64,000 bases of DNA, taken from positions 620,001-684,000 of the forward strand of contig NZ_JAIUCZ020000002.1 in the NCBI RefSeq assembly GCF_020176955.2, given 5' to 3'. Of this stretch, positions 1-64,000 are shown piece after piece; the stretch's first letter is position 1; each line of letters starts with the position of its first letter. A model generated the notes under the pieces. The model was given only the letters and a program-made list of their open reading frames with translations. It was not told the origin of the DNA and searched no databases. The position numbers were made by a program, and so were the translations under genes. This stretch comes from Nocardia sp. alder85J (GTDB lineage Bacteria; Actinomycetota; Actinomycetes; Mycobacteriales; Mycobacteriaceae).

Positions 1-61
1 GAAGCCATGCCGCCGAGGATGCACGCGGACTACCCCCGACAGCGCGCGACCCCTGGCGTTG

Positions 62-655
62 TCATCGGGAGTTCCACCGCCGGTCGGCGGCCAGCGCCGC
101 CCATTCCTGGTCCCAGAGCCGGTAACGGTGCCGATCCACCATCCGGTCGACGGCCCACAGCGCAATCGCCACCGCAAGCGCACCAGCGAGATAGGCGGAG
201 ATCGCGGCCACCACCGCATCGCCGATGTCCTGTGATCGGGTCGGCGGCGGCGCAGTCTCGTCACCGGCGGCCGTCACCCAGATCTCGACCCGATCGCGTG
301 CATGCGTGGTGGAATTCGCGGGAATCGTTGCCGTGTGGCCTGTTCCGGCATAGTTCCATTCGGCCGGGACCGCGGTTTCCTCGCCCCAGATGACCGATGC
401 GTCGGCATCGGCTGTCGCGTCGATTCGATGGAGAACCACCCGTTGCCTGTCGCTGTCCTGAGCGAAGTGGCTGTAGCTGGTGGTACCCAGTGCCACCGCG
501 ACGGGGATCGCGGCCACCAAGGTGCCCAGTAGCGCTGCACGCAGTGCGTATCGCAGGCGGTAGCTCGCGGGCAGGAGCGGGTTACGCCGCCATGGGTACA
601 TAGTCCACGCGCGGCGTAGCAGCAGTCGGTATCTGTTCGTCATCGCTGGTGTCAT
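62..655 (-). CDS. Rv1733c-family membrane protein
   Basis: Predicted membrane protein of the Rv1733c family; molecular function unknown. The chosen ATG has GGGATT about 7 nt upstream and gives 197 aa; an ATG four codons later is also possible. The basic N-terminus (RRAWTMYPWRRNPL) is typical of the family. Two hydrophobic helices (about residues 36-58 and 144-165) flank a roughly 85-residue hydrophilic domain that is probably outside the membrane. In mycobacteria this family belongs to the DosR hypoxia regulon (established knowledge), and DosR-like boxes lie about 110-150 bp upstream here. The next gene upstream, an Acg-like nitroreductase, belongs to another DosR-controlled family. Confidence 0.8.
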   Translation of the reverse strand: MTPAMTNRYRLLLRRAWTMYPWRRNPLLPASYRLRYALRAALLGTLVAAIPVAVALGTTSYSHFAQDSDRQRVVLHRIDATADADASVIWGEETAVPAEWNYAGTGHTATIPANSTTHARDRVEIWVTAAGDETAPPPTRSQDIGDAVVAAISAYLAGALAVAIALWAVDRMVDRHRYRLWDQEWAALAADRRWNSR

Positions 656-1026
656 GGTCGGAATCCCGTTCACGATCGGCCCGGTCGCTACCAGGCAATT
701 CGGCTCGAATCCAGCATCGCAGCGATGTGGAATCCGTCGGAAGTGCACAATGTCGCAACCGATATGGGCCGACCGGTCCCTGTCGCTCGGGACCTCTGTC
801 CGGTCGGGCAGGCGAACAGGAAGCGCTGGTGACGAGCCCCGCGGCGAGCGTCGTCACCAGGGCGGGCAGCAGTTCCGCCGCCCGTGCCAGGTCGGCGGCG
901 AGGGCGGTGAGCCTGGCCCGCGCCGGCAGCTGCCCGCATCACCAGCACCGATTCATCCCGCTCACCGAGGAATCCGTGGATATCGCCGACACCGACGTAG
1001 ACGTCGGGCGTGCGGAGCCGGGCCGC
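656..1026. other. Intergenic stretch, possible frameshifted remnant
   Basis: No intact gene is visible. On the minus strand, directly after the nitroreductase stop, the frame reads with coding-like composition (LRTPDVYVGVGDIHGFLGER) and then a +1 frame takes over (LTALAADLARAAELLPAL). Neither part has a good start codon. It may be a decayed small gene or a sequencing indel. The DosR-like boxes occupy its left part. Confidence 0.3.
766..802 (-). promoter_or_regulatory. Two DosR-like boxes
   Basis: GGGACCTCTGTCCG (789-802) matches 10 of 14 positions of the core DosR consensus GGGACTWWAGTCCC. A weaker GC-rich partner, GGGCCGACCGGTCCC, lies at 766-780. The pair sits upstream of the Rv1733c-like gene. 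Assignment is by consensus only. Confidence 0.45.
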
Positions 1027-2016
1027 TCATACCTGCGGTGCCACGGTCCGCAGGATCGCCGACAGCGGTAGCCGGGGCGTGGGCTCGGGTTCCTCCCGGT
1101 TCTCGGGTACGGAACCGATGCGTACCAGCACCTGCGGCTGCCAATCCCCGCCGAGCAGATCGCGGACGACCGACCGGCTGCGCGGGAATTCGATGAGATG
1201 GGTCAGCGGGCAGGTGGCGTATCCGGCCGCCGTGCACTCCAGCAGCAGGGTCGACAGCGCCTCCCCGCACCGCAATACGTCGTCGGTGCGGTCGGTATCG
1301 GTGGACAGCGCGACCAGCACCGATCGATCGATCTCCCGATCGGGTCGCCGCGGGGTGCCGGAGGTGACCGGCAGGCTCCGCCCCACCGGCACCCGCTCCT
1401 GCTCCTGGGCGCTGGTCAGCGCGGACGCCGGAATTCCGGTCGCGCCGGTGACATGTCCTGTCCACCACTGCAATTCGGCCTGATATCCGGAATCGTGACG
1501 CCGCAGATCGGCGGTGAGCCGGGCGGCCGGGGCCAATTCCCGGCGGCTGTGCTCCGGCAGCACCTCGAACACCGCGTCCGAGGGATCGATGATCGAGCGC
1601 AGCACGGTCTCGGCCCGGTCCCAGTTCGCGGGCGGATCGAACGGCAGCCGGTCGGTGCGGCGGCGCAGGATCGCGTCGGCCCGGTCCCGCTCGGCCTCGG
1701 TGACGATCAGCGCCGGAGCGAAACGGACCGTCGCGAGATGGTCCCGATGGTTCGGGTCCGGCAGCCACGACACACCCGTCCGCCAACCGGCCGCCACCAG
1801 CGCGGCACGCAGGTGCCCCAGGGCAATCCCGCACCCCAGGATCGACTGCCGCCCTGTGCTGTCGGTGTTCGGCAGCGACCGCTCGCGGGCCACGAACAGT
1901 TGCAGGGTGACGCCGTCGAAGATCCACTGCCACGGCTGACTGTTGTGCAGCGAAGGGGCCCGGCCGGCCAGCAGGACCGCTTTCTCGATGACCGTATGGG
2001 AAGGGATACTGTTCAT
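1027..2016 (-). CDS. Acg-family FMN nitroreductase-like protein
   Basis: A 329-aa protein of the Acg/nitroreductase superfamily (Rv2032/Rv3131 type), a divergent flavin-binding fold whose mycobacterial members are hypoxia-induced; many may bind FMN without enzymatic activity. Recognisable blocks are the N-terminal APSLHNSQPWQW segment, RRTDRLPFDPP, the central DVLRCGEALSTLLLECTAAG and the C-terminal PQVLVRIG. The ATG at MNSIPSHTVIEKAV matches the family N-terminus; the frame stays open upstream but that extension has no family similarity. A DosR-like half-site lies 36-51 bp upstream of the start, consistent with co-regulation with the neighbouring Rv1733c-like gene. Confidence 0.85.
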   Translation of the reverse strand: MNSIPSHTVIEKAVLLAGRAPSLHNSQPWQWIFDGVTLQLFVARERSLPNTDSTGRQSILGCGIALGHLRAALVAAGWRTGVSWLPDPNHRDHLATVRFAPALIVTEAERDRADAILRRRTDRLPFDPPANWDRAETVLRSIIDPSDAVFEVLPEHSRRELAPAARLTADLRRHDSGYQAELQWWTGHVTGATGIPASALTSAQEQERVPVGRSLPVTSGTPRRPDREIDRSVLVALSTDTDRTDDVLRCGEALSTLLLECTAAGYATCPLTHLIEFPRSRSVVRDLLGGDWQPQVLVRIGSVPENREEPEPTPRLPLSAILRTVAPQV

Positions 2017-2051
2017 GTACTCCACGGTAGGAGCGGCGAAACCGAGGGCCG

Positions 2052-2067
2052 AGGGCCTTTGGACACC
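2052..2067 (-). promoter_or_regulatory. Possible DosR-like box
   Basis: Read on the minus strand, GTGTCCAAAGGCCC matches 10 of 14 core positions of the DosR consensus. It is placed appropriately upstream of the Acg-like gene. The evidence is weak on its own and gains weight from the second pair of boxes and the gene family. Confidence 0.35.
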
Positions 2068-2259
2068 GATCCTCGGGCAGCCCGGCCCGTGCCCGGCGCG
2101 GCAACCGGTCACGTCCGCGACAGCCCAGCGGGCCGATAGCAGGGCGAAGCCCGATGCCCGGCGGCGCATTCGGTGTCCGTCCTTCGGTGCGCGGCCGAGG
2201 TTGCCTCTCACCGCCGGCCGCGTGGGGGCGCAGACGAAAGGGGCCGCCCAGAACCTGAT

Positions 2260-3891
2260 TCACCGCAGATCCCGCCGCCTCAGGGCGACCAGACCGATCA
2301 CCAGCAACACCGCGGTAACCAGCACCTCCCAGAGCAGCGGGACGGCGTTGAAGTGGCCGCCGGGCAGCTTGGGCAGATGGCTGTAAGGTTCGAGGTCGCG
2401 CGCCCACTGGGGGAATCTCGCGACACCGCCGAACATATAGATCAGCAGGAAGCCGACGTACACCGCCCAGACGCTGGTCGCCCGGCGGGGTGACAGTCCG
2501 AAGAACGCCACCGCCACCGCCGCGGTCAGCCAGATCGCGGGCAACTGCACCGCGGCGCCCGCGACGCAGGCCGCGAGTTTGCCGCCCAGGTCGTGGGTCG
2601 AATTGCCGTACGCCAGTCCGGCGGCCGTACCCGCCGCCAGCACCGCGAGGCTGGGTCCGAGCAGGGCGTAGACGATATGGCTTGCCGCCCAGCGAGTTCT
2701 GCCGACCGCACCGGTGAGGACGGCCTCCGCCCGTTCGGCGATCTCCTCGGAGTGCAGCCGCAGCACCGCCGACACCGCGTACGCCGCGGCGGCCATCGCC
2801 AGCATGCTGATGGCGATGCCGACGAACATGTCGTCCAGCTGGCGCGTGCCGCCGATGCGCTGCAAGAACTGCTGAAACGCCTCGTTGCTGCCCAACTGCT
2901 TGCCGACACTGGTCGCCGCGCTGCCGAACAGCAAGCCGTACAGCGTCAACGCGACGGTCCAGGCGAGCATGACGCCGCGCTGCATCCGCCACGCGAGCCC
3001 GAACGGACCCGACAGCCCACGCCCGGCACCGGCAGACCCCGCGCGTTCGGCCAGCAGACCGGACCCGACATCCCGCCGGGCCAACAGCCCGTACGCGGCC
3101 GCGAGCAGCGCCACGATGGCTACGGCGTGCAACCCCAACGGCCACCAGCGTTCCTGCGCGAACGGCCGGATCAGCACGGTCCAGCCCAGCGGCGACAACC
3201 ACGACAGCGTGCCCGAGCCCGCATCGCCCACTGCCCGCACCGCGAACGCCACACCGAGCGCCGCCAGCGCGTAACCGCGCGCGGCGCGCGCGCTCGGACT
3301 CACCTGGGCCGCCACCGCGCCGACGCCGGTGAACACCAGCCCGGCCGCGGTCAGTCCCGCACCATAGGCGATCGACCCGCTGACCGGGAGCCGATATGCG
3401 CACAGCATCAGCGCGAACGCCGCACCGACGACGATCGACGCGCCCGCCGACATCAGGACCGCGGCGGTGAGCCCGGCGAAGCGTCCCACCGACGCGGAGT
3501 CGACCAATTCGGTTCGCCCGACCTCTTCTTCGGCGCGCGTGTGGCGAATGACGGTGAGGATCACCGCCACCGCCAGAACCGCACCCAGCGCCTGCGCCTT
3601 CCAGATGGAGACCGCGCCGAGACTGGCGTTGAACACCGGTCCGTACAGAGCGATCTCGGCACGGTTGGCAGAGGTCGCGGTGGCGAACGCCTGCAGATCC
3701 GCCGGCGTCCGGTAGACGGTCCGGATGCTGCCCGCATAGGTGACCGGCATCAGCACGCCGAGCACGAATGTCCACAGCGGCAACACGATCCGGTCACGAC
3801 GCAGGACCAATCGCAGCGACAACCAGGTGCCGGCCAGTCCGGCGGACCGTGGCCGAGCGGGAGCGGCAGGGGCACAGGCGAGGGTGGTCAT
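2260..3891 (-). CDS. ABC-2 type exporter permease (polyketide-antibiotic exporter family)
   Basis: A 543-aa multi-spanning permease of the COG3559 group, annotated as exporters of polyketide antibiotics or other drugs. About twelve hydrophobic segments form two similar halves with a cytoplasmic stretch between (around residues 260-290). The N-terminus continues from MTTLACAP into a basic segment before the first helix ([18 protein letters not shown]). Start and stop overlap as ATGA with the upstream ATPase gene, so translation is coupled and the two form one transporter. A self-resistance or efflux role is inferred from family only; the substrate is unknown. Confidence 0.85.
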
Positions 3892-4808
3892 GCGGTCACC
3901 AACTCCGCGGCAGGCGCGTCCGCCGAGGCGAGCCGGTAGTGACGCAGGAACAACTCCTCCAGCGTGGGCGGCTGACTGACGAGCGTGCGGACACCGATGT
4001 CCCCGAGGCGGCGGATCAACGCGCCGAGGTTCGGGCCATCGACCTGGCAATGCAGTGTCGAGCCTTCGACGGTGAGGTTCTCGATGCCGGGAATATCGCT
4101 CAAATCGCCAGGGTCACCGAGCAATTCGGCAGTGATCGCAGTGCGCGACAGATGCCGCATGCTCTCCAGCGACCCGCTGTCGACGGTGCGGCCGGACCGG
4201 ATGATGGTGACACGCTCGCACAGCGCCTCGACCTCGGACAGGATGTGACTGGACAGCAGCACCGTCACCCCGCGATCACGTGCCTCACGCACACAATCCC
4301 GGAAAACCTGCTCCATCAACGGGTCAAGCCCGGCCGTGGGCTCATCGAGCAGCAGCAGCCGCGCGTGCGACGACAGCGCCGATACCAGCACCACCTTCTG
4401 CCGGTTGCCCTTGGAATAGGACCGCGCCTTCTTGCGCGGATCCAGGTCGAACCGCTCGATCAGCTCGGCCCGCCGCGCGGTGTCGATGCCCCCGCGCATG
4501 CGTGCGAGCAGATCGATGGTCTCCCCGCCGGTCAGCGACGGCCACAACGCGACATCGCCGGGCACATAGGCCACCTGGCGGTGCAGCGCGACCGCATCGG
4601 CCCACGGATCACGACCCAGCAGCACCGCATGCCCGGAATCGGCCCGCAGAATGCCGAGCAGGATACGAATCGTGGTGGATTTCCCGGAACCGTTGGGACC
4701 GAGGAAGCCGTGGATCTCACCCTCGTCGACGGTCAGATCGAGCCCGTCGAGGGCGTGGACATGTCCGAAACTCTTGTACAGATCCCGAATGTCGATTATT
4801 GCGGCCAT
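3888..4808 (-). CDS. ABC transporter ATP-binding protein
   Basis: A 306-aa ATPase that powers the downstream ABC-2 permease. Walker A is GPNGSGKST, the signature region [10 protein letters not shown], Walker [13 protein letters not shown], followed by an SSHILSE H-loop region. A roughly 80-residue C-terminal domain typical of DrrA-like drug-export ATPases follows. The ATG start has a GAGGAGA ribosome-binding site just upstream. It is the first gene of a two-gene operon. The exported compound cannot be inferred. Confidence 0.9.
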
Positions 4809-5192
4809 GGAGTCTCCTCGATACACACCGGCCGGAGCCCAAGTCGTACTCCGTGTGTCGAGACTGCGCCGCACTCTCGCGCGGCGACCACGGCCGCAAG
4901 TCCCCGGATCAGAAGCAGTTGGACCTCACCGCCGAAGGCGATCGCGACCGCACCGCTGCACATCGACCTGCGGGTGCAGGCATGACGCCGCCGGGACGAT
5001 GCCCAGTCTGTTGCGCTACAGGCATTCGGGTGGGTGGTTCGGGCTCGACCACCAGCGTTTCGCGCATGCCGGCGGGGTCGGCCGCGCCGGAGCCGACGGC
5101 GTCGGACAGCTCTGTGGCGGTGCGGAATCCGTCGGTGCGCAACAGTGCTCGGGTCACCCCGCCTGCACCCGGGACGATCCGACCCGCCGATG
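4809..5192. other. Gap without a convincing gene
   Basis: A minus-strand open stretch at 4909-5157 (VTRALLRTDGFRTATELSDA) has coding-like composition near its start but no recognisable domain and degenerates towards its end. It may be a decayed gene. The promoter of the ABC operon should lie in the left part. Confidence 0.3.
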
Positions 5193-5615
5193 TCAGCCCT
5201 GGCCGGTCGTGGTGTCGTCGCCCGTGGCGCCCGGGTCGTAGGCCAGCAGTTCCCAGCAGTGGCCGTCCGGGTCGTCGATTGCCCGGTTGTACAGCCAGCC
5301 CATGTCCTGGGCCTCCCGTGGTTCGGTGGCCCCTGCGGCCAGCGCCGCGTCGGCGAGGCGGTCCACTTCTTCACGCGATCCGGCAGCCAGCGCGTTGATC
5401 ACCTCGATCGGACCATCCGCAATGTCTCGCTTGGTGAAGGTGGCGAACGTCTCGCGGGTCATCAGCTGCACCACGACCGCGTCCGCGAAGACCACCTGAG
5501 CGGAGGTGTCCCCGGTGAAATCCGGGTTGATCGTCGCCCCCATCGCCGTGTACACCTTCTTGCTCGCCTCCAGGTCTGTGACCGGCAGGTTGACGTAGAT
5601 CTGCGTGAATGCCAC
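5193..5615 (-). CDS. VOC (glyoxalase/bleomycin-resistance) family protein
   Basis: A 140-aa member of the vicinal oxygen chelate superfamily, related to PhnB/lactoylglutathione-lyase-like proteins. The opening MAFTQIYVNLPVTDLEASKK, the central VFADAVVVQLM strand and the closing IDDPDGHCWELLAYDP are typical; the final glutamate in CWELL is the usual metal ligand position. The GTG start has GGAGG upstream. The AraC-type remnant directly upstream is a common partner of such VOC genes, so they probably once formed an operon. The substrate is unknown. Confidence 0.85.
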   Translation of the reverse strand: MAFTQIYVNLPVTDLEASKKVYTAMGATINPDFTGDTSAQVVFADAVVVQLMTRETFATFTKRDIADGPIEVINALAAGSREEVDRLADAALAAGATEPREAQDMGWLYNRAIDDPDGHCWELLAYDPGATGDDTTTGQG

Positions 5616-5669
5616 GACGTGCCTCCAAGGATTTCCGGTGTGCCGGGTGTTCCCGGCGACACCACCAAC

Positions 5670-5868
5670 CTAGGGACGCACCTCGACCTCGGTCTTGTAC
5701 AGGAGCGACAGCATCTCGTCGTCGTCGGCGCGCCGCAGCTGGGAAGCTGTGCGGCCGGTGAACCGGGTCAGCGAACGCGCGAGGTGCGGCTGGTCGTGGT
5801 ACCCCGTCCGCTGCGCGACCTCGATCGTCGCCATCCCCTGCTGCAACAGCAGCACAGCCTGTCTGGCC
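5670..5868 (-). pseudogene. C-terminal fragment of an AraC-family regulator, cut by the IS3 element
   Basis: Only the second helix-turn-helix of an AraC regulator remains: ARQAVLLLQQGMATIEVAQR followed by TGYHDQPHLARSLTRFTGRT, then a normal stop. The frame is open up to the left end of the insertion sequence. The missing N-terminal part (usually more than 150 residues) is not found on the far side of the element, so more than a simple insertion has occurred, probably an adjacent deletion. Confidence 0.8.
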
Positions 5869-5898
5869 TGAGGTTCCCCCCGAACCGTGGACAGCTGG

Positions 5899-6828
5899 TT
5901 ACGCAGCGTTCGCTGCGGCTGTCATGAGTGACTGCTCGTAGCGGATCGGGCTGATGCCACCGATCGCGGAGTGTCTTCTCGTAGTGTTGTAACGGATGAT
6001 CCATTTGTCAACTGCGGCAATGAGTTCGGCTTTCGTGGTGAAGGCGTGCCGGTAGTAGAATTCATGCTTGAAGGTCGACCACAGCGATTCGGCGGGGCTG
6101 TTGTCCCAGCATATGCCGGTGGCCCCCATCGACCGCCGCAGGCCGTGGCGAGCACAGGCTTTCACGGTCAATCCCGCAGTGAACTCGCCGCCGCGGTCCG
6201 AATGCAGGATCGTGTCGCGCGCCCGTCCGCCGCGCACGGCAACGGCCTGCTCGATCGCGACCTCGACCACGTCCGCACCGATGTGGTCGGCGACCGCGTG
6301 ACCGAGTACCCGGCGGGTATGCCCGTCCCGGATGGCACATAGATACATGTCGCCTTCTCCGCAGGTCAGATACGTGAAATCCGTGGTCCAGACGGCGTCC
6401 GGGTGGCCCTGATCGAACTCCCTCGCCACCAGGTCCGGCGCGAACACCGCAGCTGGATCGGCCACGGTGGTGCGAACTTTGAAAGTGCGAGGGCTGATGC
6501 CCTCGATCCCGATCTCGGCCATGATCGCCGCGACTGTCTTGTAGTTCACCCTCTCGCCGCGTTCGCGCAGCTCGTCGGTGATCCGAGGTGATCCGTACGT
6601 GCCCGCGGAGTCGTCATGGATGTCGAGGATCTTCACCGTCAGGTCCGCGCGGCGCTGCTGGCGCGGCGTCAAATCCGTTGCGGCCCTGCGCTTGCGCCAC
6701 GCATAGAATCCCGCCCTCGACACCTCCAGCAGCCGTGCCATCCGGGTCACATCGAAGCATTGCGGGCTGGTCGTGGTGCCGGCGGTCGCGGCCACCGCCT
6801 GCGCATCAGGGGCGGCGTACTTCGCCAT
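5899..6828 (-). CDS. IS3-family transposase OrfB (DDE catalytic subunit)
   Basis: A 309-aa rve/DDE integrase domain. An HTH_21-like region (RRADLTVKILDIHDDSAGTY) precedes the catalytic core. The DDE residues are seen in TTDFTYL (first Asp), HSDRGGEF (second Asp) and SPAESLWSTFK (Glu), followed by YNTTRRHSAIGG. It starts in the -1 frame relative to orfA with a TGATG overlap. It can be made by reinitiation or as an OrfAB fusion by -1 frameshifting, as is usual in the family. Confidence 0.93.
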   Translation of the reverse strand: MAKYAAPDAQAVAATAGTTTSPQCFDVTRMARLLEVSRAGFYAWRKRRAATDLTPRQQRRADLTVKILDIHDDSAGTYGSPRITDELRERGERVNYKTVAAIMAEIGIEGISPRTFKVRTTVADPAAVFAPDLVAREFDQGHPDAVWTTDFTYLTCGEGDMYLCAIRDGHTRRVLGHAVADHIGADVVEVAIEQAVAVRGGRARDTILHSDRGGEFTAGLTVKACARHGLRRSMGATGICWDNSPAESLWSTFKHEFYYRHAFTTKAELIAAVDKWIIRYNTTRRHSAIGGISPIRYEQSLMTAAANAA

Positions 6829-7163
6829 CAGTTCGAACCGGGTCGGTTGTTCTGCATCGCAGCGAAGTACGCCGAGGCTTTTTTAAGGAATTGGATGTCC
6901 TTGTCCTGCTCGGCAACTCGCTTCCGGAGAGCCTGTAACTCGGCCCTCTCCACGGCTGACAACGGCTCGCCACCACCGTCTTCACCACCTCCGGCGGCGG
7001 CCCCGTTGCGGCGGCGTTCGTCTTTCACCCAGTAACTGAGCATGCCGGCGTCGATCCCCAACTCCCGGGCGACGTCGGCGATCGTGCGACCGGTATCGAT
7101 CACACAATGTGCTGCCTCGACCTTGTACTCGGCCGTGTACGACCGGCGCTTGCGAGGTGGCAT
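6828..7163 (-). CDS. IS3-family transposase OrfA (DNA-binding subunit)
   Basis: A 111-aa HTH protein: RRSYTAEYKVEAAHCVIDTG begins the helix-turn-helix (ADVARELGIDAGMLSYWV), and a leucine-zipper-like coiled coil (ELQALRKRVAEQDKDIQFLK) follows. GGAAGGA precedes the ATG. A run of six A followed by G occurs in the mRNA near the end (complement of 6878-6884), a classical slippery heptamer type for -1 frameshifting into orfB. Slippage there would skip the conserved KKASAYFA tail, so the exact mode of coupling is uncertain. Confidence 0.9.
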   Translation of the reverse strand: MPPRKRRSYTAEYKVEAAHCVIDTGRTIADVARELGIDAGMLSYWVKDERRRNGAAAGGGEDGGGEPLSAVERAELQALRKRVAEQDKDIQFLKKASAYFAAMQNNRPGSN

Positions 7164-7428
7164 AGGGACATCCTTCCAACAAGACCATTCGGTCTGTCAA
7201 ATCGGTGTCCACTTTCCAGGGGGAACCTCACATGAACCACGGTGCGCGCCAGCACGACAACCGGACACACCAATCGCGGCATTACAGGACGTTCAAACCC
7301 GAGGAACTCCGAGTGATCTATCGACCTGCCAGAGGGACCCTTGATGGCTGGTGTTGTTCGGGGGCACGCCAGCGTACGGCCGTGGCTCTGATTCGAGGCT
7401 GATGTATGTGCAGGTCTCGGCAGGGCTG

Positions 7429-7851
7429 CTACGGCTGGCTCGGCACGACCTCACGGTCTCGCAAGTATCCGAGTGCCGCTGGTCCCAGTGCCGCCAACAT
7501 GGCGGTGCCGCCTGCGAGTGCTATTCCCGCCGTGGCTGCCCGGTGCGGCAAGCCCAGTCGAGCGGCGTTGGCCACCACCACGGCGTCGATCACGTCCATC
7601 ACGATTCCGGACCGCAGCGCCGCTCGGCGGATCGTCGCGTCGGGGTGCAGTGCCGCCACGCCGAGGACTACGTCACGAACGCCGAAAGCTTTGATCCACA
7701 CGCCTCGGTCCTCGCCGGGATAAGAGACGCCGAGCGCGGAATGCACGCGACGTGACGCCAGAGTTGTGGTGGTACCCCACGCGATCCGCCCGATGCCGAT
7801 CGCGTACGAGACCACGCGCTCCGTCGAGTCCTGTCGTTGTCGATCCCGCAT
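7429..7851 (-). CDS. Small membrane protein, possibly iron-regulated
   Basis: A 140-aa integral membrane protein resembling DUF4267-type proteins. Hydrophobic segments are seen near YAIGIGRIAWG, VRDVVLGVAAL, SGIVMDVIDAVVVANAARLG and AATAGIALAGGTAMLAALGP. The ATG follows GGGGATGG. A near-perfect IdeR/DtxR iron box lies 20 bp upstream of the start, so expression is probably repressed by iron. The role is unknown; it stands alone between an IS element and a recombinase remnant. Confidence 0.7.
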   Translation of the reverse strand: MRDRQRQDSTERVVSYAIGIGRIAWGTTTTLASRRVHSALGVSYPGEDRGVWIKAFGVRDVVLGVAALHPDATIRRAALRSGIVMDVIDAVVVANAARLGLPHRAATAGIALAGGTAMLAALGPAALGYLRDREVVPSQP

Positions 7852-7870
7852 AATTCCATCCCCACTTCCA

Positions 7871-7889
7871 TTAGGTTAGGCAACCCTAA
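7871..7889 (-). promoter_or_regulatory. IdeR/DtxR-type iron box
   Basis: TTAGGTTAGGCAACCCTAA matches 17 of 19 positions of the canonical iron box TTAGGTTAGGCTAACCTAA. It is 20 bp upstream of the membrane-protein start codon, where bound repressor would block transcription. Confidence 0.8.
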
Positions 7890-7892
7890 ACC

Positions 7893-8420
7893 ATGCGAGT
7901 CCGGCGAGTCCAGACCGCGGATACGCGGTTCAACGTGCCGAGCATCGCGACCGGGGAACGTCGAACCGGTTGCCCGAATCGCAGGCGGAGGCGAGCAGGA
8001 ATTCGAATCGCAGGTGTGGAAGCCCGGGGGTGGGCGAGTCGTTGTGCACTCCCGGGCGGCGGACATGCTGGGCCGGGGAGTGCTCGAGGATCCGCCGATG
8101 ACACAGATACCGGTGACGGCGCTCACCTCCGCGAGCGCGGTCACCGGCAGAAAGCGATGATCGTGACCATGGTGCGCGACACGATGAATGGTGTGAATCA
8201 GCGGGTTCCCCGCATCCCTCGCCCGTAGCGTTCGGCTTCCGGGCACGCCACGCTCAGCGGTGCCTGCCCATGCTCGCAGCACCACGCGAAGTACAGGCGT
8301 AGGTCCGAGCCGCAGCGGATTCGGGAGCTGCCGGTGTAGCGCGCGAGAAGAGCGACCGAAGCCGACCGCACCACGAGATCACCGCCCGCGAAAGCGACAT
8401 CAACTCGCGCAGGTCGTCTT
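7893..8420 (-). pseudogene. Decayed tyrosine recombinase (phage integrase) fragment
   Basis: In pieces across frames, the minus strand reads as the N-terminal SAM-like and early catalytic part of a tyrosine recombinase: ALLARYTGSSRIRCGSDLRL then YFAWCCEHGQAPLSVACPEA, a stop, VSRTMVTIIAFCR, another stop, and after a frame change ILEHSPAQHVRRPGVHNDSP then TPGLPHLRFEFLLASACDSG. This order matches actinobacterial integrases. At least one in-frame stop and one or more frameshifts, and no visible RHR-Y catalytic residues, show it is dead. Confidence 0.75.
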
Positions 8421-8484
8421 GGCTATTGTTCGGATGGGGCCAGCCACGGGCCGCTCCGGCCAACCGCTCACAGCCAGAAACGCA

Positions 8485-8545
8485 CGGTAATCGGCATGAG
8501 CGAAATGTTGTACGGACGCAACCGGTTTCGAGCGGTATGCGGCAT
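8485..8545 (+). repeat. Repeat element copy A (61 bp)
   Basis: It begins with CGGTAATCGGCATGAGCG and ends with CGGTATGCGGCAT after TTTCG. The two 13-bp ends are imperfect direct repeats (11 of 13 identical) whose starts are 48 bp apart. A second copy occurs at 11420-11479 with the same spacing within 1 bp. The two copies bracket the NB-ARC/TPR gene. Confidence 0.75.
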
Positions 8546-8571
8546 TACAGCGCGCGTCGACTGCACCTTGC

Positions 8572-11049
8572 CTACCGGTCGTCCTCGTGCATTGAGTTGG
8601 CGACCACTACCGCCAGATTGTTTCGCACCGCCGCTGTCCTCGGATGGTCGGTGCCGAGGACCCGCTCCCGGTCGGTGAGATTCCGCTCGTAGAGGGTGAT
8701 CGCTTCGTTGACCCGGCCCGTCGACCGGTAGGCGTTGGCGAGGATGTTGCGGGAGAAGAAGGTGTCGGGGTGGTCGGTGCCGAGGACCTGTTCCCGGTCG
8801 GTGAGATTCCGCTCGTGCAGGGTGATCGCTTCGTCGACCCGCCCCGCCGACCTGTAGGCGCCGGCGAGGTTGTTGCGGGAGGTGAGGGTGGCGGGGTGGT
8901 CGGGACCGAGGACCCTTTCCTGGTCGGTGAGGGTTCGCTCGTGCAGGGTGATCGCCTCGTTGATCCGGGCCGCCGACCGGTATGCGCTGGCGAGGTTGTT
9001 GCGGGAGGCCAGGGTGTCGGGGTGGTCGAGGCCGAGGACCCGCTCCCGGTCGGTGAGATTCCGCTCGTGCAAGGGGATCGCCTCGTCGACCCGGCCCGCG
9101 GACTCGTGGGCGCCGGCGAGGTTGTTGCGGGAGGTGAGGGTGGCGGGGTGGTCGGGGCCGAGGATCCGTTCGCAGTCGGTGAGGGTTCGCTCGTGCAGGG
9201 TGATCGCTTCGTCGACCCGGCCCGCCGATTTGTATGCGCTGGCGAGGTTGTTGCGGGAGGCCAGGGTGTCACGGTGGTCGGGACCGAGGACCCGCTCCCG
9301 GTCGGTGAGATTCCGCTCGTACAAGGGGATCGCCTCGTCGACCCGGCCCGCGGACTCGTGGGCGCCGGCGAGGTTGTTGCGGGAGAGGAGGGTGGCGCGG
9401 TGGTCGGGGCCGAGGACCCGTTCGTGGTCGGTGAGGGTTCGCTCGTGCAGGGTGATCGCTTCGTCGATCCGGCCCGCGGACTCGTGGGCGCTGGCGAGGT
9501 TGTTGCGGGAGGTGAGGGTGGCGGGGTGGTCGGGGCCGAGGACCCGTTCTCGTTCGGTGAAGGCTCGCTGGAGCAGGGGGATGGCGCGTGTCGGTGACCC
9601 TTGATCGTCGAGGAATAGCGCGGTGCGGTTGAGGACGGTCGCGGTGGTGTCGGTGTCGGTGTCGGGCCGGGTGCAGGCAGCCAGTGCTTCGATGTGCGGC
9701 AGCAGGACCCGCCACCACGGCCAGTCGGCGGGGTCCTCCCATGTTCGGGGCAGTGCGTCGGACAGGGCGGTGGTGGCGCGATCGCATGCCTGGTCGGTCA
9801 GGGCACGGTGGTGTGGGTCGGGGGTGCGGGTGACAGCCTGTACCAGCCGATGCACCGAGATCGCGCCGGTACCCGGGTCGACGGTGATCATGGTGTAGGC
9901 GGCCAGGATCGCGACCGCGACGTCCACGGTGGGTGGGTCGGCGAGCCCGTCCAGCAGGCTCGCAGGGATGTTGTCGGGGGCCCACCAGGCCAGGATCGTG
10001 AACAGTTCCACCGCGAACGGTTCGAGCGCGGCGATCTGCTCCATGGTCACCCGCCAGATCCGTGCCACTGTCCGCTGCGGATCGGCGGTCACCGCCGCGC
10101 GGTCGAACATGACGGCCGGATACCCGGTCAGCAACCCCAGATAGGTGCGCGGGCCGGTGGCCGGGTTCTGCGCCAGATACGCGGCGGCCTGCTCGACGGC
10201 CAACGGCAGAAACCCCAGTACCGCACACAGTTCCGCCGCGCCGTCCAGATCACGTGGCCCGCTGGTGGTGACGATCCCCGACAACAGAGCCGATGCTTCC
10301 GGCGGTGTCAGGACGTCGACTCCGATCGTGGTGGTGGCGTGCTGCCAGCCGGTGGCCAGCCGGCTGGTGACCACCACCCGGCCTCCCGCGTTCCGGGTGC
10401 GGGCCAGCACGGTCTCGATATCGCGTGGGTCGCTCACGTTGTCCAGGACCAGCAGCCACCCCGTATGGGTGGCCAGCCACTGCACTGCCCGCTCGGCCAG
10501 TTGCTCGACCGCCAGCCCCCGCGCCACCACCGGTTCCAGCACCGCCGCCAGACCCGCCAGGCCCTGCTCGACCGCAGCCGGACTGTCGGCAGTGAGCCAC
10601 CACACCGGCGTGCACCCGTGGCTACCGGTGGTGGCCCAGTGCGCGACCAGGGTGCTCTTACCGATCCCGCCCAGCCCGTGGACCGCGGTCACCACCATCA
10701 GCCCCACCCCGGCCGCCGTATCCAGCGCAGCCAGATGCTCACCACGGCCGACGAACCGGGTTGGCGGCAACGGCACGTTCCCCATCCCGGGCGGAGCATC
10801 GACCTCGGCCATCGGGGTCAACGGCACTGCCGGTAGGGCCACCACGTCCCGACCGGCCTGCACCACATGATTGCCGTCACCGATGATCCGCGCCGATTGC
10901 ACCACCGTCGTATCGCCCCCGATCGACACTGTGGAGGAGACGTCACCACCGCCGGTCTCGACCACGACCGCCCGTCGCCCGGACGTCCCGGTCGACGCCC
11001 CGGCCTCGGGTACCAGCGTCGGCCTGCCGCGCCCCCCGAACCACTTCAT
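8572..11049 (-). CDS. NB-ARC/TPR protein (NLR-like STAND NTPase)
   Basis: An 825-aa signal-transduction ATPase of the STAND class. A short N-terminal region (residues 1-80) holds VVQSARIIGDGNHVVQAGRD and no enzymatic domain. The NB-ARC domain follows (about 95-430) with Walker A GLGGIGKS (125-132), Walker B WLLVLDNV, sensor-like GGRVVVTSR and the GxP-type motif LGFLPLAVEQAAAYL. Residues about 489-825 are eight consecutive 42-residue TPR units. A GGTGGGGAT ribosome-binding site sets the start. Such proteins act in bacteria as ligand-sensing switches, some in phage defence (family knowledge); no effector domain is seen, so a partner or self-assembly is inferred. Confidence 0.88.
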   Translation of the reverse strand: MKWFGGRGRPTLVPEAGASTGTSGRRAVVVETGGGDVSSTVSIGGDTTVVQSARIIGDGNHVVQAGRDVVALPAVPLTPMAEVDAPPGMGNVPLPPTRFVGRGEHLAALDTAAGVGLMVVTAVHGLGGIGKSTLVAHWATTGSHGCTPVWWLTADSPAAVEQGLAGLAAVLEPVVARGLAVEQLAERAVQWLATHTGWLLVLDNVSDPRDIETVLARTRNAGGRVVVTSRLATGWQHATTTIGVDVLTPPEASALLSGIVTTSGPRDLDGAAELCAVLGFLPLAVEQAAAYLAQNPATGPRTYLGLLTGYPAVMFDRAAVTADPQRTVARIWRVTMEQIAALEPFAVELFTILAWWAPDNIPASLLDGLADPPTVDVAVAILAAYTMITVDPGTGAISVHRLVQAVTRTPDPHHRALTDQACDRATTALSDALPRTWEDPADWPWWRVLLPHIEALAACTRPDTDTDTTATVLNRTALFLDDQGSPTRAIPLLQRAFTERERVLGPDHPATLTSRNNLASAHESAGRIDEAITLHERTLTDHERVLGPDHRATLLSRNNLAGAHESAGRVDEAIPLYERNLTDRERVLGPDHRDTLASRNNLASAYKSAGRVDEAITLHERTLTDCERILGPDHPATLTSRNNLAGAHESAGRVDEAIPLHERNLTDRERVLGLDHPDTLASRNNLASAYRSAARINEAITLHERTLTDQERVLGPDHPATLTSRNNLAGAYRSAGRVDEAITLHERNLTDREQVLGTDHPDTFFSRNILANAYRSTGRVNEAITLYERNLTDRERVLGTDHPRTAAVRNNLAVVVANSMHEDDR
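8579..9586 (-). repeat. Tandem 126-bp repeats coding TPR units (8 copies)
   Basis: Eight adjoining 42-codon units share the pattern AIxLxERxLTDxERVLGPDH followed by xATLxSRNNLAxAxxSAGRV. Units alternate between a TLTD form and an NLTD form in the middle of the array, so the larger repeating unit there is 252 bp. The high DNA identity between copies suggests recent expansion or gene conversion. Confidence 0.9.
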
Positions 11050-11286
11050 CCGATCCCCACCTCGACGACACCGAACGCAGATCCCCCGGGCCATGACCGC
11101 CCCGCGACACGGACCGGCCGAACATTCCCCCGCCACATAACCTGGCGGGCGGACCGCCTCATCGTAGAACCTCCACACCACCGCGGGAACGGCCTTCTCG
11201 TTGCAGGGGGCATCGGGGACCTGTGCACACGACTCCGGATATCGACAGCGGGATCAGGGCATAGACACCTCCCTGCCGTGGGGGCG

Positions 11287-11400
11287 ATGTTCTTCCCGAT
11301 TCTGGGCACCATCGCCGAATTCGCGCACACCCTCATATCCGAGCGCACCCGCGACGGCCTCACGGGCGGGCGAGAAGCGAACAGAATATTCAGCGGTCGA
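11287..11400 (+). pseudogene. Serine resolvase/invertase fragment
   Basis: The plus strand reads MFFPILGTIAEFAHTLISER followed by TRDGLTGG, which matches the conserved helix E region of small serine recombinases (IFGALAEFERELIRERTxxGL type). Nothing before it supplies the catalytic serine, and similarity is lost soon after. It is a short remnant. Confidence 0.6.
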
Positions 11401-11419
11401 GACCCTGATCCCGAACATC

Positions 11420-11479
11420 CGGTAATCGGCATGAGCGGATGCTCTTTGGGCACAGCAGATTTCGCTCGGTATGCGGCAT
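11420..11479 (+). repeat. Repeat element copy B (60 bp)
   Basis: The same CGGTAATCGGCATGAGCG start, TTTCG and CGGTATGCGGCAT end as copy A, with a diverged middle. It lies 34 bp upstream of the GNAT start codon and upstream of the NB-ARC gene, next to the resolvase remnant. It could be a recombination site or a two-site operator. Confidence 0.75.
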
Positions 11480-11512
11480 CGTCGTGTGTTCCCCTGTGAG
11501 AGAGTTGCTTTC

Positions 11513-12049
11513 ATGCCAGCTGGAGTGACGCCGGGCCGCGAGGTTGTGTTGGAGACCAGTCGCCTACTGCTCAGGCCTTGGCGGGTAGCCGAGGCCGTCG
11601 TCCAGCGCGAGCTGTGGACCGAACGTGATCCACGAGTGCCTCCGCACCGTCGAATCGACGCGGATGGATACCCCACACTCGCAGAGCTCGAGGATGGGAT
11701 CCGTACCGAGCAGCCGTCGTCTACCGGCTTGCTGGCGGTCCAGCGCAAGGTCGACCGGGACGTCATTGGCTACTGCGGACTGGTAGACACTGGACGGGGA
11801 GCAGAGGGGGAACCGGAGCTGGCGTTCGAGTTGCTTCGCCGAGTCTGGGGTCACGGGTACGCCACCGAAGCCTCGTTGGCGGTTCTGGACTGGGCGAGAT
11901 CCTCCGGGTACGAACGTCTGTGGGCTACAGTCTGGGACTGGAACATCGCTTCTCGCCGTGTGCTGGCGAAGGTCGGTTTCACCGAAACCGAGCGCACCGA
12001 AGTCGACGCGGTCCGCGGGATCACCGTGTTCCTCACGAGACAGCTCTGA
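11513..12049 (+). CDS. GNAT-family N-acetyltransferase (RimJ/RimL type)
   Basis: A 178-aa acetyl-CoA-dependent N-acetyltransferase. The opening LETSRLLLRPWRVAEAVVQR is typical of the RimJ/RimL branch; the acetyl-CoA loop is seen as RRVWGHGYATEASLAVLDWA, and NIASRRVLAKVGFTET is the conserved C-terminal helix and strand. GAGAG precedes the ATG; an upstream in-frame ATG at 11471 lies inside repeat copy B and was not chosen. It may modify a protein N-terminus or a small amine; the target is unknown. Confidence 0.88.
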   Translation: MPAGVTPGREVVLETSRLLLRPWRVAEAVVQRELWTERDPRVPPHRRIDADGYPTLAELEDGIRTEQPSSTGLLAVQRKVDRDVIGYCGLVDTGRGAEGEPELAFELLRRVWGHGYATEASLAVLDWARSSGYERLWATVWDWNIASRRVLAKVGFTETERTEVDAVRGITVFLTRQL

Positions 12050-12124
12050 CACCCGACTTCGTCCATCGCGACTCGATACCACTGGCCATCGCTCGTTCGA
12101 TGCTCTCGCGAAGTAAGTGCGGCG

Positions 12125-12137
12125 CGGTAATCGGCAT
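12125..12137 (+). repeat. Partial third copy of the repeat motif
   Basis: CGGTAATCGGCAT is identical to the first 13 bp of copies A and B. A diverged second half may follow (CGGTTGAAATGCGG). It lies in the short gap between the GNAT gene and the 66-codon ORF. Confidence 0.5.
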
Positions 12138-12180
12138 TTCCGTGACGTTCGCGAGCGGACTTCTTCGGTTGAAATGCGGG

Positions 12181-12381
12181 CTAGGTGGAGCCAGCCGACC
12201 GGCCGATACTCTCCTGAAGCTCGGTCAGTGCGATGAACGCTTGGTCTGTGCCGAGTTCGCTGGGCGTCGGTCCGGCAGGCGTTGGGACGTCGGCAAGTCG
12301 ATCGGCGAGTTGGAGGAGCACCTCCCTGTCGCCCTCGAGCGCTTCGCGTTCGTCGTCGGTGAGTTCGAGGCGTTCGAGCAT
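12181..12381 (-). CDS. Small hypothetical protein (66 aa)
   Basis: Not recognised. A charged, helical protein starting MLERLELTDDEREALEGDRE and continuing to LADVPTPAGPTPSELGTDQA. GAGAGGG lies about 10 nt before the ATG. It overlaps, in another frame, the non-homologous tail of the truncated ribonucleotide reductase just upstream, so translation may be coupled to it. No signal peptide or membrane segment is present. Confidence 0.5.
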   Translation of the reverse strand: MLERLELTDDEREALEGDREVLLQLADRLADVPTPAGPTPSELGTDQAFIALTELQESIGRSAGST

Positions 12382-13100
12382 TTGGTCGACGCCCTCTCCA
12401 GGAAGACGATGCCGGGATCGGCGCATACGGCTGCGGCAGTGCAGATGTCATCGAAGAGGCGACTGGGGTCGACCCGGCACCCGTCGAGGAGTTCAACGTC
12501 CCACCCGCCATCGACGGCTGCCATGAAGGCGTCGTCGACGTTGATCGAGATGTTGAACTTCCAGTCGGTGTCGTCGGCTCTCGCGCTGACCTTGGCCTGG
12601 ATGAACTCATGGATTCTCGGGTGCCGGACGCTCACGATGGCCATGTTGCCGACCGGGCGCTCTTCCCTGCCCTGCTGTGCGCTGTCGACGGCGACGCGGT
12701 TCAGAAAGCGCAAGGTAGCGACAGGGTCCTCTGCTGTGTCAAGATTGAATCCTGTACCCATGCCCTGTTCGTGCAGGGTGATGACCTCCTCGCGCAGTCG
12801 CCCTGATCGAGCCGGATCGAGGTCGGCGGTCGGTACCGTACATGCCGTCAGAGGCCGGTCCGGGTGGCGGCCGGCGTTCATCATGACCGGCGTGCTCATG
12901 ATGATCTCCCGCCGGTCCAGTGCTGCCTCGAACGCCTCGGCGAATTGGGCGGCTGATCGTCGGCCGGAAAACTCGGCCTCCTGGTCGGCCAAGGCGGCGG
13001 TCACGCGCTTCACCATGTGGGCCGGTGTTTCGTCGTGGTCGATGATGCGGCCTGCTCGTAAGACATGCTCAGCGTGCGGGGATGGTACGAATTGGGACAT
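12225..13100 (-). pseudogene. Truncated class II (B12) ribonucleotide reductase NrdJ-like
   Basis: The first about 235 residues clearly match adenosylcobalamin-dependent ribonucleotide reductase: an N-terminal ETPAHMVKRVTAAL block, STPVMMNAG, LTACTVP with the first redox-type cysteine, EQGMGTGFN, NMAIVSVRHPRIHEFIQAK, FNISINVDDAFM and CADPGIVFLER. Similarity stops abruptly at position about 12396 and the last 56 codons are out-of-frame sequence over the small ORF. The finger-loop cysteine and the remaining half of the barrel are absent, so it cannot reduce nucleotides. A domesticated fragment is possible but decay is more likely. Confidence 0.75.
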
Positions 13101-13206
13101 ACAAGAACTCGTTTCGATCGGCTGACAGCGTGCAGCCGTCAGCCGGAAGCGTGAATGGAACTGAAAGAGCTACTGGAGCAAGCAGATTCGTGTGAAGGCT
13201 GGTTGG

Positions 13207-13461
13207 TCACACCCGCGCTGGATGCCATCGCTGGAGTGCCGCCTGACCGGCGGCGTACTCTTCGACGCTGACCAACACGCGATCCGCGGCCAGGTCGACG
13301 CCGAAGGAGTCCGGCAGAACGCCTGTCAGATCAGCGATCATCGTCCGGGCGGTCGACTCGATGGCCTTCTTGTCATCGACCGGTGTCCAGCGCTCCACCG
13401 CCGGCACATGGATCAGCCAGCGGCTGCCGCAGCAATGAACCTTCACCAGGTACTGGCGCAT
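13207..13461 (-). CDS. Small HicB-like domain protein
   Basis: An 84-aa protein resembling HicB-type antitoxin folds: a first strand QYLVKVHCCGSRWLIHVPAV, a VERWTPVDDKKAIESTARTM helix region and LTGVLPDSFGVDL. No HicA-like toxin gene lies next to it. Its ATG overlaps the stop of a 45-codon ORF (TAATG), so it is probably translated by coupling. The IS1380 element upstream has separated it from its original promoter. Confidence 0.6.
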   Translation of the reverse strand: MRQYLVKVHCCGSRWLIHVPAVERWTPVDDKKAIESTARTMIADLTGVLPDSFGVDLAADRVLVSVEEYAAGQAALQRWHPARV

Positions 13462-13598
13462 TACTCGCTATTCCCTCGGTGAGCGGTGCGGCTCATTGGC
13501 GATCCCCAGGGGTGGGGGACGCGGCACCCCACCCCTGGGGACGTTCGGAAGGTGCTGATCGGTGTTGGCGTCAGCGGATTCGATTGGGCCGCAGTCAT
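13461..13598 (-). CDS. 45-codon leader-like ORF
   Basis: ATG with GGGAG upstream, 45 codons beginning MTAAQSNPLTPTPISTFRTS, ending at TAA that overlaps the next start as TAATG. No known family. Proline- and threonine-rich at its start. The coding sequence contains a perfect 14-bp stem hairpin. The arrangement suggests a translated leader controlling the HicB-like gene; a short bioactive peptide is an alternative. Inference only. Confidence 0.45.
   Translation of the reverse strand: MTAAQSNPLTPTPISTFRTSPGVGCRVPHPWGSPMSRTAHRGNSE
13504..13540 (-). promoter_or_regulatory. Strong hairpin inside the leader ORF
   Basis: CCCCAGGGGTGGGG and CCCCACCCCTGGGG are perfect complements around a 9-nt loop. 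No T-run follows on either side. It could attenuate transcription or block ribosomes ahead of the HicB-like gene, or act as a terminator for transcripts leaving the IS element. Confidence 0.65.
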
Positions 13599-13620
13599 GG
13601 TGGCTCCCTCAGTCGTTTAG

Positions 13621-15271
13621 CCTCGATCCACCGACGAGGTTTCTGCGCTGTCTGTGCGCCGGCGGCGAGCGGACAGCGGGGTTTTGGGTGGCCGGTAGCT
13701 GCTGGTCTGCCCAGCCTTTCCACTGTTGTTCCTGGTCGCAGGGGCGGTTGGGCGGGTGTTCAGGCGGTCGAGAGTGTGGCGGTGGTGGCGTGCCAGAGCT
13801 GGTGCCAGGCCCTGGCCCAGGGCCAGTGAGCGGGCAGGTGCAGGACAGGTTTTCGCTGAGGGCGGGTGAAACGAGGGGGAACGGCGATGATCTTGCGGCG
13901 CAACGTGGTTCCGCGTGCTCTGCCCAGTCGCGGGTCGGCGAGTGCGCCGGCGGCGCGCAGCAGGTTGTGCGCGATCGCCGCGCACAGCACCCAGGCCGAG
14001 TTCGCGCCGAAGCGCCCGGACGGCATGTGCGCCAGTGGGCCGTCTGTCAGGTCGGCGAACACGGTCTCGATGACGGCGTGGCGGCGATGGGTGAGGTCGG
14101 CGTCGACGGTGGGTTCGGTCGAATCGGTGAAGAACGGGTGATACCGCCAGACCGGGAACAGTTCGTCCTGGCGGGCGGCGTCTTTGACGCGGCGCACGAT
14201 CAGCCGGGCGGTGACCCGGTCGGGCTTGGAAGCGAAAGCGGTATACGGGATTTCGGCGACCTCGGCGTCGGAGATCCATTCACCGCTGTCGGGGTCGCGG
14301 ACCGCGCCCGGGTATTTCACTGGTGTCCACGCATCGCCGGGGATCGACGCGATCGCGCGCGCCACGGCGCGGTTCTTCGCCAGCACCAGCGAGAACCGGG
14401 CTCCGAGGCGGTGACACGCGCTGATCACGGCACGACCACCGAAAGCAGAATCCCCGCGCACCAGGATCTCACCGGTCACCCCGGCCGCGCGGGCGGTGGT
14501 GACGGCTTGGGCGACCATCCGCCCGGCCCCTTTGGCCGATCCCGCCTTCCCGGCGCGCAACCGCATTCCCGCGATCAGCGGCGCAGCCAGGTCAGTGCTG
14601 ATCGTGGTCGCCAATGGTGAAAGCCCTTTGCGCAGAACCTGTTTGCCCGAAATCTTGGTGAACCCATAGGACGCGCCTTGCTTGGCATACCCATACACCG
14701 GCCGCAGCAACGAATCGATATCGACGAACGCCCGCTGGCTGGCGCCGGGCAGCAGATCGGCCCGCGCACACAACCGCGACAGGTGCGTGCGCAGCACCGA
14801 TTCGAGCTGACGCGCATGCCCGAAGCTGAACTCCCGCAACAGGGTTCCGACCGTCGACGGCGCATACACCCGGTCGAACACCGCGCTCATGCCGCCGCTG
14901 CGCAGCACATCGACATCGTCGATGCTGTCCGCGCCCGCACACATCCCGGCGATCAGTGTCACCAGTTTCGGACCAGGGTTCGCCGACCCGGACTTGATCC
15001 GAGGCTCGGCGATCGCCACCTTCGCGGTCAGCAACTCACCCAGCCCGGTCTGTTCGGCCAGCCGCATCACCGGCACCAGACCTGCCAGCGACACGAGATT
15101 CTGATCATCGAACACCGCTGACTCCGCGGCGAATCTATGCGAAACTTGCACCCGAAGTGCCCTTCTGAAACCGGACGATCACTGCCTAGACAACAGCGAT
15201 CATCCCAGCTCGAAGGGCACTTTTCTCGTTCATCAGGCACCAACGAACACAAAACCTTCGGTGGATCGAGG
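13621..15271 (-). mobile_element. IS1380-family insertion sequence, 1651 bp
   Basis: Perfect 14-bp terminal inverted repeats CCTCGATCCACCGA (13621-13634, and its complement at 15258-15271). The element is flanked by a 5-bp target duplication TTTAG (13616-13620 and 15272-15276), proving a simple insertion. It encodes one transposase. Inside the right end, AGTGCCCTTC (15157-15166) and GAAGGGCACT (15215-15224) form a further inverted repeat upstream of the transposase start, probably part of its promoter control. Confidence 0.95.
13760..15151 (-). CDS. IS1380-family transposase
   Basis: A 463-aa DDE transposase of the IS1380 family. The opening segment SAVFDDQNLVSLAGLVPVMR is characteristic; the catalytic acidic residues lie in FVDIDSLL (first Asp), ILVRGDSAFGG (second Asp) and the HAVIETVFADLTDGPLAH region (Glu). 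The full-length protein and intact ends suggest the element can still move. Its start lies just inside the right terminal region. Confidence 0.93.
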   Translation of the reverse strand: MQVSHRFAAESAVFDDQNLVSLAGLVPVMRLAEQTGLGELLTAKVAIAEPRIKSGSANPGPKLVTLIAGMCAGADSIDDVDVLRSGGMSAVFDRVYAPSTVGTLLREFSFGHARQLESVLRTHLSRLCARADLLPGASQRAFVDIDSLLRPVYGYAKQGASYGFTKISGKQVLRKGLSPLATTISTDLAAPLIAGMRLRAGKAGSAKGAGRMVAQAVTTARAAGVTGEILVRGDSAFGGRAVISACHRLGARFSLVLAKNRAVARAIASIPGDAWTPVKYPGAVRDPDSGEWISDAEVAEIPYTAFASKPDRVTARLIVRRVKDAARQDELFPVWRYHPFFTDSTEPTVDADLTHRRHAVIETVFADLTDGPLAHMPSGRFGANSAWVLCAAIAHNLLRAAGALADPRLGRARGTTLRRKIIAVPPRFTRPQRKPVLHLPAHWPWARAWHQLWHATTATLSTA

Positions 15272-15479
15272 TTTAGGGTGCGGCGACCCGAGACCTGTAA
15301 CTGCCCCACCCGCCGCCGACCGGCCCTCTCTGCGAGTAGTCAGCGGGCCGACTGAGGCTGCGGCGTCACCCGGTCTCGGGTGCCTGAACTCGGACGCTAC
15401 GAGCGAGGCGTGTTGCCGGGCTACATCTTTGCGAGCCTTTGCGCGTAACCTTGACCGTATGGTGGTGGAAGAGTGACGA

Positions 15480-15511
15480 TTTGCAGGTCATCTCCTTCCG
15501 CGTACTGCAAA
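15480..15511 (+). promoter_or_regulatory. Inverted repeat at the ribosome-binding site of the XRE module
   Basis: TTTGCAG (15480-15486) and CTGCAAA (15505-15511) are perfect inverted repeats just before the AAGGAAG ribosome-binding site. A TTGACC...TATGGT promoter-like pair lies shortly upstream. It may be the operator for the XRE regulator encoded two genes downstream, or an mRNA hairpin covering the ribosome-binding site. Confidence 0.4.
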
Positions 15512-15523
15512 GGAAGTCCTCTC

Positions 15524-15808
15524 ATGACAACCCTTCGCCTGCTCGGCTCCGGCTCTGACCACGGTGCGTGCCCGGCCGTCTACGTCACTGACTTCGGTCT
15601 CATCGTCCAAGGCGATCGCATCGCTGACGGGCATGCTGTGGCCGTGCCCCATCAACTGCTCGACTGGCTGGAACCGGGTATGACGCTGCCCGTCGAGGCC
15701 ACCGATACCCCAGGCGTCATTCTCGTCCCGGGTACCCCGGTCACCGATGCGGAAGTGCTCGGGCAACTGACCCTCGAAGACTACGAAACCGCCGTCGAGG
15801 TCCGCTGA
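15524..15808 (+). CDS. Small conserved-type hypothetical protein of an XRE/DUF6879 module
   Basis: A 94-aa protein not assigned to a named family. It is mostly beta-rich and acidic (VYVTDFGLIVQGDRI, GMTLPVEATDTPGVILVPG). GGAAG precedes the ATG. Its TGA overlaps the next ATG (TGATG). Small proteins like this commonly accompany DUF6879 and DUF5753-type XRE genes in actinobacteria, so a role with the regulator is inferred from context. Confidence 0.65.
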   Translation: MTTLRLLGSGSDHGACPAVYVTDFGLIVQGDRIADGHAVAVPHQLLDWLEPGMTLPVEATDTPGVILVPGTPVTDAEVLGQLTLEDYETAVEVR

Positions 15809-16356
15809 TGCTGCATGTCAGCGGAGACGACATCTGGGCGCCCCTGTTTCGCGCTACCCACAGCAGCGCCTTCCACCTCGAAGTCAGGGACAGCTACGCC
15901 GTCGCCGACGAAGCCGAAGCGCTGCGGCGGTGGGCGGCTGGTGAACCCTACGAACGCGAGGAACAGCCCGACTCGTGGCGTGCATGGGACGAGCTGATGA
16001 TCGAAACCGCCGGGCGTGACGTCGCGCTCGAACGACTGCGCGTCATCACGGTCCCGCATTCCGACTATGTGCGGTGGCTGCTCGAAAACACCGCCGACAA
16101 CGTCGAAACCGGAGAGGAAGTGCGCTGGCTGCCCAGGAATCTGGTCCAGCCGGCCGAGGTTCCAGCTGACGACTACTGGCTGTTCGATCGGACGACGGTC
16201 GCCTACACCACCTTCGCGGAGGATGGTGCGTTCATGGGCCTGTCGATCACCACCGACCCGCGGCTTGTCGGTTGGGCTGTCGAAGTACGAGAGACCCTGT
16301 GGCCCCGTGGCATCGACCATGCCGTCTACCTGGATAGCGAACGCGTGCGGATGTGA
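15808..16356 (+). CDS. DUF6879 family protein
   Basis: A 182-aa protein with the features of DUF6879: an N-terminal HSSAFHLEVRDSY, an EEQPDSWRAWDELM block, VTVPHSDYVRWLLE-like core (VPHSDYVRWL), RNLVQPAEVPADDYWLFD and a C-terminal TTDPRLVGWAVEVRETLW. It is coupled to its neighbours at both ends (TGATG upstream, GTGA downstream). DUF6879 genes are habitual partners of XRE-DUF5753 regulators; the biochemical role is not known. Confidence 0.8.
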   Translation: MLHVSGDDIWAPLFRATHSSAFHLEVRDSYAVADEAEALRRWAAGEPYEREEQPDSWRAWDELMIETAGRDVALERLRVITVPHSDYVRWLLENTADNVETGEEVRWLPRNLVQPAEVPADDYWLFDRTTVAYTTFAEDGAFMGLSITTDPRLVGWAVEVRETLWPRGIDHAVYLDSERVRM

Positions 16357-17183
16357 CGAATGTCGATCAGGCACGCGAGGCACTCGGCGCACGCCTTCGG
16401 GAGTTGCGCCGAGGTGCCCGCATGTCCGGCATCGCCCTCGCGACCGCGTGCGGCTGGCACTCATCCAAGGTCTCTCGCATCGAACATGGAAAGCAGAGCC
16501 CTACCGAGGATGATCTTGCTCAGTGGTGCGATGCGGTCGACAACCCTGCCGTGTTGGACGATCTGGTGGCATCGCTGCGCAACCTGCGCGCCATGTACCT
16601 CGAATGGCAACGCACCGTTGCCGCAGGGCACGCGCACCGGCAACGGCAATCCATCCAGCTCGAAGGACACACCAAACTCATCCGCTGGTGGTCACCCGAC
16701 GTCACCCCCGGCCTGCTGCAAACCGAACCCTATGCCCGCGCAGTCCTCACTGCCTGTATCGCCGTCACCGGCGGTCGGGACGACCTCGACGAGGCGTTGG
16801 CCGCTCGTATGCAGCGCCAGCGGGTTCTGGAGCACGGCAACCATCGCTTCCACATGATCGTCGGCGAGTGGGCACTGCACAGGACCGTCGGTGACGACGC
16901 GGTGATGCTCGGCCAGCTCGATCGGCTGTACGACACCACCACCCACCCACGGATCCGTCTTGGCATACTGCCGCTAACCGCCGAATACCGTTTGCCCGCA
17001 GCAAATTTCGTCATCTACGACCGGACCCAGGTACTTACCGAGACTGTCAGCGCCGAACTGACCATCACCCGGCCGTCCGAGATCGCGCTGCACGAGAAGA
17101 CCTTCGCTGTCCTGGCTGAACAGGCCGCTTACGGTGATGAGGCCCGCGCATTGATCAGGACTGCGGCCGAACGCAGACGGTAG
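16353..17183 (+). CDS. XRE-family regulator with DUF5753 domain
   Basis: A 276-aa protein: an N-terminal HTH_31-type helix-turn-helix (LGARLRELRRGARMSGIALA followed by SSKVSRIEHGKQSP) and a C-terminal DUF5753 domain (LIRWWSPDVTPGLLQTEPYA, ARMQRQRVLE, IVGEWALHR). The GTG start overlaps the preceding stop. Such Scr1-like regulators work with small partner proteins in actinobacterial development and stress (family knowledge). It probably controls its own operon. Confidence 0.88.
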   Translation: MTNVDQAREALGARLRELRRGARMSGIALATACGWHSSKVSRIEHGKQSPTEDDLAQWCDAVDNPAVLDDLVASLRNLRAMYLEWQRTVAAGHAHRQRQSIQLEGHTKLIRWWSPDVTPGLLQTEPYARAVLTACIAVTGGRDDLDEALAARMQRQRVLEHGNHRFHMIVGEWALHRTVGDDAVMLGQLDRLYDTTTHPRIRLGILPLTAEYRLPAANFVIYDRTQVLTETVSAELTITRPSEIALHEKTFAVLAEQAAYGDEARALIRTAAERRR

Positions 17184-17222
17184 AGCACGCTGGCCGGTCG
17201 TCCTCGGCTCAACGCTCGGCCA

Positions 17223-17969
17223 TCATTCCCAGGAACTTTCGCACTCTGCGATCTGCCGCATCTGCGGGTGGAAATGGTCGAACAGGCGATCGTTGATCAC
17301 TACCAAACCCTTGGCTTGCCAGAGAACTTCTTGAGCGAGCTTCGTGGCCTTCTGGACGAGACGCTGGCCGACGAATCCGCCAGTGTGAAGGAACGGCACG
17401 CTGCCCTCCAGCGGCAGCTGAAGAAGCTCGATCAGCAGGAAGACCGACTGGTGTCCGCACTCGCCGATGACACGATGCCGACGGGCAAGATCAAGGCCAA
17501 GTTGCAGGAGATCGCCATCCAGCGTGCTCGCATCCAGGCCGGACTCACCAACACGGCGGCGGAACTGAGCCTCGGCGTCGACATGCTCCGTAATGCCCTC
17601 CGGCTGCTGTCCAACCCACGTCAGCTGTATGAAGACGGCACGGATGTGATCCGTCGCCTGCTGAACGAGACGTTCTTCGAACGGTTCTACCTGGATGACC
17701 CGGAGGTGGCCGACGATGACAAGACACCGTTGTTCACTGAACTCCACGATGCGCATCGGGCCTACCGGCATCGAACAGCCACCGCACCGAGTGGTGTCCA
17801 ACTGGCTGTCGACCGAGCCGAGCATGAACCTGGGGACAGGGCCGAACGATCGAGGAAGCGTCGGCGGCGTCCCTCGTCCAAGATGGAGACGGGGGAACCA
17901 GACAAGAAGAAAACGGCCCTACCCTTGCCGATGTCCTTTCGGACACTGGTTCAGGTAAGGCCGTACTAG
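17223..17969 (+). pseudogene. C-terminal remnant of a large serine recombinase
   Basis: The frame begins in the zinc-ribbon end (CDLPHLRVEMVEQAIVDHYQ) and continues through the long coiled coil (KERHAALQRQLKKLDQQEDR) and the closing VIRRLLNETFFERFYLDD, as in phage and ICE serine integrases. The catalytic resolvase domain and recombinase domain are missing; a full protein would be about 500 aa or more. The tail after residue 170 is basic and probably beyond the original end. It abuts the tRNA gene, marking the edge of a former integrated element. Confidence 0.8.
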
Positions 17970-18043
17970 TAGCGGGGACAGGATTTGAACCTGCGACCTC
18001 TGGGTTATGAGCCCAGCGAGCTACCGAGCTGCTCCACCCCGCG
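17970..18043 (-). tRNA. Initiator tRNA-fMet (CAT)
   Basis: A complete 74-nt cloverleaf without encoded CCA. The anticodon loop is CTCATAA in a CTGGG/CCCAG stem, i.e. the three consecutive G:C pairs diagnostic of initiator tRNA. The first base C1 is unpaired with T72, also an initiator feature. The T arm is GCAGG-TTCAAAT-CCTGT. Confidence 0.97.
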
Positions 18044-18138
18044 TCGGGTGAACACAACATTACACACGTCTTATCCGAGGATCCAAATCGCCTGGTCATG
18101 GCTGGTTTTCGGGCTCGGAGTGGCGATCTTGGAAGCGG

Positions 18139-18777
18139 CTACGGGTGGGCTTCGAAGGCGGTGGCGACCACGTTGCGGACCTCGTCCATGTCGGTGCGGC
18201 CGGCCTCGCGGAGGACCGAGGTCATGTCGACCTCGGGGAGGCCGCAGGCCACGGCCCAGGCCCAGGGTTGCAGGTCGCCGTCGACGTTGAGGGCGAAGCC
18301 GTGGCTGGTGACATTGCGGCTGGCGCGCATGCCGATGGAGACGATCTTGCGGGCGGTGGTGGTGGTCCAGACGCCGGTCAGGAGTTCCGCGCCGGGTGGG
18401 GTGTCGCGGCGTTCGGCGGGGACGTCCAGGTGGGAGAGGGCGTCGATCAGGCGGTGTTCCACCTCGCGGATGTAGTCGACCACGCCCTCGCCGGGAGCCA
18501 GCTGGACGATCAGGTAGCCGACCAGCTGGCCGGGGCCGTGGTAGGTGAGCTGGCCGCCGCGGGTGGTTTCCAGGACCGGGATGCCGTGGGTGGGGTCGGG
18601 GAGGTGGTCGGCGGGGGTGCGGCGGCCGATCGTGTACACCTGCGGGTGGCTGAGCAGCCAGAGGGTGTCGGGGCGTTCGCCGCGTTGCCGTTGTTCCACC
18701 ATCTCGGCCATGCGCTCCATCGCCTTGTCGTAGTCGACGAGCTCGTCCTGGATCAGTGTCAACGGCCTGGACCTCAT
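18139..18777 (-). CDS. lipB: Octanoyl-ACP:protein octanoyltransferase LipB
   Basis: A 212-aa LipB that transfers octanoate from acyl carrier protein to lipoyl domains, the first step of lipoate biosynthesis. All signatures are present: TTRGGQLTYHGPGQLVGYLI, catalytic Lys144 in ARKIVSIGMR, NVTSHGFALNVDGD, and catalytic Cys178 in VACGLPEVDMTSV. The ATG at MRSRPLTLIQDE matches family length. lipA, its usual mycobacterial neighbour, is not within the window; an MFS gene sits upstream instead. Confidence 0.95.
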   Translation of the reverse strand: MRSRPLTLIQDELVDYDKAMERMAEMVEQRQRGERPDTLWLLSHPQVYTIGRRTPADHLPDPTHGIPVLETTRGGQLTYHGPGQLVGYLIVQLAPGEGVVDYIREVEHRLIDALSHLDVPAERRDTPPGAELLTGVWTTTTARKIVSIGMRASRNVTSHGFALNVDGDLQPWAWAVACGLPEVDMTSVLREAGRTDMDEVRNVVATAFEAHP

Positions 18778-18806
18778 GAGTCGAGGGTACTCAGAGCCGG
18801 GGATGC

Positions 18807-19976
18807 TCAGTCGTGGCTGGGGGCGGGGAGCAGGAAGCCGGGGATCACCGCGGCCACGGGGACGATGCAGAGGATTGTCAGGACGGATTGGGGGCCGTGG
18901 TGGTCGGCGAGCATGCCGAGGACCGGGACGAACAGGCCGCCCGCGCTGACGGCCAGGCCGAGGGTGACGCCGCTGGCGGTGCCGGGACGGCCGGGCAGGT
19001 AGTCCTGGCCCAGTGTGACCAGCACGGCGAACGGGATGTTCACCGCCAGACCGGCCAGGACGGCGGCGGCCGGGGCCAGGTGTTGTTCGGGGACCACGCG
19101 CAGCAGGATCAGGGCGGGCAGGGCGGCGATGCTGCCGATGTGGATCGTGCGCAGCATTCCGGCGCGGTCGGCGATGCGGCCGCCGAGCAGGGTGCCCAGG
19201 ACGCCGCCGACCAGGAACGCGGTCAGGGCCATGCCGCCGAGGGTGCGGGAGGCGTTCAGGTGGTTGATCCAGTACAGGGCGATGAAGGTGTTCATGCCGA
19301 ACGCGATGACCGAGCGCACCACGGCGATGGCGGTGAGCAGCAGGAACGGGGTCCAGCGGTCGCGTCCGCCGGTGCGGGCGGTGCTCGCGTGGAATTCCGC
19401 GCGGCGTTGCTGGTAGCGCCACAGCACCACGCCCATCAGAATCGCGGGCGGGACGAAGCAGGCGGTCGCGCCGACGCCGAGGGCGACCAGGGCCGGGGTG
19501 GCCAGCGCGGGGGCGAGGAAGAAACCGAGATTGCCGCCGACGGCGAACAGGCTCATGGCGGTGGCGCTGTCGCCGGCGTCGCGGCGGGCGTCGCGGCCGG
19601 CGGCGGGATGGAATGCGGCGACGCCGATTCCCGACAGCAGCAACAGGATCCACACCACGGCGTATCCGGGGGCCAGTCCGGCCAGTCCGGCGCCGATGCC
19701 GGCGGTGGCCAATCCGGCCGGGGCCATCCACAAGAGCTTGCGGTGGTCGGCGAGCAGGCCCAGGAACGGTTGGGGCAGTGCGCTTCCCAGGGTCGCGGCG
19801 AGGGCGAGGCCGGAGGCCGCGGTGTAGCTGTAGTGACGTTCGAGGACGAAGAACGGGATGGCCGCGGGGACCAGGCCCTGGTAGAAGTCGTCCACGGCGT
19901 GCGCGATCACCCAGTAGCGCATCCGCTGCCAGGCCGAATTCGCTTGTGCCGGTGCTTGTTCGTCGATCACGCTCAT
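18807..19976 (-). CDS. MFS transporter (fosmidomycin-resistance-like)
   Basis: A 389-aa major facilitator with about twelve helices, closest in pattern to Fsr-type drug efflux proteins (WVIAHAVDDFYQGLVPAAIP at the first helix; LLADHRKLLWM loop; GGRIADRAGM in the second half). The ATG at MSVIDEQAP was chosen because earlier in-frame codons lie in the divergent promoter. It is divergent from an AraC regulator across about 90 bp, which probably controls it. The substrate is unknown; a drug or small metabolite is likely. Confidence 0.85.
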   Translation of the reverse strand: MSVIDEQAPAQANSAWQRMRYWVIAHAVDDFYQGLVPAAIPFFVLERHYSYTAASGLALAATLGSALPQPFLGLLADHRKLLWMAPAGLATAGIGAGLAGLAPGYAVVWILLLLSGIGVAAFHPAAGRDARRDAGDSATAMSLFAVGGNLGFFLAPALATPALVALGVGATACFVPPAILMGVVLWRYQQRRAEFHASTARTGGRDRWTPFLLLTAIAVVRSVIAFGMNTFIALYWINHLNASRTLGGMALTAFLVGGVLGTLLGGRIADRAGMLRTIHIGSIAALPALILLRVVPEQHLAPAAAVLAGLAVNIPFAVLVTLGQDYLPGRPGTASGVTLGLAVSAGGLFVPVLGMLADHHGPQSVLTILCIVPVAAVIPGFLLPAPSHD

Positions 19977-20064
19977 CGCGGGCTCCGCTCTGTTCGGAAG
20001 GTTCTGGATCAGCGTAGGAATCCCGGCGGGGGGCGGGCTTCCGATAATCTGACAAAATGTGTCG

Positions 20065-20805
20065 ATGACCCGCCACAGTTCGCCGACCCCCACGGTGACC
20101 TACGACCTGGCCGAGGGCGCGCACATCGACCGGCACAGCCATCCCGGGCCGCAGCTGGTGTACTCGAGTTCCGGGGCGGTCGAGGTGCGCACCGACGCGG
20201 GCGACTGGATCGCGCCCGGTGATCGGGCGATCTGGATACCGGCCGGTTGCCGGCACGAGCACCGGTTCTACGGTCCGGCTCGATTCCATTGTGTCGCTTT
20301 CGATTCCGACCTGATTCCGGATCGGCCGACGCCGATCGTGCTCACCGTCACGCCGCTGATCCGGGGGCTGATCGTCGCCTGTTCGGGGGCGGATGCGCTG
20401 CCCGCGGCGGAGGCCGGGCGGTTGCGGCGGGTGCTGCTCGATCGGCTGCGGCGCAGCCCGGAGCAGGCGCTGCGGTTGCCCGCCGCGCGCGACGCGCGGC
20501 TGCGGCACGCCTGCGAGCTGGTCGAGGCGGATCTGACGGTGGCGTGGACACTCGCGGAGCTGGGGCGGCGAGTCGGCGCGGCCGAACGCACGCTGAGCCG
20601 GCTGTTCCAGGCCGAGACGGCGATGACCTATCCGCGGTGGCGCACCGGATTGCGGCTGCATCGCGCGACCCAACTGCTGGCCGAGGGGCTGCCGGTCACC
20701 GTGGTGGCGCACCGGTGCGGGTGGGCGACGCCGAGCGCGTTCATCGACGTGTATCGGCGCGTCCTCGGGCACACGCCGGGAACGTATCGCGCAGGTCCGA
20801 TGTGA
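20065..20805 (+). CDS. AraC-family regulator with N-terminal cupin
   Basis: A 246-aa regulator. The cupin sensor (HIDRHSHPGPQLVYSSSGAV, IAPGDRAIWIPAGCRHEH) is followed by two helix-turn-helix motifs (WTLAELGRRVGAAERTLSRL and VTVVAHRCGWATPSAFIDVY). A GTG two codons upstream could also start it; no clear ribosome-binding site separates the choices. It is divergent from the MFS pump and is its likely activator or repressor. Confidence 0.85.
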   Translation: MTRHSSPTPTVTYDLAEGAHIDRHSHPGPQLVYSSSGAVEVRTDAGDWIAPGDRAIWIPAGCRHEHRFYGPARFHCVAFDSDLIPDRPTPIVLTVTPLIRGLIVACSGADALPAAEAGRLRRVLLDRLRRSPEQALRLPAARDARLRHACELVEADLTVAWTLAELGRRVGAAERTLSRLFQAETAMTYPRWRTGLRLHRATQLLAEGLPVTVVAHRCGWATPSAFIDVYRRVLGHTPGTYRAGPM

Positions 20806-20854
20806 GGCGGGTTATCGATGGTGCACAATCGGGTGGAGTTCACGAGGAGTTCAC

Positions 20855-22348
20855 ATGGAAACGATCGTCTCCGTCACCGGCGGCAAGGTTCGGGGTGTCA
20901 CCGAGGGCGGGGTGAGCTCGTTCCTGGGCATCCCGTACGCGGCGGCGCCGGTGGGTCCGGCGCGGTTCGACCTGCCGCGGCCGGTCACCGAGTGGTCCGG
21001 GGTGCGTGACGTCCTCTCCTTCGGGGCCGGATGCCTGCAATCGCCGTATCCGCCCCCGATCGAGGCGCTGATCGGGCACGAGCTGATCGCCGGTGACGAA
21101 TACCTGAACGTGAACGTGTGGACCCCGGACCCGGGCGGGTCGGGCCTGCCGGTGCTGGTGTGGATCCACGGCGGGGCCTTCGTGCGCGGCTCGAACGCGC
21201 TGCCGATCTACGACGGCGGCACCTTCGCCCGCGACGGGGTGGTCACGGTGTCGATCAACTACCGCCTCGGGCTGTCCGGCTTCGCCGCGGTGCCGGGCGC
21301 GCCGCTGAACCGGGGGATCCACGACCAGATCGCCGCACTGCGCTGGGTGCAGGAGAACATCACCGCATTCGGCGGTGATCCCGGCAATGTCACCGTGTTC
21401 GGTGAGTCGGCGGGGGCCATGAGCGTGGTGAACCTGATCGCCTCGCCCGCGGCCCGTGGACTGTTCCGCCGCGCGATCGTGCAGAGCGGCAACGCCTCCG
21501 GCGTCGCCGCGGCCGGCGATGCCCGGCTGACCGCGATCCGGCTGGCTGAGAAACTCGACATCGAGCCCACCCCAACGGCTTTCGGCGCGGTACCGCCGGA
21601 GCGCTTGCAGGCGGCCCAGGACGCGATCGCGCTCGACCTGATGACGAAGCCGGACCCGGACCGCTGGGGCGCCACCGTCATCACCGGCGGCCTCGGCATC
21701 ATGAGCTTCTTCCCGGTGATCGACGGCGACCTGCTGCCCGCCCGCCCCCTCGATCTGATCACCTCCCAGCCGGACCGGGCCGTGCCGCTGGTGATCGGCT
21801 GGAACCGCGAGGAATTCCGCTTCTTCACCTTCCCCGCCGGTCTCGACGCCGGAATCACCGACGCCACACTGCCTTTGATGCTCCCGCGCTACGGTATCGA
21901 TCCGGCGGTGGCCGACCTCTACGCGGCCCACCGCCCCGGCGCCTCCGCCGCGGACCTGTTCGCCGCGATCGCCTCCGACCTCGTCTTCCGCGACGACGCC
22001 ACCCGCATCGCCGATTACGTGGTGGCACAAGGCGAACCGGCCTACGTCTACGAATTCGCCTGGCGCTCCGAGGTGGCCCGCCTGGGCGCGAGCCACGCCA
22101 TGGAGATCCCGTTCGTCTTCGACCGCCTCGACGACGCCCACCGCCTCACCGGCCCGACCCCACCCCAGCCGCTGGCCGACGACATGCACAGCGCCTGGGT
22201 CCGTTTCGCCACCCACGGCGACCCGGGCTGGTCTCGCTACGACACCACCGGCCGCCCGGTCCGGATCTTCGACCACCCGGCCGCCGGTGAGGTTCCCGAC
22301 CTCCGCGGCGACGAACTGCAAGCCCTCCGGGAGTCCCGTACCCGCTGA
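20855..22348 (+). CDS. Type B carboxylesterase
   Basis: A 497-aa alpha/beta-hydrolase of the carboxylesterase/para-nitrobenzyl esterase family. Landmarks are FLGIPYAAAPVGPARF, EYLNVNVWTP, the oxyanion-hole WIHGGAFVRGS, nucleophile Ser in VFGESAGAMSVVNL, and the His region near SHAMEIPFVFD. AGGAG precedes the ATG. No signal peptide is visible, so it is cytoplasmic. It cleaves carboxylic esters; the physiological substrate is not evident. Confidence 0.92.
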   Translation: METIVSVTGGKVRGVTEGGVSSFLGIPYAAAPVGPARFDLPRPVTEWSGVRDVLSFGAGCLQSPYPPPIEALIGHELIAGDEYLNVNVWTPDPGGSGLPVLVWIHGGAFVRGSNALPIYDGGTFARDGVVTVSINYRLGLSGFAAVPGAPLNRGIHDQIAALRWVQENITAFGGDPGNVTVFGESAGAMSVVNLIASPAARGLFRRAIVQSGNASGVAAAGDARLTAIRLAEKLDIEPTPTAFGAVPPERLQAAQDAIALDLMTKPDPDRWGATVITGGLGIMSFFPVIDGDLLPARPLDLITSQPDRAVPLVIGWNREEFRFFTFPAGLDAGITDATLPLMLPRYGIDPAVADLYAAHRPGASAADLFAAIASDLVFRDDATRIADYVVAQGEPAYVYEFAWRSEVARLGASHAMEIPFVFDRLDDAHRLTGPTPPQPLADDMHSAWVRFATHGDPGWSRYDTTGRPVRIFDHPAAGEVPDLRGDELQALRESRTR

Positions 22349-22358
22349 GCCTCGGCAC

Positions 22359-22391
22359 ACCGGAATGCGCTGAGCCTCAGTGCATTCCGGT
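22359..22391. terminator. Bidirectional hairpin terminator
   Basis: ACCGGAATGC and GCATTCCGGT form a perfect 10-bp stem around a 13-nt loop that itself contains CTGAG/CTCAG. It lies between the converging esterase and Fic-remnant reading frames. No T-run follows, as is common in actinobacteria. Confidence 0.7.
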
Positions 22392-22760
22392 CTGCCGATC
22401 GGGGTGGCAGGACGCCGGGAACGCGAACATCCCGTCGGCGTTCCGAGTGCGGTAGAAGTCGACCATCCTGGTGTTGAATTCCAGGCGCCGCGCGGCGGGA
22501 ACGCTGATGGCGTCCATGCCATGCGTCATCAGGTGCCCGTTCACCATCGCCCGGCCGGTGCGCTTGTTGCCGTCGAAATAGAACTGCTGCAACGCGGCGA
22601 ACAGGAAGTAGGCCAACGCCTGCTCGAACGGGTCGTCCAGAACGGTCGTCAACGCGCCGACGCCCCGCATGTGCAGTTCACGCAGGTTGGCGCCGCCGGC
22701 CTCGGTTTCGGGCGGCAGATACCGCCCGTGTTCGCCGGGGCTGACACCCGCAGTGAGGAT
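22377..22760 (-). pseudogene. Fic-family fragment
   Basis: The core Fic loop is recognisable as FYFDGNKRTGRAM, followed by GHLMTHGMDAISVPAARRLE. The catalytic histidine of HxFxDGN is replaced by Gln here (QFYFDGN). The frame is open upstream to 22760 (PGEHGRYLPPETEAGG) but has no start codon except the ATG at 22670, which would drop the N-terminal part of the domain. The 97-codon version is much shorter than Fic proteins, so it is a remnant. AMPylation activity is unlikely. Confidence 0.65.
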
Positions 22761-22764
22761 CAGC

Positions 22765-23346
22765 TCAGCGGCGGGTGGGGAGGTAGGGGGTGAGGTCGGG
22801 TTCGGGTTCGATGTCGAAGGCGCGCAGGGCCATGGCGACGGTGGCGTAGGTGCCCACGGTGAAGACGACGTCCATGAGTTGATGTTCGTCGAGTTCGGCG
22901 GCCAGCAGGCTCCAGGTGTCGCGGGCGATGGTGCCGCGGGAGAGGAGGTCGTCGGTGGCTTGCAGCAGGGCGCTTTCCAGGGGTTTCCATTCGGCGGCCT
23001 TGGGGCCGGTGGTGACTCGGGCGATCTCCTCGGCGGTGATGCCGGCGTCGTCGGCGAGCAGGACGTGCTGGGCCCATTCGTAGCGGCAGCGGCGGCGGTG
23101 GGCCACGCGGAGGATGATCAGTTCGCGCTGGCGGTCCGACAGCGAGCAGCCGTAGAGGAAGTGGCCGTTGAAAGCCAGGAAGGCCTTCGCCAGTTTCGGG
23201 TAGCCGGCCAGGGTGCCGAGCAGGTTGGCGCCGCCGGGACGGGACTGGACCAGTTCCTCGCCGAGTACGGCGGTGCGGAACTCGGTGATGAACGTGGTCA
23301 TCTCCTCGGACCAGTCCTCGGGGGCCACGGGGTTGATGCGTGCCAT
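22765..23346 (-). CDS. Carboxymuconolactone decarboxylase/AhpD-like protein
   Basis: A 193-aa alpha-helical CMD-family protein. LSDRQRELIILRVAHRRRCR followed by YEWAQHVLLADDAGI is the conserved core; the CxxC peroxidase motif of AhpD is absent, favouring a CMD-like or structural role. It is the last gene of the long minus-strand catabolic operon, following the ABC importer genes. In this setting a role in ring-cleavage product handling is possible, but function is inferred from context. Confidence 0.82.
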   Translation of the reverse strand: MARINPVAPEDWSEEMTTFITEFRTAVLGEELVQSRPGGANLLGTLAGYPKLAKAFLAFNGHFLYGCSLSDRQRELIILRVAHRRRCRYEWAQHVLLADDAGITAEEIARVTTGPKAAEWKPLESALLQATDDLLSRGTIARDTWSLLAAELDEHQLMDVVFTVGTYATVAMALRAFDIEPEPDLTPYLPTRR

Positions 23347-23375
23347 CGGGATTCCTTCCGTCGGTGGGCGTTCGG

Positions 23376-24068
23376 TCAGTCGATGCCCAGGTAGCGTTCG
23401 TAGATCTCGGCCGGGTCGATCTCGGCGGCGGGGGCGGTGTGGACGATCTCGCCGCGGCCGAGGATGTATACCGTCGTCGCCAGGTCCAGGGCCTTCTGGA
23501 CGTATTGTTCCACCAGGATCAGCGACATGCCCTCGGCCACCAGGCGTTCGAGGGCCTGATAGATCTGGTCGACGATCAGGGGGGCGAGGCCGAACGACGC
23601 CTCGTCGACGACCACCGCCTTCGGCTGGGTCAGGTAGGCGCGGGAGAGGGCGAGCATCTGCTGTTCGCCGCCGGAGAGGCTGCCCGCGGTCTGGTGCAGG
23701 CGCGCACCGAGAATGGGGAACAGGTCGGTGGCCGTCGCGATCGCCGCGTCGCGATCACGGCCGCGGGCCTGGACGATCAGGTTCTCGCGGACGGTCAGCG
23801 AGGCGAAGACACCGCGGCCCTCCGGGAGGTGGCAGATGCCGTGCCGGGTGAAGCGGTGCGGCGGTCGGCCGGTGAGATCGGCGCCGTCGAATTCGATTCG
23901 GCCGGAACGAGGGCGGACGAAACCGGTGGCGGTGCGCAGCAGGGTGGTCTTCCCGGCGCCGTTGGGGCCGAGCAGGGCGACCACCTCGCCGGGGCCCACC
24001 GTGAGGGACACCTCGCGTAGCACCGTTGTCGTACCGTATCCGGCGGTCACCGAGTGCAGGGTCAGCAT
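23376..24068 (-). CDS. livF: Branched-chain-type ABC importer ATPase LivF
   Basis: A 230-aa ATPase of the HAAT importer family. Walker A GPNGAGKT, signature LSGGEQQMLALSRAY, Walker B AVVVDEASFGLAP, and LVEQYVQKAL near the H-loop are typical of LivF. An ATG immediately follows the upstream stop. It pairs with the LivG domain fused to the two permeases in the preceding gene, and with the binding protein above that, to form an importer for the catabolic pathway substrate. Confidence 0.93.
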   Translation of the reverse strand: MLTLHSVTAGYGTTTVLREVSLTVGPGEVVALLGPNGAGKTTLLRTATGFVRPRSGRIEFDGADLTGRPPHRFTRHGICHLPEGRGVFASLTVRENLIVQARGRDRDAAIATATDLFPILGARLHQTAGSLSGGEQQMLALSRAYLTQPKAVVVDEASFGLAPLIVDQIYQALERLVAEGMSLILVEQYVQKALDLATTVYILGRGEIVHTAPAAEIDPAEIYERYLGID

Positions 24069-24071
24069 CGG

Positions 24072-26786
24072 CTACTCTCCGGCCGGGACGGGGTCGGTGG
24101 CGTCGCCGAGGTAGGCGGCGCGGACCTGCGGTGAGGTGTGCATGTCGGCGGGGGAGCCCGCGAAGATCAGCGCGCCGAAGTCGAGGACGTACACCTGGTC
24201 GCAGATCTCGCGCACCAGCGTCATATCGTGCTCCACCAACAGGATTCCGGTGCCGCGGGCCCGCACCACCGATCGCAGCACCCGGCCGAAGGCCGCGGTC
24301 TCGTGGGCGTCCAGGCCGGAGGACGGTTCGTCCAGCAGCAGCAGATCGAATCGACCGGCCAGCACGCGGGCCAGTTCCACCAGCCGGCGCTGGCCGATCG
24401 GCAGCAGTCCCGCCTGGGTGTCGGCGAGGTGTTCGATGCCGGTGAGCGCCAGGGCCTCGTCGGTGGCGGTGGCCAGTTCGCGGGCCGCCCGGCGGGAACC
24501 GGTCAGGTGCGCAATGGGATTGGCGCCGGCGAGGGCGGCCTCGCGGCCCATCTCGACGTTGCGGCGCACGGACAGGCTGTCGAACAGTTCGGTGCGCTGG
24601 AAGGTGCGGCCGAGGCCGTGCCGGGCCCGCCGGGCGGTGCCCAGGCGGCCGATGTCGGTGTCGTGCAGCCGGATTGCGCCGGAGCCGGGCCGGGTCAGAC
24701 CGCTGCACGCGTTGAAGGTGGTGGACTTCCCGGCGCCGTTGGGGCCGATCAGGCCGGTGATGGCACCGGGCCGGGCGGTGAGGGTGACGTGGTCGACGGC
24801 GGTGACCCCGCCGAAGCGCACGGACAGGTCCCGGACCTCGAGGCCCGCGCGGGCCGGGGTCACAGGCGCGGTGGCCGGTGGCTCGGCGGGAACAGAATGC
24901 GCGACAGCCGGTTCGGCTGCGGACCGGCCCCCGAGCCGATCCAGGAACCGGCGCATCGTCGCCGGGGTGGCGGCGGTACGTGTGCCGTACACCGCGGTCA
25001 CCGCGCCGATGCCGAACAGCAGTTGCAGCACGCTGTTGGTGGTGGCGCCCTGGATGTAATCGGGCACCACGGCGTAGAGCACCGCGGCGAGCACACCGTA
25101 CCAGGGGCTGCCGATCGTCATGATCACGACCACGGCCACGATCACGATCGAGTTGAACCAGTCGAAATACGTTCCGACACCGAACTGGTAGAGCATCCCG
25201 GTGAACGCGCCGGCCAGCGCGGCGAGTGCTGCCGAGACGCAGAACACGATCACCTTGAGCACGGCGGCGTTCGCGCCGTGGGTCTCCAGCGCCAGCGGTG
25301 AATCCGACAGCGCGGCAAGCAGTCGTCCCAACCGGCCCCGGCCGATCGCGGTCACCAGCGCCACCACCGCCACGGTCACGACCAGCAGCAGATAGTAGAA
25401 CCCGCTGTCCGAGGACAGATCCAGGGCGCCGATCGAGAAGGACGGGCGGCGTTCGGCGATCCCCATCGTCGACGGGCCGAACATGAAATCCCTGGTGTAG
25501 AACACCTGTTGGGCCAGGATGCCGAAACCCAGGGTGGCCAGCGCCAGGAACACCCCCGACACTCGCACGGCGGGAATGGCGATGATCGCGCCGACCGGCA
25601 CCGCCACCAGCGCCGCCAGCAACAGGGCCACCAGCCACGGCATCCCCGCCACCGCCGAGAAGTGCGCGAACGCCGCCGCGCCCACGGCCGCGAAAGCCTG
25701 GTGGCACAACGAGATCTGCCCGGACTGCCGGACCAGCAGGCCCAGCGACAGGAACAGCATGATGTCGATCAAGGCCGCCGACCAGACCGCCAGATGGTCA
25801 CCTTGCAGACTCGGCACCAGCGCCAGCGCGACGATCACCAGGGCGCCGGCGGTGAGCCGCACCCGTGCCGGCGCGTGGTACTCGCGGCGCACCGCCAGCC
25901 GCGACACCGACTGCCGGGCAACCAGTCTGCCGCGTGGCGTCACGATGAGCACCACGAACAGCACCAGGAACGGCAGCGCGGGGGACAGGCCGCCGATCCA
26001 GCCGATGGTGGCCGCGTACTTGTCGATGAAGGCGGCCGCGACGCCGATCACCAGCCCACCGGCGAAGGTCAGCGGCAGATTGGTGAAATAGCCGACCGCC
26101 GCCGCGCCGAATGCCGCGAACACCACCGTCGACAGCGTGATCCCGTCCAGCGGCTGGCTGGGGGCCAGCAACAGCCCTGCGACGCAAGCGAACACGGTGC
26201 CGAGAATCCAGGCCCAGCGCCGCACCCGCACCGGATCGTCGCCGCTCATCGCGACCAGATCCGGATCGTCGACCACGGCCCGCATCACGATGCCCAGCCG
26301 CACGGCGCGGAAGAACCAGAACAGCCCCGCCGACGCGGCCAGCGAGACGGCGAACAGGATGACCTGCTCCCAGGTGACGTTCACCCCCGCCAGCCGCACC
26401 GTCGACTGCGGCAGGAAATGCCCGAAGGTGGGCGGATTTCCGGGATGCCACAGCGCGCCGAGGGCCGCCACGATGAGGATCAGCCCGACCGTGGCCACCA
26501 CCCGCAGCATCCCGCTCGCCCCGGCCAGCGACCGCGCCAGCAGCTCCAGCGCCAGACCCGTTGCGGGAGCGAGGATCAGCAGGCACACCGCCGCCGCGAC
26601 CGGCCACGGCAGGCCGTGGTCGACGTGCAGGAAATAGAACAGGTAGGCGCTGAGCGTCGCCACCGCACCGTAGCCGAAGTTGAAGATGCCCGAGGTCTTG
26701 TAGGTGAGCACGACGCCGAGCCCGGCCAGTCCGTATACCGCACCGGTGGCCAGGCCCGCGACGAGAAAGGGGAGGAAGGCGTTCAC
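24072..26786 (-). CDS. LivH-LivM-LivG triple fusion (two permeases plus ATPase)
   Basis: A 904-aa protein that joins three subunits normally encoded separately. Residues about 1-290 are LivH-like (GLAGLGVVLTYKTSGIFNFG, GYGAVATLSAYLFYFL), about 310-620 LivM-like (SLGLLVRQSGQISLCHQAFA, VRVSGVFLALATLGFGILAQ), and about 655-900 a LivG ATPase with Walker A GPNGAGKST, GLGRTFQRTELF, LLLLDEPSSGLDAHE and EHDMTLV. A short Ala/Pro-rich linker precedes the ATPase. The start is GTG. No frameshift or stop separates the domains, so the fusion is real. Confidence 0.93.
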   Translation of the reverse strand: MNAFLPFLVAGLATGAVYGLAGLGVVLTYKTSGIFNFGYGAVATLSAYLFYFLHVDHGLPWPVAAAVCLLILAPATGLALELLARSLAGASGMLRVVATVGLILIVAALGALWHPGNPPTFGHFLPQSTVRLAGVNVTWEQVILFAVSLAASAGLFWFFRAVRLGIVMRAVVDDPDLVAMSGDDPVRVRRWAWILGTVFACVAGLLLAPSQPLDGITLSTVVFAAFGAAAVGYFTNLPLTFAGGLVIGVAAAFIDKYAATIGWIGGLSPALPFLVLFVVLIVTPRGRLVARQSVSRLAVRREYHAPARVRLTAGALVIVALALVPSLQGDHLAVWSAALIDIMLFLSLGLLVRQSGQISLCHQAFAAVGAAAFAHFSAVAGMPWLVALLLAALVAVPVGAIIAIPAVRVSGVFLALATLGFGILAQQVFYTRDFMFGPSTMGIAERRPSFSIGALDLSSDSGFYYLLLVVTVAVVALVTAIGRGRLGRLLAALSDSPLALETHGANAAVLKVIVFCVSAALAALAGAFTGMLYQFGVGTYFDWFNSIVIVAVVVIMTIGSPWYGVLAAVLYAVVPDYIQGATTNSVLQLLFGIGAVTAVYGTRTAATPATMRRFLDRLGGRSAAEPAVAHSVPAEPPATAPVTPARAGLEVRDLSVRFGGVTAVDHVTLTARPGAITGLIGPNGAGKSTTFNACSGLTRPGSGAIRLHDTDIGRLGTARRARHGLGRTFQRTELFDSLSVRRNVEMGREAALAGANPIAHLTGSRRAARELATATDEALALTGIEHLADTQAGLLPIGQRRLVELARVLAGRFDLLLLDEPSSGLDAHETAAFGRVLRSVVRARGTGILLVEHDMTLVREICDQVYVLDFGALIFAGSPADMHTSPQVRAAYLGDATDPVPAGE

Positions 26787-26796
26787 GCGGATCCGT

Positions 26797-27984
26797 TCAG
26801 GCGCACGTGGTCTTGCCGTCGTTCAGTACCTGCGGGGTGCCGCCCTGCACCCGCGCGGTGAACCAGCAGTCGATGTGGTGCGGCTGCCCGGCGGTGAAGG
26901 TCAGCGGTGGCGCGAGACCGTCGGCGGTGAAGTCCCGCAACGATTCCAGGCCCTTGACCACCGTGTCGCTGGTCACCGCGGTACCCGCGGGTGCGCCGTT
27001 GCGGACGGCCTGTTCCAGCACCTGTCCCGAGACCCAGCCCATGATCGCGTTGTGGATGAAGATGTTCGAATCCTGGCGTACACCCGGGAATTTCGCATCC
27101 ATCGCGGTGTTGAAGCGCTGCACGGCGGGGCTGTCGGCGAAGAACGGCAGCGAGGAGAACTGGATCCAGGTGTTCTCCGACAGGCCCGGCGCCGCAGCCA
27201 GATTCGACGCGTACGCGGCGCCCTGGATGACGTAGATCGGGTGGTAGTTCTGCCGCGCGCAATCCTCGGCCACGTGCGCGATCACCGCCGGGGTGCTGCC
27301 GATGTACAGCGCGCTCACGCCCTGCTGCTGGGCGGCCACGCACTGCGCGGTGTAATTCGGTGCGGTGGCGGAGATCTTCGTGTTGTAGGTGACCGGCAGC
27401 CCGTGTTCCTTACCGGCGTCGGTCAATTTCGTCGCCGACTCGGCGCAGACCGGCGCCTCGGCGCAGTACAGGAAGCCGAGGTTGGCGGCGCCCGCCTGTT
27501 TCGCGACGCCGACGATCGCCTGGTGGATCTTGTCGCCGGTCTGGCCCTCGGGGAAGAAGTACGGGCTGGTCTCGAACGGCTTGTTGTTGCTCAGCACCCC
27601 GACGACCGGGATCTTCGCCGCCTCCACGGCGCTGGACCAGGACTGGTCGAGGATCGAGATGTCCACCACCGCCGCCACTTTCGCGGTGATCAGGCTCTTG
27701 GCCGCGGACAGCGCGCTGCCCGGGTTCATGCCGTCGTCCTTCAGCACCAGTTCGACCTTGTGGCCGTTGATGCCACCGGCGGCATTGGCGGTATCGGCCC
27801 AGGCCCGCACCGCATCCTGTACGGGCACATCGAATCCGGTCATGCTGCCGCCGGAGCAGCTACAGATCACGCCCACGCTGACGGTGTCGCCGCCGGCGCT
27901 CTTCGATGCGGTGGAGGAGCAGCCCGCGACGACCGCCAGTGCCAGCGCGCCGGCGATCGTGGCGAGCTTTCTCATCTTCGTCAT
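26797..27984 (-). CDS. ABC importer substrate-binding lipoprotein (HAAT family)
   Basis: A 395-aa periplasmic-binding-type lipoprotein. The signal peptide ends in the lipobox VVAGC (Cys22), so it is anchored outside the membrane. The type I binding fold is seen from VSVGVICSCSGG; conserved NAAGGINGHKVELVLKDDG is typical of LivJ-like proteins. It precedes the LivHMG fusion and LivF genes. Members bind amino acids, aromatic acids, amides or other small acids; this context points to the pathway substrate. Confidence 0.92.
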   Translation of the reverse strand: MTKMRKLATIAGALALAVVAGCSSTASKSAGGDTVSVGVICSCSGGSMTGFDVPVQDAVRAWADTANAAGGINGHKVELVLKDDGMNPGSALSAAKSLITAKVAAVVDISILDQSWSSAVEAAKIPVVGVLSNNKPFETSPYFFPEGQTGDKIHQAIVGVAKQAGAANLGFLYCAEAPVCAESATKLTDAGKEHGLPVTYNTKISATAPNYTAQCVAAQQQGVSALYIGSTPAVIAHVAEDCARQNYHPIYVIQGAAYASNLAAAPGLSENTWIQFSSLPFFADSPAVQRFNTAMDAKFPGVRQDSNIFIHNAIMGWVSGQVLEQAVRNGAPAGTAVTSDTVVKGLESLRDFTADGLAPPLTFTAGQPHHIDCWFTARVQGGTPQVLNDGKTTCA

Positions 27985-27999
27985 GTCTCGGTCCCGGAT

Positions 28000-28743
28000 T
28001 CAGATCGTGCGTCCACCGGCGACATCGATCACCTGGCCGGTGATGTAACTCGCCTCGTCGCTGATCAGGAAGGCACAGGCGTTGGCCACATCCTCGGGCT
28101 GGCCCACACGGCCGACCGGGGTGGCGTCGATCTGCTGCTGGAGATCGATGAAGCCGCGCTCCACGGTGTCGCGCATCATCTGGGTCTCGATGAAACCGGG
28201 TGGGACGGTGTTCACGGTGATGCCGTGCTTCGCGAATTCCAGGGCCAGCACCTTGGTCAGGCCGACGACGCCCCACTTGGACGAAACATAGGCCGCCAGA
28301 CCGGGATTGCAGGTGTGGATGCTCGACGAGGAGATGGTGACGATGCGGCCCCAGCCCTGCTCGATCATGTCCGGCAGCACGGCCTGGCAGCTGTGGAAGG
28401 TGCCGCCGAAGTTGATGTCCTGCACCTTGTTCCAGGTGTCGGCGGAGATGTCCAGGAACGGGCCGCTCACGGTGATCCCGGCGCTGGTGACCAGGATGGC
28501 GGGCCGGCCCAGCCGGGCCCGCACCTCGGTGACGGCCGCGTCCAGCGCCGCCCGGTCGGACACGTCGACGGCAAGGCCGATGGCCTTGCCGCCGGCGTCC
28601 TCGATGGATTCCGCGGCGGCGCGGGCCGCGTCGCCGTTGAGGTCGAAGATCGCCACCAGCGCGCCGTCCGCGGCGAGGCGGCGGCTGACGGCGCCGCCGA
28701 TACCGGCGGCGCCCCCGGTGACAATGGCTGTGCGGCCGGTCAT
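28000..28743 (-). CDS. Short-chain dehydrogenase/reductase
   Basis: A 247-aa classical SDR with NAD(P)-binding TGGAAGIGGAVSRRL, DLNGDAA acidic position suggesting NAD, the AGITVSG region (NAG-equivalent SAG), catalytic Ser in TISSSSIHT and YVSSK (YxxxK). The ATG overlaps the stop of the TauD-like gene (ATGA). It probably oxidises a secondary alcohol or reduces a ketone within the catabolic pathway. Confidence 0.92.
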   Translation of the reverse strand: MTGRTAIVTGGAAGIGGAVSRRLAADGALVAIFDLNGDAARAAAESIEDAGGKAIGLAVDVSDRAALDAAVTEVRARLGRPAILVTSAGITVSGPFLDISADTWNKVQDINFGGTFHSCQAVLPDMIEQGWGRIVTISSSSIHTCNPGLAAYVSSKWGVVGLTKVLALEFAKHGITVNTVPPGFIETQMMRDTVERGFIDLQQQIDATPVGRVGQPEDVANACAFLISDEASYITGQVIDVAGGRTI

Positions 28744-29564
28744 TTGATGGACTCCGTTCCGAAGACGGTCGAACGGTGCATGCGGCGCGGTTCGGATTTG
28801 TCGAAATCGCAGGCCCGGTGCACGAGTCCGGTGTTGTCCCAGAACACCAGATCGCCGATGGCCCAGGTGTGCTGCAACACCCGGTCCGAGGTGGTGGCGC
28901 GTGCTTCCAGCTCGTCGAGCAGGTCCCGGCTGCGGTTGTCGTCACCGGCCAGATGGGAGGCGGTGGCGCCGAAAACCAGTGACTTGCGGCCGGTTTCGTG
29001 GGTCCACACCAGCGGGTGCTCGCGATCCACCCAGCGCGCCCAGTCGGCGAGCTGCTCCGGGGTCGGGTCCAGGTAGGCCAGCCGCTGGATCCGCTCCATC
29101 CGGTGCACCACCCGGATGTCCTCGAATTCCTGCTTCTCCGCGTCGGTCAGGTCGTCGTAGGCGGCGTAGGTGCTGGCGAAGGCGGTTTCGCCGCCGACCG
29201 GGGTGACGACGTGCGCACTCATGATCGAGATCTTCGCGGGCACTTCGTCCATGGCGCCGTCGATGTGCCAGTAGTCGTTGCTGGGGAAGTACTTCGCGTT
29301 CGGGTTGGCCGGATCGAAGCTGATCTCCATGACGTTCGGGTTCGGATAGTTCGGGAACTGCACCAGCTCACCGAGTTTCCGGGAGAACGCCACCTGGGCC
29401 TCGTCACCGGCGTGCAACTGGCGGAACAGCACCACACCGCGCTGTTCCAGCAGATCCAGCACCGCGCCGGGGAGGTCCTCGTCGTCGAGCAGGCGCGCGA
29501 CGTCGACGTCGAGGACCTCGACACCGACCTTCTCGCTCAGTTTCTTCGTGGTGATCGCGGGCAT
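28740..29564 (-). CDS. TauD/TfdA-family Fe(II)/2-oxoglutarate dioxygenase
   Basis: A 274-aa dioxygenase. The facial triad is HxD in YWHIDGAMDE and the distal His in LVHRACDFDK; the 2-oxoglutarate-binding arginine is expected in EPRRMHRSTVFG. Family members hydroxylate an aliphatic C-H bond next to a heteroatom or carboxyl group using oxygen and 2-oxoglutarate. Its place between an SDR and a SnoaL-like gene suggests a hydroxylation followed by oxidation in the pathway. Confidence 0.92.
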   Translation of the reverse strand: MPAITTKKLSEKVGVEVLDVDVARLLDDEDLPGAVLDLLEQRGVVLFRQLHAGDEAQVAFSRKLGELVQFPNYPNPNVMEISFDPANPNAKYFPSNDYWHIDGAMDEVPAKISIMSAHVVTPVGGETAFASTYAAYDDLTDAEKQEFEDIRVVHRMERIQRLAYLDPTPEQLADWARWVDREHPLVWTHETGRKSLVFGATASHLAGDDNRSRDLLDELEARATTSDRVLQHTWAIGDLVFWDNTGLVHRACDFDKSEPRRMHRSTVFGTESIK

Positions 29565-29603
29565 CTCGCTTCTGCCTTCCTGCCTCGGGGATCGGAACCG
29601 GGT

Positions 29604-30164
29604 TCAGCCCGGGATGTTCGGCTCGCGTTTGTTGAGCAGCGGCCGGGTGTAGGAGGGATCGGCGGTGCTGCGCGAGGGGACGCCGTTGACCTGGATGTCG
29701 GGCACGTCCGCGAACGGGATCGGCATGGTCGGCAGCAGTCCGGACCATTCGATGGCATTGGTGCGCAGCGCGATCCGCCATTGCCCGTCGCGCCGTTCCA
29801 GGCGGTCGATGTACCGGCCGCCGGCGATCCAGTTGCTGTCGTCGCGGTTGCGGCCGACGAACTGGTAGTACAGCTCGGTGTGCGCGGTGTCGCCATCGAT
29901 GTCGACGGTGAGGTTCAGCAGGTTGTGCTGGGTGGCGTACTGACCGGCCTCGTGCATGGCCCGTGCCCAGGTGAACAGCTCGGCCGGTCCGCCGACGAAA
30001 TCGCCCGCGGCGATGGTGGCGTCGTCGTGGAACGCGGACAGGAACAGGTCGCGGTCGAAACGGTCCATACCGCGGCTGAAACGGGTCAGCGCGTCCTGGA
30101 TCTCCTGCCGGTCCAGCAGTCGCGCGAGCTTTGCGAGCTGGTCGTCGGTGACCGAAGTCGTCAT
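29604..30164 (-). CDS. SnoaL-like (NTF2-fold) protein, first copy
   Basis: A 186-aa cone-shaped NTF2-fold protein: LLDRQEIQDALTRFSRGMDR, AFHDDATIAAGDFVGG, HNLLNLTVDIDGDTAHTELY and GGRYIDRLERRDGQWRIALR are the hallmark blocks. The ATG at MTTSVTD follows GGAGAC. Such proteins act as hydratases, isomerases, dehydratases or small hydroxylases. A second, different copy lies two genes upstream in the operon. Confidence 0.88.
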   Translation of the reverse strand: MTTSVTDDQLAKLARLLDRQEIQDALTRFSRGMDRFDRDLFLSAFHDDATIAAGDFVGGPAELFTWARAMHEAGQYATQHNLLNLTVDIDGDTAHTELYYQFVGRNRDDSNWIAGGRYIDRLERRDGQWRIALRTNAIEWSGLLPTMPIPFADVPDIQVNGVPSRSTADPSYTRPLLNKREPNIPG

Positions 30165-30242
30165 GGTTGTCTCCGAAGAATCATGTGCCGAAATCATGCG
30201 GCGAACGAGCGTGTACTGAAAAGTGGTGCGCCGGGCGGCAGT

Positions 30243-31115
30243 TCAGACCGGCGCCCAGATCGGCTCACCGCGGGTGGCCCGCAGCGAGGGGATCACCTTG
30301 CCGTCGATGTCGGTGATGCCGTAATCCCGGCCGAGTTCGGCGGTGATGAAGGTGCCGCCGGAATGCCGGATCAGGTCCGGGTCGCCGGCCAGGGCCGCGA
30401 TGACCCGGCCCGGATACTCCGGGGAGCAGCCGTTCTCGGGCCGGGTGGACGCCTGTTCCGACAGGCCCTCGATGGTGGCGAGATTGCGTTCGGCGCGTTC
30501 GGTCCAGGTGAGGCCCTGCCACAGCGAGATCGAGGACACGCCATAGGGTTTCAGCTCGACGGCCATATCGCGGGCCATCCGGTCGGCCGCCGATTTGGCG
30601 GTGCCGAACACGACGCCGTAGGTGTAGCTGACGCCGGTGTAGCCGGAGATCGCCACGATCAGACCGGATTTCCGCGGTGTCATGAGCTTCGCGGCATGCC
30701 AGGCGGCGACGAAATTCGAGCGGACCCCGACGTCGATCATCTCCCAGTTCGACAGGGGCTTGTCCCAGAACGGGTCCGGATCGGTGAGATCCTCGGGTAG
30801 CTGGAAAGCGTTGTTGACCAGGATGTCCAACCGGCCCTGCTCCCGGCCGACCCGCTCGAACAGCGCCGCCACCTGGTCGTCGTTGTTGTGGTCGACCGCG
30901 ACGGCAATACCCTTGCCGCCGCGGCGATCACAGTCGGCGGCCGTCTCGCCGACGGTGCCGGGCAGGGGATAGGAGCCCGGCGTCACCGTGCGGCCGGTGA
31001 CGTACACCGTGGCGCCCTGCTCGGCCAGCGCGAGCGCGATCCCCTTGCCGATGCCCCGGCTGGCGCCGGTGACCACGGCCACCTGTTCCGACAGTGTGCC
31101 CATCGAATCGCTCAC
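30243..31115 (-). CDS. DHRS1-like SDR with catalytic Tyr replaced by Phe
   Basis: A 290-aa SDR resembling the DHRS1 group: TGASRGIGKGIALALAEQGA, TGRTVTPGSYPLPGTVGETA, ILVNNAFQ, and RMARDMAVELKPYGVSSISL. At the usual YGVGK active-site position it reads FGTAK (Phe170, Lys174), so the general-acid tyrosine is missing; the codon is TTC. Activity as a normal oxidoreductase is therefore doubtful unless another Tyr (166 nearby) substitutes. GTG start overlaps the upstream stop. Confidence 0.88.
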   Translation of the reverse strand: MSDSMGTLSEQVAVVTGASRGIGKGIALALAEQGATVYVTGRTVTPGSYPLPGTVGETAADCDRRGGKGIAVAVDHNNDDQVAALFERVGREQGRLDILVNNAFQLPEDLTDPDPFWDKPLSNWEMIDVGVRSNFVAAWHAAKLMTPRKSGLIVAISGYTGVSYTYGVVFGTAKSAADRMARDMAVELKPYGVSSISLWQGLTWTERAERNLATIEGLSEQASTRPENGCSPEYPGRVIAALAGDPDLIRHSGGTFITAELGRDYGITDIDGKVIPSLRATRGEPIWAPV

Positions 31116-31654
31116 TGCCCGAAGAAGGTTGCGCTGTGGTCACCGGTGGATCGGCCGGTGAAGTGCGCACCGGAGAACGGCTCGCCCATCAGACCCTGCG
31201 ACCAGTCGGCCGAGACGCCGAAGTCCTGCGTCCAGTCGTACAGCATGGTGCGCTGCGCGATCCGCCACTCACCGTCGCGTTCCTCGAGCCGGTCCAGGTA
31301 GCGGCCGCCGAGCATCACATCGTGGTGCTCGGTGCCGTAGTCGACCCGGTGATAGGCGTTGACGTGCGTTTCCGCCAGCGCCACCTCACCTTTCAACTCG
31401 ATCGCGGTCTGGCCCAGCACGTGCTGGGTGACCGGGACCGCGGGCGACCCCGGAACCACCCAGGCGAGGTACTCCGCGAACGATCCGGCGAAGATCCCGA
31501 AATCGACCGTGGCGTCCGGCCAGAACGCGGCGCCGATCAGCGTCGCGTCCCGCCGGTCCTCACCGCGTGCGACACGAGCGACGACCTGCCGGATCTGTTC
31601 GTGCGCGACGAAGCTCCGGATATCGGTTGCCGTGGTGCTCATCTCGGAGGTCAC
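31112..31654 (-). CDS. SnoaL-like (NTF2-fold) protein, second copy
   Basis: A 180-aa NTF2-fold protein: HEQIRQVVARVARGEDRRDA, FWPDATVDFGIFAGSFAEYL, TQHVLGQTAIELKGEVALAE and GGRYLDRLEERDGEWRIAQR. The GTG start is preceded by AGGAG inside the end of the aldehyde dehydrogenase gene. It is about as distant from the first SnoaL-like protein as different pathway steps would be. Probable hydratase, dehydratase or isomerase of a pathway intermediate. Confidence 0.88.
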   Translation of the reverse strand: MTSEMSTTATDIRSFVAHEQIRQVVARVARGEDRRDATLIGAAFWPDATVDFGIFAGSFAEYLAWVVPGSPAVPVTQHVLGQTAIELKGEVALAETHVNAYHRVDYGTEHHDVMLGGRYLDRLEERDGEWRIAQRTMLYDWTQDFGVSADWSQGLMGEPFSGAHFTGRSTGDHSATFFGQ

Positions 31655-31657
31655 CGG

Positions 31658-33082
31658 TTACTCCTGGCCGTAGCCGAGGATGCCCTTGATCTCCAGGTAC
31701 TCCTGGAAACCGTATTCACCCCACTCGCGGCCGTTTCCGCTCTTCTTGTACCCGCCGAACGGGCTGCCGAAGTCGAATCCGTCGTTGATGGACACATAGC
31801 CGGCGCGGATGCGCTTGGCGATCGCACGGACCTGATCCAGGTCCGCCCCGGCCACGTTCGCGGCCAGGCCGTACTCGGTGTCGTTGGCCAGTTCGACAGC
31901 GTGATCGACGCTGTCGTAGCTGATGATCACCAGCACCGGCCCGAAGATCTCCTCGCGCGCGATGGCCATGTCGTTCTTGACGTCCGCGAAGACCGTGGGC
32001 TTCACGTAGTAGCCCTTGGTCAGTCCGTCCGGGCGACCGGGACCGCCGGCGACCAGCGTGGCGCCCTCGTCGATGCCCTGCTGGATCAGCGACTGGATCT
32101 TGTCGAACTGCGAGGCCGACACCACCGGGCCGAGGGCGGCGTCACCGGTCGGATCGCCGACGGTGGTCGCCTCGGCGGCGCCGCGCGCGGCCTCGATCAC
32201 ATCGGTGATCCGGTTGGCGGGCACCAGCATTCGCGTGGTGGCGCTACAGGTCTGGCCGGAGTTCATCATGACCGCCGCGACGCCCTTGACGACGTTCTCG
32301 GCGAGATCCGCATCGTCGAGGATGACGTTGGGGCTCTTGCCGCCGAGCTCCTGGGTGACCCGCTTCACCGACGGCGCCGCGTTGCGGGCGATCTCGATGC
32401 CGGCCCGGGTGGAACCGGTGAAGGAGACCATGTCGATGCCGGCGTGCGCGGACAGCGGCACCCCGACACTCGGCCCGTCACCCTGGATCATGTTGTAGAC
32501 ACCGGCGGGCACACCCGCCGACGCCAGCACCTCGGTGAACACCTGGCCGGTGAACGGCGAACGCTCGGAAGGCTTGAGCACCACCGTGCATCCGGTCGCC
32601 AGCGCCGGGAACAGCTTGACCGCAATGAGATCCAGCGGCCAGTTCCACGGGGTGATCAGGCCGCAGACCCCGATCGGCTCGCGGACGACCAGCAGATCGC
32701 CGCGCTGCTCGGTGAACGGGAAGTCGGTGAGCACCTCGATCGCCTTGCCCAGATGCCCGACCACCAGATCCAGCTGGAAGCCGCCGGCCAGCGCGGACGG
32801 TGCGCCCATCTCCTCGGTCAGCGCGGCGGCCATATCGTCGCGGCGCTTGCCGAAGGCATCCTCGATGCTGCGCAGCAACTCCAGCCGCACGCTCCGATCG
32901 GTCTCCGCCCAGGCCGGAAAAGCCTTGCGAGCCGCGGCGACCGCGCGATCGACATCGGCCGCCGACCCCTGCGCCACCCGCCCGGCGAGTTCCTCGGTGG
33001 CCGGATTGACGACGTCGAAGGTATCGGACTGCGCGGGATCGACCCACTCGCCGCCGATGTAGAACTTCAGGTATTCGCGCAT
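31658..33082 (-). CDS. NAD(P)-dependent aldehyde dehydrogenase
   Basis: A 474-aa ALDH. Oxyanion Asn is in TPWNWPLD, the general-base Glu in TQELGGKSPNV, and the nucleophilic Cys in NSGQTCSATTR; EIFGPVLVIISY and GGYKKSGNGREWG are conserved. Its ATG overlaps the stop of the ThDP-enzyme gene (TGATG). A decarboxylated aldehyde from the upstream ThDP enzyme is a logical substrate. Oxidation to an acid would prepare for CoA activation. Confidence 0.94.
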   Translation of the reverse strand: MREYLKFYIGGEWVDPAQSDTFDVVNPATEELAGRVAQGSAADVDRAVAAARKAFPAWAETDRSVRLELLRSIEDAFGKRRDDMAAALTEEMGAPSALAGGFQLDLVVGHLGKAIEVLTDFPFTEQRGDLLVVREPIGVCGLITPWNWPLDLIAVKLFPALATGCTVVLKPSERSPFTGQVFTEVLASAGVPAGVYNMIQGDGPSVGVPLSAHAGIDMVSFTGSTRAGIEIARNAAPSVKRVTQELGGKSPNVILDDADLAENVVKGVAAVMMNSGQTCSATTRMLVPANRITDVIEAARGAAEATTVGDPTGDAALGPVVSASQFDKIQSLIQQGIDEGATLVAGGPGRPDGLTKGYYVKPTVFADVKNDMAIAREEIFGPVLVIISYDSVDHAVELANDTEYGLAANVAGADLDQVRAIAKRIRAGYVSINDGFDFGSPFGGYKKSGNGREWGEYGFQEYLEIKGILGYGQE

Positions 33083-34791
33083 CACTGCTGTCCTTCTGCG
33101 TACCAGGTACGGAATTCGTCGTAGCTCGGCATCTCCTCCGAGTTCGCCTTCGGGTCCACGGCCACGTGGATGACACCCGGCCGGCCGCTGGCGTAGGCCC
33201 GCTTGATGGCGGGGGCGATGTCCTCGTCGCGCTCGACGTATTCGCCGTAGCAGCCGAAGCCCTCGGCGACCTTGTCCAGCCGCACTTCCTTGCTCCAGTG
33301 CACGCCGGTCTCGAGCGAGTCGTGGCCGAAAGTCCGCTTGTAGACGCCGACTTCGAGGCCCCAGGCATAGTCGACGCCGACGACGCAGACCAGCGGCAGG
33401 TTCAGCCGCGCGGCGGTCTCCAGCTCGGCGATCTGGAACTGGAACGACGAGTCGCCGGTGATCAGCATGACCGGCCGCTTACCGCCGTCGGCGACCGAGG
33501 CGCCGATCGCGTAGGGCAGGCCGGTGCCGAGGTGCCCGAAGTTCTGGTTCCAGACGACGTCGTGCGGCTTGGCCTGCGAGTAGGTCCAGCCGAAGATCGT
33601 GGTGGCGCCGCCGTCGCGGGCCATGATGCCCTCGGCGGGAAATGCCTTGGTGGCCTCCACGATCAGGCGCGCCGGATGCACCGGGGTCTGGCCCGACGGC
33701 GCGGTCTCGGCCAGTTCGGCCAGACGCGCGGCGTCCTCGTCGATCCAGCGCTGCAAGTCCGGCGTCGCCGTGCGCGGGGTGTCGCGCAGCGCCTCGACCA
33801 GCTGCGGCACGACCGCGCGCAGATCGCCGACCAGCGGCACGTCGATCGGCCGGTTCACGCCGATCGCCGACGGATCCTGTTCCACCAGAACCCATTTGCG
33901 GATGTCCTCGTTGGCCACCCAGTGCCGCCAGCGGCCGAAGTGCACCGGCTCGCCGAGTTCGGTGCCGATCGCGAGGCACAGATCCGAATTCACGACCGCG
34001 TCGATCGAGGACGGCGAGAACCCGTACGGGAAGGTGCGATCCTCGAGGCCCTCGATGTACGAAGTGCCACCGGAGGTCTGGATCACCGGGGCCGCCATGA
34101 GCTCCGCGAGCTCGCGCACCGAGGCGCCGGCCCGCGCGGTGTGCACGCCGTGCCCGATCAGCAGCACCGGCTGCTTCGCGGCCCGGATGTACTGCACCGC
34201 TTCGGCGATCTTGTCCGCACCGGCGGTCTGGCCGACGAGCCGGTACCGATGCGGCGGCAGCACCGGCGGGAGGTCGAGCTCCTCGTTGATCACGTGCTGC
34301 GGGTACTCGATGTACACCGGGCCGGGCCGGCCGGACACCGCCGTGCGGATGCCCTCACGGATGATCTCGTCGACCTGATCCGCGTATTCGATACTGGCGC
34401 TGTACTTCACGGAGTTCTCGATCAGTCCGGCCTGCTGCACGAACTGGATCCGGCCGCGGCGCACGCGCTGCTCGGTGATCCGGGCGCGCTGGCCGCCGAG
34501 GAAGATGATCGGCGAGTTCTCCACCTTGGCGCACATGATCGAGCCGGCCAGGTTGGCGATGCCGGGGCCGAGGGTGCCGATGGCGACGGCCGGTTTGCCG
34601 GTCAGCCGGGACAGGCCCTCCGCCATGAAGCCCGCGGACTCCTCGTGGTGCGGCGCGACGACATTCCAGCCGCGCTCCTCGGCGCGCAGGAACAGGTGCA
34701 CGAAGTTCGGATCGGGGATACCGAAGATCGTGTTGATGCCCTCGGCCTCGAACAGTTCCAGAATGCGTTCGTAAACCTTGATGGTCGCCAT
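33082..34791 (-). CDS. Thiamine-diphosphate-dependent enzyme (acetolactate synthase/decarboxylase-like)
   Basis: A 569-aa three-domain ThDP enzyme. The PYR domain has the activating Glu50 (PHHEESAGFMAEG), the middle Rossmann-like domain follows, and the PP domain has the cofactor motif as GDSSFQFQIAELETAARLNL with the usual NN region reading GVDYAWG. Thus GDG is GDS and the second Mg ligand Asn is Asp. FAD binding is not evident. It may decarboxylate a 2-oxo acid or an acyl-CoA, or ligate two carbonyls; the neighbouring ALDH favours an aldehyde product. Confidence 0.88.
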   Translation of the reverse strand: MATIKVYERILELFEAEGINTIFGIPDPNFVHLFLRAEERGWNVVAPHHEESAGFMAEGLSRLTGKPAVAIGTLGPGIANLAGSIMCAKVENSPIIFLGGQRARITEQRVRRGRIQFVQQAGLIENSVKYSASIEYADQVDEIIREGIRTAVSGRPGPVYIEYPQHVINEELDLPPVLPPHRYRLVGQTAGADKIAEAVQYIRAAKQPVLLIGHGVHTARAGASVRELAELMAAPVIQTSGGTSYIEGLEDRTFPYGFSPSSIDAVVNSDLCLAIGTELGEPVHFGRWRHWVANEDIRKWVLVEQDPSAIGVNRPIDVPLVGDLRAVVPQLVEALRDTPRTATPDLQRWIDEDAARLAELAETAPSGQTPVHPARLIVEATKAFPAEGIMARDGGATTIFGWTYSQAKPHDVVWNQNFGHLGTGLPYAIGASVADGGKRPVMLITGDSSFQFQIAELETAARLNLPLVCVVGVDYAWGLEVGVYKRTFGHDSLETGVHWSKEVRLDKVAEGFGCYGEYVERDEDIAPAIKRAYASGRPGVIHVAVDPKANSEEMPSYDEFRTWYAEGQQ

Positions 34792-34793
34792 GC

Positions 34794-35729
34794 TCACTTC
34801 CCTTCCGTGCCTGCGTTGTTCGCCGCGATCGCCATCGCGAAGCTGCGACCGATGTGGTCGGCCTGCCCCGAGGGCACCGGCGGCAGTAGCCACGAGTCGT
34901 CGGTATTGCGGATTTCGTCGATGCGCGCGGCGACCTCGTCGACCGTCCAGGACGGCTGATACACGCCCGGGGTCTCCGCGATGTAGGCGCGGGCCACCCG
35001 GCCCGCGATGGCGATCAGCATTTCGCCGGTGAGAGTGCAGGATTCGTGCGCCAGATACGCCACCGTGGGGGCGACGAGTTCCGCCCGCATGTCCGGGTAG
35101 GCCGAGGTGTCGATGCCCTCGGCCATCCGGGTCAGCGCCGAGGGCAGGATGACGTTGGAGGTGACCCCCACCGCCGCGCCCTCCAGCGCGATGATGTTCG
35201 ACAGCCCGATCGCGCCGGCCTTGGACGCCGCGTAGTTGGCGCACGCCTGCGCGCCGTAGATGCCGCCGATGGAGGAGGTCAGCACCACCCGGCCGTAGCC
35301 GGCTTTCGCCATGTGTGGGAACGCGGCCCGCGATACGTGGAAGGCGCCGCGCAGGTGCACGTCCAGCACCGCGTCGAAATCCTCGTAGCTGAGCTCGGTC
35401 AGCGACCCGTAGCGCACGTTGCCGGCGTTGTGGATCAGGATGTCGATGCGGCCGTACGCATCCAGCGCGGCATCGATGATCGCCTGTCCGCCGGCGGCGG
35501 TCGCCACCGAATCGGTGGCGGCGATCGCGCTGCCGCCGGCGGCCTCGATGGCCTCGACGACCTCGGTGGCGACATTCTTCTCGACGACGTCGCCGCGCAT
35601 GGTGCCGCCGGCGTCGTTGACGACCACCTTGGCGCCACGCGAGGCCAGCAGTTCGGCGTACGAGCGCCCCAACCCCCGTCCGGCGCCGGTGATCACGGCG
35701 ACGCGGTCGTCGAATCTGAGTTCAGGCAA
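34794..35729 (-). CDS. SDR, 3-hydroxyacyl-CoA-dehydrogenase-like
   Basis: A 311-aa SDR of the group related to the dehydrogenase domain of peroxisomal multifunctional enzyme 2: ITGAGRGLGRSYAELLASRG, VVVNDAGG (NAD-type Asp), FHVSRAAFPHMAKAGYGRVV, Ser in TSSIGGIYG, Tyr/Lys in NYAASKAGAIGLS. The start is TTG with AGAGGAA upstream. It could oxidise a 3-hydroxyacyl-CoA produced by the enoyl-CoA hydratase of the divergent arm. Confidence 0.9.
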   Translation of the reverse strand: MPELRFDDRVAVITGAGRGLGRSYAELLASRGAKVVVNDAGGTMRGDVVEKNVATEVVEAIEAAGGSAIAATDSVATAAGGQAIIDAALDAYGRIDILIHNAGNVRYGSLTELSYEDFDAVLDVHLRGAFHVSRAAFPHMAKAGYGRVVLTSSIGGIYGAQACANYAASKAGAIGLSNIIALEGAAVGVTSNVILPSALTRMAEGIDTSAYPDMRAELVAPTVAYLAHESCTLTGEMLIAIAGRVARAYIAETPGVYQPSWTVDEVAARIDEIRNTDDSWLLPPVPSGQADHIGRSFAMAIAANNAGTEGK

Positions 35730-35770
35730 CGAAAATTCCTCTCACGGTGTGTATCGCGGACCGCATGCGG

Positions 35771-37597
35771 TCACTTGGTCTGCGCGAGGCCCTCGAGCGT
35801 GCCGGTGTCCCGCCACGCCTGTAGCAGTTCCTCCAGCACGTAGAACCCGCCCCAGAACGGATCACCCAGGAAGCCACGGCCGTTCGGCGCGCCTTCGGCG
35901 TTGTAGTAACCGGGCGTGCAGGTCTCGACGAATTCGGAGTTGTCGATCGCGTTGGCGCGGATGGTGGCCACCCAGCCGTCCTCGGCCTCCTGGGTGGGCT
36001 CGAGCACCTTGATGCCCTGACGCTGCGCCGCGCCGATGATGTAGGCGATGTGATCGGCCTGCTGCTCGAAGATCAGCGTGGTGGCCGCGGTCACGCCGCC
36101 CTGCACGTAGCCGGTGGCGAAATGGTTCGGGAAGCCGTGCGACATGATGCCGTGCAGGGTGCGAGCACCCTGGCCCCAGTGCTCGTACAGCGATTTCCCG
36201 CCCCGCCCGGCGAACGGCTTGATGTCGAACTGCCGCTCCAGCGCGGTGGTGATCTCGAAACCGCTGGCGAAGATGATGCAGTCGACCTCGTATTCGACGC
36301 CGCCGGCGACCACGCCCTTCTCGGTGATCCGCTCGACGCCCTTCTCCTCCGACACGTCCACGAGGGTGACGTTGGGCCGGTTGTAGGTCGGCAGATATTC
36401 GTCGCTGAAGCACGGCCGCTTGCACAGATGCCGGTAGTACGGCTTCAGTGCCTCGGCGGTCGCCGAATCCTCGACGATGGCGTCGACCCGGTTGCGGACC
36501 CGCTGCATCGCGCGGTAGTCCTCGATCTCCTTGAGCTCCATGAACTTCAGCGGATCGGCCAGTGCGGCCCAGCCGTTCGTTTCGTCGAGCTTGCGGGCCA
36601 TGTTGCGGCTGACCTCGGTCCACGCGTCGCAGATGAGGTCCGGCTCGCCGGGGGAGTAGAACGCGAAGGCGGCATTGTGGAAATTGCGCTGCCGGGCGGC
36701 CCGCCAGCCGGGCTGCAATCCGGCGGCCCATTCCGGATCGGTGGCCACGTCGCCGCGCTCGAAGATGTACGACGGGGTCCGCTGGAATACGGTGAGGTGC
36801 TGCGCGTCCCGGCCCAGGTGCGGAATCACCTGCACGCCGCTGGCGCCGGTGCCGATCACCGCGACCCGCTTGTCGGCGAGCTTGTCCAGCCCGCCGTGCA
36901 GGGTGCCGCCGGTGTATTCGTAGTCCCACCGCGCGGTGTGGAACATATGGCCCTGGAAATCGGTGATTCCCGGGATGCCCGGCAGTTTCGGCCGGTTGTA
37001 CGGGCCCTGGCACATGACGATGAAACGCGCGCGGATGTCGTCACCGCGATTGGTGGTGATGCGCCACCGCGCAATCGTGTCGTCCCATTCCAGCCCGCGG
37101 ATCAGGGTGTGGAAGATCGCCTTCTCGTACAGCCCGAACTGCTTGCCGATGCGCTGCGCGTGCTCGTAGCACTCGTCGCCGTGGGTGTACTTCTCCGACG
37201 GGATGTAGCCGGTCTCCTCGAGCAGCGGGAGATAGCAGTAGGCGTCCGAGTCGATCTGGATACCGGGGTAGCGGTTCCAGTACCAGACACCACCGAAATC
37301 ACCGCCGAGTTCGATGATCCGGAAATCGGAGACGTCCTGCTTCAACAACCGGTGCGCGGCGATCAGGCCCGCGAAACCGCCACCGAGGATGACGACCTCG
37401 ATGTCCTCGTCGATGGCCTCGCGCGGCTGCACCGGCTGATGCGGATCGCCCTCGTAGTACTCGGCGAACTGGCCGTCGGCCTCGCGGTACTGTTCGCCGC
37501 CCTCGGGGCGCAGCCGCTTGTCGCGCTCGGCGAGGTACTTCGCCCGCAGCGCGGGGATGTCGACCTCGGGGGTCTGCGTGGCTTCGCAGTTCTGCAT
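35771..37597 (-). CDS. Baeyer-Villiger-type FAD monooxygenase
   Basis: A 608-aa class B flavoprotein. FAD motif ILGGGFAGLIAAHRLL; BVMO fingerprint in FQGHMFHTARWDYEYTGG; NADPH motif IGTGASGVQVIPHLG; GGVWYWNRYPG and the long C-terminal domain are typical of the cyclohexanone/steroid/phenylacetone-monooxygenase group with an N-terminal extension of about 75 residues. The ATG follows AGAGGA. It would insert oxygen next to a ketone, turning a cyclic ketone into a lactone or a linear ketone into an ester. Confidence 0.93.
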   Translation of the reverse strand: MQNCEATQTPEVDIPALRAKYLAERDKRLRPEGGEQYREADGQFAEYYEGDPHQPVQPREAIDEDIEVVILGGGFAGLIAAHRLLKQDVSDFRIIELGGDFGGVWYWNRYPGIQIDSDAYCYLPLLEETGYIPSEKYTHGDECYEHAQRIGKQFGLYEKAIFHTLIRGLEWDDTIARWRITTNRGDDIRARFIVMCQGPYNRPKLPGIPGITDFQGHMFHTARWDYEYTGGTLHGGLDKLADKRVAVIGTGASGVQVIPHLGRDAQHLTVFQRTPSYIFERGDVATDPEWAAGLQPGWRAARQRNFHNAAFAFYSPGEPDLICDAWTEVSRNMARKLDETNGWAALADPLKFMELKEIEDYRAMQRVRNRVDAIVEDSATAEALKPYYRHLCKRPCFSDEYLPTYNRPNVTLVDVSEEKGVERITEKGVVAGGVEYEVDCIIFASGFEITTALERQFDIKPFAGRGGKSLYEHWGQGARTLHGIMSHGFPNHFATGYVQGGVTAATTLIFEQQADHIAYIIGAAQRQGIKVLEPTQEAEDGWVATIRANAIDNSEFVETCTPGYYNAEGAPNGRGFLGDPFWGGFYVLEELLQAWRDTGTLEGLAQTK

Positions 37598-37630
37598 TCG
37601 AAATCCTCTGTTGCTCAATAAAGTTCGCGG

Positions 37631-38998
37631 TCAGGCGAGGTCGCTCGGCTCGCCGGTGCCCAGGTAGGAGGCGAGGTTGTGGTGCAGATTCACCACGGTC
37701 CGCTCGCGATAGGGATTGGGCTTCGGGCCGGAGAATCCGCGCGATTTCATGCCCTGCTGCACCGCGGCCATGTTGTCGAAATCCTGCGGCAGCACCGTGC
37801 GCCAGCCCGGGTCGCCGACCGGGGTGTAGATCCATTCCGTCTCCGGCTCCTCGCCGGGCGGGAACAGTTCGAACACGGCGGCCTCGAAGATGCACATGTC
37901 CGGGTCGTAGCCGTAGGGCCGGAACCGGTAGCAGAGCATGTTGTTGACCGCGTGGCCGATCTGGAAATTGGGGAAGATCTGCCAGGAGGTGCCGCTCTTG
38001 GCGACCGTTTCCGGATCGACGGTCGGCCAGACGACGCCGCGCTCGGCATCCTCCTTGCGGCAGGTGTCGAGCCAGTAGCGCAGTACCTCACCCGGCGGCG
38101 TGCCCTCGGGCAGTTCGTCGGCGAGCCGATTGGCCACCTCCACCATCGTCTCGGTGGTGTTGGTGTTGGCGTTCTCCCAGGTGAAATTCTGCAATTGCGC
38201 GGTCGACAGCCGGGCGTCGGCCCCGCTGCCGATGCGCAGCTTGCCCTGGTTCTCCTCCATGCCCTTCGGCGCGTCGTAGCCGATGTTGCTGTGCAGGCCC
38301 TGGGCGCGACCCCAGCCGAGGAAATTGCCGAAATTCATGAATTCCGGATGGGTGTAGGGGACGTGATACGTCTCCATGAACGCCTCGAAGGCGACCTTCC
38401 AGTTGCATTCGAAGGTGAGCCACCGCCGCCAGCGGTAGCGCATGTTCTCCAACTGGAACGGATCGAGCAGTGAGGCGGCCGGCTCCAGATATTCCCGCAG
38501 CGGTACGCAGTCGGGATCCATGTTCAGCCAGACCCAGCCGCCCCAGGTGTCCACCTGGACGCTGTTCAGACCGTCGTTGCGATCGGTCAGCCCGCAGGTC
38601 CAGTCCTCGCGCTCCGGCACGAAGGTGTTCTGGCCCTCCAGGTTGTAGCGCCAGCCGTGGAAATTGCAGACGAACTGCTTGCGCTGGCCCCGGGCATCGT
38701 GCGCGCCGGGCGGGGTGTCGACCAGCCGGCGTCCGCGGTGTGCGCAGACGTTGTAATAGGCCCGGATGGTGTCGGCGTCGGTCCGCACCAGAATGAAGGA
38801 TTCGTTCTGGATCTCGTAGGTGAGGAAATCCCCGACCCGGGGCAGTTCCTCCACCCGGCAGACCTGCTGCCACACCTTGGCCCACAGCTTGTCCCGCTCG
38901 GCGCGGGCGTACTCCTCGGAGATGTACGCTTCCACGCCGATCGTCATCGGGCTCGACAGCGGCTCTGCCGCGGAAACGTTTTCGATGGTTTCGGTCAT
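37631..38998 (-). CDS. Rieske non-heme iron oxygenase, alpha subunit
   Basis: A 455-aa terminal oxygenase. The [2Fe-2S] Rieske ligands are CAHRG and CNFHGWRYNLEG. The mononuclear iron site is ETYHVPYTHPEF (E-x2-H-x4-H) with an Asp expected in DFDNMAAVQQG. No ferredoxin, reductase or beta subunit lies beside it, so electron partners must come from elsewhere. It should hydroxylate or dihydroxylate a ring, or demethylate. It is the second gene of the operon. Confidence 0.93.
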   Translation of the reverse strand: MTETIENVSAAEPLSSPMTIGVEAYISEEYARAERDKLWAKVWQQVCRVEELPRVGDFLTYEIQNESFILVRTDADTIRAYYNVCAHRGRRLVDTPPGAHDARGQRKQFVCNFHGWRYNLEGQNTFVPEREDWTCGLTDRNDGLNSVQVDTWGGWVWLNMDPDCVPLREYLEPAASLLDPFQLENMRYRWRRWLTFECNWKVAFEAFMETYHVPYTHPEFMNFGNFLGWGRAQGLHSNIGYDAPKGMEENQGKLRIGSGADARLSTAQLQNFTWENANTNTTETMVEVANRLADELPEGTPPGEVLRYWLDTCRKEDAERGVVWPTVDPETVAKSGTSWQIFPNFQIGHAVNNMLCYRFRPYGYDPDMCIFEAAVFELFPPGEEPETEWIYTPVGDPGWRTVLPQDFDNMAAVQQGMKSRGFSGPKPNPYRERTVVNLHHNLASYLGTGEPSDLA

Positions 38999-39018
38999 GG
39001 CTTCTCCCGGTGGCTTGT

Positions 39019-40671
39019 TCAGCGGGTGATCTGGGTCAGGGCGAGTACGCTGCCCTCGGCGTCGGCGGACAGGTACACGGTGCCGTCCGGGCCGGCGGTG
39101 AGGCCGGTGAACGGACCCTGCGGGCCGGAGAACGGCTGCACGCCGAGCAGCGGCTTCGCGGTCACTCCCGGCGGCGCGCCGACGGGCAGGTTGGCCGCCA
39201 GCGTCTGCCGGGTCTTGGTGCCGAGATCCACGCTGATCAGGGCTTTCAGTCCGGCGTCGGCGATGAGCAACTGCCCGTCGCGGACCAGCAGACCGTGCGG
39301 GGTCTGCAAACCGTCGACCAGGGTGTCGACCGTGGAACCGGAGATGCTCACGACCCGTCCGGCCCCGGACTCGGCGACCAGCACGGTGTCGTCGGGGCCG
39401 AAGGCCACGCCGACCGGGCTGTTCAGGCCGGAGGCCAGCGTCTCGACCTGTCCGCCGCGCAGCAGCAGCACCCGGCCCGCGGCACCGAACTCGGTGACCG
39501 CGATCCGGCCGTCCGAGCCGGTCACGATGCCGTACGGCTGGTCGATGCCCTCGGCGAGGACCTCGGTCTCCTCCTTCGCCGGGCGGTACACGGCGACCGT
39601 GCCCGCGGCGGTGGTGACGAGGAATTCGTCTGCGCCGATGGCGGTTACGCCACGGATCGGGCCGGGGTAGTTGGCGCTGAACAACATTCCCAACGTCTCC
39701 AGCGAACCGGAACGCAGAGCGTAGAAGTGGGTGCCGTCGGCGACGTACAGGACGCCGTCGGGGCCGACGGTGAGGTCCAGCGGCCAGCTCAGGCCACCGG
39801 GCAGGGTGGTGCGGGTTTCCCCGTCGGCCTGGATCTCGGTGATCTCACCGGTGAAGTTCGAGACGAACAGCCGGTCCCCGATGAACGTGCAATTGTCCAG
39901 GCCCGGAGTGAGATTCGCGAGCACGCGACGGTCGCCGGTGCGCGGATCGATCCGCAGCACCTGACCGGTGTGCGCCTGGGTGGAGACGATGTTGCCCTGC
40001 GGATCGAACTTCACCGAGTCCGGCACCCCGAGGTCGCCGACCACCCGTTCCGGTTCGCCCCCTTCGGGATTGATGCGCCAGATGTCGTTGGTGCCCATCA
40101 CCGGGTAGTAGAGCCAGCCGTCCGGGCCGACCTCCATGGCGTTGGGCAGCGGCAGGTTGTCCACCAGGACGCGGGGCGCGCCGCCGTCGAGTGGCAGCTC
40201 CATCAGGCGGCCGCCGACCCGGCATTCGTTGACGAACAGCCGGCCCTGGAACACGGTGATGCCGTTGGCGCCGGGCAGGTCGTCACGCAGCAGCCGGGTG
40301 CTGCCGTCCGCGCCGCGCACGCTGACGCGGCCGTCGTAGTACTCGGTGGCGTAGAGGTTGCCGGCGGGATCGAAGGCCAGGTCGTCCGGGGCGATGATGT
40401 CGCCGCCCTTGGCGCTGATGGTCTCGATGTCTCCGGTGTCGGTGTCGAGCGCACTGATCGTGCTGCCGCTGACCTGGGCCACGTAGATACGGCCGTCCGG
40501 ACCTGTTCTCAGGCCGTTCGCGCCGAAGAGGCGGCTGGGCGGGGTGAGCCGCTCCACGCTCCAGCCCTCGGCGAGGTCGATCGAAGTTGTGCTGGCGTAA
40601 CGCGCCCCTGGTGCCAAAGCGGGGCCTCCCATGCTGAAGAAAGAACGTCGGTGTCCGCGAAGTGACGACAT
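39019..40671 (-). CDS. NHL/SMP-30-like beta-propeller protein
   Basis: A 550-aa protein built of repeated propeller blades: GPDGRIYVAQVSGSTISAL, FDPAGNLYATEYYDGRV, GPDGWLYYPVMGTNDIWRIN, GPDGVLYVADGTHF, GSDGRIAVTEFG and others, about twelve strands of this kind, enough for two six-bladed propellers. It resembles gluconolactonase/SMP-30 and Vgb-like folds, which hydrolyse lactones. As the promoter-proximal gene beside a Baeyer-Villiger enzyme, a lactonase role is attractive but inferred. The start is uncertain; ATGs at 40671 and 40632 both lack a clear ribosome-binding site. Confidence 0.8.
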   Translation of the reverse strand: MSSLRGHRRSFFSMGGPALAPGARYASTTSIDLAEGWSVERLTPPSRLFGANGLRTGPDGRIYVAQVSGSTISALDTDTGDIETISAKGGDIIAPDDLAFDPAGNLYATEYYDGRVSVRGADGSTRLLRDDLPGANGITVFQGRLFVNECRVGGRLMELPLDGGAPRVLVDNLPLPNAMEVGPDGWLYYPVMGTNDIWRINPEGGEPERVVGDLGVPDSVKFDPQGNIVSTQAHTGQVLRIDPRTGDRRVLANLTPGLDNCTFIGDRLFVSNFTGEITEIQADGETRTTLPGGLSWPLDLTVGPDGVLYVADGTHFYALRSGSLETLGMLFSANYPGPIRGVTAIGADEFLVTTAAGTVAVYRPAKEETEVLAEGIDQPYGIVTGSDGRIAVTEFGAAGRVLLLRGGQVETLASGLNSPVGVAFGPDDTVLVAESGAGRVVSISGSTVDTLVDGLQTPHGLLVRDGQLLIADAGLKALISVDLGTKTRQTLAANLPVGAPPGVTAKPLLGVQPFSGPQGPFTGLTAGPDGTVYLSADAEGSVLALTQITR

Positions 40672-40722
40672 GAGTCGCGGGGGTTTTTTCGTGACCCAGG
40701 CCACTATCGATGGGTCAGGCTA

Positions 40723-40752
40723 CTTCAATCCTCACAAGGATAGCAATACTTG
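40723..40752 (-). promoter_or_regulatory. Shared operator, left copy (catabolic operon)
   Basis: This 30-bp element matches the one at 41705-41734 at 23 of 30 positions when both are read towards their own gene. Conserved parts are CAA, TATTGC, ATCCTT and GATTG. It lies 51 bp upstream of the NHL-like gene start. It is probably bound by the GntR regulator encoded between the two copies. Confidence 0.7.
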
Positions 40753-40794
40753 AAAAGCTGGCGACTCGGTGTCTAGACTGCCCCGCGAACGGCA

Positions 40795-40824
40795 ACACCC
40801 CGCCACCGGACGGCGACGGGGTGT
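40795..40824. terminator. Hairpin downstream of gntR
   Basis: ACACCCCG and CGGGGTGT form an 8-bp stem around a 14-nt loop with further possible pairing. It lies just past the regulator stop codon on the minus strand and upstream of the catabolic operon promoter, so it insulates the two. Confidence 0.55.
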
Positions 40825-40843
40825 CGAAGATGTTGCGGCAGCG

Positions 40844-41650
40844 CTAGATTCGGGGCCGCAGTCCGGTCGACACGGCCTGTCGCGCCATCGCGGCGGAGGC
40901 ATTGACAACACCGTCGTCGAAGCGCTCCAGCACGATCGCCTGCGTGGCCGCCAGATGGGCCCGCGCCAGCCGCGCCGCCTCCTGGGCATTCCCGTTCGCG
41001 ATGGCCCGGGTGATCCGCCGATGCGCGTGCACGGCCTCGTCCGCCTCGGTGGCCGAGGGGTACTCGCCGCGGCGGGTCAGCACCTCGGCCCACGCCTCCT
41101 CCTGTGCCGACCACAGCCGGGCCAGGCTCGACACCACGTACCGGACCGTCGCATTCGGCATGAACGAGATGAGCAGATCGTGATAGTCGCGCGCGGAGTG
41201 CGTGAATTGCGTTCCGTCGCCGACGAGTTCGACCGAGCAGTCGATGGCGGCCTCCAGGGCCGGCACCACCACCTCCAGCCGGTCCGCGCGCCGCGCGCAT
41301 TCGGCCGCGCACATCGGCTCCAGCTCCTGGAGCCCGCCGGCCAGATCGCCGAGGGTGACGCGTGCGCCCTGGAGTGCCAGGCCCAGGTGGTACGCGGCCG
41401 AGGATTCGTCGGGCCGGTGCACCTCGGCGCCGCCGACGTTCCCGCGCCGGACGGTCACCAGCCCCTCGGTCTCCAGGATGCGCAACGCCTCCCGGATCGA
41501 GGGATAGCTGACGCCGAACTCCTTGACCAGTTGGTCCTGGGTGGGCAGGCGGTAATCGTCGTTGCCGGCGAGAATGCGCGCGCGCAACTCGGCCGCGACC
41601 GTTTCCGCGATGCGGCGCTGCGGAATGCGGCCGCGACGGGCCGTGGTCAC
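40844..41650 (-). CDS. GntR-family regulator, FCD (FadR) subfamily
   Basis: A 268-aa regulator. The winged helix-turn-helix (IAETVAAELRARILAGND then LPTQDQLVKEFGVSYPSIRE, ALRILETEGLVTVRRG) is followed by an alpha-helical FCD ligand domain with the metal-type acidic and His residues (HSARDYHDLLI; AHLAATQ). It sits between the two arms of the catabolic locus and near both copies of the 30-bp element. It probably represses both arms and releases on binding a pathway intermediate, as is usual for the family. Confidence 0.93.
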   Translation of the reverse strand: MTTARRGRIPQRRIAETVAAELRARILAGNDDYRLPTQDQLVKEFGVSYPSIREALRILETEGLVTVRRGNVGGAEVHRPDESSAAYHLGLALQGARVTLGDLAGGLQELEPMCAAECARRADRLEVVVPALEAAIDCSVELVGDGTQFTHSARDYHDLLISFMPNATVRYVVSSLARLWSAQEEAWAEVLTRRGEYPSATEADEAVHAHRRITRAIANGNAQEAARLARAHLAATQAIVLERFDDGVVNASAAMARQAVSTGLRPRI

Positions 41651-41704
41651 GCAGGCCGCCTGTCAGTCATGCGTGAGAGTCTAACCATCCCCGAACGAGG
41701 GTTA

Positions 41705-41734
41705 CAAATATTGCCATCCTTACAATGATTGACG
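41705..41734 (+). promoter_or_regulatory. Shared operator, right copy (gntR/acyl-CoA dehydrogenase promoter)
   Basis: Begins CAAATATTGCCATCCTT and ends GATTGACG; partner of the copy at 40723-40752. It lies 13 bp before the acyl-CoA dehydrogenase start and 54 bp before the gntR start on the other strand, so one protein could control both and autoregulate. Confidence 0.7.
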
Positions 41735-41747
41735 TAATGTGCGGCCC

Positions 41748-42896
41748 ATGGACTTCACGATGGGTGAGGCCGCCACCGTGCTCCGCGGTGAGCTGCGCCG
41801 TCTGGTGAAGGAGCGGATCTCCCCCGATTTTCTCGGTGCATTCACCGACGATCCGGCAGATCTGGAAGTGGCCCAAGGCTTTTCGCGTCTCCTTGCCGAC
41901 CGGGGATTGCTCTGCGCGGCCTGGCCGCCGGAATTCGGCGGCCGGGGCACCTCGGTCTGGGAGCAGACCGTGGTGCGCGAGGAGATGTGGGCGCATCACG
42001 AGCCGCGCGGCGCCCAGTACATGGGTGTGAACTGGGTCGGCCCGACGATCATGCGGCACGGCACCGAGGAGCAGCAGCGCAAGCATCTGCCGCCGATCGC
42101 GCGCGGCGAGGTGATCTGGTGCCAGGGCTTCAGCGAGCCCGACGCCGGCTCCGACCTGGCGTCGCTGCGTACCACCGCCCGCCCCGACGGCGACGGCTGG
42201 CTGATCTCCGGGCAGAAGATCTGGACCTCGTACGCGACCATGGCGCAGTGGTGCTTCCTGCTCGCGCGCACCTCGCGCGAGGACCGGAAACAGCAGGGGC
42301 TCACCATCTTCCTGCTCCCCATGTCCGATCCCGGCATCGAGGTGCGGCCGATCCGCGCCATGCTCGGCCCGCACCACCTCAACGAGGTGTTCTTCGACGG
42401 GGTCCGGGCCACCGAGGCCGATGTGCTGGGCACCGTCGGCGAGGGCTGGCGGGTGGTGCAGGAGGTGCTGGCCTTCGAACGGGTCGGCATCGCCCGGTAC
42501 GCCCGTTGCGACCGGCTGCTGCACGCCGCCCCCGAGGTGCTCGGCGACCGCTGGGAGACCCTGCCGGAGGAACTGCGCGGCCGGTGGGCGCATCTGCTCA
42601 CGCATTGCCGCCGGGCCCGGCTGCTGGCCTACCAGGTGCTGTCGTTGCAGAGCAGTGGCCGGGTCACCCCCGCCGACGCGGCGGTCTACCGGATCGCGGT
42701 GACCAAACTCGATCAGGACAGCGCGGCCGCGCTCGCCGAGATCGCGAGCTACGCGACCGCGGACGACGACGCCGACCGGCGCTTCCGGCGCGCGGTGGAG
42801 GACCACTGGAAGTACGCGCACGCCGCCACCGTCGCCTCCGGCAGCATCGAGATGCAGCGCATCCTGCTGGCCCGGTCGTTGCTGGCGTCGGCATGA
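41748..42896 (+). CDS. Acyl-CoA dehydrogenase, FAD-binding subunit (first pair)
   Basis: A 382-aa ACAD. FAD and substrate motifs WCQGFSEPDAGSDLASLRTT and ISGQKIWTSYA are intact, and the C-terminus has the usual SGSIEMQRILLARSL. The ATG is chosen over a GTG three codons upstream. A shorter ACAD-like gene follows, as in the alpha2beta2 heterotetrameric enzymes of steroid side-chain catabolism (FadE26/27 type). It probably introduces a double bond into an unusual or cyclic acyl-CoA. Confidence 0.92.
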   Translation: MDFTMGEAATVLRGELRRLVKERISPDFLGAFTDDPADLEVAQGFSRLLADRGLLCAAWPPEFGGRGTSVWEQTVVREEMWAHHEPRGAQYMGVNWVGPTIMRHGTEEQQRKHLPPIARGEVIWCQGFSEPDAGSDLASLRTTARPDGDGWLISGQKIWTSYATMAQWCFLLARTSREDRKQQGLTIFLLPMSDPGIEVRPIRAMLGPHHLNEVFFDGVRATEADVLGTVGEGWRVVQEVLAFERVGIARYARCDRLLHAAPEVLGDRWETLPEELRGRWAHLLTHCRRARLLAYQVLSLQSSGRVTPADAAVYRIAVTKLDQDSAAALAEIASYATADDDADRRFRRAVEDHWKYAHAATVASGSIEMQRILLARSLLASA

Positions 42897-43101
42897 GATA
42901 CCGCTTCCCGCACCGGCACTCGTCGCGCACCGGACCGAATCCCGGTACGTCGCCGGCCACCGGCGGTGCACTCCGGCGGGCCGCTTCCCCCGGCGATCGG
43001 AAGGTTGCGCGGCGCGCCGCGGACCGTCTCCGGGCCGGCGGGGCGCCGACGTCACACGCGCGGGCATCCGACCACCCGAATGACCCGAGGGCGGAGACCC
43101 T

Positions 43102-44058
43102 GTGAACATCGAATTGTCCACCGAAGCCACGGAATTCGGTCAGGAGGCCCGCCGCGCGCTGGCGGCCGCCGGTGGCGACGACCTGGTGCAGCAGGCCGAG
43201 CGGGAGCCCAAGGCTCGCGCCGAACTCGTCGACACCGTGCTGAGCCGGTTGGGCGCCTGGGATCTGGCGCCGCGCGAGGATGCCACCGAGCTGGAAGCCG
43301 CGGCGGCGCTGTGCCGTTCGGCCGGATACTGGGCCCTGCCGTATCCGGTGGCCGAGCGACTGGCCCGGCCCGCCGGGGCGGACGGGCTGATCGTGATCTC
43401 CGGGCGGGAACCCGCCGGTGCGGTCGCCGGGCTCGACTTGCGCTGGGCCACGGTGACATTGGCGGGCGAGCCCGGATCCGGGGTGGCCCTGCCCAGCGCG
43501 GCGTCGCCCCGGGATTCGGCGTTCCTCACCGCGCTGGACATCCATCCGGCCGCCTGGACCGCGTCGGATCCGGTGGCGGATGTGGCCCTGGCCCTGACCC
43601 TGCCGTGCTGGACCCTGCTCGGAATGCTGGACCGCGCCATCGATCTCGCCCGCGCGCACGTGACGGTGCGCGAGCAGTTCGGCCGGCCGCTGGCCCAGTT
43701 CCAGGGTGTGCAGTTCCAATTGACCGATGGCGAAGTGGAACACCGCGGCGTGGAGATGCTCGCCCGGTACGCGCTGTGGAGCCTCCAGACCGGCAGCGCC
43801 GACGCGATCGACGACGCGCTGGCGTTGCGGCTGGCCGCGATCGAGGCCGCCGACACCGTCTTCCGGGTCACCCACCAGGTGCACGGGGCGCTCGGCTTCT
43901 GCGACGAGTCCCCGCTGTCGTGGCTGTCCCGCTACAGTCGCCCGCTGCGCCGACTGCCCACCGGCCTGTCGGAGACCCGCGACGCACTGTCCCGCCGCCT
44001 CGGCCGCCGCGGCCTGACCGGGCTGTTCAGCGCGGCGGCGCCGGGAAGTTTCGCATGA
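43102..44058 (+). CDS. Acyl-CoA dehydrogenase, short partner subunit (first pair)
   Basis: A 318-aa ACAD-like protein. The middle beta domain with the FAD-stacking motif is much reduced; the C-terminal helical domain (REQFGRPLAQFQGVQFQLTD, HQVHGALGFCDESPLSWLSR) is preserved. Starts at GTG after GGCGGAGACC. Partner subunits of this type complete the FAD site of the other chain in heterotetramers. A 205-bp gap without a gene separates it from the first subunit. Confidence 0.88.
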   Translation: MNIELSTEATEFGQEARRALAAAGGDDLVQQAEREPKARAELVDTVLSRLGAWDLAPREDATELEAAAALCRSAGYWALPYPVAERLARPAGADGLIVISGREPAGAVAGLDLRWATVTLAGEPGSGVALPSAASPRDSAFLTALDIHPAAWTASDPVADVALALTLPCWTLLGMLDRAIDLARAHVTVREQFGRPLAQFQGVQFQLTDGEVEHRGVEMLARYALWSLQTGSADAIDDALALRLAAIEAADTVFRVTHQVHGALGFCDESPLSWLSRYSRPLRRLPTGLSETRDALSRRLGRRGLTGLFSAAAPGSFA

Positions 44059-44365
44059 TCGCTCGGCCGCGCGGCGCCGCGGACGGTGCCCGAGGCGCCG
44101 GATGTGCCGCAACGGAGGGACTTCGGAGTCCCCGCGGTGTTCGGCGACCGGGCTGCCCTCGGGCCGGGTATCGGTCCGCCCGCGCCGCGACCGTCGTGCG
44201 TGGCGGTACGTCGGCGCGAGTGGACGAGAGTGCATGGGTCATGATGACGTCGAAGCCGAGCGGCCGCCCGAACCGGCGTCGAGCGGACGGCCGGCCGAAA
44301 CATGATCCACCAGTACCAGTCGCCCGGCCCACGCCGGGAGCTGTCCCCGCGACGGAGGTTGCCGC
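44059..44365 (+). other. Gap without a gene
   Basis: No plausible coding sequence, hairpin or repeat is seen. It ends in a strong GGAGG ribosome-binding site for the enoyl-CoA hydratase and may contain a secondary promoter. Confidence 0.4.
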
Positions 44366-45148
44366 GTGAAATATGACCTGCCGGACGAATTGATCGTCGA
44401 GTCCGACGGCCCGGTGCGGACGCTGATCCTGAACCGCCCGGAGGAGTTGAACGCTGTCAACGAGCGGCTGCACTGGGGTCTGGCGAATGTGTGGCGGCAG
44501 CTGTCCATGGACCCCGAGGCGCGGGTGGTGGTGGTGACCGGCGCCGGCCGCGCGTTCTCGGCCGGCGGTGATCTGGATTGGATCACCTCGTTCCTGGAGG
44601 ATCCGATCGCGCGGGACGAGAGCGTGCGGGAGGGCGCGCAGATCGTCGAGGAGATGCTGCGGTTCCCGCTGCCGGTGATCGCGGCGGTGAACGGCGCCGC
44701 GGTCGGATTGGGTTGCAGCGTCGCGGTTCTCAGTGACGTGGTGCTGATCTCGGAGCGCGGCTCGCTGACGGATCCGCATGTGGCGGTGGGGCTGGTCGCC
44801 GGTGACGGCGGAGCGGCGTTGTGGCCGTTGCTGACCCCGATCATGCGGTCGCGGGAGTTCCTGTTCACCGGCGATCGCATCGATGCCCGGACGGCGGTGG
44901 AATTCGGGTTGGCGTCGCGGGTGGTGGCGGCGGACAGCCTGCTGGAGGAGGCCCGGACCCTGGCGCATCGGCTGGCGGGGCAGCCGGTGGAGGCGCTGCG
45001 GGCCACGAAACGGGTGGTGAACATGTATCTGTCGCAGGCGCTGGCGGGTCCGTTGCAGGCGGGATTCGCGGCGGAGGTGGTGTCGATGCAGACGCCGGAG
45101 CACCGGGAACGGTTGCTGGCGTTGCGGCGGAAGACCAGCAGCAAATGA
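44366..45148 (+). CDS. Enoyl-CoA hydratase/isomerase
   Basis: A 260-aa crotonase. Oxyanion-hole segments are GAGRAFSAGGDLDW and NGAAVGLGCSVAVLSDVVL. In the crotonase catalytic positions there is Asp/Gly rather than the two glutamates of classical hydratases in part (VAVGLVAGDGGA), so isomerase or atypical hydratase chemistry is possible. The start is GTG. Its stop overlaps the next ATG (ATGA). It acts on acyl-CoA products of the neighbouring dehydrogenases. Confidence 0.9.
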   Translation: MKYDLPDELIVESDGPVRTLILNRPEELNAVNERLHWGLANVWRQLSMDPEARVVVVTGAGRAFSAGGDLDWITSFLEDPIARDESVREGAQIVEEMLRFPLPVIAAVNGAAVGLGCSVAVLSDVVLISERGSLTDPHVAVGLVAGDGGAALWPLLTPIMRSREFLFTGDRIDARTAVEFGLASRVVAADSLLEEARTLAHRLAGQPVEALRATKRVVNMYLSQALAGPLQAGFAAEVVSMQTPEHRERLLALRRKTSSK

Positions 45149-46335
45149 GCGGGGTGGTGCTCGAGGATTTCCGTGTGGGGGTGCGGGATTGGTGTCGTGT
45201 GCATGTTCCGGTGGGGTGGCGGGTGGGGCAGACGGGTGTGTCGGATGCGGAGTTCGTGGGGTTTCAGCGGGAGTGGTTTCAGACGTTGCGGTCGGGTGGG
45301 TTCGCGGTGCCGCATTGGCCGAGGGAGTTCGGTGGGGGGCTGACTGTTGCGGAGCAGGTGGTGTTGTATCAGGAGTTGGCGGCGGCGGATGCGCCGCGTC
45401 TGGTGCTGGCGTTCGTGGCGGTGCATCATGCGGCGTCGACGTTGCTGGCGGCGGGGAGCCAGGCGCAGCGGGTGCGGCATCTTCCGGCGATTCTGGAGGG
45501 TGAGGTGTGGTGTCAGGGGTTTTCGGAGCCGGGGGCGGGGTCGGATCTGGCGTCGTTGCGGACGGTGGCGCGGCGTGAGGGCGATGATTTCGTGGTGTCG
45601 GGGCAGAAGGTGTGGGCCAGTGGTGCGCAGTATGCGGATTGGTGCCTGTTGCTGGCGCGTACCGATCCGGTTGCGCCGAAGCGGAAGGGGATTTCGTATT
45701 TGTTGATGGATATGCGGTCGCGGGGGATTGATGTGCGGCCGATCCGGCAGGCGACGGGGGAGTCGCATTTTTGTGAGTTGTTTCTGGATGAGGTGCGGAT
45801 TCCGGTGTCGCAGTTGGTGGGTGCGGAGAACGCGGGCTGGCAGGTGGCGCAGTCCACGTTGGGGGCCGAGCGTGGTTTGACGATGCTGGAGTTGGCGGAG
45901 CGGTTGGGTAATGCGGGGTTGCGGTGGCTGGTGGAGGAGTGTGCGCGGCCGGGTCCGGATGGGAGTCGTCCGGTCGATGATGCGGTGATCGCGGATCGGC
46001 TGGCGCAGTTCGAGACGGAGATCGAGGGTTTGCGGGTGTTGTGCCGGGATGTGGTGCAGCGGTATGAGGCGGGGAGGGTGGGTGCGGCGGATGCGTCGGT
46101 GGTGAAGTTGTTCTACAGCGAGTTGTTGCAGCGGTTGACCGGTTTCGGTGCGGAGGTGGGTGGTTTGTCGGCGCAGTCGGTGTTGCGGAAGCCTTCTTCG
46201 GGTGGGTGGGAGTCGGGGGCGTGGGTGCTGGATTTCGTGGGGTCGTGGGAGTGGACGATTCCGGGGGGTAGTAGTGAGATCCAGCGGACGATCATCGGGG
46301 AACGCGGGCTGGGGCTCCCCCGGGAACCCCAGTGA
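45145..46335 (+). CDS. Acyl-CoA dehydrogenase, FAD-binding subunit (second pair)
   Basis: A 396-aa ACAD with WCQGFSEPGAGSDLASLRTV, VSGQKVWASGAQYADWCLLL, ESHFCELFLDEVRIPVSQLV and the C-terminal PGGSSEIQRTIIGERGLGLP. Translation is coupled to the hydratase. Its codon use is odd: it strongly prefers G- and T-ending codons (GTG, TTG, GGG, GCG, GAT, CAT), while genes on both sides prefer C-ending ones. This suggests a different recent history. Partner subunit gene follows. Confidence 0.92.
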   Translation: MSGVVLEDFRVGVRDWCRVHVPVGWRVGQTGVSDAEFVGFQREWFQTLRSGGFAVPHWPREFGGGLTVAEQVVLYQELAAADAPRLVLAFVAVHHAASTLLAAGSQAQRVRHLPAILEGEVWCQGFSEPGAGSDLASLRTVARREGDDFVVSGQKVWASGAQYADWCLLLARTDPVAPKRKGISYLLMDMRSRGIDVRPIRQATGESHFCELFLDEVRIPVSQLVGAENAGWQVAQSTLGAERGLTMLELAERLGNAGLRWLVEECARPGPDGSRPVDDAVIADRLAQFETEIEGLRVLCRDVVQRYEAGRVGAADASVVKLFYSELLQRLTGFGAEVGGLSAQSVLRKPSSGGWESGAWVLDFVGSWEWTIPGGSSEIQRTIIGERGLGLPREPQ

Positions 46336-46504
46336 AGTCACGAGTTTCGGGGTGGAGGGGAGCGCGGGTGGCCTGGGCAGGCCCGGTAGCCGGGCATCCG
46401 GTGACCGGCGGTGGGCCGGTCGGCGGAACTCATCCCGTCGGGGATGGACCACACAGTGAGGACCGGGTTCGGCGGCAGCCGGCCGGTCGGTGGAGGCAGA
46501 GTTC

Positions 46505-47650
46505 ATGAGCAGCGAAACAGTCACGGCGACCGACGATCTGGACGAGATCCGGGAGGAGTTGCGTGTGGTCGCTCGCGCGGTGCTGGCGAAAGCCGGTGCC
46601 GCTGGGCCGGATCGGCGGGCGCTGTCCGCGCACGGCTGGTCCGGGCTGGAGGTTGCGGAGGATCTCGGTGGTGCGGGTGTGACCTTCGCCGAGACCGCGG
46701 TGGTGCTGGAGGAGTTGGGCCGGGCCGCGGCCGCGAGTGGATACCTCGGCACCGTGCTGGGTGTCGCCGCGTTGACGGCCTCGACCGGCCCGCGCCGGGA
46801 CGAACTGCTGGCGGCGGTGGCCGCGGGTGAGTCCTCGGTGGCTGTAGCGCTGTGCGGTGCGGACGCCGAGTACACCACCAGGTTCCGGCTGCGCCCCAGC
46901 GGTGCGGGCTGGATCCTGTCCGGTCGTGCGGAATTCGTGCCCGACGCGGCCACCGCGGATCGGCTGCTGGTGATCGCGGCGGACCCGTCGGACACCCCGG
47001 TGGTCGTGTGCGTCGCACCTGCCACCGGGCTCGCGGCGGTCCCGGCCCCGGTGGTCGCGCCCTCGACCGGGGTCGCGGTGACCGCGGCCTCAGCGGTCGA
47101 GCCCACGGCCGGGCTGGTCGTGACCGCGACCCCGGTCGTCGACGAGTCACGCACGCTGGGCACGGTTGTCGCCGGCGATCTCACCGTCACCGGCGACGAC
47201 CTGCTGCGGTTCTCCGGTGACCCGCTCGCCGCCGCCCGGGGTCTGCACGACCGTGCCGCGCTGGCGGTCGCGTGTGACAGTCTCGGTGTCGCGGAGGCGA
47301 TGCTCACCGCGACGGTGGAGTACGCGAAGGTGCGGGAGCAGTTCGATCGGCCGATCGGTTCGTTCCAGGCGGTCAAGCACGCATGTGCGGACATGTTCGT
47401 GCAGGCCACCGTCGCCCGCAAGCTGGTCGGTGTGGCGCTCGACGGTGACGGGACCGCGGTGGCGATGGCGAAGTCCTATACCGGTACGGCGGCGGTCGAG
47501 GTGGCCGGTGCGGCCATGCAGTTGCACGGCGGTATCGGTTACACGTGGGAGAGCGGTATCCACCGCTACCTCAAGCGCGCGACGTTGAACCGCGTCCTGT
47601 TCGGCACCCCCACCGCCCACCGCCGCAGACTGGCGCGACGTTACCGCTGA
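46505..47650 (+). CDS. Acyl-CoA dehydrogenase, partner subunit (second pair)
   Basis: A 381-aa ACAD-like protein. The C-terminal domain has VREQFDRPIGSFQAVKHACA and MQLHGGIGYTWESG. The middle domain is unusual: a Val/Ala/Thr/Pro-rich stretch (about residues 160-222) with imperfect internal repetition (APSTGVAVTAA, EPTAGLVVTATP). The ATG follows GGAGGCAGA. It likely pairs with the preceding subunit. Confidence 0.9.
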   Translation: MSSETVTATDDLDEIREELRVVARAVLAKAGAAGPDRRALSAHGWSGLEVAEDLGGAGVTFAETAVVLEELGRAAAASGYLGTVLGVAALTASTGPRRDELLAAVAAGESSVAVALCGADAEYTTRFRLRPSGAGWILSGRAEFVPDAATADRLLVIAADPSDTPVVVCVAPATGLAAVPAPVVAPSTGVAVTAASAVEPTAGLVVTATPVVDESRTLGTVVAGDLTVTGDDLLRFSGDPLAAARGLHDRAALAVACDSLGVAEAMLTATVEYAKVREQFDRPIGSFQAVKHACADMFVQATVARKLVGVALDGDGTAVAMAKSYTGTAAVEVAGAAMQLHGGIGYTWESGIHRYLKRATLNRVLFGTPTAHRRRLARRYR

Positions 47651-47679
47651 TCCGCGCTGGCGTCCGCGCCGGGCGCTGG

Positions 47680-47708
47680 CTTAGTATGTGAGTATTCGCT
47701 TAACTAAG
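47680..47708 (+). promoter_or_regulatory. Inverted repeat upstream of the amidohydrolase
   Basis: CTTAGT (47680-47685) and ACTAAG (47703-47708) are perfect inverted repeats with a 17-bp spacer in an AT-rich patch that contrasts with its surroundings. It lies about 22 bp before the start codon and may be an operator or promoter. Confidence 0.45.
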
Positions 47709-47730
47709 ACGAGTAAGTTGGGAGATCCCG

Positions 47731-48936
47731 ATGTCGTTCAGCTGGTTCATTTCGGTCGACGACCACTTGATCGAGCCGGCCAGGCTGTGGCAGGAAAGGC
47801 TGCCACAGCGGTGGCGGGACACCGGTCCTCGCATCGTGCGTGAGGGCACGTCCGAGTTCTGGGTCTACGAGGACCGGCAGATCGTCACCACCGGGCTGAA
47901 CGCCGTCGCGGGCAAGTCGCGCGAGGAGTTCTCTCCCGAGCCGATCACCTATGAGGACATGCGTCCCGGTTGCTACGAGCCGGCCGACCGCGTCGCCGAC
48001 ATGAACCAGGGCCACGTGCTGTCGTCGATGCTGTTCCCGTCCTTCCCCCGCTACTGCGGCCAGGTCTTCCACGAGGCCAAGGACAAGGAACTGGGCCTGC
48101 TGTGCGTGCAGGCGTGGAACGACTTCATTCTGGAGGAGTTCGCGCAGGCCTACCCGGGCCGGTTCATCCCGATGATGATCATCCCGCTGTGGGATCCGGT
48201 GGCCGCCGCCGCCGAGGTCGAGCGCACCGCGGCCCTGGGCGGCAAGTCGATCGCCTTCTCGGAGAACCCGACCAAGCTGGGCCTGCCCTCGATCCACAAC
48301 GACCACTGGGATCCGCTGTTCCAGGCCTGCAACGACACCGGCTACGTGGTGTCGATGCACGTGGGTTCGTCCTCGAACCTGATCCGTACCTCCCCGGACA
48401 TGCCGACGCTGGCCTTCATGGCGTACTCCGCGGCCGCGAATCAGGCCGGGACGCTGCTGGATTGGTTGTTCAGCGGCAACTTCGTGAAGTTCCCGGAGCT
48501 GAAGATCGCGCTGTCCGAGGGCTCGATCGGCTGGATCCCCTACTTCCTGGAGCGGGCTGAGCAGGTCGTCGACAAGCAGCGGTTCTGGGCCTCGCGGTTC
48601 GACATCGACATGAACGCCAGCCACGAGCGCGGTGAGGAGAAGGGTTCGGCCAGTTTCGATCTCGACACCGACATCCGCCGGCTGTTCAAGGATCACGTGT
48701 TCGGCACCTTCATCGAGGATCAGGCCGGCATCCGGCTGCTGGACATCATCGGCGAGGACAACGTGATGCTCGAATGCGATTACCCGCATTCGGATTCCAC
48801 GTGGCCGGACACCATCCAGCTGGCCACCAAGTGGCTCGATCACCTGCCCGACGACGTGCAGCACAAGATCGCGATCGGCAATGCCTCGCGCGTCTACAAC
48901 TTCACCCCCGCCGACGCGTCGACCATCACCGCGTGA
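47731..48936 (+). CDS. Amidohydrolase-2 family protein (ACMSD-like)
   Basis: A 401-aa TIM-barrel metal hydrolase of the amidohydrolase-related family that includes aminocarboxymuconate-semialdehyde decarboxylase. Motifs are SVDDHLIEPARLW at the N-terminal metal site, VSMHVGSSSNL, and the C-terminal LECDYPHSDSTWP with the key Asp. GGGAG precedes the ATG. Such proteins hydrolyse or decarboxylate ring-cleavage or beta-keto intermediates. It ends the plus-strand arm of the catabolic locus; the pathway role is inferred. Confidence 0.88.
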   Translation: MSFSWFISVDDHLIEPARLWQERLPQRWRDTGPRIVREGTSEFWVYEDRQIVTTGLNAVAGKSREEFSPEPITYEDMRPGCYEPADRVADMNQGHVLSSMLFPSFPRYCGQVFHEAKDKELGLLCVQAWNDFILEEFAQAYPGRFIPMMIIPLWDPVAAAAEVERTAALGGKSIAFSENPTKLGLPSIHNDHWDPLFQACNDTGYVVSMHVGSSSNLIRTSPDMPTLAFMAYSAAANQAGTLLDWLFSGNFVKFPELKIALSEGSIGWIPYFLERAEQVVDKQRFWASRFDIDMNASHERGEEKGSASFDLDTDIRRLFKDHVFGTFIEDQAGIRLLDIIGEDNVMLECDYPHSDSTWPDTIQLATKWLDHLPDDVQHKIAIGNASRVYNFTPADASTITA

Positions 48937-48939
48937 GCG

Positions 48940-48971
48940 CCGCGCGCCGGGGTCGCGGCCCCGGCGCGCGG
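48940..48971. terminator. Bidirectional hairpin terminator
   Basis: CCGCGCGCCGGGG and CCCCGGCGCGCGG form a perfect 13-bp stem with a 6-nt loop between the converging amidohydrolase and PTS EIIA genes. No T-run. Confidence 0.8.
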
Positions 48972-48985
48972 ACGGGCGCCGGGGC

Positions 48986-49435
48986 TCAGGCGGTGAACAG
49001 CACCGCGCCGGCGGTGATCGGCCCGACGGCGGTGTCGCGCGCCGAGCCCGGCGCGGTGTCCATGACCACCACCGGCACCGCGGCGCTGTGGCCCTCGCGG
49101 CGAATCGCGTTGGGGGAGAAGGTGATCAGCGGATCACCGGCGGCCACTCGCGCGCCCTCGGCGGCGTGCACGGTGAACAGTTCCGGCTTGCCCACGGTAT
49201 CGATGCCCACATGCACCAGCACCCCGGCCCCGGAGTCGGCGACGATCACCGCCGCGTGCGGGTGCAGTTTCACCAGGGTGCCCGCGATCGGCGCGGCGAC
49301 GGTGGTCGGATCGTCGGTGTCGGCGGGTTCGATCGCGACTCCGGCGCCGACCATCTCCGCGGCGAACACCGGATCGGGGACCTCGGCCAGCGGCAGCGCG
49401 CGCCCGGCCAGCGGCGCCAGGACCTCGGTGCTCAC
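48986..49435 (-). CDS. PTS glucose-family EIIA component
   Basis: A 149-aa EIIA of the Glc/GlcNAc family. It receives phosphate from HPr on His75 (VLVHVGIDTVG) and passes it to EIIB; His60 (LHPHAAV) is the supporting histidine. SPNAIRREGHSAAVPVVV-type block (REGHSAAVPVVVMD) is conserved. GTG start overlaps the EIIB stop. With EIIB and EIIC on the other strand of the same promoter it forms a complete sugar permease. Confidence 0.92.
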   Translation of the reverse strand: MSTEVLAPLAGRALPLAEVPDPVFAAEMVGAGVAIEPADTDDPTTVAAPIAGTLVKLHPHAAVIVADSGAGVLVHVGIDTVGKPELFTVHAAEGARVAAGDPLITFSPNAIRREGHSAAVPVVVMDTAPGSARDTAVGPITAGAVLFTA

Positions 49436-49662
49436 AGCAGATCGTTGATGTCTTCGGCGAGGGCGTCGGCGGTCGGGCCGACCACCACCTGCACCGCGTT
49501 ACCGGCCACCACCACGCCGTGCGCCCCGGCGGATTTCAGGGCGGGCTGATTCACCTGTTGCGGGTCCTTGACCTCCACCCGCAGCCGGGTGATACACCCC
49601 TCGACCTCCACGATGTTGCCGGTGCCGCCGAGCCCGGCGACGATCTGGTCGACCTTGGACAT
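49432..49662 (-). CDS. PTS glucose-family EIIB component
   Basis: A 76-aa EIIB. The phosphorylated Cys23 lies in EVEGCITRLRVEVKD; GAHGVVVAGNAVQVVVGPTA is typical. AGGAG precedes the ATG. It is encoded as a separate protein, whereas in many bacteria EIIB is fused to EIIC (NagE, PtsG). It is divergent from the EIIC gene across a 109-bp regulatory region. Confidence 0.93.
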   Translation of the reverse strand: MSKVDQIVAGLGGTGNIVEVEGCITRLRVEVKDPQQVNQPALKSAGAHGVVVAGNAVQVVVGPTADALAEDINDLL

Positions 49663-49691
49663 GGCTCCTCCATGCGTGTCGGGGGGACGGG

Positions 49692-49707
49692 ACTGGTCAG
49701 CGCCACA
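49692..49707 (+). promoter_or_regulatory. DasR-like dre site
   Basis: ACTGGTCAGCGCCACA matches 11 of 16 positions of the DasR consensus ACTGGTCTAGACCACT, including a perfect left half ACTGGTC. It lies in the divergent EIIB/EIIC promoter. DasR controls GlcNAc PTS and nag genes in actinobacteria, so the position fits. Confidence 0.6.
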
Positions 49708-49739
49708 GGTATGCAGTTAATATCCAGCTACCATACCTG
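49706..49739. promoter_or_regulatory. Second palindrome in the PTS divergent promoter
   Basis: CAGGTATG (49706-49713) and CATACCTG (49732-49739) are perfect inverted repeats around an AT-rich 18-bp centre that probably includes -10 sequences. A second repressor or activator may bind here. Confidence 0.5.
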
Positions 49740-49771
49740 CTCGGCGACCCCCGGCACCCGCGAGGACCTCC

Positions 49772-50991
<1,220 letters not shown>

Positions 50992-50995
<4 letters not shown>

Positions 50996-51255
50996 TCACC
51001 CGCACCGCCGTGGTGGCGGCCGAGACCGGCCTGCACGCCCGTCCCGCCGCGCTGTTCGCCAAGGCCGCCGCCGAATCCCCGGTGCCGGTGACCATTTCGG
51101 TCGGCGAGAAGGCGCCCGTGGCCGCCGGCAGCCTGTTGCAGCTGATGACCCTCGGCGTCGGATGCGGTGACACCGTCACCCTGCACGCTCCCGACGGCGC
51201 CGACGAGGTGCTGGACCGGCTGGTCACCGTACTGGAGACCGACCTTGACCACTGA
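50992..51255 (+). CDS. ptsH: PTS phosphocarrier HPr
   Basis: An 87-aa HPr. His15 in ETGLHARPAALFAK is the phosphorylation site. Ser47 in the AAGSLLQLMTLGV segment is at the regulatory position used by HPr kinase in firmicutes, though actinobacteria usually lack that kinase. ATG overlaps the EIIC stop and the downstream EI start overlaps its end, so the operon is translated as a coupled unit. Confidence 0.95.
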
Positions 51256-52900
51256 ACTGCACGGCGTGGCCGCCGCCCCCGGCCTCGTGGTCGCCCCGGT
51301 GAAATGGCTGGCCGCCGCGCCGGTGACCAGCGCCGGCGACCCGCGCGGCGACGACCTGGACGCCGAGATCGCCCGGGCCGACGCCGCACTGGAGACGGTC
51401 TCCGGCCGCTACGCCACGATGGCCGAACGGGCCGAGGGCGCCGCCGCCGACATCCTCACCATGACCGCGGCCCTGGCCGCCGATCCGGCGCTCCGCGAGG
51501 AGGTGCACGCCGGCATCCGCGCCGGCGAACCGACCGCGCACGCGGTGACCGGGGCCGTCGCGCACTTCGCCGGGCAGCTGGCGGCCCTGGGCGGCCTGAT
51601 GGCCGAGCGGGTGACCGATCTGCACGACGTCGGGCAGCGGGTGGTGGCCGAGATCCTCGGCGTCGACCCGCCCGGAATCCCGGACGGCACGGTGCCTTTC
51701 GTGCTGGCCGCCGCCGACCTGGCACCCGCCGACACCGCCACCCTCAATCCGCAGCGGGTGGTCGGGCTGCTGACCGTCGCCGGTGGACCCACCTCGCACA
51801 CCGCGATCCTGGCCAAGGCCCTGGGCATTCCGGCGGTGGTGGCCTGCCCGCGCGCGGTCGAGGTGGCCGAGGACACCGAGGTACTGCTCGACGGCACCAC
51901 CGGCCTGGTCGAGGTGGCCCCCGATCCGGCCCGGCGCGCAACGGTTTCCGCGCTGCGCGACCGGCGGGCCCGCGCGGCCACCGGTCCCGGCCGCACCGCC
52001 GACGGGTATTCGATACCGCTGCTGGCGAATGTCGGCAACGCCACCGACGCCCGGCTGGCCGTCGAATTCGGGGCCGAGGGCGTCGGCCTGCTGCGCACCG
52101 AATTCCTGTTCCTGGACCGGCAATCCGCGCCGACGATCGCCGAGCAGACCGCGCACTACCGGGAGATCCTGGAGGTCCTCGGCGAGCGCCCGGTCACCGT
52201 GCGCACCCTCGACGCCGGCTCCGACAAACCGCTGCCGTTCCTGCATCTGCCCGCGGAACCCAATCCGGCGCTGGGCATCCGGGGCATCCGGCTGCGCGAG
52301 GTCGACGAGGGCACCCTCTACGAACAACTGGCCGCCATCGCCTCCGCCCGCGCCGCCACCGGCACCCCGGTGAAGGTGATGGCGCCGATGGTGGCCACCG
52401 TGGAGGAGGCGCGCCGCTTCGCCGCCGCCGCCCGCGGCGCGGGACTGTCCGAGTGCGGCATCATGATCGAGGTCCCCGCCGCCGCCGCCCGCGCCGAATA
52501 CCTCGGCGCCGAAGTGGATTTCTTCTCCGTCGGCACCAACGACCTGTCGCAGTACCTGTTCGGCGCCGACCGCATGTCCTCGGCGCTGGCGGCCCTGCAC
52601 GACCCGTGGCAGCCGGCCCTGGCCGCCACCATCGCCGCCGTGGTGGCGGGCGCCCGCGCCGACGCCGTCCCGGTCGGCGTCTGCGGCGAGGCCGCCTCCC
52701 ATCCCGAATTCGCCTGCGTCCTGGCCGGTCTCGGCGTCACCACGCTGTCGATGGCGCCGCGCTCGCTGCCGGCGGTCCGGGCGGCTCTGGCCGCGGTCAC
52801 CCTCGACGCCTGCCGCGCCGCCGCCGTCGCCGTCCTCACCGAGCCCACCGCCGCCGACGCCGCCCGCGCGGCCCGCGCGGAGCTGGGGCCGGTGCAGTGA
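51245..52900 (+). CDS. ptsI: PTS enzyme I (phosphoenolpyruvate-protein phosphotransferase)
   Basis: A 551-aa EI that takes phosphate from PEP and gives it to HPr. The active His185 is in GGPTSHTAILAKALGIPAVV; the PEP barrel has GVGLLRTEFLFL, GIMIEVPAA, FFSVGTNDLSQYLFGADR and the catalytic Cys in VGVCGEAASHPEF. The best start is TTG inside the HPr end. Length is slightly short of the usual 570 but complete. Being next to nag genes, it probably is the organism's GlcNAc-dedicated or only EI. Confidence 0.94.
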   Translation: MTTELHGVAAAPGLVVAPVKWLAAAPVTSAGDPRGDDLDAEIARADAALETVSGRYATMAERAEGAAADILTMTAALAADPALREEVHAGIRAGEPTAHAVTGAVAHFAGQLAALGGLMAERVTDLHDVGQRVVAEILGVDPPGIPDGTVPFVLAAADLAPADTATLNPQRVVGLLTVAGGPTSHTAILAKALGIPAVVACPRAVEVAEDTEVLLDGTTGLVEVAPDPARRATVSALRDRRARAATGPGRTADGYSIPLLANVGNATDARLAVEFGAEGVGLLRTEFLFLDRQSAPTIAEQTAHYREILEVLGERPVTVRTLDAGSDKPLPFLHLPAEPNPALGIRGIRLREVDEGTLYEQLAAIASARAATGTPVKVMAPMVATVEEARRFAAAARGAGLSECGIMIEVPAAAARAEYLGAEVDFFSVGTNDLSQYLFGADRMSSALAALHDPWQPALAATIAAVVAGARADAVPVGVCGEAASHPEFACVLAGLGVTTLSMAPRSLPAVRAALAAVTLDACRAAAVAVLTEPTAADAARAARAELGPVQ

Positions 52901-53158
52901 GCACGGCCGAGACGGTTGGTCCACCGGTCCGGCGGGGTGCGTCGTTCGTGCCGTCACGGCAGTGCCGGTGTCCGGGGTGAGGCCGGGTGGCCGCGGTTCC
53001 GGTCGGCGGCTGCCGGATGCCGCAGGGGCGCGGCGATCGCGGCGGGGCAGGCGGATTCGCCGGCGCTGGTATCTGCGGTGTGCGCAGGTGTCCGGGTGGT
53101 GGCGGTTGCGCCGCAACGGGTTTCGGGATGCGTCCGGTGGGGGTGGGAGGTGAGGACG

Positions 53159-54310
53159 GTGTTGCGGGGGCGGGTGGTCGGGGAGGAGGCGGTGATCGCC
53201 GACGGGGTGGTGGCGTTCGACGGGCCGGTGCTCGAATTCGTCGGGCCGGCGGCGGAATTCGAGGGGGAGGCGCCTGCCGCGGTGGAGCGGCCGGGGCTGG
53301 TGTTGCCGGGGCTGGTGGATGTGCACTGTCACGGGGGTGGGGGGTACGGGTTTCCGGATGCGGATGCCGCGGGGGTGCTGGCGGCGGCCGCGTTTCATCG
53401 GGGGCGGGGGACCACGACGCTGGTGGGGTCGCTGGTGTCGGCGACCGAGGCCGAACTCGCCGAGCGGATCGGGGTGCTGGCGGGGGCCGTGGACGGCGGG
53501 ATGCTGGCGGGGATCCATCTGGAGGGGCCGTTCATCAGTGTGCAGCGGCCGGGGGCCCACGCGCTGGATCGGATCGTGCCCGGGGATCCGGCGATGCTGC
53601 GGCGATTGCTGGAGCGGGCGGGCGGACGGGTGGCGGCGGTGACGATCGCGCCGGAGACCGACAATTTCGACGAGCTCGCGACCCTGATCGCCGAGGCGGG
53701 TACGGTGTTGTCGCTGGGGCACACCGTCGCCGACTACGCGCGGTCCTCACATGCGCTGTGGCGGGGCGGGCGGATCTCGGTGACCCACCTGTGCAACGGG
53801 ATGCCGCCGCTGGAACATCGGCATCCGAACTTCCTGACCGCGGCGCTGTCGGCGGCCGCGCACGGGGTGGCGGTGGCCGAGGTGATCGGCGACGGTGTGC
53901 ATCTGGCCTACGGGACGGTGCGGATGTTGTTCGACACCCTCGGCGCCCGGCACATCGCGCTGGTCACCGACGCCATGGCCGCGGCGGGGCAGCCGGACGG
54001 GCGGTATCGGCTCGGTAGCCTCGATGTGGTGGTGACCGACGGGGTTTCGCGGTTGTACGACCCGGACGGCCCGGGCGCCATCGCCGGTGGCACCGCGACC
54101 GCCTCGGAGGTGTTGCGGCGCACCGTGTGCTGTGCGGCGGTGGAACTGGGCGCGGCGGTGACGGCGGCGGCGGGCACCGGCGCGCGGCTGCTGGGCCGCG
54201 CCGGGCGGATCGGCGCGCTGCGCGCGGGCGCCGTCGCCGATGTGCTGGTGACCGACACCGGGCTGCGGCCGGTGCGGGTGTACAAGGAAGGGGCACTGTG
54301 GAACTCGTGA
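53159..54310 (+). CDS. nagA: N-acetylglucosamine-6-phosphate deacetylase
   Basis: A 383-aa NagA that removes acetate from GlcNAc-6-phosphate. Metal and active-site motifs: VDVHCHGGGGYGFPD, GIHLEGPFIS (Glu), LSLGHTVAD, VTHLCNGMPPLEHR and LVTDAMAAAG (catalytic Asp). The GTG at 53159 is chosen because GGGAGG lies 8 nt upstream; a GTG three codons earlier overlaps that site. A 258-bp gap separates it from EI and may hold its own promoter. It overlaps nagB by 13 bp. Confidence 0.93.
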   Translation: MLRGRVVGEEAVIADGVVAFDGPVLEFVGPAAEFEGEAPAAVERPGLVLPGLVDVHCHGGGGYGFPDADAAGVLAAAAFHRGRGTTTLVGSLVSATEAELAERIGVLAGAVDGGMLAGIHLEGPFISVQRPGAHALDRIVPGDPAMLRRLLERAGGRVAAVTIAPETDNFDELATLIAEAGTVLSLGHTVADYARSSHALWRGGRISVTHLCNGMPPLEHRHPNFLTAALSAAAHGVAVAEVIGDGVHLAYGTVRMLFDTLGARHIALVTDAMAAAGQPDGRYRLGSLDVVVTDGVSRLYDPDGPGAIAGGTATASEVLRRTVCCAAVELGAAVTAAAGTGARLLGRAGRIGALRAGAVADVLVTDTGLRPVRVYKEGALWNS

Positions 54311-55080
54311 TCGCCGCCGACGCCGGGGCCGCGGGCAGGCTCGCGGGAGGCATCATGGCCGACCACCTCCGCCGCGGGGCGCAGGCGATCGGCCTGGCCA
54401 CCGGCTCGTCGCCGCTGGGCGCCTATCGCGAACTGGTCCGGCAGCACCGGGACGAGGGCCTGAGTTTCGCACGCGTGCAGGCGTTTCTGCTGGACGAGTA
54501 CATCGGGCTGCCGGCCGGTCATCCGCAGTCGTATGCGCGGTTCATCCGCGACGAGTTCACCTCGCACGTCGACATCGCCGATACCGCGGTGCACAGCCCG
54601 GACGGCAACGCCGCCGACATCCCCACCGCCGCCGCCGAATACGAGCAGATGATCGTCACCCGCGGCCCGATCGCGGTGCAGATCCTCGGCATCGGCGGCA
54701 ACGGGCACCTCGGCTTCAACGAGCCGGGCTCCTCGCTGCGGTCCCGTACCCGGGTGAAGACGCTGACGCCGAAGACCCGGGCCGACAATGCCCGCTTCTT
54801 CGACGGTGATCTGGGCCGGGTGCCGACCCACGTCCTCACCCAGGGCCTGGGCACCATCGGCGACGCCGGACATCTGCTGCTGATCGCCACCGGCCCGGCC
54901 AAGGCGGAGGCGGTGGCGGCCGCGGTGGAGGGGCCGGTCTCGGCGTTCTGCCCGGCCTCGATCCTGCAACTGCATCCGCACGTCACGGTGATCGTGGACC
55001 CGGCGGCGGCCGCCTATCTGAAGGCGATCGACTACTACCGCTTCGCGATCGCCAACAAGCCTGCCTGGCAAGGTTTCTGA
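54298..55080 (+). CDS. nagB: Glucosamine-6-phosphate deaminase
   Basis: A 260-aa NagB that converts glucosamine-6-phosphate into fructose-6-phosphate and ammonia. GLATGSSPLGAYRELVRQ binds the phosphate, FLLDEYIGLPAGHPQSYARF carries the catalytic Asp, and ILGIGGNGHLGFNEPGSSL the His/Glu pair. The start is GTG inside the end of nagA, giving tight coupling. It completes the pathway from imported GlcNAc to glycolysis. Confidence 0.95.
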   Translation: MELVIAADAGAAGRLAGGIMADHLRRGAQAIGLATGSSPLGAYRELVRQHRDEGLSFARVQAFLLDEYIGLPAGHPQSYARFIRDEFTSHVDIADTAVHSPDGNAADIPTAAAEYEQMIVTRGPIAVQILGIGGNGHLGFNEPGSSLRSRTRVKTLTPKTRADNARFFDGDLGRVPTHVLTQGLGTIGDAGHLLLIATGPAKAEAVAAAVEGPVSAFCPASILQLHPHVTVIVDPAAAAYLKAIDYYRFAIANKPAWQGF

Positions 55081-55140
55081 ACCGGGATCAGCACGGCTCG
55101 CCGGTAGCCGCCGGTCGAAAGTGGGACAAAAAAGTAAAGT

Positions 55141-55161
55141 TACTTGTTTAAATACTTGTCC
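55141..55161 (+). promoter_or_regulatory. Putative HxlR operator, membrane-gene promoter
   Basis: Two direct copies of TACTTGT (55141-55147 and 55153-55159) around TTAAA in an AT-rich patch; the right one is part of ACTTGTCC, the complement of GGACAAGT found upstream of the HxlR gene. Likely recognised by that regulator. Confidence 0.45.
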
Positions 55162-55247
55162 ATGCGTTACGGTTTCGTGTGTACGGGCAGCCGGTCCCCC
55201 GGGGCCGGGCCCGATCCGCCGTCCGGCATCTCGAAACGGAGCGCGTC

Positions 55248-55991
55248 ATGTTCACCGCCCTGTCCCTTCTCTGGTTTCTCCTGGTCCTCGGCGTCGCCGC
55301 GGTGGCGCTCGCGACCGCGAACGCCCTGTACGCGGCGGTGTTCGGCGCGGGTGCGGGCCGCCGCGCCGCGCTGTGGACCGCCGGCGGCTTCGGCCTGGTC
55401 TGGGTGGTGTGGGCCGCCGTGACCACGGCGCTGGCGGCCGCGCACGTCTACCGGTTCCAGGCCGATGCGGTGAAACCTTGGCTCGCGGTGGGATTCGCGG
55501 TGCCGCTGGTGGCGCTGCTGGCGCTGTCGCGGGTGCCGGTGGTGGCCCGCGCGCTGGCGCATCCCGCGGCCCGGGTGCAGCTGATCCGCCCGCATCAGGT
55601 CCGGATCATGGGCGTCGCCTTCCTGCTCGCGCTGGCCATGGGCGATCTGCCGCCGGCGTTCGCCTGGCCCGCCGCGCTCGGCGATATCACGATCGGCTTG
55701 TCCGCGACGCGGGTGATCCGCCGGTTGCGGGCCGGTGACGGTGATCGGAGTGCGTTGTGGCTCAACATCTTCGGCATCGCCGACTTCGTCTACGCGTTCG
55801 CGGTCGCCATCCTGGCGGCGCCGGGGCCCACCCGGGCGCTGCATCTGACGCCGTCCACGGAACATGTCTCGCTGCTGCCGCTGGTGCTCGTGCCGACCGC
55901 CGCGGTGCCGGTGCTGTTCACGCTGCACGTGCTGTCGTTGGCGAATTCGCGTGCCGCGCAGCCGGTTACGGCGGTTCCGGTCGCCGCCTGA
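55248..55991 (+). CDS. Polytopic membrane protein
   Basis: A 247-aa integral membrane protein with about seven hydrophobic segments, starting MFTALSLLWFLLVLGVAAVA. No catalytic motif or named family was recognised. Conserved-looking loops are RPHQVRIMGVAFLLALAMGD and LNIFGIADFVYAFAVA. The ATG was chosen because it begins right before the first helix. A box similar to the one before the HxlR regulator precedes it, so both may be one regulon. Confidence 0.7.
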   Translation: MFTALSLLWFLLVLGVAAVALATANALYAAVFGAGAGRRAALWTAGGFGLVWVVWAAVTTALAAAHVYRFQADAVKPWLAVGFAVPLVALLALSRVPVVARALAHPAARVQLIRPHQVRIMGVAFLLALAMGDLPPAFAWPAALGDITIGLSATRVIRRLRAGDGDRSALWLNIFGIADFVYAFAVAILAAPGPTRALHLTPSTEHVSLLPLVLVPTAAVPVLFTLHVLSLANSRAAQPVTAVPVAA

Positions 55992-56138
55992 GGTCGTTCC
56001 GGTGCAGCCTCGCCCGGCGGCACGGTGACAGTCGACTGTCCCGCGCGGCCGGGCGGCACGTGGTACTACCGGATGGCTGGGTGGCCAGCGCAGGGTGGCG
56101 CCGGCAGTGTGGGTGAGGTTCCGGCCCGGGAGCCTCGG

Positions 56139-56789
56139 CTATCCGGCGGACAGCACGAAGATGTCGCGGAACCGGTCCACCATCGCGGGGTCCCCGCTGA
56201 ACGCTATGCGCGGCAGCAGTTCCCGCCGCAGGTCGGCATCACCGGAACGGAAGCGGACCAGGTCCGCCGGGTCGGCGGTGATCCGCAGGACCGGTTCACC
56301 GCGGCGCGGGCCCAGAGTCGCGTCCCGGACCGAGAACTCGAAATCACGGCCGCCGATGGTCACCCGGTAGGTGGCGTCGACGCCCCCGGCACGCGACGGA
56401 TCGAAGGCGAGCAGCACCCCGGCGAGGAATCCGTTGAGCGGCGTGGCCTCCTCGCCGTCGTCCGGCGGGGCCACCATGGGCAGCCCGAACCAGGCCAGCG
56501 ACTGCAACACGGGAAAGACCCGCCGCCAGCCGGTCTCGCTCATCGAGTAGACCGTGCGGGCCACCGGCGGCGGCAGTTCGGTGCGCTCGATCAGGCCGGA
56601 CTGCTCGAGCTCCCGCAGCCGGTCGGCGAGCAGGTTGCTGGCGATGCCCGGCAACTCGGCGCGCAGGTCGCTGTAACGCCGTGCGCCGCCGAGCAATTCG
56701 CGGAAGATCAGCAGCGTCCACCGCTCGCCGAGGGTGTCGAGACCTTTCGCGACCGGGCAGTTCTGATCGTAGCTGCGCCGCTTCTGCAC
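56139..56789 (-). CDS. HxlR-family regulator with SCP2-like C-terminal domain
   Basis: A 216-aa regulator. The HxlR winged helix is CPVAKGLDTLGERWTLLIFR, SDLRAELPGIASNLLADRLR and ELEQSGLIERTELPPP. A C-terminal part of about 90 residues (YRVTIGGRDFEFSVRDATLG, ITADPADLVRFRSGDADLRR) looks like an SCP2 sterol-carrier fold, which could bind a hydrophobic effector. The combination occurs in actinobacteria. GGACAAGT upstream suggests autoregulation. It follows an aldehyde dehydrogenase gene. Confidence 0.88.
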   Translation of the reverse strand: MQKRRSYDQNCPVAKGLDTLGERWTLLIFRELLGGARRYSDLRAELPGIASNLLADRLRELEQSGLIERTELPPPVARTVYSMSETGWRRVFPVLQSLAWFGLPMVAPPDDGEEATPLNGFLAGVLLAFDPSRAGGVDATYRVTIGGRDFEFSVRDATLGPRRGEPVLRITADPADLVRFRSGDADLRRELLPRIAFSGDPAMVDRFRDIFVLSAG

Positions 56790-56808
56790 GAAAACAACTC
56801 TACCAACC

Positions 56809-56822
56809 GGACAAGTTTCTTG
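56809..56822 (-). promoter_or_regulatory. Putative HxlR autoregulatory box
   Basis: GGACAAGTTTCTTG contains the palindrome CAAG-TTT-CTTG in the 34-bp gap between the aldehyde dehydrogenase stop and the hxlR start. GGACAAGT is shared with the membrane-gene promoter. Confidence 0.4.
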
Positions 56823-56823
56823 T

Positions 56824-58359
56824 TCACGAGAGCAGCCGGCGCAGCACCTTGTTACCGAAGCCGTGCTTGACCACCATCTCCAGGCTGCGAATCGTCTTCT
56901 CCGAGTACGGATACCAGATGCTCTCCTGCTTCGGCTGCCACCGGTCGATCAGGATCGGCAGCGCGTGGGTGAAGCCGCGCAGCGCGTCCAGGCCGTTGAC
57001 GTGACCGAGACCGCTGTTCTTGCGCCCGCCGAACGGCGCCTCGGGCACGCCGTAGATGACGGCCGCGTCGTTGTGCACCACCGAGCCGGTGGTGAGCCGG
57101 GCGGCGATGCGCCGGGCCTTGACCGCGTCCTTGGTGAACACCGAACCGCTGAGACCGTACTGCGAGTCGTTGGCCATCCGGATCGCCTCCTCCTCGTCGC
57201 GCACCCGCATGATCGCCGCGATCGGGCCGAAGGTCTCCTCGGTCATCAACTCCATCTCGTGGGTCGCGTCGACGACCACGGTGGGCTGGAAGAACAGGCC
57301 GTTGCCGGCCGCGGGCGCGCCGCCGACCACGATGTCGGCGCCCTTGGCCTTGGCGTCGTCGACGTGCCGGGACACGATATCCAGCTGCCGGTCGTAGAAC
57401 AGCGGGCCCATATCGGTGTCGCCGGGACCGTAGGTGACCTCGGCGGCCCGCTTCGACACCAGCCGGATGAACTCGTCGGCGACGCTGTCCACCACGTAGA
57501 TCCGCTCGACGCTCATGCACACCTGCCCGGTGTTGAACATCGACAGGTACACCGCGCCCGCGGCGGCGCGCTCCAGATCGGCGTCGGCGCAGACGATCAT
57601 CGCGTCCTTGCCGCCGAGTTCCAGCGTGCAGGGCAGCAGCCGTTCGGCGCAGGCCGCGGCGATCTTGCGGCCGGTGGCCACGCTGCCGGTGAAGCACACC
57701 TTGTCGACCTCGGCGGCGACCAGGGCCGCGCCGGTCTCGCCGTCACCGTGCACCACCTGCACGACGTCGGGGGGCACGCCTGCCTCGTGCAGGATCTTCA
57801 CCACCCACTCGCCCGAGCGCGGGGTGACCTCCGAGGGCTTGAGCACGGCGGTGTTGCCGGCCAGCAGCGCTTGTACAACAGGGTTGAGCGACAGCACGAA
57901 CGGCCCGTTCCACGGGGTGATCACGCCGACCACGCCCAGCGGCTGATAGTGGATGTACAGCTTCTTCATCGGCTTCAGGTAGCCGTGCAGTGGCTGCCGA
58001 TGCGGCTTCAGGTCGCGCGGGGCGCGGTGGGTCCAGAAGGCGAGGAAATCGCACGACGGCACGATCTCCACCGCCATCGCCTCGGTCTGCGGCTTGCCGG
58101 TCTCCGCGCGGACGGTCGCGATGATCTCGTCGCGCCGGGCCACCAGCACATCGATCGCCGACCGCAGGATGGCGGCCCGCTCGGCCACCGGCCGTGCCGC
58201 CCAAGTGGGTTGGGCCGCCCGCGCCCGCGCCACCGCTGCCGCCACATCCTCGGCGGTGCTCACCTCCACCTCGTCGATACGGTGGCGGTCCACCGGACTG
58301 TCCAGGACGAGCCGCCGCCGGTCACCGGCGGCCGCGGGGGCGGATTGAACGATGGCCAT
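56824..58359 (-). CDS. Aldehyde dehydrogenase (succinate-semialdehyde/coniferyl type)
   Basis: A 511-aa NAD(P)-dependent ALDH with an N-terminal linker. Oxyanion Asn in TPWNGPFVLSLN, general-base Glu in CTLELGGKDAMIV, nucleophilic Cys in FNTGQVCMSVERI, TEETFGPIAAIM and FGGRKNSGLG. The closing NKVLRRLLS is typical of the YneI-like/medium-chain group seen in mycobacteria. It is in the same direction as the HxlR gene, probably in one transcript. The substrate is unknown. Confidence 0.93.
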   Translation of the reverse strand: MAIVQSAPAAAGDRRRLVLDSPVDRHRIDEVEVSTAEDVAAAVARARAAQPTWAARPVAERAAILRSAIDVLVARRDEIIATVRAETGKPQTEAMAVEIVPSCDFLAFWTHRAPRDLKPHRQPLHGYLKPMKKLYIHYQPLGVVGVITPWNGPFVLSLNPVVQALLAGNTAVLKPSEVTPRSGEWVVKILHEAGVPPDVVQVVHGDGETGAALVAAEVDKVCFTGSVATGRKIAAACAERLLPCTLELGGKDAMIVCADADLERAAAGAVYLSMFNTGQVCMSVERIYVVDSVADEFIRLVSKRAAEVTYGPGDTDMGPLFYDRQLDIVSRHVDDAKAKGADIVVGGAPAAGNGLFFQPTVVVDATHEMELMTEETFGPIAAIMRVRDEEEAIRMANDSQYGLSGSVFTKDAVKARRIAARLTTGSVVHNDAAVIYGVPEAPFGGRKNSGLGHVNGLDALRGFTHALPILIDRWQPKQESIWYPYSEKTIRSLEMVVKHGFGNKVLRRLLS

Positions 58360-58464
58360 GATCTGCTCCTCACCCAGTGCCGTGACTGCAACTGGTTCTC
58401 TTTGTAAGGTAGCCGATCCGGCTGGGCGGATCTGTACATCGGGCGCAGAAAAATGACACCTGTT

Positions 58465-61400
58465 TCACATCGGTGTTCCGAGGTTGTGGTGAACGCGGCG
58501 GTGGATATCGTCGACCTCCGCCTCGCGCAGTACCGAGGAGGTGATCGCGACGAACTGCCCGCACCCGATCGTGGCATGCAATTCGACCAGCGCCCCGAGA
58601 TTGTGCGCCGCGTGGGGAAGGTTCATGCTCAGGCAGTTTCGAAACGCCACGGCGTACCGGCTGACGGCCGACTGAAGTTGTCCTCGCGCGCGGGCGACAT
58701 CTGCCAGAGCACTGCGGGTGGACGCGGCCGCGGCCCGGTCACCGACTCCCTCGTGCAGTGCAAGTGCAAGCGTGAGGCGGCGTTCGGCCTCGGGATGGTC
58801 ACCTCGATCCCGCGCCAGAATGCCGAGATTGTGGTGGCCGAGGGCCATGCTGTGGCGGTCCCCGCCTTCTTCGGCGATCGCGAGAGCGCGGGTGGTGAAG
58901 TCCACGGTCTCGGCATCGCGGCCGCGCTGCTGCGCGAGCACGCCGAGTTGATGGAGCGCCACGTCCGTACTGCGACGATCGCCGATTTCCTCCGCGATGG
59001 CGAGAGCCCGGGTATAGCGGCGTTCGGCCTCGTCGTAGTCCCGGCCGATCGTCGCGAGCGTGCCGAGTTGACCGTGCGCATTGGCCATACCGGCATGGTC
59101 GCCGAGCCCCTCGAAAATGCTGAGCGCCTGGGAATAGCGGTGGCGCGCCTCTCGATAATCGCGGCGATCCTCCGCGAGGAGGCCGAGCCGATGGAAGACA
59201 CTGGCCCGGATCGAGTGCAGGCCGCGTTCGTCCGCGATCGCCAGGGCTCGGATGTAGCGGCGTACCGCTTCGTCGACATCACCCCGCTCCTGAGCGAGTT
59301 CGCCCAGATGACGGTGACAGATGGCCTGGGTGGCCCGATTTCCGAATTTTTCCTCGACGGCGAGGGCCCGGGTGTAGAAGTGTTCGGCGTCGTCGTAGTC
59401 CATCCGGGCTTGTGCGAGCGTACCGAGTTGGTAGTAGAAGTTCCCGCGGCGCCGTGCGTCGGGGGCCAGTCGTTCCAGCGCGTCGCGGGCCAGGCGGGCC
59501 GCCCGGTCCTGCGCACCGATGGTGCTCAGACGACCGCAGGCCACCTCGGTGATGTGCATGGCCGTGTCCAGATCGTCCGCGTGCAGGTAATGATGGCGCG
59601 CTTCGAGCTGGTCGTGGAGCAGGGCGTCGCGGTCCTGCCGCCACATTCGCGCCCGCCATCGCCAGTATTCGCCGGCTCGGTGGTGGGCGCGGCGCAGCTC
59701 GGCGTCGGTGCTGTGATCGGCCAATTCGGCTGCGGTCCCGCGGTGTACGAGCATGTGCCCGGTCTCGGGGTCCACCGAGATGAGACTGCTCGCGGTGCAC
59801 TCGGCGATCAGCGCACCGAGGACCTGCCCGGTGGCGTACGGAGGTGTCACATGCTCCTGGTAGGTGGCGACGGCAGGTGCCAATTCGACCTGCACGGCCG
59901 CGGGCAGGGTCGCCATGTCCAGCACGCCGTCGGGCAGTCTGATGTTGTGGCCGGTGAGGATCGCGGTGATCCGGTCGGCGGCCGCTCGGCATTCGGCACT
60001 TTGCGCGGACTCGTCGAGGTCACCGATCTGGCAGAGCGCGGCGGCGTTGTCGACGGGTTCGCGGTAGACGGACATGCCCAACAGCAGGTGCCGGGCCGCG
60101 GGACTGAGCCCGATGAGCAGATCGGCCAGCAGTATCTCGTTGGAGATGAGGGTTATGGTGGCCGCGATGTGGGTGTCGAGGTCGGCGGTGGCGTCCAGCG
60201 CGGCGTGGGTTTCCGGATGTGCCGCCAAGGTGGCGGCAAGCCGTGCGGTGGTGTCTGCGTAGCGCGCTCGGCCCTGGGCGAGCAGGGCATCGAGATATTC
60301 CAGGCTGCGGGGATGTCCGCCGAGCAGTCGCCACACCTGATCGAACTGGCCGGTTGCGAGCCGGTCGAGGGTCGGTAGCGACCAGATCACCTTGTAGGTT
60401 TCGGCGAGTGTGAGCGGGCCGAGCTGCCGCCACAGCAGTGCGGCCTCGGCACAATCGGGCAGGGTGAACCGATATCGGGTGGTGATCAGCAATCGGCCCG
60501 GCCCCGGCGTGCCGATCCACGCCGCGAGGACATGGGCCATGGTGTCGTCGGCCACGCGGTGATCGGTGTCGAGGTTCTCCTCGAAGTCGTCGAGCAGCAC
60601 CACGACGGGAGCAAGGGGAAAAACCTGCTCACGCAGGATCTTCAGTCGTGTGTTCCACGGCAACCGCACGTCGAGCACTCGCGAGGTGGCTGCCGCGATC
60701 GCCGTTCGGTGCCGATCCGGCCCGGCGGTGCGGGTGTGCCGGCCGACGGCGGTGGCGATCCGGCGGAAGAAGCTGTCCACGTCGAAGTGTCCGGGGACGA
60801 TCGTGACCGGCACCAAGGTGCGCTGGCGGGCGACGAGTTCGGTGGCGAGCGCGGTCTTGCCGATTCCGCCGATGCCGTGCAACACGATTCCGGGATATCG
60901 ATCGCTGGCGAGCTGAGCGGGCAGCAGGCGTTGTTCGCGGCGGCGTCCGAAGAATTCGCCCCTCGCGCGTGCCGCCGGGCCGGGTGGACCCGGCGGCGGT
61001 GGTGTCGGGGGGTGGCCCTCGCCGGAGTACAGCCGGCATTCCGCCGTGGCCGCGAGGATTGTCACCACGCTCCATTCGTCCAGTGCGGCGAGTTGTCTCT
61101 CGTCGGGGACGGTGGAGGTGGCCAGCCGATCGTGCGCGGCCCGGCGGGCCCCGGACACGGCAGCGACGACGTCGGGCGCGCCAGACTGGGCCAGTTGCCG
61201 ATAGGCGTCGGCGAATACGGCGGTGGCGTAGCGATCGGATACCGATGCCTCGGTGCCGATCACCACGTTCGCGCCGCGGGCGACCAGACCGGCGGCCACG
61301 GATTCGATATCGGTGCCGGCGACCGAGGTGTAGCACGCGGACAGGGCGATCACCGGGGGCATCAGCCCGGCGGGGATGGCCTCCGCGGCGAATTCGGCGG

Positions 61401-62124
61401 CGGTGACCGGGCGTTGCGCGCCCTGCTCGTCTTCGAGGACCAGATATCCGGGCTCGCCGTGCCCGGATATGTGCAGGATATGGGCCGGCGATTGTTCGAG
61501 CGCCGCCCGGATCGCATCGGTCGTCGCGAATTCCACGATCCGGATATCGGCGTCGCTGCGGCGCGCATTCCGAACGGCCGCAAGCACATTGAGCAACTCG
61601 TTCTCGTAGTTGAGCGTGACATCCCCGCCGGTGTCGGGCGCGGCGACGGCCACCAGAATTCGCAGGGGACCCGGGATCTCCGGCCACGCCGGCGCGGCGC
61701 CCGCCTTGCGGTACACCGTCACATTCGGGTGCAGGGCGAGCGGGCGATGCCGGGCCGGCTCGATGGCCGCTTCCCAGGGCAGCTCCCCGAACGGACCCGG
61801 CTCGATTCCCAGACGTAGTGGCGCACCGGTGGATTCGGCGGTGGCGATGGTCGCCCACAATGTTTGCGCCACGGTGTCGGGGAGGAACGACGTTGCGATC
61901 AGGGCCGCAGCGCGGCGCAGCGGTTCGCAACCCGGCGGCGCGTCGGTTTCCTCACCCGGAAGGAGGTCGGCGCCGCTGTCGCGATCGCGGCTGTTGCGTG
62001 TCTCGGCCAGGGCGAAGGACAGGCCAGGACTCAATCCCGCATGCGCGGCGCCGACGTCGATGCCCGCACCGCACAGCCGGACCGTGGTGTCAGTGACGGT
62101 CAGCGTCAGGTCCACAGCGCTCAT
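58465..62124 (-). CDS. CHAT protease / NB-ARC / TPR protein
   Basis: A 1219-aa three-part protein. An N-terminal CHAT (caspase-like) domain spans about 100-345 with the catalytic dyad His222 (ILHISGHGEPG) and Cys264 (IALSACYTS). After a Pro-rich linker (370-384) comes an NB-ARC domain with Walker A GIGGIGKT (417-424), Walker B VVVLLDDF and sensor GRLLITTRYRF. The C-terminal about 350 residues are degenerate TPRs of about 40 residues (LAQERGDVDEAVRRYIRALA type). CHAT-STAND proteins are proposed to be sensor proteases that trigger on phage or stress signals; here the gene follows a DUF6338 membrane protein within 22 bp. Confidence 0.92.
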   Translation of the reverse strand: MSAVDLTLTVTDTTVRLCGAGIDVGAAHAGLSPGLSFALAETRNSRDRDSGADLLPGEETDAPPGCEPLRRAAALIATSFLPDTVAQTLWATIATAESTGAPLRLGIEPGPFGELPWEAAIEPARHRPLALHPNVTVYRKAGAAPAWPEIPGPLRILVAVAAPDTGGDVTLNYENELLNVLAAVRNARRSDADIRIVEFATTDAIRAALEQSPAHILHISGHGEPGYLVLEDEQGAQRPVTAAEFAAEAIPAGLMPPVIALSACYTSVAGTDIESVAAGLVARGANVVIGTEASVSDRYATAVFADAYRQLAQSGAPDVVAAVSGARRAAHDRLATSTVPDERQLAALDEWSVVTILAATAECRLYSGEGHPPTPPPPGPPGPAARARGEFFGRRREQRLLPAQLASDRYPGIVLHGIGGIGKTALATELVARQRTLVPVTIVPGHFDVDSFFRRIATAVGRHTRTAGPDRHRTAIAAATSRVLDVRLPWNTRLKILREQVFPLAPVVVLLDDFEENLDTDHRVADDTMAHVLAAWIGTPGPGRLLITTRYRFTLPDCAEAALLWRQLGPLTLAETYKVIWSLPTLDRLATGQFDQVWRLLGGHPRSLEYLDALLAQGRARYADTTARLAATLAAHPETHAALDATADLDTHIAATITLISNEILLADLLIGLSPAARHLLLGMSVYREPVDNAAALCQIGDLDESAQSAECRAAADRITAILTGHNIRLPDGVLDMATLPAAVQVELAPAVATYQEHVTPPYATGQVLGALIAECTASSLISVDPETGHMLVHRGTAAELADHSTDAELRRAHHRAGEYWRWRARMWRQDRDALLHDQLEARHHYLHADDLDTAMHITEVACGRLSTIGAQDRAARLARDALERLAPDARRRGNFYYQLGTLAQARMDYDDAEHFYTRALAVEEKFGNRATQAICHRHLGELAQERGDVDEAVRRYIRALAIADERGLHSIRASVFHRLGLLAEDRRDYREARHRYSQALSIFEGLGDHAGMANAHGQLGTLATIGRDYDEAERRYTRALAIAEEIGDRRSTDVALHQLGVLAQQRGRDAETVDFTTRALAIAEEGGDRHSMALGHHNLGILARDRGDHPEAERRLTLALALHEGVGDRAAAASTRSALADVARARGQLQSAVSRYAVAFRNCLSMNLPHAAHNLGALVELHATIGCGQFVAITSSVLREAEVDDIHRRVHHNLGTPM

Positions 62125-62146
62125 GATGATTCATTGTTGTTGCTGC

Positions 62147-62992
62147 TCAATGTTTTTCGATGGTAGTTTCGGTTCCGTCGCCGCTGTTTCCGGGAGGGGC
62201 GCTGTTTCCGGGAGCTGTGCCGGCTCCGCGCCCGGCGCCGGACCCGGCGGGACCGGCGGCAATCGGGTGGCGATGCGGGCGCCACGATGTCCACCCTTTT
62301 TCCGGAACCGGTTGCCCTCCTGGCGATTCTGCGAGTTGTTCATCGGGTTCGTCCATTCGTTGCAGATCCAGGTATTCGATCTCTTCCCACCGCACGAGCA
62401 CACCACTGGGCAATTGCACCGGCGCAGTGCCGTCGCGGACGACGAACTCGCCGGTTTTCGGATGCACCGCCAGTTGCGTACTCAGATACAGTTCCCCGGC
62501 CTCCGGATATCCGGATGCATACGACATGTCGTCGTCGGTTCCGCCGTAGCGGCCCGCCAGCCAGGTTCCGGATTTCAGCTTGATCCGGACGATATATCTG
62601 TTCTCTCGCGACCACACATGATCCCAGGCGCGTGGATGGGGCGCCCGCCCGTAGAGCCAGCGCGCGATCGGCCAATCTCGATTCGTGGCCAGGCCCATCG
62701 CGGCTCCGATCGCCGCCGGGACGAGAACATAGCCCACGGAAACGGCCTCGAACATCAGCCAGTTCACCAGGCCCCGCCGCAGGTCACCGCTGACCACGAA
62801 GTGCCGATACAGCAGCAGGGCCGGGCCCGAATACACCGCCAGAAATATCGACGAGGCTGCGAACAGACGTACCAGTCGGTCTGGGGAGCCGCCCGTATAG
62901 CTTCCCGCATTGCGCTCGTAGGTCAAGCTGTACGACGCTCCCGGCAATAGCGTCAGCAATGCCACCACGAGCGCCTGAAAGGTCGTGATCAA
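62147..62992 (-). CDS. DUF6338 membrane protein
   Basis: A 281-aa protein: three membrane helices in the first 110 residues (ITTFQALVVALLTLLPGASY; FAASSIFLAVYSGPALLL; MFEAVSVGYVLVPAAIGAAM), then a beta-rich cytoplasmic domain (IVRIKLKSGTWLAGRYGG, GELYLSTQLAVHP) resembling an SH3-like fold, then a Pro/Gly-rich tail. The family fits DUF6338. The start is TTG with GGGGGAA about 8 nt upstream. It is the first gene of an operon with the CHAT/NB-ARC gene, so it may recruit or be the target of that protease. Confidence 0.82.
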   Translation of the reverse strand: MITTFQALVVALLTLLPGASYSLTYERNAGSYTGGSPDRLVRLFAASSIFLAVYSGPALLLYRHFVVSGDLRRGLVNWLMFEAVSVGYVLVPAAIGAAMGLATNRDWPIARWLYGRAPHPRAWDHVWSRENRYIVRIKLKSGTWLAGRYGGTDDDMSYASGYPEAGELYLSTQLAVHPKTGEFVVRDGTAPVQLPSGVLVRWEEIEYLDLQRMDEPDEQLAESPGGQPVPEKGWTSWRPHRHPIAAGPAGSGAGRGAGTAPGNSAPPGNSGDGTETTIEKH

Positions 62993-63017
62993 CGCGGAAT
63001 TCCCCCATATCGGTCAT

Positions 63018-63285
63018 CCGACAGTGCTGGTGGCTCTGCGATTTCGCATCGTTTCATCGTGCTTGCGCGCTGTCAATCCCCGGATTTGTGAAAGGCTCTA
63101 CGCGTGGCCTCGTTTCGAGGCATCGGCCGCACCGGGACTTCGCTGGGCACGTGTAGCATGCGAGCGGGTTCGGTTTCGCCGCCGGGATGGGAATGAAGAA
63201 AATTGTTAGTTATCGATACGAGCTTTGCCGCCCCGGTTGCCGCAGGTGGAATCGGTAGCCGCGACGCCGGTCGGCGGAATCGGCC
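63018..63285. promoter_or_regulatory. Divergent promoter region
   Basis: 268 bp between the DUF6338 gene (minus) and the zinc-ribbon gene (plus). It includes AT-rich patches (GAAGAAAATTGTTAGTTATC) likely to hold promoters. A 21-codon ORF from 63193 ends just before the plus-strand gene and could be a leader or chance. No clear palindrome seen. Confidence 0.4.
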
Positions 63286-64000
63286 GTGAATCGGGTCGAA
63301 CGGGCCGCCGTGGAAGCATGGCGAGCATATACGAAATTTATCGCCGCGCAACATGTGGCATTCGAGCAGCGGCAGCGCGAAAGCCATATCGACTGGCTGC
63401 GTTCCCAGTCCGAGCGCGCGCCCGTCCACTGTGGTCATTGCGGGACGGTGAACGCGCCGCGTTCGTTGAGTTGCGGGAAATGCGGTGCGACCGAAAGATT
63501 GTCACTGATACCGCCGCCGGTCGATCCGCCCGGTAGCGGGCGGCTCGAAGCGGAACCCGTGCCGCGCCGTCGGTCCGATATGATCGGGGTTGCCGCGGCT
63601 TTCGGGATCCTCGCGGTTGCTGTGGGAATCCTTGCGATGGGAGAATTCGCTCTGTTCCATGACACCCAGCATATTCGCTCGGATTCCGCATCGACGGCGA
63701 CTCGCACGACGGTGAGTATTCGGCCGACGATGACCGCGACGCAACCCCCGACCACCATTCGCACGCCGTTACTCGCTCGGCCGGCGGTTCCCGATGACAC
63801 CGTGCGGCCGACGAGCGCCGCGTCGCGAAATACCGGTATCGCCGGACAATGGCAGGACGGCGGGGATTTCATCACTATTACCATGACGAAACAGGGCTCG
63901 TACGTATATCACGTGTGGGCGGGATTCTGCGCCGACATCGGTTCGGGTGCCGAACTCACCGGCGATGATTCCGGTGCCGGCGGCACGGTGTCATTTTGCA
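63286..64000 (+). CDS. Zinc-ribbon membrane protein, partial (runs off the window)
   Basis: An open frame of 238 codons with no stop before the end of the window. The start is GTG; an in-frame TAG 10 codons upstream excludes a longer protein. The N-terminal 50 residues are charged and helical (AWRAYTKFIAAQHVAFEQRQ), followed by a zinc ribbon with two CxxC pairs (CGHCG and CGKCG), one membrane helix (GVAAAFGILAVAVGILAMGE), a Thr/Pro-rich linker and the start of an extracellular beta domain (QWQDGGDFITITMTKQGSYV). It is divergent from the DUF6338/CHAT operon and may be a functional partner. Family not identified. Confidence 0.75.
   Translation, partial: MNRVERAAVEAWRAYTKFIAAQHVAFEQRQRESHIDWLRSQSERAPVHCGHCGTVNAPRSLSCGKCGATERLSLIPPPVDPPGSGRLEAEPVPRRRSDMIGVAAAFGILAVAVGILAMGEFALFHDTQHIRSDSASTATRTTVSIRPTMTATQPPTTIRTPLLARPAVPDDTVRPTSAASRNTGIAGQWQDGGDFITITMTKQGSYVYHVWAGFCADIGSGAELTGDDSGAGGTVSFC

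What the first reader, a model, noticed from the sequence alone, without database searches (positions are those of the whole stretch)
58465..64000. CHAT protease-NLR-TPR protein coupled to DUF6338, with a divergent zinc-ribbon membrane protein
One chain carries a caspase-like CHAT domain with an intact His222/Cys264 dyad, an NB-ARC switch and a TPR sensor, like a self-contained inflammasome. It is 22 bp from a three-helix DUF6338 membrane protein, and a zinc-ribbon single-pass membrane protein is transcribed divergently. Seen: domains, catalytic residues, spacing. Known: CHAT and NLR proteins take part in bacterial defence and cell death. Inferred: the membrane proteins are sensors, anchors or cleavage targets, making a three-gene membrane-linked protease switch.
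Basis: partly seen in the sequence, partly recalled or inferred. Interest (0 to 1): 0.75.

Follow-up and report, generated by a model that had tools for sequence, protein, structure and literature searches.

The report
Caspase-NLR protease beside membrane module
A soil bacterium carries a self-contained caspase-like "death switch" gene next to an unstudied membrane protein that bacteria have repeatedly paired with caspase-like and other defence genes, which makes a testable candidate for a protease-triggered membrane effector.

Summary
Window 58465-62124 (-) encodes a 1219-aa CHAT protease-STAND/NLR-TPR protein with intact H222/C264; 22 bp away is a three-helix DUF6338 protein; a zinc-ribbon protein is divergent. 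The trio is not a conserved unit: the zinc-ribbon gene shows no conserved linkage, and close genus relatives of this CHAT protein lack DUF6338.

Of 35 DUF6338 genes in 31 genomes, 12 have a CHAT domain within 3.4 kb (0.11 expected within 5 kb) and 3 a C14 caspase within 7 kb. On a tree the CHAT link changes 4-6 times or more. All 16 linked CHAT proteins examined keep His and Cys. On plasmids DUF6338 also sits with TIR + caspase (once in Tn7-like cargo) and E2-E1-JAB + MBL genes.

New: 45 of 70 DUF6338 genes are followed at once by a small low-complexity ORF with a [KR]GGY/GYxP motif (half of the CHAT-linked ones lack it). In the window it appears fused, by loss of the stop, as the DUF6338 tail. 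The cytosolic domain models as an Sm/Lsm-like barrel.

Best mechanism (inferred): a protease-controlled membrane effector, analogous to gasdermin-protease pairs.

The parts
58465..62124 (-). CHAT protease-STAND (NLR-like) NTPase-TPR protein, 1219 aa
61129..61872 (-). CHAT domain (aa 85-332); catalytic dyad H222 (codon 61459-61461) and C264 (codon 61333-61335)
   Evidence: PF12770 E 5.8e-18; residues; alignment with 15 other DUF6338-linked and 9 unlinked CHAT proteins
60055..60957 (-). STAND NTPase region (about aa 390-690), P-loop GIGGIGKT at aa 417-424; Apaf-1/CED-4-like by predicted fold
   Evidence: AAA_16/nSTAND6; Foldseek of the whole aa 1-859 model
58654..59448 (-). TPR array (about aa 893-1157), presumed sensor
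62147..62992 (-). DUF6338 membrane protein, 281 aa, three predicted TM helices and an Sm/Lsm-like cytosolic barrel
   Evidence: PF19865; model pLDDT 82; VIA-align Z up to 7.5 to Sm/Lsm/Hfq chains
62351..62644 (-). Sm/Lsm-like domain of DUF6338 (aa 117-214)
62150..62356 (-). C-terminal low-complexity tail of DUF6338 (aa 213-281), probably the fused GGY/GYxP small protein
   Evidence: junction DNA; Smith-Waterman 2 of 1000 shuffles as high; profile HMMs gave no match
63286..64000 (+). Divergent zinc-ribbon single-pass membrane protein (272 aa, ends at window-equivalent 64104); probably not part of the module

Best explanation
The locus pairs a one-chain caspase/NLR switch with a membrane effector unit. 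Shown: a CHAT protease with an intact dyad fused to an Apaf-1/CED-4-like NTPase and TPRs; an adjacent three-helix DUF6338 protein with a predicted Sm-like cytosolic barrel; recurrent, repeatedly established linkage of DUF6338 to CHAT and C14 caspases; a small GGY/GYxP partner behind many DUF6338 genes, which the window appears to carry as a fused tail. Inferred: (1) the TPRs sense infection or damage and the NTPase oligomerises; (2) this activates the CHAT protease; (3) the protease cuts the disordered GGY-type tail (in the window in cis on DUF6338, elsewhere the separate small protein), whose conserved basic-Gly-Gly-Tyr motif would be the cut or docking site; (4) DUF6338 then opens or perforates the inner membrane, perhaps as an Sm-type ring, and the cell stops growing or dies. 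It would work like gasdermin-protease pairs but with a different membrane protein.
For: 12 of 35 DUF6338 places have a CHAT domain within 3.4 kb against 0.11 expected within 5 kb; 3 of 35 have a C14 caspase within 7 kb against 0.05 expected within 10 kb (the expectation assumes even placement along the genome). The CHAT label needs 6 changes on the DUF6338 tree, at least 4 on starred branches; C14 needs 5, at least 4. H and C are kept in 16 of 16 linked CHAT proteins aligned. A GGY/GYxP ORF follows DUF6338 in 45 of 70 loci against 25 of 648 control gene ends, and in 7 of the 9 C14-linked ones. Fusion junction: five relatives have stop then ATG in the same frame where the window reads through. 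10 of 18 opened plasmid or phage records have defence-type genes beside DUF6338: CHAT, TIR + caspase, E2-E1-JAB or JAB/ThiF genes, DUF4062, type I restriction. Fold matches. Proteomics of P. stutzeri found three proline-rich small proteins predicted to share an operon with a DUF6338 gene (PMC10433244, one passage).
Against: Of the 16 other CHAT-linked loci (L047, L050, L053, L058, L059, L073, L127, L148) have no GGY/GYxP ORF downstream by the pattern, and the hit in L066 looks spurious; so the proposed substrate is missing in about half of the CHAT cases. Many DUF6338 genes have no protease nearby: 39 of 65 tree rows carry neither CHAT, C14 nor JAB (some loci are cut by contig ends), some in what reads by eye as housekeeping surroundings. 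Close relatives of the window's CHAT protein do without DUF6338. The window tail lacks an exact GGY (it has PGGQP and EKGW), and two profile HMMs of the small proteins did not match it. The tail is modelled as disorder (pLDDT 51-59), so no docking is seen. Z 7.5 to Sm folds is in the range the tool calls common. The P. stutzeri paper says its three small proteins are not conserved beyond that species. No pore, cleavage, toxicity or phage data exist.
Confidence: 0.37

Rival explanations
1. DUF6338 is a membrane anchor or scaffold: its Sm-like barrel and the GGY/GYxP peptide recruit the CHAT-NLR protease (or TIR-caspase, or E2-E1-JAB enzyme) to the inner membrane, where the protease itself is the killer through broad proteolysis, as reported for the type IV Thoeris caspase.
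For: DUF6338 occurs with systems that already have their own effector: caspase with TIR and an LmuA/Avs1a-like MBL with E2-E1-JAB. Small-barrel folds often bind peptides or RNA (recalled). That the type IV Thoeris caspase degrades cell proteins is stated in PMC12847820 (passage).
Against: 39 of 65 tree rows show no such enzyme beside DUF6338. An anchor alone would not explain why proteases recur among the partners.
Confidence: 0.26
2. DUF6338 and the GGY protein form a stand-alone two-gene system (for example a membrane toxin and its small antidote, or an envelope-stress device) that tends to collect in defence islands; adjacency to CHAT or caspase genes reflects island clustering, not a shared mechanism.
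For: 39 of 65 tree rows have no CHAT, C14 or JAB gene nearby; 8 of 16 other CHAT-linked loci lack the GGY ORF, so the two links can come apart; a phage carries DUF6338 with a 43-aa GYQP protein and no gene named as a protease within 5 kb, though most neighbours are hypothetical; 4-bp overlaps or direct stop-ATG junctions recur.
Against: The matched domains lie 14-340 bp apart in 9 of the 12 CHAT cases, tighter than I would expect of island clustering alone; the window pair is co-directional with a 22-bp gap.
Confidence: 0.26
3. The window's pair is incidental: an NLR-CHAT protein of this genus that happens to lie beside a transferred DUF6338 gene, without functional coupling.
For: Two paralogs of the CHAT protein in the own genome and relatives in six other genus genomes have no DUF6338 match; the segment is bracketed by a partial direct repeat of the neighbouring aldehyde dehydrogenase gene; three relatives show no DNA similarity to the segment beside their copy of that dehydrogenase.
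Against: A related order (DUF6338, small ORF, CHAT) is found in Frankia tisae (L069, CHAT-like ORF by in-box profile) and on a Streptomyces plasmid; 22-bp gap on one strand.
Confidence: 0.11

Closest known systems
Fungal gasdermin-HET-Q2-like two-gene clusters (PMC10989679, section 7 and passages read)
   Same: A protease gene, with a CHAT domain in about 17% of cases and often TPR, ANK or WD40 repeats, next to a membrane-acting protein gene; the protease controls cell death.
   Different: The membrane protein is gasdermin; here it is DUF6338, a three-helix protein with a predicted Sm-like barrel, often with a small GGY/GYxP partner; a bacterium, not a fungus.
Canu caspase-nuclease system and gated nuclease-protease pairs (PMC12799240, abstract and section 8 read)
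   Same: A protease of the caspase family paired with a separately encoded effector whose disordered inserts carry conserved glycines proposed as cut sites; such pairs are repeatedly recruited by unrelated defence systems.
   Different: The effector there is an MBL nuclease; here a membrane protein. Activation by the protease is shown there, not here.
Type IV Thoeris (TIR + caspase; Rousset et al. 2025, not held; described in passages of PMC12847820 and PMC13373217)
   Same: Some DUF6338 units sit beside a ThsB-type TIR and a C14 caspase (tested with Pfam in L126 for TIR, L136 and L161 for both; as annotated in L193).
   Different: No C14 caspase at the window locus: the genome's only PF00656 match is on another contig. 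I saw no description of a DUF6338 partner of these systems in the passages I read; the original paper was not available.
Craspase / Csx29 TPR-CHAT (PMC10028731, passages read)
   Same: TPR-CHAT protease with a His/Cys dyad (H615/C658) that makes one specific cut in a partner encoded in the same locus; structural match.
   Different: There activated by Cas7-11 and RNA; here fused to an NLR-like NTPase, partner a membrane protein.
Bub / E2-E1-JAB operons with CapW-type WYL regulators (PMC13373217, passages read)
   Same: Acinetobacter DUF6338-GYxP units lie downstream of E2-E1-JAB or JAB/ThiF genes with a divergent WYL gene, one with an MBL protein tested.
   Different: No such enzymes were seen beside the window's DUF6338; this marks the breadth of DUF6338 partners.
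Borvo BovA (PADLOC PDLC03831)
   Same: CHAT segment matches, E 2.1e-10.
   Different: Only positions 466-590 of 720 match the window protein (aa 175-302).

Membership tests
CHAT proteases (PF12770, caspase clan) | CHAT domain above the curated cut-off | tested here: met
   65.8 bits against 24
CHAT proteases (PF12770, caspase clan) | Catalytic His and Cys in the expected motifs | tested here: met
   H222 and C264 align with those of 15 other DUF6338-linked CHAT proteins
STAND/NLR (Apaf-1-like) proteins | P-loop NTPase of STAND/AP-ATPase type | tested here: met
   AAA_16 and nSTAND6 over cut-off, P-loop; fold matches Apaf-1 E 1.9e-8 and CED-4 E 4.7e-7. Pfam NB-ARC itself below cut-off.
STAND/NLR (Apaf-1-like) proteins | Ligand-induced oligomerisation | not testable with these tools
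   needs biochemistry
DUF6338 (PF19865) | PF19865 above cut-off | tested here: met
   100.2 bits against 26.5
DUF6338-GGY/GYxP unit (defined here) | Separate small GGY/GYxP ORF directly downstream | tested here: not met
   No room: CHAT starts 22 bp after the DUF6338 stop
DUF6338-GGY/GYxP unit (defined here) | Small protein fused to DUF6338 | tested here: inconclusive
   Junction DNA and local alignment support it; profile HMMs do not
Gasdermin-protease pairs | Gasdermin family membrane protein | tested here: inconclusive
   The neighbour matches only DUF6338 in Pfam above cut-off; the structure listings show Sm/Lsm chains, which does not exclude other folds
Gasdermin-protease pairs | Protease cuts and activates the membrane protein | not testable with these tools
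   needs biochemistry
Type IV Thoeris | C14 caspase in the operon | tested here: not met
   The only PF00656 place in the genome is on contig C3, the locus is on C12
Type IV Thoeris | ThsB-like TIR gene in the operon | not tested
   The window's flanking ORFs were read but not scanned for TIR

The most novel reading that the evidence does not exclude
DUF6338 plus its GGY/GYxP peptide is a previously undescribed, portable, protease-gated membrane effector: a ring-forming Sm-barrel membrane protein held shut by a disordered tail or small protein, recruited independently by CHAT-NLR, TIR-caspase and E2-E1-JAB/MBL defence systems, so that bacteria have a second gasdermin-like executioner with an unrelated fold. 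The window shows the whole circuit compressed into two genes.
Probability: 0.2. Interest if true: 0.88.

Novelty: new variant of a known kind. Interest (0 to 1): 0.62.

Why it matters
If right, a Pfam family of unknown function found in Actinomycetota, Pseudomonadota plasmids and a phage gets a role: the membrane-acting end of caspase-type bacterial immunity. It gives a sharp test (does the CHAT or caspase protease cut the GGY/GYxP protein or the DUF6338 tail?) and a marker for finding more protease-gated effectors. It would also extend the pattern, known for gasdermins and MBL nucleases, of one effector-protease idea reused by unrelated immune systems. DUF6338 was named in only one held paper (search), so the family is nearly unexplored in this library.

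Tried and rejected
Three-gene unit: rejected, no linkage of the zinc-ribbon gene. DUF6338 as an obligatory partner of this CHAT family: rejected. A simple motif scan for CHAT in neighbours flagged only the window and L073, so it was replaced by Pfam PF12770/PF00656 searches of whole genomes. In-box CHAT and C14 profiles were used for named and plasmid loci; they missed L066, which Pfam finds. An in-box profile seeded with the window CHAT found L069, which the Pfam search did not list. Phages: none with the window DUF6338 as query, one with the Proteus one. E. coli genomes: no match with the Proteus DUF6338 DNA. The window's DUF6338 had no PADLOC match at E up to 1; its CHAT protein had only partial ones (TPR, BovA) and the zinc-ribbon protein a weak one (PD-T4-6, E 2.3e-4). 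Viral structure library: one match under E 0.001, an uncharacterised siphovirus protein, not followed. Comparison beside the aldehyde dehydrogenase: three relatives have no DNA similarity to the segment there, but the flanks differ too much to define an insertion point. The idea that DUF6338 resembles MscS (three helices plus Sm-like domain, recalled) was not tested beyond the Foldseek/VIA lists, where no MscS chain is among the rows shown; that excludes nothing. The GGY regular expression was written after seeing the ORFs, so 45 of 70 against 25 of 648 is inflated to an unknown degree; of 38 GG[YH] ORFs, 8 secondary or spurious ones were dropped by eye before the second profile was built (30 left). 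From the tree, 11 loci were left out beforehand (five copies of loci already in, one near-copy, L129, and five fragments or contig-end cases: L051, L063, L070, L156, L162; L070 is C14-linked).
Full report
What is there. The window lies at G000:C12:620001-684000 of a 9.74 Mb genome. Its genus is probably Nocardia: genome G005 of the same genus has a contig of the length and place that came up as Nocardia africana NBRC 100379 in a named record (L133). The CHAT protein (1219 aa, 58465-62124, minus strand) has a CHAT domain, AAA_16/nSTAND6 NTPase and TPRs over the Pfam cut-offs, with H222, C264 and a P-loop. A model of aa 1-859 from ten sequences (mean pLDDT 77) matches SAVED-CHAT (E 1.1e-9), Apaf-1 (1.9e-8), CED-4 (4.7e-7), Craspase TPR-CHAT (about 1e-6), separase (2.8e-5) and plant NLRs (about 4e-5) in the PDB. 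The list gives no ranges, so which part of the model each entry covers is my reading.

DUF6338. The neighbour, 22 bp upstream of the CHAT start, is PF19865. The model from 41 sequences (mean pLDDT 82) has three long N-terminal helices (4-29, 36-67, 78-104) and a beta domain (133-212). Foldseek's best PDB matches are Lsm/Sm proteins with weak E-values (best 0.018). The 50 rows of the VIA-align list are Sm, Lsm, SmAP or Hfq entries or spliceosome complexes (whose matched chains of about 70-100 residues I take to be Sm subunits), but for one hypothetical protein (1ycy) and any small entry that I misread; Z is up to 7.5 over 76 residues. The tool warns that Z under 8 may be only a common arrangement. 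I read it as a probable Sm-like barrel, a fold that in other proteins forms rings of six or seven (recalled).

Linkage. PF19865 is over cut-off at 33 places in 29 of 394 genomes of the class. With two places found with the window protein in the genus (G005, G142) this gives 35 places in 31 genomes. I searched the same genomes for CHAT and C14 domains: 57 CHAT and 17 C14 places in all. Twelve of the 35 DUF6338 places have a CHAT match within 3.4 kb and three a C14 match within 7 kb. A further CHAT-like ORF lies beside DUF6338 in L069 (Frankia tisae). On a tree of 65 DUF6338 domains the CHAT label needs 6 changes (at least 4 on well-supported branches; shuffled mean 15.4) and the C14 label 5 (at least 4), so these pairings arose or were lost several times. 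The window's DUF6338 falls with unlinked and C14-linked ones (support 93, not starred), not with the Streptomyces CHAT-linked clades, so its CHAT pairing looks separate. Thirty-nine of the 65 rows have no CHAT, C14 or JAB gene nearby; some of these loci are cut by contig ends.

The dyad. The 16 DUF6338-linked CHAT proteins aligned, the window's among them, have His and Cys at the catalytic columns; L066, linked by Pfam, was not aligned. Of nine unlinked relatives of the window's CHAT protein two have lost it: L184 has Cys to Ser, L185 has His to Tyr and Cys to Arg.

Relatives of this CHAT protein. There are nine close relatives with 39-50% identity in the alignment: two elsewhere in the own genome and seven places in six other genus genomes, of 148 searched; eight cover nearly all of the 859 aa queried, one (G114) residues 60-707; ten weaker matches follow. 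The DUF6338 matches include none of those six genomes, and the own genome has one DUF6338 place only. L182 starts with a trypsin-like segment, just under the Pfam cut-off. So the family usually works without DUF6338, and the window pair is a local, probably recent association.

Zinc-ribbon protein. In the genus only the own genome and one other (30% over 140 aa) had a match, of 148, and nothing similar was found in the DUF6338 loci searched (best other E 0.083). I do not count it as part of the system.

The small partner. Directly downstream of many DUF6338 genes, often with a 4-bp overlap or with ATG right after the stop, lies a low-complexity ORF of about 45-80 aa. In Actinomycetota it carries [KR]GG[YH] followed by proline-rich sequence: 28 of the 30 sequences have Lys or Arg before GG (my count by eye). 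In Pseudomonadota it carries GYxP repeats and a Pro-Lys-rich end. Such an ORF was found in 45 of 70 loci against 25 of 648 control gene ends in the same loci; the pattern was written after seeing the ORFs, so the contrast is inflated to an unknown degree. It is found in 7 of the 9 C14-linked loci but is missing in 8 of the 16 other CHAT-linked ones, which speaks against it as the general CHAT substrate. A proteomics study of Pseudomonas stutzeri reports three proline-rich small proteins predicted to share an operon with a DUF6338 gene, and says that they are not conserved beyond that species (PMC10433244, one passage).

The window's tail. In five relatives (L072, L132, L136, L139, L142) DUF6338 ends in EY[IL][DE]x[QK]E[YFM], then stop, then the ATG of the small ORF in the same frame; in others the genes overlap by 4 bp. 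The window reads EYLDLQR-M-DEPDEQ... without a stop. The tail is more similar to the small proteins of ten near relatives than shuffled tails are (mean score 50.4 against 37.9, SD 3.7; 2 of 1000 as high). Profile HMMs of the small proteins did not match it, and its GGY is not exact. I think it is a natural fusion; probability about 0.75.

Other contexts. I opened 18 plasmid or phage records with DUF6338, from 14 plasmid records hit by the window protein, 16 hit by the Proteus protein (overlapping) and one phage. Ten of the 18 have a defence-type gene beside it: CHAT (Streptomyces Caat 7-52; BHT-5-2 by in-box profile); TIR + caspase behind Tn7-like transposition genes on Proteus penneri pPp47 (ThsB_TIR confirmed) and, as annotated, on a Curtobacterium plasmid; JAB genes with a WYL gene on Acinetobacter plasmids (four records; in one, E2-E1-JAB and an LmuA/Avs1a-like MBL protein were tested); DUF4062, whose family is reported as TIR-like antiphage NADases (PMC13174449, abstract and passages); and a type I restriction gene. 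In the other eight I saw no such gene named directly beside DUF6338. In named genomes the TIR and C14 genes of Lentzea alba and Rhodococcus sp. 1168 were confirmed with Pfam.

How it most likely works. Shown are the domains, the dyad, the linkage, the small partner and the read-through junction. Inferred are sensing by TPRs, NTPase oligomerisation, protease activation, cutting of the GGY-type tail or protein, and membrane damage by DUF6338. The analogy is with gasdermin-protease pairs: in fungi about 17% of the gasdermin-linked HET-Q2-like proteases carry a CHAT domain (PMC10989679, section 7). The canu caspase-nuclease system has conserved glycines in disordered gates proposed as cut sites (PMC12799240, section 8). 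I give this mechanism 0.37. Rivals are an anchor/scaffold role (0.26), a stand-alone two-gene unit that clusters in islands (0.26), and an incidental neighbour (0.11).

Novelty. DUF6338 is named in one paper of the held library. My other literature searches did not look for it by name, and the original type IV Thoeris paper was not available. So 'undescribed' is limited to this library. I rate it a new variant of a known kind: protease-controlled effector pairs in bacterial immunity.

Noticed in passing
window 57508-58201 and L005 8696-9231 (window-equivalent 64695-65230): The CHAT-DUF6338-zinc-ribbon segment is bracketed by the intact aldehyde dehydrogenase gene and a mosaic direct copy of parts of it (320 bp at 100%, 94 bp at 99%, 131 bp at 91%). 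It may mark an insertion or duplication, or be an assembly fault.
   Followed up: partly
G000:C34:713142-715760 and 748214-750829 (L178, L179): Two paralogs of the CHAT-NLR protein, about 50% identical, lie about 32 kb apart on another contig of the same genome, which has no other DUF6338 place.
   Followed up: partly
L182 5453-9130: A close relative of the CHAT protein has an N-terminal trypsin-like segment (Trypsin_2 E 1.1e-5, just under cut-off): two proteases and an NLR in one chain. Segments at the starts of L181, L183 and L185 look alike by eye.
   Followed up: partly
L184, L185: Two genus relatives of the CHAT protein have lost the catalytic dyad while keeping the rest: possible pseudo-proteases.
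   Followed up: no
L191 5001-5751: Klebsiella phage pJN2-26 carries DUF6338 and a 43-aa GYQP protein, annotated as hypothetical.
   Followed up: partly
L130 1181-6778: Acinetobacter ursingii plasmid: divergent WYL gene, LmuA/Avs1a-like MBL protein, E2-E1-JAB fusion, DUF6338 and GYxP small ORFs in one row.
   Followed up: partly
L058, L059, L053, L060, L063: DUF6338 genes of other clades without the GGY ORF downstream; several have a short ORF just upstream or overlapping instead.
   Followed up: no
L005 11390-17170: To the right of the segment lies a 1926-aa polyketide-synthase-like ORF (AMP-ligase-, ketosynthase- and thioesterase-like by reading only).
   Followed up: no
L187 786-3823: On a Fluviibacter plasmid DUF6338 follows, by 17 bp, a 795-aa protein with an NPPYG motif (methyltransferase-like by eye; no Pfam match).
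   Followed up: no
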